The translations under genes were made by a program, and so were the position numbers. Under the pieces are notes generated by a model, which worked only from the letters and a program-made list of their open reading frames with translations, was not told the origin of the DNA and did not search any database. Below, in pieces: positions 1 to 64,000 of a DNA stretch of 64,000 nucleotides (position 1 is its first letter; each line of letters starts with the position of its first letter). Source of the stretch: Gigantopelta aegis (Eukaryota; Mollusca; Gastropoda; Neomphalida; Peltospiridae); the NCBI RefSeq assembly GCF_016097555.1, contig NC_054699.1, positions 4,784,169 to 4,848,168 on the forward strand, given 5' to 3'.

Positions 1-241
1 AGCCGAAAAACAAAAGAAATAAAATTAATAAAACCTAAATAAGAAATGTTCACATAGCAAGAATGGGCGCTATTCATTATTTATATATTTATTTCATTAT
101 ATCATTTATTTCATAGCGTTTTATAATCATACCATATATTACCATATCAATTAATATATATTATATAATATATTTTATATTGTATCATATATCAATCATA
201 TTACATTACGTCACATCATGAAATAAAGTCATACCACATAT

Positions 242-385
242 CCTAAATCATATCATAATATACCATGTACAGGGTTTCCTAAATCATATCATAATATACC
301 ATGTACAGGGTTTCCTAAATCATATCATAATATACCATGTACAGGGTTTCCTAAATCATATCATAATATACCATGTACAGGGTTT
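242..385. repeat. 36-bp minisatellite, 4 copies
   Basis: Four consecutive, essentially identical 36-bp units (start cctaaatcatatcataatat, end accatgtacagggttt) begin at 242, 278, 314 and 350. The sequence before it (1-241) is AT-rich with no gene signal. No function is suggested. Confidence 0.93.
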
Positions 386-1399
386 CTTCCAGAGGGAAAA
401 ATGGGTGTGGCGCCATACCCAAATATTTTTGCTGATTTTTTATTTTTTTTAAGTTAACCTTTTGACAAAATTAATTATTCTTATCATTAATGTATGATTT
501 TCATAACCCTGACCTAAACTTAGTCCATTTTCTTTCTGGGGGAAGCCCCCAATACTGTGGTTGCATTCAATTCCATAGCGCCGTACCCAAAAAGTTCTTT
601 CTGTCAGAAACACTGATGTACCATATTATAAATATATCATATCATAGTCCATTTCATTTTATAAAATATTTTAAAATTTATTATAATAATTTAATTATTT
701 AATAATGTAATTTAATTGCATTTAATTTGATGTCGGTATCATAAATTAAGCCATTTCATTATGTACTTATTTTATTAATAAATTTAATTTTATAATAAAC
801 TTTATTACATTAAATTCAATTAATTTAATTGTTCAATTTAATTTACTGAATTATTTCATAATCTTGTTTTCCATTTTATTATTTATTTTTATAAATAATT
901 TAAAATTAATTATTATTTTCTTTTCGTACTTTGCTGATGAATGTTTCCTAACGTTAAATTAACTATATAATAAAAGAGAAATCTAAAATACCTGTCCTTA
1001 CCTGTATACCTAGCTCACCCAATAGCTGTGTTCTTACGTGGACGATTATAATTTAATATATATATAAATAACCTATACTATGGTATTATCTTCGCGTACC
1101 ACAGCCGCTCAACATTCTGTGCATAATAGTCTGGCAACCCAACCCTACTACGCTTCTAATAGTATATGACTGCGTACCAGTATAAGGAGGTGTACTTCAA
1201 TTATTTATGACCAGCATTTGAAAGGTCAACTAAGGGTCAAAGCTGAACAGTAAACGTCACAGGCCATCACCTGGTTTGGATCACCATTTATTAACAATAG
1301 AGCCACAGCTATGAGTAATAACGCGGTATGGGTCGTTCTTTCGCGTGAGCGGATTTTGGCGAAGCGCGGGCGCTCTGCTGGGCGCGACACACGGAAAAT
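386..1399. other. AT-rich DNA without a gene
   Basis: This stretch is very AT-rich, with many short runs of the taattta type. Short open frames such as the one at 490-702 have low-complexity translations and no recognisable domain. I see no RNA gene and no clear transposon end. Confidence 0.6.
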
Positions 1400-1541
1400 A
1401 GAATGAATGTTTAACGACACCCCAGCACGAAAAATACATCGGCTACTGCGTGTCAAACTATGGTAAAGGCAAATCTTAGGAAAATAGAAGCACCAAAAAA
1501 ATATATTCTTTGGTTATCAATAGCAGTGTCGCCATATGAGC

Positions 1542-1586
<45 letters not shown>

Positions 1587-1715
1587 TAATAATAATACGC
1601 ACGATAAATACATCGGCTACTGGGTGTCAAACTATGGTAAAGGCAAATCTTAGGAAAATAGAAGCACCAAAAAAATATATTCTTTGGTTATCAATAGCAG
1701 TGTTGCCATATGAGC

Positions 1716-1755
<40 letters not shown>

Positions 1756-1773
1756 TAATAATAATAATAATAA
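1400..1773 (-). repeat. Tandem 173-bp duplication on a SINE tail, each copy ending in (AAT)n
   Basis: A minus-strand SINE tail (gaatgaatgtttaacgacac, then cccagcacg) starts at about 1400. A segment beginning gcacgaaaaatacatcgg at 1426 is repeated at 1599 with few changes. Each copy ends in an (AAT)n run, at about 1541-1598 and 1715-1773. The open frame across it on the minus strand is a product of the repeat. Confidence 0.8.
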
Positions 1774-3077
1774 AAACATCGCGCACATAGAAACGGGAGC
1801 CATATTCACAAACCATCTATGTTTACGTTTTTGTACAGGTCCAACGTATTTGTATATGTATATGTGTAATGTATATGTATAATGTATATGTGTAATGCAT
1901 AGTGTGCACATACATTTCCTGCATTTTACAAGGAAAGTTCATCTCTGCTTTAAGATTTACTACCAATAATATTTTTGATTCAGAATTATTGGAGGGGCTA
2001 GAGCCCCTTCCCAGACCACCCCACCCCCTGCTCCGCCGTGCCTGGAAGTATAAGCCACACAGTCATATTTAGATGGTGGTTAATTTATTTCCAGGTGTAT
2101 ATTTGGTATTTATTTCACGCAGAAAGTTACGTTATTACGGAAGATGGAGAATTATAAGTTTAAAAAAGAAAAAAAAAAAAGAAAAAAAAAGGAGAAAGAA
2201 TTATGTACATTTGAAACAAAATTAACTATACTGTTAGTAGTAATATTAATTGTGCTTTATCGTACATTTCAGTGGCGTCGGAACTGGGGCGGCAGGGGCG
2301 GCGGCCGCCGCCCCAATATTTAGACCAAAAAAAAACAACAAAAAAAACCACCGTTAATTTTTGGGTGTAAGGTCGGGATCGGGACATGATTTGGGTAAAC
2401 ATTACAAGCACCCTGTGCAATGTAGTGATTATCTTTTTAATAACATTTTAATTAGATGAGTCAAAGCCCAGGCCAAGCTACTAAATAATATAGGCTATCA
2501 TTTAGTAACTTGTATTGCTGTGTAGGAGGACAGTTATAATTTAAAAGCTAAATTGAGTTATGTCACTTGGCCCATGTTTTCATCACTTTATAAGGTGATT
2601 CAATACCCTGGCTTCATATAATAGCAACAACTGACTGTACTATGTTGTCTGTTTATTATTTTGTAATACATTCTAAAACAGTTTACACACATCATGAATT
2701 CCACGTAAACGTACACCAATTGCTCCATACTTGGTATTTTTTAATGTACTGATATCTTATATTAATGAAACAACAACAACAACACACAACAACACCCTCC
2801 AAACCCACAACGACCATAGTGAAATATATTTCATTACTGAATAAACGCTATGCAGTATTATCAGTTGTTGCTATTGTTATGGTTGTTTTATTTTGAATAC
2901 GTGTTGGAAGGATTGAAGACTCGTTTGTATTTTTGTTTCAGTTATCATTATTAAACATCATATAGCTATTTATGACGATTGTTGTAGGTTTTTCCATAGA
3001 TGATTTATGTATATAAAGCAAGCTTTTATTATCTTTATATATGCATGTAAACGAAAGAAAATGTATAAATAGCACGC
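1774..3077. other. No gene seen; possible transposon scraps
   Basis: Nothing coding is recognisable. Short GC-rich phrases at about 1984-2050 and 2270-2330 (gtggcgtcggaactggggcg) look like the ends of dispersed DNA elements, but no partner end or target-site duplication was found. The rest is AT-rich and not visibly repeated in the window. Confidence 0.5.
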
Positions 3078-3479
3078 GTGATTCCGTCACATCAAATATG
3101 TGATTCCGTCACAATCTTCATGATTGGTTGGTCTAAAAAATGAATCAGTTAACCAACAAAGGAAAGTAGTTTCATTTGAAGAGGTAAAATAGAAACATGA
3201 AAAATTGTAAGTTGTTCAAATAACTATTAACAGACAGCAGAGTTTTATCTGTGTTTGAGTTGTATCGTAAAATTTTCCAAAGTGCCTGTGATTCCGTCAC
3301 GAAAGTTCAATCATTGATAAAATATTAACTTCTAACCGTAGACTCGTGGGTTAGGCCGGATAGTGCAGGTCAGCAAGGAAGCTATATAATATATCTGAGC
3401 TAGTTATGCTCATGATAAAAGAAAGTAGGTTACTTCAACTTAAAGATGCAAAAATTAGTCAAATGTGTGATTCCGTCAC
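3078..3479 (+). other. Four exact copies of a 13-bp motif, GTGATTCCGTCAC
   Basis: The motif occurs at 3078-3090, 3100-3112, 3288-3300 and 3467-3479, always in the same orientation. The spacings (22, 188 and 179 bp) rule out a simple tandem array. It has inverted ends (GTGA...TCAC) around a 5-nt core, and its reverse complement contains TGACG, the half-site core of CREB/ATF binding sites. Around it the sequence is AT-rich and diverged, so the motif is better preserved than its surroundings. It could be a cluster of protein-binding sites or the preserved part of an old repeat. Confidence 0.6.
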
Positions 3480-4962
3480 GATGGAATTCATGACATGTCA
3501 AATGGTATTTGCATTTTGCACACTTCCAAATATGTCAAAGAAAAGGGTATAGATGGTGAGACCTCATATAAATCAAACTTTTTCATTGTCATAAAATTAT
3601 CGGTGAAATATGCTTTTTTACCAGTACTTTTGCTACAAAAATATGTATGAGATACCTACTAAAGTTGTATCTTAAATGCAGCAGAATGCAGGAAATGGCA
3701 TCTGGAATTCAAATTTTTTTCTGGGGAGCATGCCTCCGGACCCCACTAGCACTCCTTTGCTTCGCTCGGTCGACATCCGCCTCCCCAATATTAATTTGCT
3801 TCCGACACCCCTGCATTTACGTTCACGTGCAAAACAAGGTTTCCGATGATCAATGGATATATAAAGCTGCACTTAAGTCTTTCCAGTACATTTGTGTTTG
3901 TAATATAACCACTTAGAATAGTTCATCCACAGTCAATTTCTTACAGTCGCTGTATTCCTACGGCTACAGTCGCTAAAACAGGTCACATAAAATATAGTAT
4001 TCTCACTTTTAACACTTGAAAGCTAACCAGGCGACTACCTCACTGTTTTGTGCAACAAAGTTTTAAAAACATGGCGACAAATGATTATGTTATGTATGGA
4101 GTTGGCGAAAATTGTCAATAGCGATGACATGACTGAAATAAAATTGTAGTTCTACTTGAACCTTGCATTAGTAAACTGATAGAAAACACTACAGGAAGAA
4201 ACGTCAGCACCTGCTTATTTAATCAGGTCATTATTGAAAGGGGTATTGTCTGGTTTGTGTATTAGTGATTACTATGTCAAATATTTGTTATCATCGAACT
4301 CGCAAAATGATCAATTCAAAGATATGTAACGTCAAACATAGGATTGTTGTTGAATTAAAGCGGGAATCTTTGACTACCGTTTCGTAGGCACATATTGCGC
4401 AGTTTCGATACACCGTTTTCACTGGTCTTAATGAGAGCGCTATAACTGTCCACATGTCCGTCTTGCTCCCCTGCGGTCAGCGTACTCGACTAGGCCTTTG
4501 ATATGCCAATGATGTGGATGGAACGTGGCAAAAACCCCAAAACAAAACCCCCAAAGCATTGGCCCACTGAGAGGAATCGATCTACGACCGAAGACACCCC
4601 AGGCAAGCACTGTACCATTTTCCTACATTCTGCCCCAGGTTAGAACTGTTGCCATGATATAACGAGGCAGAGTGCCAGAACCCATTGATCAGAAACCGTT
4701 CACTGACGTGCCTAAACATTGCGCCAAGTGTTATGCGAACCAAGTGTCATGATGGTTCGCACTCAGGCATAACGATCAGCCACAGTATGTTAATATTGTT
4801 TACTGTTTAATATATCGGTTAATAGGTCACGTCGAAAATGCGCGATTCTGTATTTAAGGCATAACCTTGCTTTGTTTTCCTATTTGCCAATATAATAATA
4901 TATCGGTGGTTTTAATAGAGCAGCTTCAGTTTTATTTACGACGCGTCACCCACTGTTGAAGC
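3480..4962. other. No gene seen
   Basis: No coding region or RNA gene is recognisable. A GC-richer patch at about 3715-3815 (tccggaccccactagcac) resembles pieces at 21.3 and 29.9 kb and is probably a transposon fragment. Confidence 0.5.
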
Positions 4963-5387
4963 GGGCGGGACGTAGCCCAGTGGTAAAGCGTTCGCTTGAT
5001 TCGCTGTCGGTCTAGGATCGATCCCCATCGGTGGACCCATTGGGCTATTTCTCGTTCCAGCCAGTGCTCCACAACTGTTGTAAAAAAACAACGTGGTGTG
5101 CACTAATCTGTCTGTGGGATGGTGCATATAAAAGATCCCTTGCTGCTAATCGAAAAGAGCAACCCATGAAATGGCGACAGCAGGTTTCTTCTTTCAATAT
5201 CTGTGTGGTTCTTAACCATATCCCTGTCCCGAGTCAGACCCACGTGTTCGAAACCCTAGTGGTATATGGACACGTTAAACAAGTTACTAAGCTAAGGTTC
5301 TTAACCATATGCCTGACGCCATATAACCGTAAATAAATTGTGTTGAGTGCGTCGTTAAATAAAACATTTCCTTTCTTCCTTCCCACG
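4963..5387 (+). mobile_element. Type I tRNA-derived SINE, full length, tail a
   Basis: The head has RNA polymerase III promoter elements: an A box in gtagcccagtggtaaagcg and a B box at ggatcgatccc. The shared body follows (tttctcgttccagccagtgc, then gtgcatataaaagatccc). The end is tail a (aataaattgtgttgagtgcg, then cgtcgttaaataaaacattt and a CTTCC run). SINEs of this kind are transcribed by pol III and moved by a LINE reverse transcriptase acting in trans. This is the best reference copy for tail a here. Confidence 0.9.
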
Positions 5388-5391
5388 ATTT

Positions 5392-5843
5392 AGGATGTAT
5401 CCTAAAGCTTCATCCTAACCGGACGCGTGCGATTTTTTTTTAGAAACCATTGATTTCAATTGTTGCATCCTAACCGCACGCGTACGGTGCGACAGATTCA
5501 TGTAGTCGAGCGACACGAGCGACAAACCTATATTAACTAATCAAACAACTTTTACTTGGCGGTTTCAAATGTTGATAACAATTTTAAAAAGAAGACTGTC
5601 GGTATGGTCGAGTCTGGTTAGGATAGAAATATTGTCGAGTCGCTCGCCTCGCTCGCGCCGCATGTGTCCGGTTAGGACACAGCTTAACCGGACATGAGCG
5701 ACACGAGCGATTATTTTTAAAATCATTTTATTTCACTTGCCGTATCCTAACCGGATGCGTACAGTGAGGATACGGCAATTGAAATCAATGATTTGTAAAA
5801 TAATCGCTCCGTCCGGTTAGGATAGAGCTTTAGGATACAGCTT
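5392..5843. mobile_element. Foldback DNA element with nested inverted repeats
   Basis: The left end (about 5392-5425, containing tatcctaaagct and atcctaaccggacg) is the near-perfect reverse complement of the right end (5810-5843). Inside, the phrase taaccggacgcgt and its complement recur several times, alternating with attgatttcaattg-like segments, so much of the 450 bp can fold on itself. There is no open frame, so it would depend on a transposase encoded elsewhere. It abuts the SINE ending at 5387. Confidence 0.75.
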
Positions 5844-6125
5844 AAGACGTCGCGCCAATATAATATGTCTGTCACTGTGACAGCGCCTACCACGAATACT
5901 GGATTAGTGACAGCACTGTTGTTAAATGGGGTTATTTTATGTAGTATAGCTGGCAAACTTGCAATACCCATCAGATTCTCGGTCGAAAAACAATTACGTC
6001 ATCAACTTAATCTATAACCTTCACACATCCCACACACCCCATACGTTTCTCCCCTCCCCGCCAGCTGCTGTCAGATTCGAACGTCTGTGATCACTGATAA
6101 TGACCGTGCCTGAATGTTGTTTCTA

Positions 6126-6415
6126 CGTATTTTCTTGCCTTTATCCAATTAAGGTTCAAGCACGCTGTCCTGAGAGCGCGGGCTCGCAAACACACAACAC
6201 ACAACACACACAACTTCAGCTGCCTGGACTGTGGCTGCTCGTGGCTATGGGTTAGTGGTTAGCGAACCATGTACCTAGCAACTCTTAACTCTAGAACAGG
6301 GGGTTAGTTGTTAACGAGAGAGAATTCGTTAAACTCGCTCTTGGAGGATCCGAACTTAGTACGTACCAGCCTTAATGTCCGACGGCTTAACCTCTACACC
6401 AGCGAGGCTGGTGGC
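6126..6415 (-). mobile_element. Type II tRNA-derived SINE, diverged
   Basis: The + strand reads ctttatccaattaaggttca, then caagcacgctgtcctgag, and ends in taacctctacaccagcgagg. This is the reverse complement of the type II layout, with the tRNA-like head at the high-coordinate end. A (CACAA)n-like expansion lies inside at 6190-6213. Confidence 0.7.
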
Positions 6416-6439
6416 TGTATGTGTAATCTATTGAGACAT

Positions 6440-6679
6440 GTTACTCAAGTCTTCGATCGATGGGTCTTAGATCGATCCCCGTCGGTGGGCGAATTCGACT
6501 GCTTCTTTGTTCCCGCCAATGCTCCACGACTGGTGCAACAACAGCTGTAGTGCGTGTCAATCTTGTCTATGGGATGGCGCTGCATCACAGGCCTTGACTG
6601 CAACTGTTTTCAGTGGTAAGCCCCTGGGCTACCATGTTATGAAATCTCGTAGCCCTCCGTAAAATTGGTAGCCCCATAA

Positions 6680-6740
<61 letters not shown>

Positions 6741-7015
6741 TTTAATTATTTAAACATGTTTTAGGTGTTTAAGCATCTTGCTGATTGCGGAGTACTTGGA
6801 TGTGCAAAACAAATCTAGTAGCCCAGCGGACTACCTGATTTAGACATATGGTAGCCCGAGCAAGAATCGGTAGCCAAAATACCTCGGTCTACCACTAAGG
6901 TCGAGCCCTGGCGCATATGTAATTATAAAGGATCTCTTGCTCATATTTAAAAAAGAGTAACCCATGGTGTGGACGCATCGGGTTTCCTCTCTCATTATTT
7001 GTGTGAGTCTTAAAT
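6440..7015 (+). mobile_element. Type I SINE split by another insertion
   Basis: Head and body (agatcgatccccgtcggtgg, then gctccacgactggtgcaaca and gtctatgggatgg) run to about 6587. The body resumes at 6911 with gcgcatatg...aaaggatctcttgct and continues to about 7015. The missing middle is replaced by the element at 6588-6910, which gives the order of events: SINE first, DNA element later. Confidence 0.75.
6588..6910. mobile_element. hAT-like non-autonomous element inside a SINE
   Basis: The left end caggccttgactgc and the right end (reverse complement cagggctcgacc) are similar inverted termini of the CAGG type usual in hAT elements. The flanks gcgctgca and gcgcatat could be a diverged 8-bp target-site duplication. 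The interior has repeated gtagccc phrases and an (AT)n run at about 6684-6731. No transposase frame is present. Confidence 0.55.
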
Positions 7016-8066
7016 GGACAGTCCTGAGTGGTGTTCTGACTAACAAGGACGTTACAGTGACTAAAATTGCATATGAAAGATACTTATCTTATACAATATT
7101 AGAGGATGTAAGTATATTAAACGTGTGTCTGATCATCCTAGTGTTTGTAAACGTATCAGTTCAGCCAGACCGAGCTGAAAAACGTCCACTAGTCTGGTTT
7201 ATGCGCTTCACGGTAAACCAAATGGTGACGTCAGGAACCAGTAAAATAGTTCGCGAACAGTAGCGAAACGTTTGCTGGCTGAACTTGGGGCTAGTCGAAC
7301 TTTTCATTTCCTAATATATTGCTATCTGGCAGTAACAGCCCCCTCCTCGCCGACCAAATATATTGTATGAACTGCTTTTAATGTTTATTGGGTGTTTCTG
7401 TTTTAAAATTGATAGGTTTACAAGCGTGCGCTTTTAATTTGTTTTAATTTATTTCATACGTGTTTTTAACTTTATTGAGGGAAATGGGACCCTGTGGCGG
7501 CTGCTTAACCTCCTTTAATCAACCTCCTACTAAATAATAATAGGGCTAAAATAAAGAGTTTCTGTACTATTTGTATTTTTGAAATGCTCGTTCTAAATTT
7601 GCGACAAAGTTTTAAATTAAATGGATTATATATTTTATATTAATTATTATTTTTGGAATTGCGCAAATAAAAACTAATTATATAATATCCGTATTCCCCA
7701 TTGGTTTAATTTCAAAATTGTCCTAAGTAATTTCTGTCCCGGATTGGGCCCCTGGCCTCCAGAGACCGAACCCGGGGTGGACATGCTCGATGCCTTAGTG
7801 GTATAGGAGCATGGGGAAGTCTTCACTCACTCACCCCCCTAATATATATTGTTTTCGAGATTACGAAATTATCGGCAGACCAAACCCCGTTTGGGCTCCC
7901 TACGAACTTCAGGATGACCAAAAACATATCGAATATACAGACACCGATATTCTAAATATAGGCTAAAAAAAGACATATATTCAGTTTCTAATTTTAGTTA
8001 TTATGATATTTTATTAGTCGAAAACATCATACAATGGCAGCAAACGTAAAACGAGGTCACATAGCT
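7016..8066. mobile_element. Two remnants of the 390-bp palindromic element family, no gene
   Basis: About 7046-7145 resembles the left half, and about 7853-8066 the right half (ttttattagtcgaaaacatc, then ggcagcaaacg), of the intact copies at 12195-12584 and 60187-60576. The 700 bp between them is AT-rich with no coding signal, so this may be one old copy split by later DNA or two separate scraps. Confidence 0.5.
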
Positions 8067-8302
8067 GTAAATAAAAAAGTGTTGAGTACGTCGTTAAATG
8101 ACACATTTCTTTCGGTCAAGGACTAAAGGCCGTTCAACACTAAACCAGTTCTTTTAAGCAACCGACAGTTGAATGTTGGCAAAACATAAAAGTCGCTTTA
8201 ACATAAAAAAGCAGCGAGTGTTACTTACACTTTAAGGATGATAGATTTCGGACAGAGGTTAGTTTAGTGCGAATGCTGTTAATAAGGGACTGATCATTGG
8301 CG

Positions 8303-8438
<136 letters not shown>

Positions 8439-8689
8439 TCGCTTGAAGGCACCAAGTAAAGCATTGATTGAAAAGGACTAGACGCCTACACGTTAACCGA
8501 TAAAAACAACTGTATTATTCCATAACGATTGACAGTGTGTTGCACGACTAAATATGAGCTTATCAGCGAGCTTGAATCTTAATTGGATATTGGCAAGTTT
8601 TGATTAAGTCAGTTCATGAGACCATTACGCGATGTCGTTACCTAACAAGGGCAGCTGGTTACCAATCATAGAGAGATGTATACAGTACT

Positions 8690-8873
8690 GTCCTAGTTGG
8701 TGTAGTGGTAGTAAACCCTAAACCCATCGGACATAAGGCTGGCAAGTACTGGGTTCGCTTCCCAGAACCTGCTCCCACCCAGATAAAGTTTAGCTACTCA
8801 GTGGGTAGGTGTAAGGCACCTTCGCCGACTTCTTTCTCTCACTAACCACTAACAACTAATCACTAACCCACTG
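8690..8873 (+). mobile_element. Type II tRNA-derived SINE
   Basis: The tRNA-like head runs from tcctagttggtgtagtggt (A-box region) to gggttcgcttccc (B-box region). The type II body follows (cagtgggtaggtgtaaggc, ctctcactaaccactaac). It directly abuts the type I SINE starting at about 8874. Confidence 0.75.
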
Positions 8874-9128
8874 TCGGGCGAGACGTAACCCAGTGCTAAA
8901 GCGCTCGCTTGATGCGAGGTCGGTTTGGGATCGATCCCCGTCAGTGGGCCCATTAGACTATTTCTCGCTCCAGCCAGTGCACCATGACTGGTACATCAAA
9001 GGCCGTGGTATGTGATATCCTGTCTCCTCACTCAATATCTGTTTGGTCCTTAACCACATGTTCGACGCCATATAATCGTAAATAAAATGTGTTGAGTGCG
9101 TCGTTAAATAAACCATTTCCTTCTTCCT
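8874..9128 (+). mobile_element. Type I SINE, tail a, internal deletion
   Basis: The head contains gacgtaacccagtgctaaag and the B box ggatcgatccc. The body jumps from gtatgtgatatcctgtctcc straight to tcactcaatatctgtttggt, so the gcatataaaagatccc segment is deleted. It ends with aataaaatgtgttgagtgcg and the cgtcgttaaataaa tail. Confidence 0.85.
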
Positions 9129-9250
9129 TCTAGCGGTTCCTACCAAGTGTTGTCAGCTATGTTTCACATGCTATTTTACTAATTGCCTACATGTTTGTAT
9201 ACTGTGACCAGGGGTAAGGCGTAAAGGTACTTAGACATATTAAAGATGTT

Positions 9251-9460
9251 GCTAGGTAATTACTGACTCGCTAGATAATTACTGACTCGCTAGATAATTA
9301 CTGACTCGCTATATAATTACTGACTCGCTAGATAATGGTTGACTCGTTATATAATTACTGACTAGCTAGATAATTATTGACTCGCTGGCTAATTACTGAC
9401 TCGCTAGATAATTACTGACTCGCTGGATAATTATTGACTCGCTGGCTAATTACTGCTTCG
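9251..9460 (+). repeat. About 11 copies of a 19-bp minisatellite
   Basis: Units of ctcgctagataattactga repeat with substitutions (ctggctaatt, ctatataatt variants). It has no coding character. Confidence 0.9.
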
Positions 9461-9785
9461 CTGGTACAGGTATGTTCAACAGGGGTTATTACCGACTTTA
9501 CAAAACCAACTATGGACGGTTGGTTGTCTCTCTTATCGTGTCGAGTACTGCCAAGTTACGTAGATATACCGGCTGACACCATCTGTTCTCCTCGGCAGGA
9601 TACTGTGAGGTATCCCGGGTTTATAACTGACGACTTACAATTACAAGTTACTATCGTGTTGATATCCAATTACGGGTCAAGCAAGAGGGAGTGAACAGTT
9701 CAACGGGCACTACACAGACACTCATTAACTGGCAACCATTAACCACACACAGCACACAGTGCTGACGTATACACGTGGAAAGCTC

Positions 9786-11035
<1,250 letters not shown>

Positions 11036-11110
11036 CCTTTTAGCTTAGATGCTAGGGCGCTGGACCATAACACTAAGGGGCTGTGGTTCGAATCCTCTCA
11101 GTGAAATTTA
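11036..11110 (+). mobile_element. tRNA-like SINE head fragment
   Basis: The segment tagcttagatgctagggcgc ... tgtggttcgaatcc has A-box-like and perfect B-box-like (GGTTCGAATCC) elements. The T-stem cannot pair properly (at least two mismatches by eye), so it is not a functional tRNA. It is most likely the head of a different tRNA-derived SINE. Confidence 0.5.
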
Positions 11111-11455
11111 ATTTATTTGTTACAGTCCTAAAACACTAGCTGACGTTTAGGACAGGAAAACATTAATTTAAAGAATGGGTCCATCGAGGGGGTTCGATCC
11201 TGCGAGCCAAGCACCTCAGGAGAATCAGTAGCCACAGTATGTCAGCTGCTGTGCGATATTGCCCATAACCCTGGATCGTGTGGATATGATAACCACACGA
11301 TAATTAGATTGTCGTGGTTAATAAGCTGTCGTCTGCAACTTGTGAAATCGAGAAAGATCGCTAATCATCGACAAAATCAATAATCACACAATGAATGTGT
11401 TGTGAGGACTGCAGATTTAGCTGTTATTTTAGGACGAAGTCTTCCACTGCCTGCA

Positions 11456-11459
<4 letters not shown>

Positions 11460-11537
<78 letters not shown>

Positions 11538-11551
11538 TGTGTGTGAAAGAC

Positions 11552-11600
<49 letters not shown>

Positions 11601-11652
11601 CGGAGAGTGTGAGACAGAGAGAGACGTAGAAAGGGAGAGGGAGAAAGTGTGT

Positions 11653-11727
<75 letters not shown>

Positions 11728-11745
11728 GAAGAAGGGAAAGTGTGC

Positions 11746-11821
<76 letters not shown>
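11460..11821 (+). repeat. Compound (CT)n / (GT)n / (GA)n array with opposed arms
   Basis: About 75 bp of CT (11460-11534) is followed after a 22-bp spacer by about 40 bp of GA (11557-11597), then two further GT-GA blocks (GA at about 11668-11727 and 11758-11821). CT followed by GA is self-complementary, so the block can fold into a long hairpin. Long Ser-Leu and Arg-Glu frames across it are not genes. Confidence 0.95.
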
Positions 11822-11824
<3 letters not shown>

Positions 11825-12194
11825 ACTCAACAAAGTCACAATATATTATTCATCGTTATCATCTGAATGTATTAACGATGTTTTAAAACTATTTATTGAC
11901 AATATTTCTTTTAGATTTATTTTCTTTCTCAATAAAATATTATAATGTACAATTAAAGTAGGGATTTTTTATATTGTTATTTATTCTATATAATATTGTT
12001 ATATAATTTTCGAGTAATTTGACGCACGCGAATATTTAGATACTCGTGTCCCTTGACCCGGTCATGCGTATCCGCCCCTTTCACCATACATATACTGTAA
12101 TACTGTAGTGTTTATTATAGAAAGCACAAAGGTTTCAAAAATGATTAGATGGCATAGGATGTAACCCCCTTCTTATGATAAATGACTCGGGCTT

Positions 12195-12584
12195 TTAAAG
12201 GGACATTCCTGAGTTTGCTGCAATGTTTTAAGATGTTATCGACTAATAAAATATTTCTACGATTAAACTTACATATTAAATATAGTTTCTTGTTTAGAAT
12301 ATTAGTGGCTGTATATTAAATGTGTTTCTGATCGTTCTAATATTTATACTAGGTTAATTTTCATTATATTTCCTAAAAAATATTTTTTCGTACGTACGAA
12401 ATTATTTGAAAACAAAATCCAGTTTGGGCTTCTTACACATATTAAGATGACCAAAAACACATTTAATATACAGCCACTAATATTCTAAACAAGAAAATGT
12501 ATTTAATATGTAAGTTTAATCGTAGAAATATTTTATTAGTCGGAAACATTTTACAATGCAGCAAACTCGGGAATGTCCCTTTAA
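12195..12584. mobile_element. 390-bp palindromic non-autonomous element
   Basis: The left terminus (ttaaagggacattcctgagt, then ttgctgca) and right terminus (tgcagcaaactcgggaatgt, then ccctttaa) are near-perfect reverse complements over 28 bp. The inverted homology continues inward through most of each half: acttacatattaaatat on the left pairs with atttaatatgtaagt on the right. There is no open frame. A second copy is at 60187-60576, and partial copies are at 7.0-8.1 kb and about 49.78 kb. Confidence 0.85.
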
Positions 12585-13928
12585 GTGTGGTTCCAAGATT
12601 TACTTTTGTGATGGTGTGCATCTCATTAAGGAGCTTTGTTAATGAGTTTTCCTTTTGGCTACGATGGCTGTAGTGGGGGCATTATAAATAATAAATAAAT
12701 AAATAAATAACACATGCGGCACGGGAAATCATCGCTCGTTCAACATAAAAAGTTAATTATTTTATAATTAATACATCTATATTGATTTCCGCTTTTAACT
12801 TGTATTGCACGTTTTCGCTTTTCAAAAATGATAAAGACATGCACCTGAAATGTTTTCCCACGACAGAATCTTTAACGTTTACAACCTTTCTGTCTTTTTT
12901 TGGTAAACTGATCATACATTTTTTTTGCGTTTTGGGTTTGACAACAATGCAATAAATAAATATATAAATAATTAATATATATGACTAATTATATTGTATG
13001 TATTTTGCTATTTTCGGACTGCAATTAAATGTAATTTAAGAAGCAAAATACTAAAAAAAATTATATAGATTTAGGTTATCGTTTGGAAAATCACGCACGT
13101 TAATAAGGCACGAATAATCAAAAGCGTTATTATTATTACTAACGCATAATACATATTTTCATATTTATACAGATACTGAGGCTTAGTATTAAAACGCTAT
13201 TCACCGTTGTGAAATAATGCCTTTTAGGGGGAAATATAATAAAACATCTAAAGGCATCGCATAGCCTGTCTAAAGTGTTTTCAAGACAGATGCTTGACTC
13301 CAGGCCCAGATGCCTGGTATATCAATGATAACTGGATTATAATAATCAGCTGTTTACAAGCGCAGTACATACCTTGTGGTCTCTCGTGATATCACTGGGC
13401 ATTTGTGTTTTACGTCAGGATTTCTCTTCCATCGAATAAACAACTTTACGACGTAGATCTAGCGTAAACCATTTTCCACAACAAAGAACTATTGACGAAG
13501 ATCAGCTGACGATATCAACACTATATTCGGAAACGTTCGGATTCCGCCGAATGCTGCCGGAACGAAAAACTGGCCAATGGCGCGCTGAGCTAGTGATCCG
13601 TAGAGTGGGCAGTCCCAAGGTGATGGTCGAAGTTGGCCATTTCAAAGGTCAGGGCAAGTGCGCGGGTCCATTGTTATCCGTCAAGTAGCGAAGTCCGGAA
13701 TTAGATGGTTGTAAATAATATATTAACGCGCTCTTGACATCTCTGCAAACTTTCACCTATTTACTCGCCCGTTATATAACCGTAGTATGTACCAGAGATT
13801 ACTAAGTAATATTGCTTTAAAATATATAGTTTATTCTATGAATTAATTTCAACATTTACAGCTAATACGTATCAAGATTATTCTGTTCACAACCTCAGCC
13901 AAATTTAGTTTCATTTTACTAGAAGCGT
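12585..13928. other. No gene seen
   Basis: AT-rich sequence with a short (AATA)n run at about 12688-12710. A GC-richer patch at about 13520-13700 (ttccgccgaatgctgccgg) has neither an open frame nor a recognisable promoter motif. Confidence 0.5.
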
Positions 13929-13964
<36 letters not shown>

Positions 13965-13973
13965 CAGTAGTAA

Positions 13974-14030
<57 letters not shown>

Positions 14031-14078
14031 CAGTAGCAGTAGTAGTAGTAGTAGTAGTATAGTAAGTAATTTTAGTAG
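13929..14078 (+). repeat. (AGT)n trinucleotide microsatellite
   Basis: About 40 AGT repeats with occasional AGC and AAT variants. The poly-Thr minus-strand frame is an artefact of the repeat. Confidence 0.95.
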
Positions 14079-14276
14079 TCGTATCAATATAGTAGAAGTA
14101 GATAGTACTAGTAGTTGTGTACAGTAGGCCTAACAATAACATAATATATACTATAGGGAAGAGTGTTTGAAAGCAGTGCATAATACGTGTATAATATTTT
14201 CGGTTGTCAAATAATGATATATTTTTATCGTAATTTGGGATAAAGTGGGCTCTCAAGACACGCATCTAACCAGACC

Positions 14277-14505
14277 GGGGGGGGGGGGGGGGGGGGGGGG
14301 GAGAGGACGTAGCCCCGTAGTAAAGCGCTCGCTTGATGCGCGGTCGGTTTGGGATCGATCCCCGTCGGTGGGTCCGTTGAGCTATTTCTCGCTCCAGCCA
14401 GTGCACCACGACTGGTATACCAAAGGCCGTGGTATGTGCTATCCTGTCTATGAGATGATGCATATAAAAGATCCCTTGCTGCTAAATAAATCATTTCCTT
14501 CTTTC
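14277..14505 (+). mobile_element. Type I SINE preceded by a poly-G run
   Basis: A run of about 25 G (14277-14301) lies exactly where the gggcggg start of the SINE would be, so it is likely an expansion of the element's own 5' end. Then gaggacgtagccccgtagt, the B box ggatcgatccc and the body to gatcccttgctgctaaataa follow. Tail a is shortened to its last few bases. Confidence 0.85.
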
Positions 14506-14632
14506 CTCACTAGACGCACCCTGTCATATTTTGTATTACACCAATGTTCACAAAGCGCCCACTCTAGGCTTACCTGTCGGTGCTTTGACATGTGCTTTGA
14601 CTCCTCTCATACGAGCAAAATGTTCAACTTTA

Positions 14633-14860
14633 TTTGTATAACAAAACCACTAGAACTCATTGATTTAGGCCTATCAACCATCGTCTATTGGATGTCAAAC
14701 ATTTGATAATCTTAACATGTAGTCTATTAGCAGGAAGGTGTCTTAGTACTTTCATTCAGTCAGGACAGCACATACCACGGATATATCAGTCGTGAAGGGG
14801 CAAACACAATAGGAAAATGGGTCGACCTAGGGAATTCGATCATTCAGCATAATGCATGCC
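14633..14860 (-). mobile_element. SINE with tail b, diverged
   Basis: Reads taacaaaaccactagaactc, attggatgtcaaacatttga, gtcaggacagcacataccac, then a head-like part at gggaattcgatcattcagc. It is the reverse complement of the tail b SINE layout. Confidence 0.7.
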
Positions 14861-14923
14861 TTCTGTGATCAGAGAACCCGCCTCTGGTGACCAATATTCT
14901 GTTTTACTTTCCTCCGTCTGTAG

Positions 14924-15224
14924 GGGCGGGACGTAGCCCGGTGGTAAAGCGCTCACTTGATGCGCGGTCGGTCTAGGATCGATCCCCATCGGTGGACCCA
15001 TTGGGATGTTTCTCGTTCCAGCCAGTGCTCCACAACTGTTGTAAAAAAAAACGTGGTATGTACTAACCTGTCTGTGGGATGGTGCATATAAAAGATCCCT
15101 TGCTGCTAATCGAAACATGTAGCGGGTTTGCTCTTTAAGACTATATATATCAAAATTACCAATAACCGATGATTAATAAATCAATGTGATCTAGTGGTGT
15201 CGTTAAATAAAACAAGCTTTAAAC
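14924..15224 (+). mobile_element. Type I SINE with tail b, full length
   Basis: Head ggggcgggacgtagcccggt with B box ggatcgatccc; body to gatcccttgctgctaatcg; then tagcgggtttgctc and tail b (aataaccgatgattaataaa, tcaatgtgatctagtggtgt, cgttaaataaaacaagcttt). This is a useful reference for the tail that was amplified at 35.9-40.5 kb. Confidence 0.9.
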
Positions 15225-15451
15225 TTCTCTGTTTGTGTCCAGTTAATAACCCTTTGTATTCTACCATAAGTTAATCATTGCTTCCCCCTTCCTCTTGTCA
15301 TTCGCCTCCCTCTACCCAACCCCCTCCCACCTACCTCTTTAATTTTTGTATGGAGACAAAGTTAAAAGCTACGTGGTTTGTTTCCAGGATGAAAGGAAAG
15401 TACCCCTGTCGTATGTTTCAAGTTGTGGAATGCTCGTTAACTATGTACCAT

Positions 15452-15781
15452 CAGCTGAATAATATTTTTTCTTTAACGACACCACTAGAGCACATTGATT
15501 TATTAATCATCGGCTATTGGATGTCAAACATTTGGTACTTTGGACATAGAGTCAGAGAGGAAACCCGCTACATTTTTCCATTAGTAGCAAGATATCTTTT
15601 ACATACTCTATCACACAGACAGGATAAACATACCAGTTACTTTGATATACCAGTAGTAGTGCGCTGGCTGGAGCGAGAAATAGCCCAATTGGCCCACCGA
15701 CTGGGATCGATCCCAAACCGATCACACATCAAGCGGGCGCTTTACCAGTGGGCTACGTCCCGCCCCCAGCTGAATAATATT
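15452..15781 (-). mobile_element. Type I SINE with 15-bp target-site duplication
   Basis: The element occupies 15467-15766: tail b at the low end (ctttaacgacaccactagag) and head at the high end (ctttaccagtgggctacgtc, then ccgcccc). It is flanked by a perfect direct repeat, cagctgaataatatt, at 15452-15466 and 15767-15781. This is the clearest retrotransposition signature in the window and confirms both element ends. Confidence 0.92.
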
Positions 15782-16099
15782 ATGTTTGTTACAGACACAC
15801 CCACTGTGAGTTTGAAGAACAGCAGTGGGGCGCCATTGGAGCACAAGCACGTTTTTAGTTTACATGGTTATTGCGCAACATTTAATATTATGTTTGTTAC
15901 AGACACACCCACTGTGAGTTTGAAGAACAGCAGTGGGGCGCCATTGGAGCACAAGCACGTTTTTAGTTTACATGGTTATTGCGCAACATTTAATATTATG
16001 TTTGTTACAGACACACCCACTGTGAGTTTGAAGAACAGCAGTGGGGCGCCATTGGAGCACAAGCACGTTTTTAGTTTACATGGTTATTGCGCAACATTT
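15776..16099 (+). repeat. 108-bp unit repeated three times
   Basis: Copies begin at 15776, 15884 and 15992 and are practically identical. Each starts aatattatgtttgttacag and continues acacacccactgtgagtttg. Being divisible by three, the unit reads as a 36-residue repeat in one frame (core TDTPTVSLKNSSGAPLEHKH). Each copy contains a splice-acceptor-like ttgttacag just before that stretch. The first unit begins inside the right target-site duplication of the neighbouring SINE. Confidence 0.93.
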
Positions 16100-16204
16100 A
16101 ATATGCAAACACATTTTCTTGGATTTACAGAAAAACAAAATACATTAAACATATTTGTTATGATGGGTACCTTTAATGTTACGTGCTATCTATAACAATA
16201 GTAG

Positions 16205-16312
16205 TCCTAGATCGAAGCGGTAGTGCTTGTAGGTGAATTAGTACTTAGTAGTAGTATGTAACTAATAGTAGTAGTAGTGGTAGTAGTAGCAGCAGCAGCA
16301 GTAATAGTAGTA

Positions 16313-16345
<33 letters not shown>

Positions 16346-16612
16346 ATAGTACAGTAGTAGTAGTAATAGTACGGTAGTAGTAGTAGTAGTAATAGTAATG
16401 GTAGTAGTGGTAGTAGTAGTAGTAGTGGTAGTAGTAGTAGTAATAGTGGTGGTAGTAGTAGTAGTAGTAATAGTGGTAGTAGTAGTGGTAGTAGTAATAG
16501 TGGTAGTAGTAGTAGTATAGTAGTAGTGGTAGTAGTAGTGGTAGTAGTAGTAGTAGTAGTAGTGGTAGTAGTAGTAGTGGTAGTAGTAGTAGTAGTGGTA
16601 GTAGTAGTAGTG

Positions 16613-16643
<31 letters not shown>

Positions 16644-16710
16644 TGGTAGTAGTAGTAGCGGTAGTAATAGCAGTAGCGGTAGCAGTATCAATAGCAGTAG
16701 CAGTAGTAGT

Positions 16711-16791
<81 letters not shown>

Positions 16792-16860
16792 CGTCGTCGT
16801 AGTAGTCGTAGTAGCAGCAGCATCAGTAGTGGTAGTAGTAGTAGTAGAGGTAGTAGTTAA
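16205..16860 (+). repeat. (AGT)n imperfect microsatellite, about 650 bp
   Basis: AGT repeats with interspersed GGT, AAT, AGC and CGT units. The very long homopolymer-like frames on both strands (poly-Val, poly-Leu) are by-products of the repeat. Confidence 0.96.
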
Positions 16861-16865
16861 TGTTA

Positions 16866-17062
16866 TATGAAAGACAGTTGTTCTGTACTGTCCTGTGTGT
16901 GGGAAATTGCATTAAGAAAAAAATCCCTTGCTGCTAATGGAAAAATATAGCGGGTTTTCTCCGAAGACTACGATTCAAATTAGCAAATGTTTGACATCCA
17001 ATAGCCGATGATTAATAAATCAATGTGCTCTAATGGTGTCGTTGAACAAAACAAACAAACTG
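16866..17062 (+). mobile_element. 5'-truncated SINE with tail b
   Basis: The body begins at gtactgtcctgtgtgtggga and continues through aatcccttgctgctaatgg to tail b (tgtttgacatccaatagccg, gtgctctaatggtgtcgtt). The head is absent and the element abuts the AGT array. Confidence 0.85.
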
Positions 17063-17221
17063 TTTAATATTTTTTATCATGGCTGTCTGAGCTCTGGTTT
17101 CTAATAGACAGCACATTTTAACTTGACCTCCAACACCAACCAACACCAAATGTTTGACCTCAGCGCCAGGAAGTAAGATGTTTTAATAGTAAAAATATTT
17201 TGTTTTGTTTTTGTGTTTGTT

Positions 17222-17528
17222 GCTTTTGTTAACGACGCACTTAACACATTTTATTAACGATTATATGGCGTCAGATATATGATTAAGAACCATACAGAGA
17301 GAAAACCCATTGTTGCCACTTCATGGACTACTCTTTTCGATTAGCAGCAAGGAATCTTTTATATGCACCATCCCACAGACATGATAGTACATACCACGAC
17401 CTTTGTTACACCAGTTGTGGAGCACAGGCTGGAACGAGAAATAGGTCCAATGGGTCCAACGACGGGGATCGATCCTAGACCGACCGCGTATCAAGCGAAC
17501 GCTTCACCTCTGGGCTACGTTCCGCGCC
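17222..17528 (-). mobile_element. Type I SINE with tail a
   Basis: Tail a at the low end (gttaacgacgcacttaacac), then body (tcttttatatgcaccatccc) and head at the high end (gggatcgatcctagaccgac, ctgggctacgttccgcgcc). Confidence 0.9.
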
Positions 17529-17671
17529 ATGTTTTAATAGCATTGCACCGTTACCAAAAGCAAACACAGTCAATGTGTCATATATTGTTTGATTTTAATC
17601 ACAAATATTCGAATCTCAGCCATAGAAGAAAATTATTTTCCATGGATTTACAAAGTCGAGAAGTTGTATAG

Positions 17672-17755
17672 AATCTAGCTCGGTCGGTACAGCTCTCGCC
17701 TGAGGTCCTCGAGTCGTTGGGTCGAATCCCCTTCGGTGGACCTATTTAATCCCCC

Positions 17756-17791
<36 letters not shown>

Positions 17792-17960
17792 ACCCCACCC
17801 CTGCAAGCCAGTACCTCACAACTGGCATGTCAAAGGCAGTGTTATTTGCTATATGTTCTGTTTGTGTGAAAATGCATATAAAAGATTCCTTAATTTGCTG
17901 CTAATGGGAAAACATAGCGGGATTCTTGTGTCTGTTAGCGACTTATTACAGATGTTGTAG
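17672..17960 (+). mobile_element. SINE with a variant tRNA head and internal poly-C
   Basis: Head atctagctcggtcggtacag with B box gggtcgaatcccc differs from type I. The body is the shared type (caagccagtacctcacaact, gcatataaaagattccttaa). A C-rich run of about 40 bases (17754-17793) interrupts the segment that normally links head and body. Confidence 0.8.
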
Positions 17961-19100
17961 AATCACTAGACGCATGGTGGCAACGTAAACACAAGACGTA
18001 GATCTAACGACGCCGACTGTTTTTCTTTGATGTGTTATTTGTGGAATCAGCCCAAGGTTTCCGAATGACTGTCCTAGCTGTTTGTGCCTAGTCACCAAAA
18101 TTGTATAGACGTGCGTACAAAAATAAAATAATATTTAAGTGATATATAGCCTCGTGGTATTGTTGTCATTGATGCATCCTGGAGTGAAATAGCCTCCTAA
18201 TATCCATTATAAAATGATTTCAAAAGCTTTCATGAGGCATTTATTGGGTTTTAGCCCCCCAGTAGTATACCTGAGTGCCCAGCAATAATGTGACGCTATA
18301 AATGTGTTATTGACCAAACTGGTTACAAATGTTTTGAACAGCAGTTAAATTGATAGAGCTACCTTGACCCCAATAACTCGCATTATATTATTATATTATG
18401 TACAAAAACACATTGAATGGTATAACCCAATAAAATAAGTTCATCTGTACTAGCATGCAATGAATGTTATATGGAGGATAGTAAATGAGTCGCCGTGTGA
18501 TACCGTTTATCAATCACATCACAGGATTGTATGTGAAAACAGAAATGTTTTTACACTGTGATCTCTCTTACAGCTGGGTGATAAAAAATAATTGTTAAAA
18601 CAATGTGTTATGTGTTTACATCAAGGTTCAAACACGCATGTCTTGGGAAGCCATCCGAGCTGCCCGGGGGATGGGTGGTGGGGGATAGAAAGGTCATGTA
18701 ATTTGCTATTTTAATTTTAAGAAATAAATAGTAAAACAGTGTTCGACAAATGTTTGAAATAGTCACTAGCCCTCACAGAAGGATTGGCTAGTGTTCTATA
18801 TATTATAGTAATACAGCTGATAATGTCCACTAGTCCAGACCACAAATTCAGTTGCCGGGACCAAGGGCTAGTGGATTTGTCTAACTCTGAGTAAAAGGTA
18901 AAAATAAACCATTATTTTAAAGGAAATAATTTCAAATTATTATACTAGTATATATAACAGACAATTATTTGTTGAATCAGGCCTTAATATGAACTAAATT
19001 AGCCGTAGACAGGTCGAGTCTACAGGAAAGACCCGCTAACACCACCAGTTAGTGGTTGGGGAGAGAGAAGTCGGTGTAGTGGCCTTACAACTCGCTCTGG
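17961..19100. other. No gene seen
   Basis: No coding signal. Around 18750-18900, phrases such as cactagccctcacagaagg and gtccactagtccagacc resemble pieces at 23.0-23.3 kb and 25.9-26.3 kb, indicating a diverged dispersed element. About 18620-18690 resembles a type II SINE tail. Confidence 0.5.
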
Positions 19101-19145
19101 GTGGGGGCCAGTACCTGGAGGCGAATCCAAGACCTATCCGGGCCA

Positions 19146-19655
19146 TTTCTCGTTCCAGCCAGTTCACTACGACTGGTATATCAAAGGCCGTGGTATGCGC
19201 TATCCTGTCTGTGGGATGGTGCATATAAAAGATCCCTTGCTACTAATGAAAAACTTTAGCGGGTTTCTTCTCTAAGACTATATCTATTTCTCGTTCCAGT
19301 CAGTTCACCACGACTGGTATATCAAATGCCGTGGTATGCGCTATCCTGTCTGTGGGATGGTGCATATAAAAGATCCCTTGCTACTAATGGAAAACTTTAG
19401 CGGGTTTCTTCTCTAAGACTATATCTATTTCTCGTTCCAGTCAGTTCACCACGACTGGTATATAAAAGGCCGTGGTATGCGCTATCCTGTCTGTGGGATG
19501 GTGCATATAAAAGATCCCTTGCTACTAATGTAAAAATGTAGCGGGTTTCCTATCTAAGGCTATATGTCAAAATTACTAAATGTTTGACACCCAATAGGCG
19601 ATGATTAATAAATCAATGTGCTCTAGTGGTGTCGTTAAACAAAAACAAACTTTAA
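19146..19655 (+). mobile_element. SINE with internal 141-bp triplication and tail b
   Basis: The SINE body starting tttctcgttccag occurs at 19146, 19287 and 19428, an exact 141-bp period. Each copy runs through gtgcatataaaagatccctt to gggtttcttctctaagacta. Only the last continues into tail b (gacacccaataggcgatgat, gctctagtggtgtcgttaaa). A type II-like head (ggagagagaagtcggtgtag) precedes the first copy. Confidence 0.9.
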
Positions 19656-19816
19656 ACTATCATTTCCAACAATAATGTGAAGCTGTATTTGTGCTATTCA
19701 CCAAACTGACTACAACTGTTTTGAATACCAGTTAAAAAGACTGAGATACGTTGACCCCAATAAGACGTATTATAAATATACACAAACACATTGAATGGTA
19801 TAACCTAATAAATAGA

Positions 19817-19962
19817 GAATAATACATGAGTGGCCGTTAGATACCATTTATCTCACAACCAGTTGTCTTAAAATGTATCTAACGAGCGAAAGTGAGTTTG
19901 ATACGTTTTTAAACAACGAGTTGTCAGATAAATGGTATCTAACGGACACAAATGTATTATTC
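19817..19962. mobile_element. Palindromic foldback element
   Basis: Left arm gaataatacat...ccgttagataccatttatct is matched by right arm agataaatggtatctaacgg...atgtattattc. The centre holds aacgagcgaaagtgagtttg. A similar centre (gagtgagagcgagttta) occurs in the weaker inverted repeat at about 23690-23790. No open frame. Confidence 0.75.
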
Positions 19963-20423
19963 ATTTCTTACATATCATCAAAAACCATGTTTTAAGCAAA
20001 TTTTAACATCTTTTTCGACTAAAAGTTATTTACAGCCGTTGCACTTGTAGCTAACTTACGCGTCAAACCCATGATTGTCAGGTTAACTATACGTCATAAT
20101 GTAATCGATTTTCATCGTGTAGTTTTTCATTGGATGTATAGCAGTGGTGACCTGGTCATCACCTAGGAGCAGCCAGTCGTATGTCTTGAAATTGTTAACA
20201 CACGTACATGTGTTAACAACCATGTGTAAGCAGAAATAACGCATGGTGTTCTCACCAACGGGTGTGTAAGAAAATAAGTTTATCAGCATTAACATGCAGT
20301 GAATGTTATAAATAGTTGTTAAAACCAGTTCCGTACAAAGACTACCAACTGCCAGCACAAAGCTGACCAACTTGACGGTTGCGTTGTAATTTCCCCAGTG
20401 GCAACTCCCGACTTATGACGGGT

Positions 20424-20590
20424 GCGCTCAGATTAACAACAAATGGGTTATACGACGAAAACGGAGTTGTAAGAGCGCTCAGATTAACAACTAATGGGTT
20501 ATACGACGAGAATCGAGTTGTAAGAGCGCTCAGATTAACAACAAATGGGTTATACGACGAAAACGGAGTTGTAAGAGCGCTCAGACTAGC
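20424..20590 (+). repeat. 51-bp minisatellite, 3 copies plus a partial
   Basis: Units start gcgctcagattaacaac and end gagttgtaaga. At 51 bp the unit keeps a frame open on both strands (17-residue repeat), but no start context, domain or splice site supports a gene. The flanks are AT-rich with nothing else recognised. Confidence 0.9.
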
Positions 20591-21055
20591 AAATGGACAG
20601 TCGTAGAAGTCGTGACAGCAGAACGTTGGCCAACTTTGTGCTGACAGTTGGTTGTCTGAACCTAGCATTAGGGATCGATCGTGTGTCACGTGCTTACATC
20701 AAGGTTCAAACACGTATGTCTTGGTAAGATCCTCAGAGTTGGCCGAATATGTGTTAAAAACAGGGCATGAATGGTGGGGATAAAAAAGGCCATACAATTT
20801 GTTGTTTTAATTTCGAGAAATAATAGTAAAAAGTAAACCTGAAACTATTATTTCATTATTTCGAAGGGAATAATATTACATTACCATACCAGTATATACA
20901 TTGTAGTAGGCCTATGTAAATTTAAAATTAAAGCCAAAGGGGAATTTGTTTGTGTCACGCCTATATCATTAGCTTTATTACTGCTGGGTCACCAAACCGT
21001 GTTTACATGCATAATTATATATGTATACATCATTATATGAACAAGAAAATAAAGC

Positions 21056-21215
21056 ATTTTGTATTGTATTGTATTTGGTTGTATTGTATTATATTGTATT
21101 TGGTTGTACTGTATTTGGTTGTGTTGTATTGTATTGTATTTGGTTGTATTGTATTATATTGTATTTGGTTGTATTGTATTATATTGTATTTGGTTGTATT
21201 TGATTGTATTGTAGT
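21056..21215 (+). repeat. (TGTAT)n-like pentanucleotide array
   Basis: Repeats of ttgtattgtatttggttgta with variants. The Tyr/Leu/Val-rich frames over it are artefacts. Confidence 0.92.
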
Positions 21216-21333
21216 GTAGGTCTATTGTATAAACATAATTAGTACATATCGTTATGTACATATCGATGCTTGTGTTTTTTTAAAGTTGCTTAGTGGGGTC
21301 CGGAGGTATATTGTAAAATAAAAAGCCACCGGT

Positions 21334-21382
21334 AGGGGGGGGGGGGGGGTCGACCAACCCCCGACCCCCCCCCCCCCCCCCC
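21334..21382. repeat. Facing poly-G and poly-C runs
   Basis: About 16 G followed by gtcgaccaacccccga and about 22 C. The two runs are complementary and could pair as a hairpin. They lie inside a GC-rich transposon-like scrap. Confidence 0.85.
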
Positions 21383-21559
21383 ATTGGCTACGGGCTTGTT
21401 TTAGACAGTAGCTTGCGGCCATTTGGTTGTCGACGATTGCCAAAGCATTACACAATTTCCTCTAGCCTTCCTCTACATATCAATATCAATTAGGGGAGGG
21501 CTGGAGGTGACTCGAGGTACGTTTCTACGGGTCTGTATACAGGCATAATTCATTTAGAC

Positions 21560-21720
21560 TTGTTTTCGTGCTTATATCCAATTGAGGTTCAAGCTCGCTT
21601 AGTTAGTGTTACTGAGAGAGAAGTCGGTGTAGTACACCTGGTGGGAGCCGGTACCGCGGTGCGAACCCAGTACCTACCAGCATTATGTCCGATGGCTTAA
21701 CCACTAGACCTACACCACCG
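21560..21720 (-). mobile_element. Type II tRNA-derived SINE
   Basis: The + strand reads cgtgcttatatccaattgag, ggttcaagctcgc, then gtgcgaacccagtacctacc and taaccactagacctacacca. This is the reverse complement of a type II element. Confidence 0.8.
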
Positions 21721-21825
21721 AGGTAGGGAAACATTTATATATGTGTTGGGAATGGGGTGAAGGTAGTCCGAAGGGACGTGGAAGGTGTTAAGTATTGACT
21801 TAATGTGCGCTCTGCGCTAGGGTGA

Positions 21826-22110
21826 GGGTAACTCAGTGGTACAGTTATCGAATCAGGTGTGATTAGTCGCAGAATCTTCGTCCTCGGTGGATCGGTGGAT
21901 CCGTGTGTGTTCCCGTCCCAACCAATGCTCCACGGCTTGTATATCAAAGGCATATAAAAGATTCCTTATATAAATTGTTGCTTCATCAGTAGTAGTAGCC
22001 TATGTAGCGGCAGTGGGTTTCCTCTCATTCCCTTTCAACCATGTTTCGAAAGAATCATATATGATAGACACCAAATAGTCGTACTTTGAAACACATTCCT
22101 TTTCTTTCCT
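21826..22110 (+). mobile_element. SINE with variant head, diverged
   Basis: Head ggtaactcagtggtacagtt, body ccaaccaatgctccacggct and catataaaagattccttata, then gtgggtttcctctcattccc and a degenerate tail a ending near acattccttttctttcc. Confidence 0.7.
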
Positions 22111-23271
22111 TTACGTTGTATCGGTTCATTTTGCTGTCGTTGGAAGTATTTAGTGGAGCCAAGGGCAGATTACTCTGATTTGTTGCCAGTCGAAATGTGA
22201 TCATGCAGATTATTTAACAATAACATATCGCAGGTACAGTATTTATACATCATTTTCATTCTGGTCAAAAGAGTCTTTACACAAATGAAAAGGATCGCAA
22301 CATGTCGTTTCGTATGGAATTGGTCCACTGACCCCAAAATTCATCGGCATTTTTCCGGCCAACTTTTATGTTAAAAATCTCGTCTCGGAACCCAACCGGG
22401 TCGTTTCGTCCCAAAACAAATTCGGCATTTCACCCTTTCTGGCTTGTGTCCACTCCCACCACAAATTATACCACCTATGATAGTAGAAGTATATTATTTC
22501 ATGGCGACAAGGTTAAGTATTTTAAAGTTCTAATTAAACAAACAATACCAGGCAATGTTCCCTGGTTACTGGTATTAGTATCACGATGATCCGTGACGAT
22601 GGAGGGAGGGGGTACAGGCTAAAACGGAACCGTGCCAATACGGAACTATTTTTTTTGGCGAAAACGGAACCTATCATGGCTAAAAGGGCACCATATATAA
22701 ATATATTAGTTCACCAAGATAAACCTCGCGTGCAAGCACAAACAGCGAGGTTTATCTTGTCTAGGCATTCCGCCATTAGCAGCTTCTGAACAACGGTTCC
22801 GAGGAATTTTGCTCGGAACGAAATTGCGGTCAAAATAACGATTACCATCACATTTCCACACCCCAATCGTATATTGTGATCTATTTCGAGCTCACTGAGA
22901 CCAAGAAATATTTACTTTGAAACAATCTTAACTTTGAATTAAAGGAAAAAAGTCCGACTTTACCGAGCGGATTCTAGCAGCCACTTTCTAGCAGACAATT
23001 ACGCTGGCAGACAATTTCAGCTGACACGCATGGTGACATTCTAAACACCGGACAAAGCAATTTTTTACTAGTCCACCGGACAAATACATCTAGAAATCTA
23101 CTTGTCCACCAATATTTTCACTTGTCTAAATAAATGGTTTCTTTCATTCAAATTTCAAGCATCAGGATGATGTTTTTGATTATTCAAGATGAAACTGCAC
23201 AGAATATTTTACTTGTCCACTGGACAACCACCGAGGTACATTTTGCTTGTCTGAATAGATTTGCACTTGTC
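22111..23271. other. No gene; one perfect 15-bp-arm hairpin at 22715-22759
   Basis: There is no recognisable coding sequence. At 22715-22729, caagataaacctcgc is followed after 15 nt by its exact reverse complement at 22745-22759. The arms are shorter than a typical animal pre-miRNA stem, so a transposon palindrome is at least as likely. Phrases at 23040-23270 (ccaccggacaaatac, ttttcacttgtct) belong to a dispersed element. Confidence 0.55.
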
Positions 23272-23558
23272 GGGACAAACGGACAAGTGCTTATTTCGAA
23301 CACTGATGTGGGCCTCCCCATGGAAGAAACTGGGTTAGATTTATGGTTAGGGTTAAGGAAATCATACGGGACAAACGGACAAGTGCTTATTTCGAACACT
23401 GATGTGGACCTCCCCATGGAAGAAACTGGGTTAGATTTATGGTTAGGGTTAAGGAAATCATACGGACAAATGGACAAGTGCTTATTTCGAACACTGATGT
23501 GGGCCTCCCCATGGAAGAAACTGGGTTAGATTTATGGTTAGGGTTAAGGAAATCATAC
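23272..23558 (+). repeat. 96-bp repeat, three copies
   Basis: Units start at 23272, 23368 and 23464. Each contains gacaagtgcttatttcgaac, ctccccatggaagaaactgg and ggttagggttaaggaaatca. The frame is open on both strands because 96 is divisible by three, but no domain is visible. The ggttagggtt phrase is not a telomere. Confidence 0.9.
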
Positions 23559-24643
23559 AGTAATGGTCGATAAGAGTAATTAAATTTGTCAAAAGGTCAA
23601 CTTAAATTTTTTTTAATTTGGGTATGGTACCATACCCATTTTACCCTCTGGCAGAAATCCTGGAGAGATTGTAATACAAGCTTAAGTGTGTGTCTTACAG
23701 ATTTTACGAAATGAGTGAGAGCGAGTTTAATACATAAATCCTGATACACGTTTTGTAAGATAGTACGTCACACACACAAGTGTAATAATGTCTGTATTAT
23801 CCATATTATTATTTTTATTTTTTTTATGAATAGCATAAAACGTCATTACACATGTTATTACATACATGTGTGTATTAATTTGGTTGTGTTGTTCAAACCA
23901 TGTGAATATTAAAATGTTTTAAGCTTAGTGATAACCAAAGAGTTATTTTTAAAAAAATGACAGTTGTTTTTTCACCAACAGTGCAAACGGTTTAGCTGTA
24001 ATGAGGCTTGGTATTCATGCACCAGGTTTTCCTTGTGGTAAAAGTGGGGCACAATCAAGTTTGGAAATATTAGAACAAGCTGATTTTGTGAATTTTTTTA
24101 TAGCTAAACCTTTATTGAAATGATGATTTTTTAAAAGTTTGATGAGCAAAGTTTGTACAGTATAAATTATAAATACATGTGTGATATCCGCCAATTCCTG
24201 CTTGGGTGTAGTTTGTATGGGTGTAAATGATTGCCAAATATGCACCCACAGTCATGCAGTTTGGAAACATTATGATGAAAGTAACGCAAAAATTTAACAA
24301 AAAATATTTAAAAGGAGTTCTCTTTATAAATTATAAGATTGTTTTTGTAATTTTCTTGAGACTAAAAATACCACAGGTATCCTTCTTTAATTTTAAACCA
24401 TAGGTGGGCATTTACAGGTAGGATGCCAGACGCTGGCATGTATAAATCTCAGCTGAACATTGACAAATACCTGTGCTCTTCTACCGTGAATTGTTAGCTT
24501 TGTTTAACTAATAAAGATGTCTGCTGAGCACTGCTGATAATAATAACCAGTCATTCGGCAGCTCTGTGTAAAAAGTACTGTGCTCACTCTACGTTCTCTA
24601 ACCCCAAAAGTAACCTAACATTAAGAAAAAGAAAAGAAGAAAA
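23559..24643. other. No gene seen; weak inverted repeat
   Basis: About 23690-23790 has imperfect inverted arms (gtgtgtcttacag facing tgtaag...cacacac) around gagtgagagcgagttta, resembling the element at 19817. Otherwise the sequence is AT-rich without features. A 5' non-coding exon of RSRC1 could lie here or further upstream but cannot be located. Confidence 0.45.
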
Positions 24644-24930
24644 GAAGTTTTATTTGTTTAACGACACCACTAGATATCTTAAATACATTGATTAAGATTA
24701 AGAAATAATTAATCATTGGCTATTGAATATCAGACATTTGGTAATTCTGATATATAGTCATCAGAGGAAACTCACTATATTTTTCCATTAATAGCAAGGG
24801 ATCATTTATATGCATTTTCTCACAGACAGGAAAGTACATACCACAGCCTTTGACCAGTTGTGGTGCACTGGTTGGAACGAGAAAAACCCTAATCAGGTTG
24901 TTTGATCCTGCGATGTAAGCACATCAGGCT
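24644..24930 (-). mobile_element. SINE with tail b and variant head
   Basis: Reads gtttaacgacaccactagat, cattaatagcaagggatcat, ttgtggtgcactggttggaa, then head gtttgatcctgcgatgtaag. The insert attaagattaagaaataatt in the tail is a local duplication. Confidence 0.8.
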
Positions 24931-25017
24931 GGCACTCAACTGATGGAGCCAAGTCCCATTCCAACTATGACTAAAACTAACCATTTAACTCTACATGTAA
25001 ATCTAACTGTAACCCAA

Positions 25018-25234
25018 CTAGTGTAACAAAGGCTGTGGTATGTACTATCCTGTCTGTGAGATGGTGCATATAAAAGATCCTTTGCTGCTGATCGAAAAGA
25101 GTAGCCCATGAAGTGGTGACAGCAGGTTTCCTCTCTCAATATCTGTGTGGTCCTTAACCATATGTCTGACGCCATATAACCGTAAATAAAATGTGTTGAG
25201 TGCGTCGTAAAATAAAACATTTCCTTCCTTCCTT
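25018..25234 (+). mobile_element. Head-less SINE with tail a, just upstream of RSRC1
   Basis: Body gtatgtactatcctgtctgt, gcatataaaagatcctttgc, then gtggtccttaaccatatgtc and tail a (aataaaatgtgttgagtgcg). It ends about 70 bp before the first identified RSRC1 acceptor, so it probably lies in an upstream intron. Confidence 0.85.
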
Positions 25235-25303
25235 CTAACTGTAACCCTAAATCTGTCCCTGTTTCTACACTCATGTAAGATATTTTCTGTGTTTTCATCA
25301 CAG

Positions 25304-25390
25304 GCTGATTATGGGTCGGTACTCGGATAGTGAAGATGATTTGAAGCGTTACAAGAAGAAAAAGAAGAAACAGTCTCGTTCCCGATCCAG
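25304..25390 (+). CDS. RSRC1: RSRC1 first coding exon
   Basis: Acceptor tttcatcacag before 25304; ATG at 25311; donor gtatgt at 25391. It encodes residues 1-26 plus two bases of codon 27: the family N-terminus MGRYSDSEDDLKRY and a poly-Lys patch leading into SRSRS. The seven bases before ATG are 5' UTR. Confidence 0.9.
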
Positions 25391-28300
25391 GTATGTGGCA
25401 TGAGAAACAGACCTCAGAAAATTGTGGGAACAATCATTTAGTTTGCGCATTGCTCACAAAAATCTTAAGTTTGAATAACCCATTTTTTGATCGCTTATTA
25501 CATTTAAGACGTCATTTACATGGTCTCGTTGGGTTACAAAAAAACATGGATTACCTTTAAATATGTAATTTGTTTTGGGGTAATTCATAAATTGTTACAC
25601 TAATTTAATTTTTAGTTTTTAAAGGCTTGAAAAATACTAGTCTGCTCACCAAATGCGTGTAAAAAATTTCCAAGATAATTAAAAAGTGTAACCACTAGTC
25701 CCAACTTGTGACCTGCTTTATGTGAAATGAATAAGTAACTGTCAATATTGTTCACTTTTGTAAAATTTTATATGATTACATTATATGTTGTGTAACTCAT
25801 AGCTGCATGTACATGTAAGCTGTCTTTAACCTAAAACATATTTAAAGGAGAAATATGTGCTGAAGGAGAAATAAGGAAGTCAATGGATGATCATTTAAAC
25901 TTAAAGTTACGGCTGTATTGTAACAATATTACAGGGCTTCTAGAATTTGTACAAAATCCACTAGCCATGGGATCAGTGATTTTAAAAATTTACTAACCAC
26001 AATTAAAAATTCACTAGTCGTACTTTACTTTAAGTTAATACAATTTTACTAAATAATAGTAATAATCAGATATGTCACCAAAAGAGGGAGATAGAGCTTA
26101 AAAACACAAACACTGGGGTGTGTGGGTGGGGGCAAGATATTTATAATTACAAAATAGACTTAACTGCTACATTTGACAATTTGTTTTTCACTAGCCGTCC
26201 GGCATGACAATAATAGTTATTTACTAGCCCAACATTAAATATCACTAGCAATGGGAGTGGGGCTACCATAATCTAGAAGCCCTGAATATTATATGTCTTG
26301 TAGGCTAGTGGATTATATATTTTTATTTCTGCACCCCTGTTTAATTTTATTTTTTGATTTATGGACACACTGATCTGCTTTTTTAAATATAAAAATTACC
26401 AATAAAATATATATATTTTTTATTTTTAATTTAGATCTGACAGCAGCAGCAGCAGATATTCATCCAAACACAAAAAATCTAAGAAATCAAAGTCGAAACA
26501 CCGCAAGCGTTCACACAGCCGATCGCGAGAAAGATTGACCAGGCAATCTAGGTCGACAAGCAGAGTTCAACGGTCAAGAAGTAGAGACAGGAGGTCAAGG
26601 AGTCGAGACAGGGGGTCAAGGAGTCGAGACAGGGGGTCAAGGAGTCGAGACAGGGGGTCAAGGACTCGAGACAGGGGGTCAAGAAGTCGAGATAGAATAT
26701 CCAGCAGAGATAGATATCGAAGGTCACAGTCACGTAGCAGGGACAAGTATAGCCACAGCCGAAAAAGGTCACGGTCAGATTCTCGAAGTCGTTCGTACAG
26801 GTCGAGAACAAGATCGAGAGAAAGAAGCAGAAGGTCAAGGAGTTATGATAGAAGGTCAAGGTATGACTTTTTCTTCCACAGTATTTGAGGGTTGAAAATT
26901 AGCAGTCGCCCATGGCAACCTTCATTGGCTAAGGACGACTAAGAATTTTACAAAGATACTCTTTTGGGTGACCATCGATTTAGGAGAAAAAAGTTCAGTG
27001 TAAATAAAAAAAAATATTCTTTACTAATTACTATCAAACTACTATTAAATTGTCTTTTCCGATACAGGTTTTAAGACAATTGATGGAACAACCAAGATAA
27101 TCTGAATGAAAAAAACGTAATATATGACGAGGGCCATATGTCTGTACAATGCAGATTTGATTGGGCATTAGGCACAATATTTCAACTTATTTTCGTGCTT
27201 ATATCCAATTAAGGTTCAAGCACGCTGTTCTGAGCACACACCTCAGCAATTTTGGCTGTCTGTCCAGGACAGTCGGTTAGTTGTTAGTTGGTTAGTGGTT
27301 AGTGAGAGAGAAGAGGGTGTAGTGGCCCTCCCTTAAGAATTCGCTCTGGGTTGGAGCCAGTACCGGGCTGTGAACCCTATACCTACCAGCCTGTAGTCTG
27401 ATGGCTTAACCACTGTGCCACCGAGGCCGGTTTGTGACAATAGTGGATGATTCCATTGATCTCTATCTAGTGCCTCATCTGTAGGAGGACAGCCATTAGT
27501 GAGGAAATCCTTTACTGGAAATTCCATCCCTCTTGCATCGCCACAGTTTATTTCATTCCATTTGCATTGCCACAGAGAGGACTGCCACTCCCAGACTAGT
27601 TTATTAAAGCATGTGCAGTTCTATCTTTAGTTTCTTTGTACTGCATTATCTTTTACTTCAGAGACAATGCAAGTCAAGCTGCATACCTTGGTTGTTATAG
27701 CATTTAGTCTACACCTCTGTATTAAAAATGAGATTTAATCTGTGTAATTTAATGGTAGTTTGTAAAGGAACATTTGTATTTATAGTGGATTTCTTTTTCA
27801 AAAAGTGTTATTTAAGTTGGTATGGGTTTAAAACTTAATAACATGAATTAAACTTTATTTATTATGAAGTTATATGCCAATTCATTTGATTCCTTTGACG
27901 CACACAGACTATATTTGGTGAACGCATGGTTATTATTCAACAAACAACATTCTGTAGTCTGTCCCATCCTCCTACAAAAATGTTTGTAAATAATTTCAGT
28001 TTGGTTTGATGTAAGAAGAAAAGTAAAAGTGTTTTGGAAATAACAAAATATATTATTTTTGTGTGCAATTTAGAAAAAATCACCTCAGAAATAAATAACT
28101 GGCAGCAGTAAATTTCATAGAATGAAAAAAGCATTCCTTGTGAAAAGGATTATAGTTTTGATTTTGGCTGTGCAGTTAAATTTCAAAATGATAATTGGAG
28201 GGCTAGTTGAATTTGAAAAGGGCCAGTAAGATGTTTCGTCAACTAGCCCTTTTGCCGACCATGGTTTTCATGTTAATTTTCAGTCCTGGTATTTATGGGT

Positions 28301-31300
28301 TTTGAAGTCTCAGTTCTTATGTAGGCTTGTCAGTGGAAGATATCTCCATTTGTAAATAGCTGGATCTCAAGCAATCGATCTGTTTGTCTGCTGATAATAA
28401 TACCAGATGACAAATTTAAATTTAGAAGAGCAATTTAATCCAAATTTTATTGAGTCAACCAACAGTAAATGACGGCATCGGGTCTTTTTTCTTTCGGACA
28501 AGTTAAGCACATCTTGGAGAGCAAACAGTTTGTTTTGTTTAAAAACACCACTAAGCATGTTGATTTATTTATCATCAGCTATTCATTAAACATTTGATAA
28601 TTTTGACAGTTAGTCTTAGAGAGGAAATTTGCAACATTTTTTCCATTAGTAGCAAGAGATCTTTTATATGCACCACCCCACAGATAGGATAGCACATACC
28701 ACAGCCTTTAATATACTAGTCGTGGTGCAATGGGTCCGCTGACAGAGATTACCACTGTCCTACATCTCGCCCCATCTTGGAGAACAAATGCATGTAGCTG
28801 ATATTAAACAAATGTAACTTTGCTTTTCTATTTTTTTATTATTTTTTTTACTGTTTTTACATATTGCAGTTGGCAAGAGGCCAGGTTAAGTATTTATGAA
28901 GAGATAATTTTTTTCAATTTGTGTTTTCTTTCTTTTTAACAGAACTCCTGTTCATAAGCGGAGATACAATCAGTCGCCAGCCAGTCCTGCTGTGAAAACT
29001 GAGAAGAAGTAAGTTGTTATCTAGACTGAGTCAGGGGGCCGGATTTAGCGCAGTCGGTTGAGGTGCTTGCATCGCAGGATCAAATCACCTCAGTGGATCC
29101 ATTCAGCTGATTGTTTTTTTTCTCGTTCCAACCAGTGCACCACAACTGAACAAAGGCCGTGGTATGTGCTTTCCTGTTTGTGGGAAAGTGCATATAAAAG
29201 ATCCCTTGCTATTAATGGAATAAATGTTGTGGGTTTCCTCTCTAAGACTGTCGAAATTACCAAATGTTTGACATTCAATAGCCAATGATTAATAAATCAT
29301 TGTGCTCTAGTGGTGTCGTTAAACAAAACAAAACTGAGTCAGCCGGGACATGTTTTTATTTCAGTCGGTTCAGTTTTTTTGGGGAAAATATTTAAAATCA
29401 TTTGATCTGAGTGATGTTTTATTACAGCTGATGCCATATAATCGATTACCACAGTTTGACACCCAATAGCCGATGTGTTTCATGCTGGGGTGTCGTTAAA
29501 CATTCATTCATTCCATATTATCGTAAATAAAATGTGTTGAGTGCATTGTTAAATAAAACATTGTTCCTTCCTTTCTTTCATTACAGTTATGTGCTCTTTG
29601 GCATTTTAATCTGTCCACTTTTTGTTGCAGTCCCCGCTTTATGGCAATAAATGGAAAAATATATCTGCAGCATAACGTTTAACATTTCCGTTTATTTTCA
29701 GCCCAGACAGTCTTAGCAGTTTGATTCCAGGTTTTGATGATATGGTGAGTTTTTTAATATACTTGAATTCATGTTTTGATAATTCACACAACTCAATTTA
29801 CACATTGTGTGATTAAAAAAGACCCCACTTTGTTTATACATTGAAAAATAAAATGAAGAAGCCTATCCTCTTCTAAGGATGAAATACTACAGTTGTTTGT
29901 GTGCAGGCCCATAGCATGGTGGACATTATTGGGGTTGGGGGCCCAATTGAATGAGTGCCGAAGCCATGGGGTATTTTGGGGGTCCGGGGGCATGATTCAA
30001 AGGTTATTTGCCCGTTACTGTAACTCTCGCCGTTAATGTCAATTCGTTTGTCTCGCTACAACTTTTACATTCAGTCGAGATGTAAAGGTTATTAAAAAAA
30101 CCCACCCCAAAATTATCTTATGCAATTTTTTTGTTTACAACTGGACCATGTCCATGTATTTTTTTACCTACATTAACTTGGAGAACGTTTAACTTATGGA
30201 GATATCTGACAGAAAACATTCCTAGTAGGGCCTCCATGAGTCCAACATTTTGGACTCGAGTAACTAACTCGACCAGGACACGAGTACCCGACATAGATGA
30301 TAGCGAGAATAAGGAATACACTAACTCGACCAGGACACGAGTACCCGACATAGATGATAGCGAGAATAAGGAATAAACTAACTCGACCAGGACACGAGTA
30401 CCCGACATAGATGATAGCGAGAATAAGGAATAAAAACTAACTCGACCAGGACACGAGTACCCGACATAGATGATAGCGAGAATAAGGAATAAACTAACTC
30501 GACCAGGACACGAGTACCCGACATAGATGATAGCGAGAATAAGGAATAAACTAACTCGACCAGGACACGAGTACCCGACATAGATGATAGCGAGAATAAG
30601 GAATAAACTAACTCGACCAGGACACGAGTACCCGACATAGATGATAATGAGACTAAGGAATAAAGTAAAATAGCATTATGCATCTTAATTCCAGCACTGA
30701 ACATGGATGCTAAATATTGCATTCCACATATTCGACTTTTGTTGTCCCTCTATGTCTCATAGCCCTATAATGTAACTGGCATCAAGCATATGACAAAATT
30801 ATGTATAAAATATAATTAAATGAGAGTGATCTTTCTTGCATGGGTACTGGAGCCCTGTGAGTGGACTCGAGTCTTTCTAGACTCGGCCAGTGTTCTAGTA
30901 CTTGTGGATACACTAATTCTTAGTCACTTGAAGTCTTAACATCCACATGTTTTAGGACTGTCATAAATTATGATAAATAATCTGCAAGACTGTGATAAGA
31001 ATTGTAAATGACATTTTTAAGACTTTTTTTTTTTAACGATGATGAGAACGTTTCTCTTTCAGACTCCATCAGAACAAGCCACAGCCAGGATGAGGCTTGC
31101 TCTAAAAGCTGCAGGTAAAATTATAGCTAAAGAACGTTTGTTTTGTTTAACAACATCATTAGACATTCATGGTATTATCTTAAATGACTCCCTATAATTT
31201 AACATAGGCAAGTAATTAATCATACCCTCTTGGGGTTTTTTACATGGCAAGATCTGTTGTCACCTTTTTGTACCATAAAAATAACGGTACATTAATTAAT

Positions 31301-33243
31301 GCCAACTTTTAATACTGTTGATCACATTTCCGTGCCTAGTTCTTATCAGTAATACTGAACATTGCTTATATATAAACAAAATATGATAACGTTTAAAAAA
31401 TAAGTTTTGTTACAAGGTACATACAGTATGTTAAATGTATTCATTTCATAAGGGACATAATTCATGTTGACAATAATATTCAACATTGCATCATATAACT
31501 TTTAGCAAAAATTAGTCTTGTTAAATATATATTTGTTTAAACCTGCCTGTTTCTTATAGACTGTAAATATATCTACATTAGCTTTAACATGGTCTTCAGT
31601 CATAATGTTTACTTTAATTTTTTTTCTTTTTTTTCTGTGACCTGTAGCTGCTGCCGATGAAAAAATCCTGGGTCACTCCCAGAATTCCAAACCATCCGGT
31701 TACTCAACCCTCCAAGACATGACCAAGTTCAGTGAGGCTGTGGAAGATATAGAGTCTGCATCATTTCAACCCAAGACCTTCAAGTCTGGTCGATCGGACA
31801 AAACAAAGGTAGATGGTATCAGGGCTTGAGTTTAGCAATTGCCGTCTTTGAGATATAAAGCTTCTCAACAATGGCAAAATATATACACCTGTGTACATTA
31901 TCTGCCAATATTTAACATTTGTACATTTGAAATATGTCTACATACATCACTATAAACTTTTAGTCATGTTTATTTGCTGCAAATGTCACTTTAAAAAAAA
32001 AGAAATTGCCATAGGCAGGCTCAATATTGCCATCAGTGGGCTGTTTTCACCCATGGAATTGTTTTAATAATTGCCATCGGTGGGCTGTTTTCACCCATGG
32101 AATTGTTTTAATAGTTGCTGTGGGAGACAAATTCTTAAAAGGACAGACTCTAGTTTTTAAACACTAAGGCATATTTTTCACTATTATAGCCGTTATGATC
32201 ACTGAAATCAAACAGTACTTATATTTCATTGTTTAGATTATCTATTTCCGTGGAACAGAAGTGGTTCTGGTCATCTTGTTGTTTCTAACATCATAGTTTT
32301 AAAAACGCATGTGCATCTGAAAAGTAGCAGTTTATTGATTCAAATTCTAGCAGTACTCTCAGAATGCTTGTTTTAGAGGGGTGAAGAATTAGAAGTATTT
32401 GTATTTGAACTACATAGGTGTATTTCTCGTTTCAGGCTGACGACGACTTCACAACACATGAAATGGCTATATTCGGGGCAGGGAAATTTGAGATACGGAC
32501 CGATCCCGCAGACAAGAAGAATTTCTTTGTGGAACCTGATAGTTATGCCCATCCGAATGTAAGATTTTATTTTATTTTAATAAACTAGCAATGCCAAACT
32601 ATAAAACACTAATATGAGAGATATTTAGAGTAAGAATGATGTCTGGAATGGGGAGGGTACAATCTGTAGTGAGATGGGGTGGGGAGGGGGGGGGGGTGCG
32701 GAATTTTATTCTCTCGCGTTTACAAAGTAAAAATCAAGATATGGCCATTAGGTATTACTTTTCTGACGACGGTGGCAAAGACGTGATCATTTGTGGCGAA
32801 GACGTGATCATTTGAAATAGAGTTTTGCATTTAGATTAGCTTGGGGTAGGACGTAGACCAGTGGTAAAGTGCTCACTTGATGCTCAGTCTGTTTGTGATT
32901 GATCCCCGTTGGTGAGCCCATTGGGCTATTTCTTGTTCCAGCCAGTGCACCACAACTGGTATTATATCAAAGACCGTGGTATGTGCTATCCTGCCTGTGG
33001 GATGGTGCATATAAAAAAATCCCTTGCTACTAATGGAAAAATGTAGCAAATTTTCTCTCCAGGACTATTTGTCAAAATTACCAAATGTTTGATATCAAAT
33101 AGCCAATGATAAATAAATCAGTGTGCTCTAGTGATGTTGTTAAACAAAACAAACTATCTGTTTCTCCATTTGGGTTTTTTGTTCTGTCTCTCCCTCCCTC
33201 CATCTCTCTCTGTCTCTCCCTCCACTCTCACACTCACTCTCTC

Positions 33244-33295
<52 letters not shown>

Positions 33296-34103
33296 CCCCC
33301 CCCCCCCCCCCCTAAGTGCAATGTTGTCATTTTTTGCATCTCAATAAGTGTCCCATAACATCTCATCCTGTGAACATTTGACAGTCTCTGCAGACCTCGA
33401 GGTCAAATTTCTTTTTGATGGGAGTGATTAATTGCTCCCCTAACTTAGATTATTGGGAGCCATTTAAGATATCACCATACTGATACATTACAAATTTGCA
33501 TGCTAAGGGGAGCTAAATATTAACTGTCCTTGAACCAGCCTTGGGAGAGTGATGAGGAGCGAGAATGATGGCTCCCCTTAAACGAATGAATGGATGTTTA
33601 ACGACATCCCAGCACAAAAATAGAGGTTGGCTATTGGGTGTCAGAAATAGATAAGTATATCAGAATAATTATTTCCATTAAAAATAAAAATGGTATAATT
33701 ATGCTCCCCCCTGAAATGAATGTTTTATTTAATGACACCACTAGAGCACATTGATTTATTAATCATTGGCTATCAAACATTTGGTAATTTTGACATAGTC
33801 TTAGAAAGGAAACCTGCCACATTTTCCCATTAGTATGCATCATCCCATAGACAGGATAGCACATACCACAGCCTTTGATGTACCAGTCGTGGGATCGATC
33901 CCAGACCGACCATATATCAAGCGAGCGCTTTACCACTGGGCTACGTCCTGCCCTGCACCCCACCCACCCCGAAACAGTGAGGTCTGTCACTGTACGTTTC
34001 TTTGTAATTGCAGCTCTACGTTGATCCAGAAGAGAAGATGAACAGATGGGTTCAGAAGCTGTCCGCCATGAGGAGGCGCAAGATTGAAGGAGAAGCATAT
34101 TGA
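25311..34103 (+). CDS. RSRC1: RSRC1 (serine/arginine-related splicing protein), eight coding exons
   Basis: Joined exons are 25311-25390, 26435-26860, 28943-29008, 29702-29744, 31063-31114, 31648-31808, 32436-32558 and 34014-34103. They give 1,041 nt, or 346 residues plus TGA. All introns are GT-AG and every phase matches. The family identity comes from three places: the start MGRYSDSEDD followed by a lysine run; a long RS region (residues about 22-168); and a conserved C-terminal part with EQATARMRLALKAAAAADE, a DIESASFQPKTFKS stretch and a closing SYAHPNLYVDPEEK...WVQKL block. Vertebrate RSRC1 (SRrp53) is about 334 residues with the same order. Known members act in the nucleus in pre-mRNA splicing, including 3' splice-site choice; that role here is inferred. 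The start ATG lies 7 nt after an acceptor (tttcatcacag), so at least one non-coding exon must lie upstream. Confidence 0.93.
25932..26284. mobile_element. hAT-like MITE in RSRC1 intron 1
   Basis: Perfect 13-bp terminal inverted repeats: cagggcttctaga at 25932-25944 and tctagaagccctg at 26272-26284. The flank aatatta is present on both sides (25925-25931 and 26285-26291), consistent with a hAT-type target-site duplication. The interior has several actagcc/actagtc phrases and no transposase frame. Diverged relatives occur near 18.8, 23.1 and 28.2 kb. Confidence 0.82.
26435..26860 (+). CDS. RSRC1: RSRC1 exon 2, RS domain
   Basis: Acceptor tttttaatttag; donor gtatga at 26861; residues 27-168. 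It is almost wholly Arg/Ser/Lys/Asp. At residues about 76-115 a 21-bp DNA unit (ggtcaaggagtcgagacagg) is repeated about six times, giving a seven-residue SRSRDRG repeat. RS domains are phosphorylated by SR-protein kinases and mediate contacts among splicing factors in the known family. The minus-strand frame over it is a shadow. Confidence 0.92.
27187..27432 (-). mobile_element. Type II SINE in RSRC1 intron 2
   Basis: Tail side ttattttcgtgcttatatcc, aattaaggttcaagcacgct; head side gtgaaccctatacctaccag and ttaaccactgtgccaccgag. Reading the minus strand, a B-box-like GGGTTC element lies in the head. Confidence 0.88.
27446..27597 (+). repeat. Single-copy relative of the 61.5-kb tandem array
   Basis: The phrases tgattccattgatctctatc, tagtgcctcat, aggaggacagcc and gaaatcctttactgg match the left flank and first unit of the array at 61517-62336. 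A second fragment, gagaggactgccactccc, lies at about 27575. Here the unit is not tandemly amplified. Confidence 0.8.
28527..28774 (-). mobile_element. SINE with tail b in RSRC1 intron 2
   Basis: Reads gttttgtttaaaaacaccac, tagcaagagatcttttatat, gcacataccacagcctttaa and a decayed head ending ctacatctcgcccc. Confidence 0.82.
28943..29008 (+). CDS. RSRC1: RSRC1 exon 3
   Basis: Acceptor tctttttaacag; donor gtaagt at 29009. It completes codon 169 and encodes the short basic/proline segment RTPVHKRRYNQSPASPAV, then a lysine-rich end. It links the RS domain to the C-terminal part. Confidence 0.87.
29036..29330 (+). mobile_element. SINE with variant head and tail b in RSRC1 intron 3
   Basis: Head ggatttagcgcagtcggttg and B-box region aggatcaaatcacc; body ctcgttccaaccagtgcacc and gcatataaaagatcccttgc; tail b ending tctagtggtgtcgttaaaca. 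It starts only 28 bp past the exon 3 donor. Confidence 0.88.
29420..29580 (+). mobile_element. Nested SINE tails in RSRC1 intron 3
   Basis: A tail a fragment (gctgatgccatata ... ttatcgtaaataaaatgtgt) is split by another SINE tail of the third type (cccaatagccgatgtgtttc, then gctggggtgtcgttaaacat and CATT repeats). Confidence 0.65.
29702..29744 (+). CDS. RSRC1: RSRC1 exon 4
   Basis: Acceptor ttattttcag; donor gtgagt at 29745. This 43-nt exon encodes NPDSLSSLIPGFDDM. Its phases (2 in, 0 out) fit both neighbours. Confidence 0.87.
30263..30663. repeat. 57-bp minisatellite, seven copies, in RSRC1 intron 4
   Basis: Units start actaactcgaccaggacacg at 30263, 30320, 30377, 30436, 30493, 30550 and 30607 (57 bp, one of 59). 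Both strands stay open over several units because 57 is divisible by three. The intronic position and lack of any domain argue against coding. Confidence 0.94.
31063..31114 (+). CDS. RSRC1: RSRC1 exon 5
   Basis: Acceptor gtttctctttcag; donor gtaaaa at 31115. It encodes TPSEQATARMRLALKAA, the start of the conserved C-terminal helix of the family. Confidence 0.9.
31648..31808 (+). CDS. RSRC1: RSRC1 exon 6
   Basis: Acceptor tgtgacctgtag; donor gtagat at 31809. It encodes the end of the alanine-rich helix (AAADEKILG) and a segment ending EDIESASFQPKTFKSGRSDK, matching the family's acidic-then-basic motif. Residues about 223-276. Confidence 0.9.
32026..32113 (+). repeat. 44-bp direct duplication in RSRC1 intron 6
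   Basis: Two adjacent copies start attgccatcagtgggctg and attgccatcggtgggctg and differ at one base. It is a small local duplication. Confidence 0.85.
32436..32558 (+). CDS. RSRC1: RSRC1 exon 7
   Basis: Acceptor tttctcgtttcag; donor gtaaga at 32559. Forty-one whole codons encode ADDDFTTHEMAIFGAGKFE and, later, VEPDSYAHPN, the start of the C-terminal signature. Confidence 0.92.
32838..33150 (+). mobile_element. Type I SINE with tail b in RSRC1 intron 7
   Basis: Head ggggtaggacgtagaccagt; body tatttcttgttccagccagt and gatggtgcatataaaaaaat; tail b ending gtgatgttgttaaacaaaac. Confidence 0.88.
33181..33312 (+). repeat. CT-rich microsatellite ending in poly-C, RSRC1 intron 7
   Basis: TCCC/TCTC variants pass into about 50 bp of pure CT and then about 20 C. 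The overlapping Ser/Leu frames are artefacts. Confidence 0.95.
33715..33955 (-). mobile_element. Type I SINE with tail b in RSRC1 intron 7, internal deletion
   Basis: Tail tttaatgacaccactagagc, body catcccatagacaggatagc, head gggatcgatcccagaccgac and taccactgggctacgtcctg. The element joins ccagtcgtg directly to ggatcgatcccag, so the link segment is deleted. A separate SINE tail scrap (gaatggatgtttaacgacat) lies at about 33585-33650. Confidence 0.87.
34014..34103 (+). CDS. RSRC1: RSRC1 last coding exon
   Basis: Acceptor tttgtaattgcag; stop TGA at 34101-34103. It encodes LYVDPEEKMNRWVQKLSAMR and then a short basic tail ending EGEAY. The aromatic/acidic/Trp-Leu pattern matches the conserved end of vertebrate RSRC1. 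Confidence 0.93.
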   Translation, partial: LYVDPEEKMNRWVQKLSAMRRRKIEGEAY

Positions 34104-34149
34104 AGTGTTGTGAAGTGGTATCGGGGACAAAACAAGAAACACTTGATGG

Positions 34150-35465
34150 TTAAATGTTGAAATTCAATGATGGAATGGAACCATTTCATTGCTAAATGTT
34201 GACATCAAGTGACATGATAGCTAAATGTTGACATCTAGTAACATGAAACACTTGATAGCTAAATGTCGACATCCAGTGACATGAAACAGTTGATAACTAA
34301 ATGTTAACATCTAGTGACATGAAGCACTCGATGGCTAAATGTTGACATCCAGTGACATGAAACACTCGATGGCTAAATGTTGACATCCAGTGACATGAAA
34401 CACTCGATGGCTAAATGTTGACATCCAGTGACATGAAACACTCGATGGCTAAATGTTGACATCCAGTGACATGAAACACTCGATAGCTAAATGTTGACAT
34501 CCAGTGACATGAAACAGTTCATAGCTAAATGTTGACATCCAGTGACATGAAACACTTAATGGCTAAATGTTGACATCCAGTGACATGATAGCTAAATGTT
34601 GACATCCAGTGACATGAAACACTTGATAGCTAAATGTTGACATTCAGTGACATGAAACAGTTGATAGCTAAATGTTGACATCCAGTGACATGAAACACTT
34701 GATAGCTAAATGTTGACATCCAGTCATATGAAACACTTGATGGCTAAATGTTGACATCCAGTGACATGAAACACTTGATAGCTAAATGTTGACATCCAGT
34801 GACATGAAACACTTGATGGCTAAATGTTGACATCCAGTGACATGAAACACTTGATAGCTAAATGTTGACATCCAGTGACATGAAACACTTGATGGCTAAA
34901 TGTTGACATCCAGTGACATGAAACACTTGATAGCTAAATGTTGACATCCAGTGGCATGATAGCTAAATGTTGACATCCAGTGACATGACAGCTAAATGTT
35001 GACATCCAGTAACATGAAACACTCTATGGCTAAATGTCGACATCCAGTGACATGAAACACTTGATAGCTAAATGTTGACATCCAGTGGCATGATAGCTAA
35101 ATGTTGACATCCAGTGACATGATAGCTAAATGTTGACATCTAGTAACATGAAACACTCGATGGCTAAATGTCGACATCCAGTGACATGAAACACTTGATA
35201 GCTAAATGTCGACATCCAGTGACATGAAACACTTGATAGCTAAATGTTGACATCCAGTGAAATGAAACACTTGATAGCTAAATGTTGACATTCAGTGACA
35301 TGAAACATTTAATGGCTAAATGTTGATTTTAAGTGATGGAATCCGACTAATGTGATTGATGGAATCCGACTAATGTGATGACTAAATGTTGTCATTAGTG
35401 GACATGGAACACTAAATGTTAAAATCAAGTGAAATGAAACAGTTGATGGCTAAATGTTGACATTA
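34150..35465 (+). repeat. 38-bp minisatellite forming most of the RSRC1 3' UTR
   Basis: About thirty units of the form gacatgaaacactcgatggc + taaatgttgacatccagt follow the stop codon. Some units are 29 bp through loss of nine bases. Units diverge toward both ends (tgatttt..., cattatttag), as expected for an array whose edges decay. It lies between the stop (34103) and the first AATAAA (35610), so it is predicted to be transcribed in the mRNA. Confidence 0.9.
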
Positions 35466-35609
35466 TTTAGTTCATGAAACCCATAAGTGAGTGGGTTGTG
35501 CATGTTGGAACTAAACTGAAGAAAACGATGTGAACAGTGGGTAAATGTTGACTCTTTAGTGATGGAAAGTATGACGGAATATTTAGTAAGTAAATGTTGA
35601 CACTAAAGT

Positions 35610-35615
35610 AATAAA
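35610..35615 (+). terminator. Probable RSRC1 polyadenylation signal
   Basis: The first AATAAA after the stop codon outside the minisatellite, followed by a T/TG-rich stretch (gtttgttaattaaattttct). Use of this signal would give a 3' UTR of about 1.5 kb. Confidence 0.6.
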
Positions 35616-35642
35616 GTTTGTTAATTAAATTTTCTGTCTCTA

Positions 35643-38600
35643 CTCTTTGAGAGGGTGGAGGGACATAGCCTAGTGGGAAAACACTAGCTTGATGGTCGGT
35701 CTAGGATCGATTGGATCCCCGCCGGTGGGCCAGTTGGACTATTTCTTGCTGTAGCCAGTGCACCACGACTAGTATATCAAAGGTCGTGGTATGTGCTATC
35801 CTGTCTGTGGGATGGTGCATATAAAAGATCTCTTGCTACTAATGGAAAAAATGTAGAGGGTTTCATCTCTACGACTGTCAAAGTGACCATATGTTTGACA
35901 TCCCATAGCCGATGATTAATAAATCAATGTACTCTACGACTGTCAAAGTGACCATATGTTTGACATCCCATAGCCGATGATTAATAAATCAATGTGCTCT
36001 AAGACTGTCAAAGTGACCATATGTTTGACATCCCATAGCCGATGATTAATAAATCAATGACTGTCAAAGTGACCATATGTTTGACATCCCATAGCCGATG
36101 ATTAATAAATCAATGTGCTCTACGACTGTCAAAGTGACCATATGTTTGACATCCCATAGCCGATGATTAATAAATCAATGACTGTCAAAGTGACCATATG
36201 TTTGACATCCCATAGCCGATGATTAATAAATCAATGTACTCTACGACTGTCAAAGACCATATGTTTGACATCCCATATGATTAATTCAATGACATCAAAG
36301 TGACCATATGTTTGCCATAGCCGATGATTAATAAATCAATGACTGTCAAAGTGACCATATGTTTGACATCCCATAGCCGATGATTAATAAATCAATGTGC
36401 TCTACGACTGTCAAAGTGACCATATGTTTGACATCCCATAGCTGATGATTAATAAATCAATGACTGTCAAAGTGACCATATGTTTGACATCCTATAGCTG
36501 ATGATTAATAAATCAATGACTGTCAAAGTGACCATATGTTTGACATCCCATAGCCGATGATTAATAAATCAATGACTGTCAAAGTGACCATATGTTTGAC
36601 ATCCCATAGCCGATGATTAATAAATCAATGACTCAAAGTGACCATATGTTTGACATGCCATAGCCGATGATTAATAAATCAATGTCCTCTATGACTGTCA
36701 AAGTGACCATATGTTTGACATGCCATAGCCGATGATTAATAAATCAATGTCCTCTATGACTGTCAAAGTGACCATATGTTTGACATGCCATAGCCGATGA
36801 TTAATAAAGCAATGACTGTCAAAGTGACCATATGTTTGACATCCCATAGCCGATGATTAATAAATCAATGTCCTCTATGACTGTCAAAGTGACCATATGT
36901 TTGACATGCCATAGCCGATGATTAATAAATCAACAGTGACCATATGTTTGACATCCCATAGCCGATGATTAATAAATCAATGTGCTCTACGACTGTCAAA
37001 GTGACCATATGTTTGACATCCCATAGCCGATGATTAATAAATCAATGACTGTCAAAGTGACCATATGTTTGACATCCCACAGCCGATGATTAATAAATCA
37101 GTGTGCTCTACGACTGTCAAAGTGACCATATGTTTGACATCCCATAGCCGATGATTAATAAATCAATGTGCTCTATGACTGTCAAAGTGACCATATGTTT
37201 GACATGCCATAGCCGATGATTAATAAATCAATGTCCTCTATGACTGTCAAAGTGACCATATGTTTGACATGCCATAGCCGATGATTAATAAATCAATGTC
37301 CTCTATGACTGTCAAAGTGACCATATGTTTGACATGCCATAGCCGATGATTAATAAATCAATGTCCTCTATGACTGTCAAAGTGACCATATGTTTGACAT
37401 GCCATAGCCGATGATTAATAAATCAATGTCCTCTATGACTGTCAAAGTGACCATATGTTTGACATGCCATAGCCGATGATTAATAAATCAACAGTGACCA
37501 TATGTTTGACATCCCATAGCCGATGATTAATAAATCAGTGTGCTCTACGACTGTCAAAGTGACCATATGTTTGACATGCCATAGCCGATGATTAATAAAT
37601 CAATGTCCTCTATGACTGTCAAAGTGACCATATGTTTGACATGCCATAGCCGATGATTAATAAATCAATGTCCTCTATGACTGTCAAAGTGACCATATGT
37701 TTGACATCCCATAGCCGATGATTAATAAATCAATGTACTCTACGACTGTCAAAGTGACCATATGTTTGACATCCCATAGCCGATGATTAATAAATCAATG
37801 TGCTCTACGACTGTCAAAGTGACCATATGTTTGTCATCCCATAGCCGATGATTAATAAATCAATGACTGTCAAAGTGACCATATGTTTGACATCCCATAG
37901 CCGATGATTAATAAATCAATGTGCTCTACGACTGTCAAAGTGACCATATGTTTGACATCCCATAGCCGATGATTAATAAATCAATGACTGTCAAAGTGAC
38001 CATATGTTTGACATCCTATAGCTGATGATTAATAAATCAATGACTGTCAAAGTGACCATATGTTTGACATCCCATAGCCGATGATTAATAAATCAATGAC
38101 TGTCAAAGTGACCATATGTTTGACATCCCATAGCCGATGATTAATAAATCAATGACTCAAAGTGACCATATGTTTGACATGCCATAGCCGATGATTAATA
38201 TCAATGTCCTCAATGACTGTCAAAGTGACCATATGTTTGACATGCCATAGCCGATGATTAATAAATCAATGTCCTCTATGACTGTCAAAGTGACCATATG
38301 TTTGACATGCCATAGCCGATGATTAATAAATCAATGACTGTCAAAGTGACCATATGTTTGACATCCCATAGCCGATGATTAATAAATCAATGTCCTCTAT
38401 GACTGTCAAAGTGACCATATGTTTGACATGCCATAGCCGATGATTAATAAATCATGACTGTCAAAGTGACCATATGTTTGACATCCCATAGCCGATGATT
38501 AATAAATCAATGTGCTCTACGACTGTCAAAGTGACCATATGTTTGACATCCCATAGCCGATGATTAATAAATCAATGACTGTCAAAGTGACCATATGTTT

Positions 38601-40600
38601 GACATCCCATAGCCGATGATTAATAAATCAATGTGCTCTACGACTGTCAAAGTGACCATATGTTTGACATCCCATAGCCGATGATTAATAAATCAATGTG
38701 CTCTATGACTGTCAAAGTGACCATATGTTTGACATGCCATAGCCGATGATTAATAAATCAATGTCCTCTACATGACTGTCAAAGTGACCATATGTTTGAC
38801 ATGCCATAGCCGATGATTAATAAATCAATGTCCTCTATGACTGTCAAAGTGACCATATGTTTGACATGCCATAGCCGATGATTAATAAATCAACAGTGAC
38901 CATATGTTTGACATCCCATAGCCGATGATTAATAAATCAGTGTGCTCTACGACTGTCAAAGTGACCATATGTTTGACATGCCATAGCCGATGATTAATAA
39001 ATCAATGTCCTCTATGACTGTCAAAGTGACCATATGTTTGACATGCCATAGCCGATGATTAATAAATCAATGTCCTCTATGACTGTCAAAGTGACCATAT
39101 GTTTGACATCCCATAGCCGATGATTAATAAATCAATGACTGTCAAAGTGACCATATGTTTGACATCCCATAGCCGATGATTAATAAATCAATGACTGTCA
39201 AAGTGACCATATGTTTGACATCCCACAGCCGATGATTAATAAATCAGTGTGCTCTACGACTGTCAAAGTGACCATATGTTTGACATGCCATAGCCGATGA
39301 TTAATAAATCAATGTCCTCTATGACTGTCAAAGTGACCATATGTTTGACATGCCATAGCCGATGATTAATAAATCAACAGTGACGATATGTTTGACATCC
39401 CATAGCCGATGATTAATAAATCAATGACTGTCAAAGTGACCATATGTTTGACATCCCACAGCCGATGATTAATAAATCAGTGTGCTCTACGACTGTCAAA
39501 GTGACCATATGTTTGACATCCCATAGCCGATGATTAATAAATCAATGTGCTCTATGACTGTCAAAGTGACCATATGTTTGACATGCCATAGCCGATGATT
39601 AATAAATCAATGTCCTCTATGACTGTCAAAGTGACCATATGTTTGACATGCCATAGCCGATGATTAATAAATCAACAGTGACCATATGTTTGACATCCCA
39701 TAGCCGATGATTAATAAATCAATGTGCTCTACGACTGTCAAAGTGACCATATGTTTGACATCCCATAGCCGATGATTAATAAATCAATGACTGTCAAAGT
39801 GACCATATGTTTGACATCCCACAGCCGATGATTAATAAATCAGTGTGCTCTACGACTGTCAAAGTGACCATATGTTTGACATCCCATAGCCGATGATTAA
39901 TAAATCAATGACTCAAAGTGACCATATGTTTGACATGCCATAGCCGATGATTAATAAATCAATGTCCTCTATGACTGTCAAAGTGACCATATGTTTGACA
40001 TGCCATAGCCGATGATTAATAAATCAACAGTGACCATATGTTTGACATCCCATAGCCGATGATTAATAAATCAATGTGCTCTACGACTGTCAAAGTGACC
40101 ATATGTTTGACATGCCATAGCCGATGATTAATAAATCAACAGTGACCATATGTTTGACATCCCATAGCCGATGATTAATAAATCAATGACTGTCAAAGTG
40201 ACCATATGTTTGACATTCCACAGCCGATGATTAATAAATCAGTGTGCTCTACGACTGTCAAAGTGACCATATGTTTGACATCCCATAGCCGATGATTAAT
40301 AAATCAATGACTCAAAGTGACCATATGTTTGACATCCCATAGCCGATGATTAATAAATCAATGTGCTCTACGACTGTCAAAGTGACCATATGTTTGACAT
40401 CCCATAGCCGATGATTAATAAATCAATGACTGTCAAAGTGACCATATGTTTGACATCCCATAGCCGATGATTAATAAATCAATGTGCTCTACGACTGTCA
40501 AAGTGACGATATGTTTGACATCCCATAGCCGATGATTAATATATCAATGTGCATTAGTGGTGTCCTTAAACGAAAACCAACAAACTTCTGCTCTTTGAGA
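35643..40600 (+). mobile_element. One type I SINE swollen by an internal satellite, with 10-bp target-site duplication
   Basis: A SINE head and body begin at 35653 (gggtggagggacatagccta, B-box region ctaggatcgattggatcccc, gatggtgcatataaaagatc). The last piece of tail b (gtgcattagtggtgtcctta, then caaactt) is at about 40548-40587. Everything between is tandem tail b sequence. The block is flanked by the perfect direct repeat ctctttgaga at 35643-35652 and 40591-40600. A normal copy is about 300 bp, so this one carries about 4.6 kb of extra DNA gained after insertion. Confidence 0.9.
35866..40546 (+). repeat. SINE-tail satellite: about 75 units of 65, 56 or about 47 bp
   Basis: The full unit is 65 bp: gactgtcaaagtgaccatat, gtttgacatcccatagccga, tgattaataaatcaatgtgc, tctac. 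The 56-bp form lacks the final gtgctctac; an approximately 47-bp form begins cagtgacc. Units carry diagnostic variants (tgccatag, cccacagcc, cctatagctg, tcctctatg). Rare variants recur about 1,524 bp apart (cctatagctg at 36491 and 38015; tgactcaaag at about 36629 and 38153), so a higher-order repeat exists. Confidence 0.92.
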
Positions 40601-40709
40601 AAAGTTGGATTCAGAGTCATACTGTGTACACTGTATTTGGTTTTTGTTCATATTTGCATGAATAAAAAAACCAATTGTGGTCAATCCTTAAATCAACATG
40701 TATGTAATA

Positions 40710-40887
40710 CAGTGAAACCCCTATAAACCGGACACCCTCAGGACCAAGTCAAATATCCGGTTGTAATAGGTATCCGGTTTAGAGAGAGTAAGTTCTTCAC
40801 TGATTTTTTTTTAAAAGGACCGTGAAAAATGTCTGGTTTTGAGAGCATTCCAGTTTACCGAGGGTCCAGTTTTGTGAGGTTTCACTG
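40710..40887. mobile_element. Tigger/pogo-like MITE, 178 bp
   Basis: Termini cagtgaaacc (40710) and ggtttcactg (ending 40887) are exact inverted repeats with TA on both outer sides (40708-40709 and 40888-40889). Sub-terminal phrases ataaaccggacaccctcagg and ccagtttaccgagggtcc are also inverted. TA target sites and CAGTGAAACC-type ends are characteristic of pogo/Tigger elements of the Tc1/mariner superfamily. There is no coding capacity. Confidence 0.88.
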
Positions 40888-41390
40888 TATATTGACACTA
40901 ATGACTTCTGTTTTATCTTAGTTGGGAGGTGGGTGGTTTCACTGTATATTGACACTAATGACTTCTCTTTTATCTTAGTTGGGAGGCGGGTGGTTTCACT
41001 GTATATTGACACTAATGACTTCTGTTTTATCTTAGTTGGGAGGCGGGTGGTTTCACTGTATATTGACACTAATGACTTCTGTTTTATGTTAGTTGGGAGG
41101 CGGGTGGTTTCACTGTATATTGACACTAATGACTTCTGTTTTATGTTAGTTGGGAGGCGGGTGGTTTCACTGTATATTGACACTAATGACTTCTGTTTTA
41201 TGTTAGTTGGGAGGCGGGTGGTTTCACTGTATATTGACACTAATGACTTCTGTTTTATGTTAGTTGGGAGGCGGGTGGTTTCACTGTATATTGACACTAA
41301 TGACTTCTGTTTTATGTTAGTTGGGAGGCGGGTGGTTTCACTGTATATTGACACTAATGACTTCTGTTTTATGTTAGTTGGGAGGTGGGT
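40878..41390. repeat. 57-bp minisatellite, nine copies, starting in the MITE end
   Basis: Units start ggtttcactgtatattgaca at 40878, 40935 and every 57 bp after. The first unit overlaps the last 10 bp of the MITE, so each unit contains a MITE terminus, the TA and about 45 bp of former flank (ending gttgggaggcgggt). Open frames on both strands are a consequence of the period. A G-run follows at 41393-41410. Confidence 0.94.
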
Positions 41391-41489
41391 GGGTGGGGGG
41401 GGGGGGGGGTGGTCAGGGTGCAGCTTGTTTCCACCTGAAGTATGATGAGCTGCAGCATGAGTCAGTCATACACGTTGGACCCCTGATTG

Positions 41490-42060
41490 TTTTCCCATCC
41501 CAACCAATCCCCATGACTGGAATATCAAAGACTGGTGTGTAATGTCCTGTCTGGGGGAAAATGCATATAAAAGATCCCTTGCTGGTTCTCTGGTACAAGT
41601 AACTTGTGTGGTGGCAGCAAGTTCTCTCACTCTTTCGACCCGGGGCAGGATGTAGCCCAGTGGTAAAAGCGCTCACTTGATGCCCGCGGTCAATCTGGGA
41701 TCGATCCCCGTCGATGGGCCCATTGGGCTGTTTCTCGTTCCAGCCAGTACACCACAACTGATATATCAAAGGCCGTGGTATGTACTACCATCTGTGGGAT
41801 GGTGCATATAAAAGATCCCTTGCTGCTAATCCAAAAGAGTAGCCCATGAAGTGGCAACAGTGGGTTTCCATATAACCGTAAATAAAATGTGTTGAGTGTG
41901 TCATTAAATAAAACATTTCTTTCTTTCTTTCTCTCGACCAAAACCAATGTCCTGGTGTATCAAAGGTCATGGTATGTGCTGTCCTGTCTGTGGGACAATG
42001 CATGTAGAAAAGCCCATGCTGCTAATGGGGAATGGTAGCTGGTTACCTCTAAAGACTATA
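41490..42060 (+). mobile_element. SINE interrupted by a second SINE
   Basis: The outer element has body parts at 41490-41640 (ccatcccaaccaatccccat, gcatataaaagatcccttgc) and at about 41931-42060 (tgtgctgtcctgtctgtggg, gctgctaatggggaatggta). The interruption is the SINE at 41641-41930. The right-hand part repeats sequence also present on the left, so two tandem outer copies are an alternative. Confidence 0.65.
41641..41930 (+). mobile_element. Type I SINE with shortened tail a, nested
   Basis: Head cggggcaggatgtagcccag, B-box region ctgggatcgatccc, body to gatcccttgctgctaatcca, tail aataaaatgtgttgagtgtg. Flanks tctttcgacc and tctctcgacc are a probable target-site duplication with one change. 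Confidence 0.82.
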
Positions 42061-42069
42061 TGTCAGAAA

Positions 42070-42345
42070 TTTAAAAGTTTGTTTTTGTTTAACGACACCA
42101 CTAGAACATAATTGATTAAATAAAAATGTCACAATTAACAAACATTTTGACATCCGGTAGCTGGTGGTTTAATTAATCAGTGGTGCAGTATTTAGCTCGG
42201 TCAATTGAGGTGCTGGCATCACAGGATCGAACCATCTCAGTTGATCCATTTAACTGACTTGGGTTTTTTTCTCATTCCAACCAGTGCACCACAACTAGTC
42301 AAAAGTCGTAGTATGTGCTTTCCTGTTTGTGGGAGAATGCTTTCC
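42070..42345. mobile_element. Two SINE fragments, opposite orientations
   Basis: About 42070-42180 is a minus-strand tail b scrap (gtttaacgacaccactagaa). About 42185-42345 is a plus-strand variant head and body (tatttagctcggtcaattga, ctcattccaaccagtgcacc, tgtgctttcctgtttgtggg). 42346-42714 shows nothing recognisable. Confidence 0.7.
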
Positions 42346-42714
42346 CTACCGGTTTTTGCCAGTCAACTAAATCACAGTCCGGGAGATAGTTTTGCCTGCC
42401 GTCCCATTTATAGTTTATGATATATTTTATTCGGCAGGTTTTGATTCAGTTTAGTAGAATTTATAACTTACCGGACCAAATGTCCGGCTGGAATTTTTTT
42501 GAATTTTGACCCCAGCTAGTATATACAAAGAGTCAACCAGATGTCAGTTTAATTTGATTCATTATTTATTCCAACAACATTTAGTATGAATCTAACATGA
42601 TTGTCAGTGCCAAATGAAAGTCTGGTTATTAAAACTATTAACACAATACTGGGCACCCAAAAAAAGTGTTGGGACTTGTTTCTGGTGGTTCAGTGTCTAT
42701 AGTATTGTCAACAA

Positions 42715-42741
42715 GCCCCCCTCTCTCCTCCCTCCCTCCCT

Positions 42742-42783
<42 letters not shown>

Positions 42784-42894
42784 ATGTCTTCCATCCCCTC
42801 TCTCTCTCTCTCTCTCTCTCCCTATCTCTCTCTCCCTATCTGTCTTCCCTCCCCTCTCTCTCCCTCTCTGTCTTCCCTCCCCTCTCCCTCTCTG

Positions 42895-42948
<54 letters not shown>

Positions 42949-42970
42949 ATGTCTTCCATCCCCTCTCTGT

Positions 42971-43017
<47 letters not shown>

Positions 43018-43035
43018 CTTCCATCCCCTCTCTGT

Positions 43036-43091
<56 letters not shown>
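42715..43091 (+). repeat. CT-rich compound microsatellite, about 375 bp
   Basis: CTCC, CT and GTGTGT blocks with repeated tcttccatcccctctctgtc segments. Long Ser/Leu/Pro frames in three phases and Arg/Glu frames on the other strand are artefacts of the repeat. Confidence 0.95.
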
Positions 43092-43093
<2 letters not shown>

Positions 43094-43105
43094 GGAATTC
43101 GGCAG

Positions 43106-43266
43106 CTCTTTTAAGAGTATTTTTAGTGGTTTTCGTAACAATTATAGCAATTGGTAATTGTTTTTTGGATTTGACCCTCATTATAGTTTGTCGCAAATTC
43201 CACATGGAGCATGAAACCGAAGATGATGCGAGCTACTGTCGCCAGATGATGAAACATCGTCGATGA
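43106..43266 (+). CDS. Possible terminal exon with a membrane segment (unconfirmed)
   Basis: After the CT tract, ttcggcag offers an acceptor-like AG. The following 53-codon frame to TGA (43264-43266) is not low complexity: it holds a hydrophobic stretch (VFLVVFVTIIAIGN... to LTLIIVC) and a charged tail (KFHMEHETEDDASYCRQMMK). That pattern suits a single-pass membrane segment with a short tail. No upstream exon could be linked, no family is recognised, and the pyrimidine tract is a microsatellite, so this may be chance. Confidence 0.25.
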
Positions 43267-44410
43267 TCTCCATGCGTTTGAGGATCAAATGTAGGAATTG
43301 GGATTAATTCACACTGTTTAGTAGCCTATGTTGTGTTTAAGAATCCATCTGACGTCCGAGGAACTCTGCCCACTAAGTGGAGGCACTTTTGAGTCTGGGG
43401 ACGTCAAGTCAGGGTAATAACACAAAAAATACTACTTCCAGGAATATCTTCTTCACGATTTCTTTTGAGACTTTTCTTTCCTGACACAATCCAACATAAA
43501 ATAAACAAAGTGAAAGCATGCCAATTTGATTAATATTTAAAAGGATGTGGTACAGTTTTTCTCACAACATTTTCAGCATTACATACACAGGTAGGTTTTC
43601 AAAGGTGTATTTTAAATGTTGTATATACATACAGACCTGACCAGAAGATGTTGAGAAGTTGACAAAGACTTTATAATTTTGATATCACATAACTTGAAAC
43701 GTGACTTTATGAAGAAATCTATTTGAAATTTAAGGAGTTGGGTTTCTTTTCTAGTGTGTTTGTACTTAAAGAATGCATGATGATGATAAAGATTTGTAAA
43801 TGGTTACCGCTTGTGTGATGCCAGACTTTTAACTAAAATGAACAACAGCCAGTGCATATGTATGAACAATAATACACAAATGCCACATTTTGTAGCTGGT
43901 TCTCATATGAGTATGTATGAACATCTTTGCGATGTATACCTTCAAAATAGATATGCGTTTTATTGTGGATACAGTGGCCGAACTAAGAAATATTAATCTA
44001 TCGACAACAAATCCATAATTTTAATATCACAATTTGAAACGTGACTTTTTGAAAAAAATTGTTTGAAATTTAAGGGGTAGTTTCTTTCCTAGTGTGTTTC
44101 TGGGTCAAGTGTTTATAGTCATTGGAAAACTATTGCATATAGCTATCCGACGATACAATAATCGTGGCTATAACCCCACTTGAAGAGGCTCAACTGCAAT
44201 GTTGCCCCCCTAGTTGACACGATCAACAGGCAGATCCTGTATCTCGAAGGTGTCAGCTACACAAATATACTACCCGTATAAATTCCCCTACCAGGTGACA
44301 ATCCACCCCTATCTACGCCCAGACTAATACATTTGTTTTGGCCTAACTATAAACCGAGGATAGTCTAATAGTATTGCTATCACTTGCCATTAAAACTATC
44401 CCTCTAGTCA
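43267..44410. other. No gene; downstream flank of the TLR
   Basis: Two stretches, about 43670-43755 and 44025-44105, are similar to each other (atttgaaatttaaggagttg / atttgaaatttaaggggtag), showing an old duplication about 350 bp apart. Short frames such as 43811-43996 show no domain. The TLR 3' UTR should lie in this interval. Confidence 0.5.
43958..43963 (-). terminator. Candidate polyadenylation signal for the TLR
   Basis: TTTATT on the + strand (AATAAA on the minus strand), about 450 bp downstream of the TLR stop codon. AT-rich flanks make chance occurrence plausible. Confidence 0.3.
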
Positions 44411-47400
44411 CTACAGATGACTGACAAACCCAAAGGAGAACACTTCATTTGAGCCATTAAAATTACCATCACAGTCTAGTTCCACCTGAAATACTGATTC
44501 ATTTAACATCCCTTCTGTGTCGCATGGCTTTAAAAATACCATAAGCTTTTCGTGGAACCAGCGATCACATTCCTTAATAGAAACATGAGATTCCAGATGC
44601 TTGACGATTTCGTCGTCCATGACAACCGGCTCCGGGTCATCTCTGATCAGGAGACCTACCAGGAAGGTCCTCTGTTTGATCTGATGCTCGTACGCGAAGC
44701 GGAACACAAACAGCAGCCATTCGTCATGCGAACTAGCCTGGGATAGGACTATCACAATTCGGAAACTGTTGTTAACAGCACTGAGGATGTTCTCCTGGAT
44801 GGCTGCGCCAGGAATGAAGTTTCTGTCTGCAAGAATGCAATTGTATCCAATTTTTTCATAAGGAAGGACGACGTTTTCCATTGTGAATCGAAAATCTGCA
44901 TCGGCATACCACACGAACACGTTGGAATGTATTGTGTGATTTGAGACCGATAACTGAATGCTGCAGGTATGACTAGACACGGGGCTGCCGTTCTGACTGC
45001 TACTACAACTGACTTGCCCGTTGAGGCGGCTCACAGCCTTAACAGACAGGGGATTCATTGCACACAACCGTTTTTCGGATCGGGACTTTTGGTTTTGAGG
45101 TAAATAATACAAAATCCTCTTAAGAAACGAGGCTTCCTGAGTGTTTACATAACGTTTTGCTTTAATGTACTTCTGTAGCGATTTATGGGTAATTTTCTTC
45201 GGTGAGCACCGATGGATAATTGGTAAAAGGAAATTCGATTTTTGGTATCGACGTTTAGTTAAGGCAGCATCTAACGTCATTCTTGCAATGGCATCAACCT
45301 CTGAATCTTTTGTGAGAATAAACAATATCCTTTTGCTGCTCTGGACTGCGTGTGAAATATTCTCCTGATACGAAACCCCTATTCGTGAATCACGATGTAT
45401 ATCGAACAGTTTTAACCCATGCATCATCTCTAGTGGCTCCGTTATATGGCCCTGCACCCAGTCGACTAGGGTTGACGTATAGAACACAAACACGTCATAC
45501 TGACAGCTCCATCGATCATCCTTTTGGTCGAATGGGTGCAGACCTGTGTGGACGAAGATCCAGACTTTGAAATCCTGCCACATTATAAACAGAGCCAAAC
45601 ACAGAGTGAGAAGAAGAAGTACAACGCATGTTGGTATGGCTATTGGAAGAATGAATGCTTGTAGGGATATCTCACACACAAAGTCTTCGTCTGGAACAAA
45701 TGACACATGGATACCCTCATCACTTACAGAATTCACGCATTTAATGTTGGCAGTGTCTTGTATAATTTTACCGTTGAAAAGAATCCAGTTCTTCATCCAG
45801 AGAGCATAACAGTTACACATGAGTGGATTTCCACCAACCTTTAGACTTGTTAGATTTAATTTTGTTATCACGTGAGGTATGGACGTGAGGAGGTTATCAT
45901 CTAGATAAAGCGTCTGTAAAGAAGTCATCTGTTTAAGAGTATCTGGACGTATGTTCTGAATAGCATTTCCACTCAAAAGAATAGAAACCATATCCGTGTT
46001 ATGAATACCTACGTCAATGTCTTCTATCGCATTGCCTTGCAACCACATCTCCAACTTGCCCATAGGAAGATTTTTCGGCATAGCAAGCAAACCCATTCGG
46101 CGACAGTCAACAATAATTGTTCCAATCTCAGATCGCCTATAGCATTTGCACATCGTTGGACACTTTACCAAATCAGCCTCACAATATGTTTCTCTCGGGG
46201 CAACACTAAACAACATCCTTCCCTCTAGGTCGTTGGGATAACTGCAGATCCAATTATCGAACATGTACTCCATTCCAGTAAGCGAGTTGTTTGCTCTCAA
46301 GCCTTCCACAGCACGAGTTAAGTTCAGAATGTTGCAGTCACAAGTAATGGGATTATTGTCGAGAATGATCTTAAAATGTTTCAGAATGAGACTCAGCCTC
46401 CAGTAGGATTCATATCCTTTAACAGCCGAGAACAGAAAGGATGTCACTCGACTTCCCGACATGAAAATCACTCTTGGCTCGCCTTTGACGTCATTCAGAT
46501 TGGGAGTTCCTGTACTCAACGAATCGGCTAAGCTAGCGACCAAGTCGCTCCACGCCACGTCTGCTTCGATTTTCACAAAATCAATTTCGGTGATGGAACT
46601 CTTAGTCAAATATGCTCTACGCAGTCCACGAAGTAGAAAGACCACTTCTGGAAATTGTGACAGTGGGTTACTCTGGAGATGAAGCTCCTTGAGATGAGTA
46701 TTGATGCCCTGAAATGCCGACTGAGTAATATAGCGAATGTTGTTGTCTTGCAGGTAAAGAGTTACAAGTCTTCCTAGATCACGGAATAACCCACCCTGCA
46801 ACGACGCAATACTGTTGTTGGCTAAATTAAGTGATCTGAGCTCACGAAGAAATAAAAATGTGTCATCGTGAAATGAAGTAAAACTGTTCCCTTGCAGTTC
46901 TAGTTTTCCCAGCTGTGACAGGGAGTGAAATACGTCTGACGCCAGCGAGTGCAGATGGTTACCGTCAAGCAGCAGATACTGCAGACGATAGGTATTAGAA
47001 AACACACCAGAGGATAGCTCCTTTAAATTGCAGTGTGAAAGAGACAGTTTGTCTATCCATCCATGAAACTGAAAATTTGTCAAATTCAGATTAGGATTGT
47101 GATTGAGTATGAACTCTCGCCTGTACACATTGGCTGGAATATCCAGGACACCAGAATACGTATAATGGCTCTGAAGAATTCCGTTTCTAGACAGGTTATG
47201 GGGTAAATTCATGGTATGGTTATTCCACGGAAAGTATGGTGGTCTTGTAAAGTCGTTATATGTTAAATCTAACCCTTGTAGGTTGGGCATCAGAATTTGA
47301 AAATCGTCGATTGATCTCAGGGACATGTTTTGGAAAATTACCTCAACAACATTGTGGACGTCACAACTCAGTAGACTGGTTATGTTGATAGGCGTAATGC

Positions 47401-47896
47401 CATTGCTGAGTACAGTTAGGCTACCAATCTGCGTGAGACTGGAGCACTCGACTTCGGACGCATTTTGCACTAGATCCGACTGTCCAACCAGAGTCGTGAC
47501 CTTGAAGTGGAATAAATTGGCCAGTCTTTCAAAATCATCCATGAACAAACGGCAGTCAGTTTGCAGATAACCTATAACGTTGTGCATTGTCGTAATCGAG
47601 CCGGGCAGTATGCGGACTGTCAGAGGTGGATCGAGAACAGGACAAACCATATTTAGTATGAGGTTCCTCGGCTGTGTTTTGTTGACCTGCGACATCAAAA
47701 ACTGGTCTTCCTCTATGAAGCAGCTCCTGGCGCCATTACTGGCTGGAGTTATTTTTAATCCAATTAGTTCGTTCTGTAGATCTCGTCCATGCACTGTAAA
47801 GAGAGTGTGAAATTTCTTGTTCACGACTTTGACGCGACAGTTTTCTAGACACAGTACAGCACGAAACGCCATCATCATCAGAATACGCTGCCACAT
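44411..47896 (-). CDS. Toll-like receptor with two tandem TIR domains, single exon
   Basis: This intact 1,161-residue frame runs from ATG at 47896 to TAG at 44411-44413. Residues about 1-17 (MWQRILMMMAFRAVLCL) look like a signal peptide. The ectodomain has leucine-rich repeats, clearest at about 300-416 (LQYLLLDGNHLHSL, LRSLNLANNSIASL). A C-terminal LRR cap (CDCN at 519-522, Cys at 551 and 572) is followed by an N-terminal-type cap (CPTMCKC from 579, VDC to 598), further LRRs and a second cap (CNCYALW from 694). This is the multiple-cysteine-cluster layout typical of protostome Tolls. A membrane segment is at about 747-772. TIR 1 spans about 797-933 (YDVFVFYTS, then HRDSRIG) and TIR 2 about 992-1125 (VFVWYADAD, then DRNFIPG, ending WFHEKL), joined by a Ser-rich linker. 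Role (membrane sensing of microbial or endogenous ligands, signalling through MyD88-type adaptors) is inferred from the family. Small plus-strand frames inside are shadows. Confidence 0.95.
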   Translation of the reverse strand: MWQRILMMMAFRAVLCLENCRVKVVNKKFHTLFTVHGRDLQNELIGLKITPASNGARSCFIEEDQFLMSQVNKTQPRNLILNMVCPVLDPPLTVRILPGSITTMHNVIGYLQTDCRLFMDDFERLANLFHFKVTTLVGQSDLVQNASEVECSSLTQIGSLTVLSNGITPINITSLLSCDVHNVVEVIFQNMSLRSIDDFQILMPNLQGLDLTYNDFTRPPYFPWNNHTMNLPHNLSRNGILQSHYTYSGVLDIPANVYRREFILNHNPNLNLTNFQFHGWIDKLSLSHCNLKELSSGVFSNTYRLQYLLLDGNHLHSLASDVFHSLSQLGKLELQGNSFTSFHDDTFLFLRELRSLNLANNSIASLQGGLFRDLGRLVTLYLQDNNIRYITQSAFQGINTHLKELHLQSNPLSQFPEVVFLLRGLRRAYLTKSSITEIDFVKIEADVAWSDLVASLADSLSTGTPNLNDVKGEPRVIFMSGSRVTSFLFSAVKGYESYWRLSLILKHFKIILDNNPITCDCNILNLTRAVEGLRANNSLTGMEYMFDNWICSYPNDLEGRMLFSVAPRETYCEADLVKCPTMCKCYRRSEIGTIIVDCRRMGLLAMPKNLPMGKLEMWLQGNAIEDIDVGIHNTDMVSILLSGNAIQNIRPDTLKQMTSLQTLYLDDNLLTSIPHVITKLNLTSLKVGGNPLMCNCYALWMKNWILFNGKIIQDTANIKCVNSVSDEGIHVSFVPDEDFVCEISLQAFILPIAIPTCVVLLLLTLCLALFIMWQDFKVWIFVHTGLHPFDQKDDRWSCQYDVFVFYTSTLVDWVQGHITEPLEMMHGLKLFDIHRDSRIGVSYQENISHAVQSSKRILFILTKDSEVDAIARMTLDAALTKRRYQKSNFLLPIIHRCSPKKITHKSLQKYIKAKRYVNTQEASFLKRILYYLPQNQKSRSEKRLCAMNPLSVKAVSRLNGQVSCSSSQNGSPVSSHTCSIQLSVSNHTIHSNVFVWYADADFRFTMENVVLPYEKIGYNCILADRNFIPGAAIQENILSAVNNSFRIVIVLSQASSHDEWLLFVFRFAYEHQIKQRTFLVGLLIRDDPEPVVMDDEIVKHLESHVSIKECDRWFHEKLMVFLKPCDTEGMLNESVFQVELDCDGNFNGSNEVFSFGFVSHL

Positions 47897-48897
47897 GATG
47901 TTACCAAGGCAATGTCAAAAAAGGAGTCTGTTTGAATGGCCTCCGATATTTTAGCGTCCACCAAAATAATGTCCAACATGAACAATATTTGCATACAGTG
48001 CTTCTAATAGCCGTAGCTAGGGAACACGTGTTTATCGAGTCCGTTGACAAGGAATTAAATTTTAGACCTGCGCTAGACAGTCGTATTGGTTTTTCTACAC
48101 GCTCAGCTGAAAGAGCCCTGACCTCCATTCGCAGAGTCCCCGGTTCGCATCTCGGAAAATGGAGGTAGAGTTTTCTGTTTATTCAGAATCTTGTCAGATA
48201 AAAAAACTAAAAAGTTGCCCCTTAATGTGTTCTGTATCTGTCTGGAGTCGATCATTCCATCGATTAATGTGTCCAGAAAAGGCGTGTTTAAGCTCTTGTT
48301 GGATCCAAGGTCGTGTCACATAGTTGTTTTAATTTTTACAATAAATGGATATCATCAAAAACTACAATTTCGCCAGGTGTCTTAAAAAGTCACAAAAACG
48401 AATACTACACCTCTTTCAAACGTAATGTTTGTGTTGACAAGACTGCTTCCGAAAACTGAATCGTCGGACTGTGTGATACAATGCAATACATCATGTAATA
48501 TCCATATATTTCTACCTGATCCGTGTGTGTTGACTATGATTGTATCCATGTGGTAAAATCACTGTATTAAGCAACGATCTTTTAATTTGCTTAGAAGTGA
48601 TATCTCTCTTTGTTTTAAGTAAACAGCATCATCACGCACCGACATGAAACATCAACGGCCATTTCAGTGACGAATATTCGGAAAATAGGTTCTTCAACAC
48701 CGTTAGCATAATGTACTCTGCGAAAGTCGCTGCAATGACGCATTCTGAAATATAAAATGTAGATACATGTATGTATGCATGTATTGTTAAATATTCGTAA
48801 CACTCATCGTCTCTTGACTATAGTTCTTCCGGGTTTAAATGCTGGGTCGTACGGTAGTTAAACTAATTAACTGAGATTGAGTCACAAGAAAGTGACA
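47897..48897. other. Upstream flank of the TLR, no second gene seen
   Basis: This contains the expected 5' UTR and promoter of the TLR (reading leftward), but no TATA box or start site could be assigned. Short frames on both strands at 47901-48168 do not resemble a known family. Confidence 0.5.
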
Positions 48898-49202
48898 GTT
48901 TGTTTTGTTTAAGGACACCACTAGAGCACATTGATTAATTAATTTGGCTATTGGATGTCAAACATTTGATAATCCTAAAACATAATCTTCAGAGGAAACC
49001 ATTACATTTTTTATTAGCAAATAATATTTTATATGCACTTTTCCACAAACAAAACAGCACATACCACGGCCTTTGATACACCAGTCGTGGGGCAATGGTT
49101 GGAACGGGGTAATACCCAATTAGTGAATGGATCCATAGACGGGATTCGATCCTCTAACCAAATCACCTCAGTCGAACGTTCTACCAACCAAGCTACATCG
49201 CG
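48898..49202 (-). mobile_element. SINE with tail b and variant head
   Basis: Reads gttttgtttaaggacaccac, attggatgtcaaacatttga, cagcacataccacggccttt, then head gggattcgatcctctaacca and taccaaccaagctacatcgc. Confidence 0.88.
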
Positions 49203-49246
49203 TTCTTTACTGCTAGCATCACATAGATCACCATACTTGAACACCC

Positions 49247-49492
49247 GTGTGTGACGTAGCCCATTGATAAAGCGCTCGCCTAATGCGCGGTCGGTTTAGG
49301 ATCAATCCCCGTCGGTGGGCCCTTTGGGCTATTTCTGGAATGCTGCGCATAAAAGATCCCTTGTTATTAATGGGAAAATGTAGCGGGGATTTAATAAGAC
49401 TATGTCGGAATTAACAAATGTTTAACATCCAATAGCTGGTAATTAATAAAGCAGTTTGGTGTTGTGGTGTCGTGAATGAAAACAAACTTTGA
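49247..49492 (+). mobile_element. Type I SINE with tail b, internally deleted
   Basis: Head tgtgacgtagcccattgata, B-box region ggatcaatcccc; the body jumps from tttgggctatttctgga to atgctgcgcataaaagatcc; tail b aacatccaatagctggtaat. About 70 bp of the usual body are missing. Confidence 0.85.
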
Positions 49493-50005
49493 TATAAGCA
49501 CCAGTTATTTTGCGATCGTTACACGTAAGCTTGCGCTTGCTATCACAAAACGTTTTACGAACATTCTAAACAACTAACATTAATTAAAGATTAACGTGTT
49601 TTGCTTCTTTTGATTTACAGCTACGGAACCATAATTCAGTTATATGTTAAAATATCAGATATGATACGTTTGTGGCTGATTGATTAAAATACTTGTCGAA
49701 ACAAATTAAATGATTTTATTTTTAGGCAATATTCTCCTGTGCAACACAGCCTTTAATTTCCCACGTAACCATACACCACCTTAAGGGAACAGCCCTGAGT
49801 TTGTTGCCATTGTTAACATGTTGTCGCTTAACACAACTAGATTAATCATCGGCTATTGGATGTCAAACATTTGGTAATTCTGACCCGTAGTCATCAGAGG
49901 AAACCAGCTACATTTTCCCTACTGAATAAAAGTGTATTATTTTAGAACAAACACAGGAAAGAATGATAGTTAGGAAGTTAATTGTGTTACTGACATTCAA
50001 GCTCA
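49493..50005. other. No gene; fragments of two repeat families
   Basis: About 49780-49828 is the first 45 bp of the 390-bp palindromic family (ttaagggaacagccctgagt). About 49829-49920 is a minus-strand tail b scrap (atcatcggctattggatgtc). The rest is AT-rich without a feature. Confidence 0.6.
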
Positions 50006-50282
50006 CAGCGCGGTCTGTCTGGGATCGATCCCCGTCAGTGAACCATTGGGCTATTTCTCGTTGCGGCCAGTACACCACGACTGGTATATCCATGGCCGTA
50101 GTATGTGTTGCCCTGTCTGTGGGACTGTGCATATAAAAGAGCCCTTACTACTAATAGGACAAATGTAGCGGGGTTTCTCTCCAAGACTCTATGTCAAAAA
50201 AGATGAAATGTTTGACAGCCAATAGCCGATAATTAATAAATAAACAATGTGTTGTAGTTGTGTCGTTAAACAACAACAACAA
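50006..50282 (+). mobile_element. Type I SINE with tail b, head truncated
   Basis: Begins within the head at gcgcggtctgtctgggatcg; body ttgcggccagtacaccacga and gcatataaaagagcccttac; tail b ending agttgtgtcgttaaacaac, then an (ACA)n run. Confidence 0.87.
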
Positions 50283-50330
50283 AAAACCCTTTAAATATAT
50301 ATATGTTATAGTTACATCATCCTTTTCCGA

Positions 50331-50462
50331 GAGATTCGTCTAGTTAGACCACGGTTATTGCGGCCGTTGAGTGACGGGTGTAATGATCAAGGGCGTAGCC
50401 CGAGATCTATTACACCCGTCGCTCAACGGCCGCAATAATCGTGGTCTAACTAGACGAATCTC
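50331..50462. mobile_element. Hairpin element with 54-bp arms
   Basis: Arm 50331-50384 (gagattcgtctagttagacc ... gacgggtgtaat) and arm 50409-50462 (attacacccgtc ... ggtctaactagacgaatctc) match at 52 of 54 positions as reverse complements around a 24-nt loop. The loop holds a smaller palindrome, gggcgtagccc. GC-rich inside AT-rich flanks, it has no coding capacity and is most likely a foldback transposon. Confidence 0.85.
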
Positions 50463-51370
50463 GAGTGATGGATGAGGTAACTAGCTTGTACCACGCCCCC
50501 ATTACCACGCCTTCGTGACGTCATCATGGTCGCAAAGAATTTTTATAATTTAATTTTAGCGGGTACATTTCACCTTGCTTCGCAGTCCGAATCGGACGTA
50601 GCAAATGTGTCTGTTTTTGCAATTTACTGGGACCACCTTGGAGTACTGGCTTCAATTAGCCTATACGGGGAAACATGTCGGGAATACTAATTCATCTGAC
50701 ATTACAGGTGCGGACAGGCCTACAGGCTACAAGAGAGCGCTGCATAACCCATCCGCGAAATTTGAAGTGTCCAGAAAAAAATGAAGTGCTTAGCAGGTGA
50801 ATACAAAGCATTTTTTTAAAGTGGAGAACGTAATATCTTGCTCAGCTTGATAATTACCATGATAATATATACATGTTGGTGAATGTTGGCACGAGTTTGG
50901 CCATGATTTTATATTGAGTGATGCCCATACTTGGGGAAAGGCACGCACACTCACACTGTCTTTGAGTCATGTATATAATTAGAATAGACGAATATATATT
51001 TAACAGGTAGTGTGTGTGTGTGCGCGCGCGCGCTTTTCAAGACTTACACGGGACCCGCGGAGTGTATTTCAAAATGGGAGCGGGGTGGGTGGGGCGAATG
51101 TCTGTGGGTCAAAATACATGTATTTGTGGGCCAGGGCATGCTTCCCCGAGAACATTTAGAATTTTAGGTGTTAAAATACATTTCAAGCTATCTGAGCAGT
51201 GTAACATGGAACAGTGGGTTGTGTTTTAACGCTGCTAGCTCCCTCAATACAGGTGGTGGGTTTTTTTAATGTTGCAATTGATAAAGTAATGTAATGGAAA
51301 AGAAATCTAAACTATTTAATATTTAATTTTTCTTTGTTTGGGTTGTTTTTTGTTGTTGTTTTTTTGTTGG
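50463..51370. other. No gene; alternating purine-pyrimidine tract at 51009-51034
   Basis: The tract gtgtgtgtgtgcgcgcgcgc is of the type that can adopt left-handed DNA. The short frame at 51014-51229 has no recognisable domain. Otherwise nothing is seen. Confidence 0.55.
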
Positions 51371-51371
51371 G

Positions 51372-51415
51372 TTTTTTTTTTTTTTTTTTTTTTTTTTTGG
51401 GGGGGGGGGGGGGGG
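51372..51415 (+). repeat. Poly-T run directly joined to poly-G run
   Basis: About 27 T followed by about 17 G. Run lengths may be affected by sequencing or assembly error. Confidence 0.9.
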
Positions 51416-51648
51416 CCGAAACATTTTTTATTTTATATTTACAGATTTAATATATTGTAACTTTATTACTAATGTTACTTGTTGAAATTGTTACTTTTTA
51501 AAACAATGTTCTAATTTACTTCCTGCTGAACTATATGCGACCTGTAGGCGTAACTTTCTTCAGCCATTCAGCAATCGCTAACATTTAGGGATACACCACG
51601 GGTAAAATCAAAGGGACCGACATCAATCAATCAATCAATCACACACAC

Positions 51649-51649
51649 A

Positions 51650-51735
<86 letters not shown>

Positions 51736-51760
51736 CTCTGTCTGTCTCTGTCTGTCTCTT
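51649..51760 (+). repeat. (CT)n microsatellite with CA and GTCT edges
   Basis: A short CAAT/CA run at 51625-51648, then about 80 bp of pure CT and a tgtctctgtctg edge. Confidence 0.96.
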
Positions 51761-52539
51761 ATAAACTAAAGCTTGAATTTCAGTTTACAATTAAATGCAC
51801 AGAACACACCACTCATCCACCTCTTGCAGCAGCAGCATCAATGGTACAGCCCATGCATGTCAGATTTTTAACGGACAAGAGACACACAAAAACATCTTCG
51901 TATCGTTTATAAGACAAAAATTACAAAAATTACACATTTAGCATAATCTACAATCAATCCCAAAGTCATAAGAGCCCATAAAATCGAGAAATTTATACTT
52001 TTGTTTATAAACCTTGACGTTTTCACATTTGCAACCAACAGCAGACAAAAAAAAACACGCATATGGAGTGCGCATGCGCTGAGAGTAAGACGGCAAACTT
52101 AACTTTTTTCAATTAAAAAAAAAAATGGCGGATCATGATCTGCACCAATAAAAAAAAATATTTACACTGATAGCTCGGCAAGAATCTCAGGCATTAATTG
52201 GCTAGCGAACTGGGATGAAACCGCCTCCTGACAAAATGCTTGACACTGGGAATCTCTTCGAGTCTCCGATTTTAGCAGGGAATCCTCAAGTTTTTTCATT
52301 AGGAGTGGAATCAAAACGATTTAAAACATTGAAAATGACGGTGGAAAAATCAATCGGAAAAATATAGCAAAAATATTTTCGGGCAGAATTATTTTTGAAG
52401 TTCCATATTCTGAGCGAACTGGCTCGTGACCGCCGTTTTATTAAAATAAAAATGGTGTTGACAGTGAAAAAGCCAATGTCAAAAGGTTACTTAACCATTG
52501 AATTTAATTAGGTCAGCGCTCAATGAGCAAAATTCTTGT
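51761..52539. other. No gene seen
   Basis: There is no coding frame of note. A-rich runs at 52045-52160 surround aatggcggatcatgatctgc, which has no continuing frame. Confidence 0.5.
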
Positions 52540-52708
52540 AATGATATGCACCATCCGACAGTCAGGATAGCACATACACCTTTGATACACCAGTCATGGT
52601 GCACTGGTTGGAACGAGACATAGCCCAATGAGCCCACTAACGGGGATTGATCCTAGACCGACCGCGCATCAGGCTAGCGCTTGACGGCTGGGCTTCGTCC
52701 CGCCCCCA
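52540..52708 (-). mobile_element. Type I SINE, head and body only
   Basis: Reads atatgcaccatccgacagtc, ggtgcactggttggaacgag, ggggattgatcctagaccga and gctgggcttcgtcccgcccc. The tail is missing. Confidence 0.87.
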
Positions 52709-52954
52709 TATGTTTACAAAAACAAAAATCACAAATCACGTATCATGTAAATATATTGGTGCTTGTTAGATATAGCCGGGAAACAAACGGAAACGCGCAT
52801 TAGGAACAACGACATATCGGATACGATCATCTGTCTGCGACAACGACAGCTGCAGGTATGATTGGTTGCAAATACAATTATTTATGATGACGATAATATT
52901 ATTGTTGTTGTCAACACAATGTGTATAGTTTGTTTAAGTATGTCAAAAAAGTAA

Positions 52955-53308
52955 AGTTTGTTTTATTTAACGACGCCACTAAAGCATATTGATTTTTTTA
53001 TCTTATCGGACGTCAAACATGGTCATTCTGACACTGTTTTTTTTAGAGGAAACCCGCTGTCGCCACATAGGCTACTCTTTTACGACAGGCAGCAAGGGAT
53101 CTTTTATTTGCGCTTCCCACAAGCAGGATAGCACAAACCATGGCCTTTGTTGCACCAGTTATGGATCACGGGTCGGTGCAAGTGGTTTACACCTACCCAG
53201 GGTTTGGAGTGTATCTGGATTAAAAATCCCATGCATCGACTGGGATCCAAACTCAGTATCTACCAGCCTAAAGACCGATGGCCTAACCACGACGCCACCG
53301 AGGCCGGT
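52955..53308 (-). mobile_element. Hybrid SINE: tail b-like end with a type II head
   Basis: The low end is tttatttaacgacgccacta and tattggatgtc-like sequence; the middle is the shared body (gcaagggatcttttatttgc, gcctttgttgcaccagttat). The high end carries the type II head (aactcagtatctaccagcct, aaccacgacgccaccgaggc). One body with the other family's head shows the two families share modules. It ends exactly where the reverse transcriptase fragment begins. Confidence 0.75.
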
Positions 53309-54324
53309 AATTACCGTCCAATTGCATTAGCAACTGTGATATCTAAAGTTATGGAACATGTACTGTTATCACGACCTGAGTACATTGGACTATCAGTTTG
53401 GTTTTAAAAGTGGGACATCTACCAATATGTGTTTATTTGCTTTTCAGGAACTTATTCACTTTTACATTTCACAAGGCAGCCCTGTGTATGTTTGCTTTTT
53501 GGATGCGAAAAAAAAATCCTTTGACCGAGTAAATCATTGGACATTATATGTGACACTTATGAAAAAAGGCGTGCCTACTTTTATAGTTCGCTTTCTCAAA
53601 GCATAGTATTTAACCCAATTGTTTAGTGTAAAATGGGGTGCATATATTTCCTGTAAGTTTAACGTAACAAATGGCATCCGGCAAGGTGGGGAAATGTCAC
53701 CCTTATTATTTAATATATATATATTGTTGTCGAAATGTGCAGTTGAGTGTAATGTCGGTGGGGTGTTTCTAAATATCTTGAGTTTTGCTCATGATATGTC
53801 ACTTCTTTGCCCATCTAATTCTGCATTAAGAAAATTGTTAACCATTTGCGAGAAATTTGCAGAAGATTATGATATTATATATAATACAATGAAAACTGTT
53901 TGTATGTGTATTGAGCCAGAAACTCTGAAGTTGATCAATGTGCATTCAATATATTTGTGTGGTGATGTACTAATTATGCCTAGGTCATATTATATGCCAA
54001 AACATGAAAGACGATAAAGTCATTAAACGACAGTATAGAGCCCTTTGTGTACGTGCAGACATGTTATTGCGGCGATTTTCAAAATCTATTAAATCACAAT
54101 TATTTGTGAGTTATTGTAGTAATTTGTACGCGGGTGCATTATGGATGAAATTTACACAGGATACCATGAAGGATCTTAACATATGTTATAATAATGCATA
54201 CCGATGGATGATCGGACAACGACGGCCATACCAGGGCGACCAACCTAATGGAAATAGTTTTCCAGAATTTTCTGATGTTTTAATTTTTATGCGCGCGAAC
54301 GCCCTTTTCAAAACAATAATTTAA
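53309..54324 (+). pseudogene. Broken reverse transcriptase of a non-LTR retrotransposon
   Basis: Translated pieces in changing frames keep the order of RT motifs: NYRPIAL at 53309; FLDAKKKSFDRVNH near 53495-53540 (F.D...FD motif); NGIRQGGEMSPLLFNIYI from 53670; and FAHD at 53783-53794 in place of the usual Y/FADD. A C-terminal part (RQYRALCVRADMLLRRFSKS) follows in a fourth frame. Frame changes and stops near 53400, 53605 and 54017, and the altered catalytic motif, make it non-functional. The 5' half (endonuclease) is absent. The clade is probably CR1/Jockey-like but not settled. It begins flush with a SINE. Confidence 0.82.
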
Positions 54325-55960
54325 AGCGCGAAAATGTCATTTTCATAAAAGTAATTTTAAACAGTGCGAAAAATGTCATATTTGACATATATTTATATGT
54401 GACTTGGAACTTCCTCATAAAAAGACACCCCCCACCTACACACCAAAAATCATCAACAAGTTCACATAAAGCCACCCACCCCCACTTTATTAGCAAATAT
54501 TCTATTACAGTTTCAGACTCCCACCTACAGATTAGCAATAAAGTGACAAACAAACTTGGGACCAATGTTATTTTTATGTAGGTACATTGCCACATATGCA
54601 CTATTTCATCATATGCATGTAGTCGGCTACCCACATTAAGACTGGCTGCCGTTTTGCATTACGCTTACATTACTATTACAGTAACACTTTTGGGGAGGCA
54701 GTGTACAGAAAACAAAATCGCTTTATTATTTAACTTACTTGAATAAAATAATATCGGTATGTATATTAATGTCATTGATGTTTCATATAATAGATTAGTG
54801 GTGGCCAAACATTATTTAGTGAAATGTTGCATGTGAAAGCCAATTGAAAGAAGACAATTGTCGGTTCGGGGTTTTTTTGGGTTTTTTTGTTTGTACGATC
54901 GTAGCGTTCTTCTGTTGTATAAATTCATGCTTTCATCCACGGTGGCAAAATTGCATACATCGCCATAGAACCGATGCCTGCCCCATAGGAACATAAGTCT
55001 ATGATATTTAAAATATCTTTAAAATGAATACATAAACTATTCGAGTATAAAAAATAAGAAACAAAATTTTCATATATGGCTTCAGTTTACTCGACATTTT
55101 CATTGGTCGGCTGTTGGCAACAGACACACGCCCGTGGCCTTGGTAATGACACAAAACTGAGCTCGGGTTGAAATGAGTGACAAAGATATTTAATTCTAAG
55201 AATGTAGAATGTAATAAGAATTAGTTGATTAAAGAAAATAATTCGAGTGAATTTGAAAAAAAAAATCCGGATATTTGGCATCAATTCCGGAATTCCTAAT
55301 ACTTGATGAAAATTCCGGAAAGATGGTCGGCCTGCCATAAGTGCCAGCAAGATGTTTGTCAGTCAGGAGTAAAACGATTTGACACTTTATTTCGCTCAAC
55401 AGTATATTCGCTGAAGAGCAGAATCCAACAACCTCAAACGACCTACTTGCTCACCTGCGGTGTACAAAATTAATGTGTACGTCAAATCTGTATGTGTAAA
55501 TCGCTGGCACAAGCTACTATATAGTATGTAATCAGTTTTATATATGATGTTTAAATGTGTTCTATGGATCACTGCTCTCTATTAGGCGTATCATAAAATA
55601 TTGTTTGTTTCCGGTTACCCGACCGACCCTAATTTGAACCTGCCGACCCTAAACCTTTTTTTTGTATATCCAAAAATCTGTTTTTAATATAACAACGATT
55701 TCCACGAAAACATTCCAAAACTATCACAAGCACTAATTTGGTGTCATTTAGGGAATAACCCTACTGTGTTTTCCGACTTGCGGACGTATATCGGTGGTTT
55801 TACTGTCGCAAATTTAGTTTTATTGGCGAGCCACGAAATGTTTTCTTCTAACAATTGATTGATGGAGTTACTTCCCTTCAAATTGAAGTTCGTTAACTTT
55901 CGTGAGATATCGGGCGAAGAGTCGGAAAATTATTTTCACGAATATATGCGATCTTTTCTG

Positions 55961-55996
<36 letters not shown>

Positions 55997-56178
55997 TGTA
56001 TTTAATGATTTACTCCAGCGACAAACTGGCCTTGTAGAAATTTAGTGACCTGATAAACTAGGGGAGGGAATGTTTACCGATACTGATGGAGTTTACTGCC
56101 AAATCAAATGATTAAATATGTCAGTAAGATCTCGATGCGTTTCGTTATTTTTTGTAAGTGGTCACTGGGAACTTCGCG
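54325..56178. other. No gene; (AAT)n at about 55967-55995
   Basis: AT-rich DNA without recognisable coding sequence. The minus-strand frames at 54308-54634 and 55087-55350 have no known domain. Confidence 0.5.
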
Positions 56179-56296
56179 GGTTTCCTCTAAAAACAGTGTC
56201 AGAATGACCATGAGTTTGACGTCCAATAGCCGATGATATTAAAGATAAAAATCAATGTGCTCTAGTGGCGTCGTTAAATAAAACAAACTTTACTTT
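56179..56296 (+). mobile_element. SINE tail b fragment
   Basis: Reads cgggtttcctctaaaaacag, gacgtccaatagccgatgat, gctctagtggcgtcgttaaa. A further minus-strand scrap lies at about 56555-56705 (tatccaattatggttcaacc; cacagataggttagcacc). Confidence 0.75.
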
Positions 56297-56705
56297 TCAA
56301 TGTTCGTTTGAGCATCCTGAGCATTTGTACTGCATTTCTATTCATTGGACCAATTGATTGCTTCAAACCAAGTGCGTACTTTAATACTGGATGCATACAG
56401 AATAAAACTAACATTGCAAATTATAAAATTGGTAAGTCTACCATTTCTTAGATACACTAGGAAAGATAATATTCATAAAAAAAAGTTTTAAATGTTATTG
56501 TTGGACAGATAAATATAGAACCCTTCTTGTCAGTTTTCATTAAAAGAAATTGTTATAACTTATTTACTGGTTTCTATCCAATTATGGTTCAACCAAGTCT
56601 GCCCTTGACCAGTACAGAAGTTCAGTGTTAGTATGAGAGTAAACCTACCTATTATTAAACAGCAAGGGGTCTTTTGTATGTACTCTCCCACAGATAGGTT
56701 AGCAC

Positions 56706-58260
<1,555 letters not shown>

Positions 58261-59449
58261 GCCCCTGCCTGTATAGGGCCGTACCAAACAGGGGGTCATG
58301 GCAGAACCGCCCCTGCCTATATAGGGCCGTACCAAACGGGGTCATGGCAGAACCGCCCCTGCCTACATAGGGCCGTACCAAACAGGGGGTCATGGCAGAA
58401 CAGCCCCTGCCTATATAGGGCCGTACCAAACAGGGGGTCATGGCAGAACCGCCCCTGCCTACATAGGGCCGTACCAAACAGGGGGTCATGGCAGAACCGC
58501 CCATGCCTATATAGGGCCGTACCAAACAGGGGTCATGGGACAACCGCCCATGCCTCTATAGGGTCGTACCAAACAGGGGGTCATGGCAGAACCTCCCATG
58601 TCTATATAGGGCCGTACCAAACGGGGGGGGGGGTCATGGGAGAACCGCCCATGCCTATATAGGGCCGTACCAAACGGGGGGGGGGGGTCATAGGAGAACC
58701 GCCCATGCCTATTTAGGGCCGTACCAAACAGGGGGTCATGGCAGAACCGCCCATGCCTATATAGGGCCGTACCAAACAGGGGGTCATGGCAGAACCTCCC
58801 ATGCCTATATAGGGCCGTACCAAACAGGGGGTCATGGCAGAACCTCCCATGCCTATATAGGGCCGTACCAAACAGGGGTCATAGCAGAACAGCCAAACGG
58901 GGGGTCATGGGAGAACCGCCCCCGCCTCTATAGGGCCGTACCAAACGGGGGGTCATGGCGGAACCGCCCATGCCTCTATAGGGCCGTACCAAACGGGGGG
59001 TCATGGGAGAACCGCCCATGCCTCTATAGGGCCGTACCAAACGGGGGGTCATGGGAAAACCGCCCATGCCTCTATAGGGTCGTACCAAACGGGGGGTCAT
59101 GAAAGAACCGCCCCTGCCTCTATAGTGCCGTACCAAACGGGGGGTCATGGCAGAACCGCCCCTGCCTATATAGGGCCATACCAAACGGGGGGTCATGGCA
59201 GAACCGCCCCTGCCTATATAGGGCCGTACCAAACGGGGGGGGTCATGGCAGAACCGCCCCTGCCTATATAGGGCCGTACCAAACGGGGGGGGGGGTCATG
59301 GCAGAACCGCCCATGCCAATATAGGGCCGTACCAAACAGGGGGTCATGGGAGAACCGCCCATGCCTATATAGGGCCGTACCAAACAGGGGGTTATGGGAG
59401 AACCGCCCCTGCCTATATAGGGCCGTACCAAACATGGGGTTATGTTAGA
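58261..59449 (+). repeat. 48-bp minisatellite, about 25 copies
   Basis: Units read gcccctgcctatatagggcc, gtaccaaacagggggtcatg, gcagaacc. Copies vary in the length of the G-run, in cctcta/cctata and in cccatg/cccctg. One unit is partly deleted at about 58885. The frame stays open on both strands (16-residue period), but the G-run changes shift it, so it is not a protein gene. Confidence 0.93.
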
Positions 59450-59529
59450 AGGAAGCAGATCCACCACCAAAATATGAAAATATGTCCCTTTCAGTTATTT
59501 GTTTTTTAAAGGACCCTACAGGCAATGAT

Positions 59530-59746
59530 AGAGGAAAGCCACTACTGCCACGCCGACTACTCTTTTTCGATTAGCAGCAAGCGGTCTGTTATATGCGCCA
59601 TCCCACAGACAGTAAAGTACACATACCATGCATGGTATTTGTGGAACACTGGCTGGAACAAGAAATAGTGGGCCCACCGAATAGAATCGAGCCTAGATTG
59701 ATTACGCATCAGGCGAGCGCTTTACCACCAAGGTACGTCTCGCCCC
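59530..59746 (-). mobile_element. Type I SINE, head and body
   Basis: Reads ctctttttcgattagcagca, gcgccatcccacagacagta, cgagcctagattgattacgc, ctttaccaccaaggtacgtc. The tail is replaced by unrelated sequence. 59747-60186 shows no gene, only a GC-rich transposon-like scrap at about 59935-60060. Confidence 0.83.
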
Positions 59747-60186
59747 TAGAACACGACAAAGGGGAATTAGCGAATACTAGTAATTATTATCAATACATGG
59801 TCTGCTCTAGCTAGATAAGAAACAACACTGATGATACCGACAAGAGCACGTTTTCGTATTTTCTCAGGGATTCGGTTTCTAGCTGCTTCCTCGACAAATT
59901 GCACCCCGTCTAGGTATGGTCCTGCATACAAACAGGCGCGTGTACAAGGGGAGGGTTTCGGGTGTCCCTGCTCAAGGACATTTTATTTTATTTTCTGGGG
60001 GTGCATGACTGGACCTCCTTATAAACTTTGCTCGCCACATTGTAGACCCCCACGCCGTGCTAAAATTCCCGCACATGCGCCTTGTGAAATAAATACCAAC
60101 CACTGGCAAAATAATGGGTTGGGTTACAAGTCGAACTCTTTCCAAGAATAGCCTAAATCGTTGAAATAAAAGAAGTAGGACAAAGT

Positions 60187-60576
60187 TCAAGGGATATTCC
60201 TGACTTTGCTGCATTGTAAGATGTTTCCGAGTAATAAAATATTTCTACGATTAAACTTACATATTAAATATATTTTCTTGTTTAGAATATCAGTGTCTGT
60301 ACATTCAGTGTGTTTATGGTCGTCTTAATATTTGTAAGAAGCCCAAACTGGATTTTGTCTTCAAATAATTTCGTATGTACGAAAAAACTATATTTTAGGA
60401 AATAAAATGAACTTTAACCTAGTATAAATATTAGAACGATGAGAAACACGTTTAATATATATCCGCTAATAGTTTATGAAGAAAAATATATTTAATATGT
60501 AATTACACTCGTTAAAAAGTCTCTGTTAGTCGATAACATCTTAAAAAGTGCAGCAAACTCGGGACTATCCCTTTAA
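60187..60576. mobile_element. 390-bp palindromic element, second copy
   Basis: Ends tcaagggatattcctgactt and aaactcgggactatcccttt are inverted matches. The interior shares cgattaaacttacatattaa and aacctagtataaatatt with the copy at 12195-12584. Its central part runs in the opposite direction to that copy. Confidence 0.83.
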
Positions 60577-60702
60577 TATATTAAACTGTGGTATTGAGCT
60601 ATCAACTGAAGTGGTATAATGGTAGGGGAGGCGAAATCGACTAACCGCCGCTTTACGACTTGTATATGTCAAAGTCTAATATATTATGTATGTTGAAAAG
60701 TA

Positions 60703-61262
60703 GATCTAGCCCAGTCGGTAGAGCGCTCGCCTGAGGGGCATGGTTCGAGGAATAGATTATCCATGTATACCCGTTCCAACCAGTGTCAACACAACAGGAA
60801 TTTCAATGGTTGTTTTATGTGCTCTCCTGTCTGTTGTATTTCATTTCATTTCAACTTATTTTCGTGCTTATATCCAATTAAGGTTCAAGCACGCTGTCTT
60901 GGGCACACACACCTCAACTATCTGGGCTGTCTGTCCAGGACAGTGGGTTAGTTGTTAGTGAGAGAGAAGAGGGTGTAGTGGCTTTACACCTACCCATTGA
61001 GCCCTTAAGAACTCGCTCTGGGTTGGAGCCGGTACCGGTATCGAACCACTGCGCCACCGAGGCCGGTTCCTGTCTGTCCGGAATATTCAAAAGATCCCTT
61101 GCTACTAATAGAAAAATGTAGCGAGTTGCATGTAAGACGTGTCGGAATTCCCCTAATGTTTGACATCCAGTAGTCGTTATCGTGCTGGGGTGTCGTTAAA
61201 CATTCATTCATTCATTCCAGTAGCCGTTAATTAATCAATCGGTGTATTCTGATGGTGTCATT
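60703..61262 (+). mobile_element. Variant-head SINE split by a type II SINE
   Basis: Head gatctagcccagtcggtaga, body cgttccaaccagtgtcaaca to cctgtctgtt at 60834. It resumes at about 61069 with cctgtctgtccggaatattc and runs through aagatcccttgctactaata to tail b. A third tail (gctggggtgtcgttaaacat with CATT repeats) is spliced in at about 61180-61218. Confidence 0.8.
60836..61068 (-). mobile_element. Type II SINE inserted in another SINE
   Basis: Reads catttcatttcaacttattt, cgtgcttatatccaattaag, ggttggagccggtaccggta, cactgcgccaccgaggccgg. Flanks cctgtctgtt and cctgtctgtc are a near-perfect target-site duplication. Confidence 0.87.
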
Positions 61263-61516
61263 AAACAAAATAAACTTTTTTAACGAGTCGAAAATTACCA
61301 AAAACGTTTGATATCCAATACCCAATGAATAATACATCAATGTGCTCTAGCGGTGTCGTTACTCAAAACAAATTTCGCTCACAAAATAATTATAGCATTA
61401 TTTCTATTTAAAAAATACTTTGAAACCGTATCTGTGCACAATGCAGAATCGAACGGGAATTTAACAAAATAAGTAGTTGATTCCATGAATCTCTATATTA
61501 TAGTGCCTCGTCTATA
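61263..61516. other. SINE tail fragment and array flank
   Basis: About 61285-61375 is a tail b fragment (gctctagcggtgtcgttact). About 61470-61516 (tgattccatgaatctctata, agtgcctcgtctata) matches 27446-27490. Confidence 0.65.
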
Positions 61517-62336
61517 GGAGGACAGCCACTCCCGAGGAGATCCTTTACTGGACAATACATCGTTCCTGTACCACCCAGAGGACTGCCACAACGAGGAGAT
61601 CCTTTACTGGACAATACATCGTTCCTGTACCACCCAAAGAGGACTGCCACTCCCGAGGAGATCCTTTACTGGGCAATACATCGTTCCTGTACCACCCAAA
61701 GAGGATTGCCACTCCCGAGGAGATCCTTTACTGGGCAATACATCGTTCCTGTACCACCCAAAGAGGACTGCCACAACGAGGAGATCCTTTACTGGACAAT
61801 ACATCCTTCCTGTACCACCCAAAGAGGACTGCCACTCCCGAGGAGATCCTTTACTGGGCAATACATCGTTCCTGTACCACCCAAAGAGGACTGCCACAAC
61901 GAGGAGATCCTTTACTGGACAATACATCCTTCCTGTACCACCCAAAGAGGACTGCCACAACGAGGAGATCCTTTACTGGACAATACATCCTTTCTGTACC
62001 ACCCAAAGAGGACTGCCACTCCCGAGGAGATCCTTTACTGGGCAATACATCGTTCCTGTACCACCCAAAGAGGACTGCCACTCCCGAGGAGATCCTTTAC
62101 TGGACAATACATCGTTCCTGTACCACCCAAAGAGGACTGCCACTACGAGGAGATCCTTTACTGGACAATACATCGTTCCTGTACCACCCAAAGAGGACTG
62201 CCACTCCCGAGGAGATCCTTTACTGGACAATACATCGTTCCTGTACCACCCAAAGAGGACTGCCACTCCCGAGGAGATCCCTTACTGGACAATACATCGT
62301 TCCTGTACCACCCAAAGAGGACTGCCACAACGAGGC
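61517..62336 (+). repeat. 60/62-bp minisatellite, about 13 copies
   Basis: Units: gaggactgccactcccgagg, agatcctttactggacaata, catcgttcctgtaccaccca, aa. Two forms differ by ctcccgagg versus aacgagg (62 versus 60 bp) and are interspersed. Long frames on both strands result from the repeat. Confidence 0.94.
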
Positions 62337-62751
62337 TTGTTTTCTGAATCAAAACTAGCACAGGATACAGCTCATTGCAATAAATATAGCTATGATGCCA
62401 TGCACTTATGAATCACAAACGGTGAATCTTGTTTCAACATACATATGTCAGGAGCTTGGAGAGGAGGTAGGTAGGAGGTAGGTAGACGGGTTGTGGGGGA
62501 GGGGGCCCATTGTGTGTGGGGGTTGCGTGGTGGTGGTGGTGGGGGTTGATCATATTAAATAATACGGTAATAATATTAATATATATATATATATATATAC
62601 ATACACACACACAATATACATTCAAACCTATATTTTATTCGTCTTTTAACTGGAGGGCTAACTTATATTCAGCCAAACAAACACACACACGCACGAACGC
62701 ACACACGCACAACTTCTACACTTCTCCACGCTCGCTTCCTATACCAAAGTT
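62337..62751. other. No gene; G/T-rich and (TA)n(CA)n tracts
   Basis: A G-rich stretch at about 62460-62547 (gtggtggtggtgggggttg) and a TA/CA run at about 62578-62613. Nothing coding. Confidence 0.6.
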
Positions 62752-63003
62752 TTAACTTATTTTCGTGCTTATATCCAATTAAGGTTCAAGTACGCTGTCC
62801 TGGGCATATACCATATATGTCTGAACTGTCTGCCCAGGATAGTTGATTAGTGACAGAGAAGAGGATGCAGTGGTCTTTACACCTACCAAATGAGTCGTCA
62901 AAACTTGCTCTGGTTGGAAGCCGGTACCGGGGTGCGAACCCATTACCTATATATATCAGCCTTAAGTCCAATGGCTTATATCCACTACACCACCGAGGCG
63001 GTT
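62752..63003 (-). mobile_element. Type II SINE
   Basis: Reads acttattttcgtgcttatat, ccaattaaggttcaagtacg, gccggtaccggggtgcgaac, ccactacaccaccgaggcgg; the head is at the high-coordinate end. Confidence 0.88.
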
Positions 63004-63450
63004 TCAACACTGTCATTAATGTCCCATACATTTATGATATATTATAATTTACGCATCACATTAATTGATTAATTTGTTTATTTGAATTATATATTTCCCC
63101 CGCCAGAGGCTGCTAACTACCGACACGTGTTTCTAACTGCCGGCGCGGTCATTATCTTAATACAATCTGAAATTGAATTTGCACAATACTGACAGTTCTG
63201 ATACGGTACTTAATAGGTTGTTTTTAGTGTTCCACCTGCGTTCAATTGATAAACACAAGCGCATCGCAGCGTTACGATTACAAAACGCGCACTAACGGAG
63301 CTTTTGTGCACTGAATGTTAAATTAGACGGAACGGGCACTAGTGAAGCGTTGAACGAATTTCAGATCAGTTGACCGAATTATTACAAACTCACTATAAAC
63401 AAAACACAGTTATTGTATCTCTTGGTTGGTGTTTTCTGGATAGAAAGGTA
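63004..63450. other. No gene seen
   Basis: Mixed-composition sequence without a recognisable gene or repeat. Confidence 0.5.
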
Positions 63451-63603
63451 CACACTCACCGAAGAAAAAGACACACAAAAAACCCAACACCCCCTCCCGA
63501 AAAAGTCCCACCATTGAACAAAAACAAAGACAAAAAAAAAGACAAAATGAAACCAAAAACAAAACAATCAAACACAAAAATCAGTTAAAACAAAAAACAC
63601 TTT

Positions 63604-63661
<58 letters not shown>

Positions 63662-63950
63662 CCCAACATCCCAAACAAAACCCTGCGCAACAACAACCAA
63701 ACCAAACACAAACACCGCAATATCATAAAATGTTAAAAAGATTAGAAAAACAACAAAAAAAAACAACCAATAACAAAAAAACAAAACAAAACAAAACAAC
63801 AACCCCAGAACAACAACACCACCTATAACATCAAAACCCACAAAAACCTAAAAAAAACCCAACCCCAAAACAACAACAAAAAACCCGAAACAAACAAATA
63901 AACAAACAAATAAACTAACAAATCCAAACAATACAAAACACCAGTTGAAA
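63451..63950 (+). repeat. Strand-asymmetric A/C-rich tract containing (CA)n
   Basis: Over about 500 bp the + strand is nearly all A and C, in short motifs such as aaaacaaaacaaaacaac and aaacccgaaacaaac, with few G or T. A pure (CA)n run lies at 63608-63659. The Phe/Val/Cys-rich minus-strand frames are by-products. Confidence 0.85.
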
Positions 63951-64000
63951 ATATCCAAGCTAAAGATTCCATCTCACATTTGCATATTGCCGGCATCCAG

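What the first reader, a model, noticed from the sequence alone, without database searches (positions are those of the whole stretch)
35643..40600. A single SINE insertion has grown a 4.7-kb satellite from its own tail, and its target-site duplication is still intact
The block starts with an ordinary SINE head and body, ends with the last 40 bp of the same SINE's tail, and is flanked by the perfect 10-bp repeat ctctttgaga. Between them the tail segment is repeated about 75 times. This dates the order of events: insertion first, then in-place amplification. It captures satellite birth from a SINE at a defined locus. Other SINE copies here (14924, 15467) show the unamplified tail.
Basis: partly seen in the sequence, partly recalled or inferred. 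Interest (0 to 1): 0.9.

Follow-up and report, generated by a model that had tools for sequence, protein, structure and literature searches.

The report
SINE tail grown into private array
One copy of a small jumping element, in what looks like a mollusc genome, has had a 65-letter piece of its own tail multiplied to 78 copies in place, and other copies of the element in the same genome carry smaller and larger arrays of the same kind, so it seeds repetitive DNA repeatedly, by a route already proposed for other species.

Summary
A tRNA-type SINE (head and body 35653-35866, tail remnant 40552-40590) is flanked by ctctttgaga, a 10-mer found nowhere else in the window. Between head and tail lie 78 units of a 65-bp tail segment. 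In the parent subfamily this segment is the stretch from one CTCTA to the next. The array's junction is private to this locus, and the array contains a ~1.8-kb block duplication (copies 99.35% identical).

Searching the 1.15-Gb source genome shows the locus is not unique. The same tail is tandemised at many loci, with periods of 36-96 bp and 2 to ~109 copies. Of 25 such loci tested, 8 (7 distinct insertions) keep 8-15-bp target-site repeats. One insertion present twice (C6) has the same target-site repeat but 5 versus 19 units: length changed after insertion. Among the candidates scored, no short or empty allele of the focal locus was found.

'Insertion first, growth in place' is supported, though the insertion may already have carried two tails. 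'Satellite' overstates it: this is a single-locus minisatellite of a kind described for Alu. The wider series, including one register shared by four loci, is the more interesting result.

The parts
35643..35652 (.). left target-site duplication ctctttgaga
   Evidence: read; one of only two occurrences in the window
35653..35866 (+). SINE head and body, with a full A-box-like match (35666-35676) and a degraded B-box-like match
   Evidence: blastn to other copies, alignments, box scan with recalled consensus
35867..35871 (+). left CTCTA 5-mer bounding the unit
   Evidence: parent copies; microhomology
35867..40551 (+). tandem array, 78 units of 65 bp and its 47-67-bp variants
35889..37694 (+). 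block 1 (units 1-30) of an internal block duplication
   Evidence: 99.35% identical to block 2 over 1383 aligned bp, 7 gaps; unit order
37695..39096 (+). block 2 (units 31-53)
40552..40590 (+). SINE 3' tail remnant; its own right-hand copy of the 5-mer now reads CATTA
40591..40600 (.). right target-site duplication ctctttgaga

Best explanation
A single tRNA-type SINE inserted and made a 10-bp target-site duplication. In its subfamily the tail carries two CTCTA 5-mers 65 bp apart. Mispairing between them, by replication slippage or unequal exchange, duplicated the 65-bp segment. Slippage and unequal exchange between the copies then grew the array in place, by single units and by blocks including one of about 1.8 kb, while small deletions made the shorter unit types. 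The array has not left its locus: it is a private minisatellite inside a SINE. Shown here: the anatomy, the direct repeat, the private junction, the block duplication, and 5-bp microhomology at the junction (the right-hand CTCTA is read from the subfamily and the array junctions, because the focal copy now reads CATTA). Shown at another locus only: one insertion with two array lengths. Inferred: slippage or unequal exchange as the route, and a single tail at the time of insertion.
For: Head-array-tail order inside one 10-bp direct repeat. Unit length equals the CTCTA-to-CTCTA distance in the parent subfamily. P of 5 or more bp of microhomology for random breakpoints on the SINE consensus is 0.0065. 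Focal junction 19 of 22 matches in the array, the other 3 single SINEs. Block duplication. Paralogous insertions with the same target-site repeat and 5 versus 19 units. 8 of 25 other tandem-tail loci keep direct repeats of 8 bp or more (null for 8 or more is 0.014).
Against: No empty or single-tail allele found (40 of 225 candidates scored). One haplotype and no relatives. Only 6 of 15 hand-read junctions have 3 or more bp of microhomology; 9 have 0 or 1, so the flanking-repeat route does not cover all arrays. Many other tails are duplicated with the SINE 3' end included, which fits events during reverse transcription. Of 11 unamplified copies given to the same script only 2 showed a direct repeat of 8 bp or more, so direct repeats are often undetected or lost.
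Confidence: 0.8

Rival explanations
1. The SINE arrived with its tail already in two or a few copies, made during reverse transcription by template jumping or inherited from a source SINE with a repeated tail; only later growth was in place.
For: Many tail dimers elsewhere join the SINE 3' end to an internal point (248 matches). One 63-bp register occurs at four loci, in bodies that look like two SINE types.
Against: The focal unit has two internal breakpoints at a 5-bp repeat and excludes the SINE 3' end. Its junction is found at no other locus in tandem.
Confidence: 0.14
2. An older satellite lies here by chance between two SINE pieces, or the SINE inserted into it.
For: The neighbourhood is rich in unrelated arrays (34215-35326 and 40878-41392).
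Against: The unit is SINE tail sequence, contiguous with the head on the left and the tail on the right, inside one direct repeat. The register is private.
Confidence: 0.03
3. The array length or order is an assembly artefact.
For: Long tandem arrays are often misassembled (general knowledge); only one copy of the flanks is present.
Against: Blocks carry private substitutions and indels and unit variants are interspersed. Arrays of the same kind occur at many other places.
Confidence: 0.02

Closest known systems
TE-derived minisatellites of the human genome, including a 17 x 52-bp array from AluJo (Ahmed and Liang 2012, PMC3389668; abstract, section 3 part 1 of 2, and sections 3.3 and 3.4 read)
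   Same: A segment of one SINE copy amplified in place; 300 of 7,276 such repeats there are flanked by 5-20-bp direct repeats, as proposed by Haber and Louis
   Different: 78 units with both SINE ends and the target-site duplication kept; 65-bp unit from the tail of a different, mollusc-type SINE
Short-flanking-repeat model of minisatellite origin (Haber and Louis 1998, seen only as cited in PMC6947457 passages, and PMC3389668)
   Same: A motif bounded by repeats of about 5-10 bp is duplicated by slippage or unequal crossing-over
   Different: Here the right-hand repeat of the focal copy has since mutated and is inferred from the subfamily
PcH-sat of the limpet Patella caerulea (PMC11121367; abstract and passages)
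   Same: Mollusc tandem DNA with a segment similar to the 3' part of a SINE (Nin-SINE)
   Different: 179-bp monomer, about 10% of the genome and pericentromeric, without a defined birth locus; sequences not compared here
Mouse VNTR family from SINE B1 and minisatellites from human Alu (listed in PMC6947457 and PMC9659126, passages only)
   Same: SINE-derived variable tandem repeats
   Different: Not compared by sequence

Membership tests
tRNA-derived SINE | Internal pol III A and B boxes in the head | tested here: inconclusive
   Consensus A box 11/11 and B box 9/11 against recalled consensus; focal A box 11/11, B box at best 8/11; no tRNA gene called by ARAGORN
tRNA-derived SINE | Dispersed copies with target-site duplications | tested here: met
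   Many dispersed copies; direct repeats of 10 bp (focal), 15 bp (15467-15767) and 12 bp (L023), and up to 15 bp around other arrays
Nin-SINE | Nin domain | not testable with these tools
   No Nin reference sequence was available to align
Minisatellite seeded by short flanking repeats | Unit bounded by a short direct repeat in the precursor | tested here: met
   CTCTA, 65 bp apart, both present in 6 of 10 fetched subfamily copies (reading); microhomology 5 bp, null P 0.0065
Minisatellite | Length variation between alleles | not tested
   One haplotype only; length variation seen only between paralogous insertions at another locus
Satellite DNA family | Same monomer register in arrays at several loci | tested here: not met
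   Focal junction in tandem only at the focal locus. A different, 63-bp register is at four loci

The most novel reading that the evidence does not exclude
The 3' tail module of this SINE is a recurrent seed of tandem arrays. Retrotransposition scatters it; copies are duplicated repeatedly and independently in private registers (some perhaps during reverse transcription, with a preferred breakpoint at CCAATAGC); and each seed may grow in place to kilobases. The genome then holds the stages side by side: single tails, dimers, arrays of 4 to 19 units, 78- and ~109-unit arrays, and one register already present at four loci in what look like two SINE bodies. Paralogous insertions with the same target-site duplication make growth per locus measurable.
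Probability: 0.6. Interest if true: 0.6.

Novelty: new member of a known kind. Interest (0 to 1): 0.45.

Why it matters
How a satellite repeat is born is usually inferred from finished families whose starting point is lost. Here the ancestor, the end points, the repeats that bound the unit and the growth steps can be read at one locus, and the same genome offers many sibling SINE-tail arrays of different size and register. That makes seed rate, growth rate, use of microhomology and escape from the locus countable in individuals and relatives. The principle itself, SINE-derived minisatellites growing in place, is already in print for human Alu.

Tried and rejected
Older satellite with flanking SINE pieces: rejected. 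Spread of the focal register: the 3 outside matches are single SINEs with a changed left context. SINE-sized or empty allele: not found among 40 scored of 225 candidates. Viral and prokaryote collections: 0 matches for one 30-nt tail pattern each. tRNA and Rfam scans of the window: nothing (Rfam at gathering threshold). Species name: not obtained; a twin-TIR Toll-like ORF and a 71%-identical unnamed relative fit a mollusc, where Tolls with tandem TIRs are reported (PMC4929906, start of abstract in the listing). Search of papers for four 17-nt pieces of the SINE tail: 0 papers. Other paper searches.

Not obtained: the number of single tail motifs (denominator; pattern did not complete) and the control count for the CCAATAGC breakpoint (pattern with GTTTGACA, never answered). 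A count for periods over 78 bp was planned and not sent. The hotspot therefore rests on listings only, and the patterns cannot see breakpoints downstream of CCAATAGC.

One search (microhomology) held misaligned strings; one search is the corrected run and the one used. Its 15 junctions are hand-read, with right contexts partly taken from the consensus tail; 14 other fetched loci (L009-L016, L073, L074, L076, L078, L066/L062/L063/L067 counted as one register) were left out. In one search the 43 strings are one per listed locus (46 loci) minus 3 that repeat a register already entered. An earlier count gave 61 focal matches; a recount of the listing gives 63.

Full report
Observation. The window holds a SINE at 35653-40590 whose tail is amplified. 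Head and body run 35653-35866. Then follow 78 units, counted by the anchor atatgtttg, to about 40551, and then the last 39 bp of the SINE. The 10-mer ctctttgaga stands at 35643-35652 and 40591-40600 and nowhere else in the window, on either strand. Tandem Repeats Finder gives a 65-bp period over 36003-40549 and another 65-bp row over 35867-36277.

What the unit is. The unit is plain SINE tail. In one search a unit dimer had 84 matches: 38 in the focal array, and many others that are dispersed single tails at 93-97% over about 70 bp. Ten of these were fetched, chosen by that similarity (L019-L028), and aligned. They share the unit's letters apart from a few sites. By my reading, 6 of the 10 carry both a CTCTA at the start of the unit and a CTCTA just after it; the distance between the two is 65 bp. 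The array junction is what one misalignment between these 5-mers would give. For random breakpoints on the SINE consensus, microhomology of 5 or more bp has P 0.0065. The focal copy's own right-hand 5-mer now reads CATTA, so that repeat is inferred from the subfamily and from the array junctions.

How it grew. Unit types are few and recur: 26 types, the commonest 15, 13 and 10 times, with lengths from 47 to 67 bp. In exact type strings the longest repeat is 5 units, no more than shuffles give (mean 3.0, maximum 6 of 500). Allowing near matches, a unit-level local alignment scores 37 against a maximum of 25 in 40 shuffles and pairs units 9-30 with 34-53 in order; units 1-5 also match 31-35 by eye. 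As DNA, block 1 (35889-37694) and block 2 (37695-39096) are 99.35% identical over 1383 aligned bp with 7 gaps, against 96.4% and 96.7% to the remaining third. So the array grew by single units and by at least one block of about 1.8 kb. The focal head and body differ from the subfamily consensus at 21 of 184 non-CpG and 10 of 28 CpG sites; the six best-covered single copies differ at 13-17 of 170-184 non-CpG sites and the four truncated ones at 16-28 of 77-165. The 41 full-length units differ from the subfamily unit at 2.7 of 65 sites on average. The SINE is therefore not young, and the array interior is more uniform than the rest of the element.

Private to one locus. The focal junction has 22 exact matches in 1.15 Gb: 19 in the array and 3 single SINEs that reach the pattern by a changed left context. 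A query of both flanks joined at one target-site copy found only the two flanks of this locus at full length, and otherwise short matches to dispersed repeats within the right flank; 40 of 225 candidates were scored.

It is one of many. A pattern asking for two copies of GATTAATAAATCA 48-78 bp apart has 664 matches, control 2; of the 100 rows listed, 63 are the focal array. A pattern that the focal array cannot match has 352 matches, control 0. The listed rows of both calls fall in 59 loci, the focal one included. Thirty tandem-tail loci were fetched and read against the SINE consensus. Periods run from 36 to 96 bp and copies from about 2 to about 50 within the fetched stretches. The largest continues in a further stretch to C6:21375893-21380912, 46 bp, about 109 units, about 5.0 kb; it exceeds the focal array, but no SINE 3' end is seen after it. 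Direct repeats of 8 bp or more were found at 8 of 25 loci tested (7 distinct insertions: 15, 14, 12, 11 or 10, 10, 8 and 8 bp), where the random expectation is 1.4%; 17 of 25 showed none, and so did 9 of 11 unamplified copies at unrefined ends.

In-place change seen directly. L069 and L070 (C6:5.79 and 5.81 Mb) are two copies of one SINE insertion: the same ttttttaatag-type repeat on both sides (10 and 11 bp shared), 5' flank 96-97% and 3' flank 92.6% identical, and 5.1 against 19.0 units of 36-37 bp. Their unit is bounded by AATGT, again 5 bp. The direction of change is not known. L013 and L014 probably share an insertion too, with different arrays, but their flanks are only about 82-86% alike and show no clear target-site repeat.

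What does not fit. Only 6 of 15 hand-read junctions have 3 or more bp of microhomology (null 5.9%); the other 9 have 0 or 1, so more than one seed mechanism must be at work (mean 1.67 against 0.70, P 0.00085). Many dimers elsewhere join the SINE 3' end to CCAATAGC: 248 matches, control 0, and 31 of 43 distinct listed junctions break within 3 nt of it. I read this, without proof, as template jumping during reverse transcription; the control count I wanted did not complete. A 63-bp register with the filler TATACGAC lies at exactly four loci by exact match (17 matches), in bodies that look like two SINE types; how it moved is open.

Known kind. PMC3389668 (abstract; section 3 part 1 of 2; sections 3.3 and 3.4) reports 7,276 TE-derived tandem repeats in human, a 17 x 52-bp array from AluJo extended in place, and 300 cases with flanking direct repeats of 5-20 bp. 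PMC6947457 (passages) cites the flanking-repeat model. PMC11121367 (abstract and passages) derives a limpet satellite from a Nin-SINE. PMC9659126 (passages) lists others. I file the focal array as a new member of a known kind, with an unusually complete anatomy and a rich set of siblings.

Limits. One haplotype, one individual, no relatives, no species name. The DNA search scores the best candidates only, the listings stop at about 100 rows, and the genome search was busy for most attempts, so loci are a sample and there is no denominator.

Noticed in passing
window 19145-19650: A second SINE-internal array in the same window: a 141-bp body segment of another SINE copy, three times, followed by a normal tail.
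   Followed up: partly
window 40709-41392: A 57-bp x 9 array whose unit begins with ggtttcactgta, the apparent right terminal inverted repeat of an element starting acagtgaaacccc near 40709 (pogo/Tigger-like by recall only); its left end matches several other contigs at 90-100%.
   Followed up: partly
window 15467-16104: A 108-bp x 3.1 array (100% match) abuts the 5' end of an unamplified SINE that has a 15-bp direct repeat.
   Followed up: no
window 34215-35620: An unrelated 38-bp array ends about 320 bp before the SINE, with similar words by eye up to about 35620, so the SINE sits beside an existing tandem-repeat region.
   Followed up: no
window 44411-47914 (-): Open frame for a leucine-rich-repeat receptor with two TIR domains; a relative at 71% identity over the full length is held without a name.
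   Followed up: partly
L062, L063, L066, L067 (C2:41.74, C2:44.42, C5:40.02, C5:40.62 Mb): A 63-bp SINE-tail register with the filler TATACGAC occurs at these four loci only by exact match, in bodies that look like two SINE types; how it spread is unexplained.
   Followed up: partly
genome-wide, listings: Tail duplications at other loci tend to start at CCAATAGC: 31 of 43 distinct listed junctions break within 3 nt of it; the intended control did not complete.
   Followed up: partly
L012 (C7:31.35 Mb) and L072 (C1:46.04 Mb): L012 holds a locus repeated three times at about 3.1 kb, each copy with a doubled SINE tail; L072 has an 84-bp x 9 array of a SINE body segment close to a 39-bp tail array of about 12 units.
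   Followed up: no
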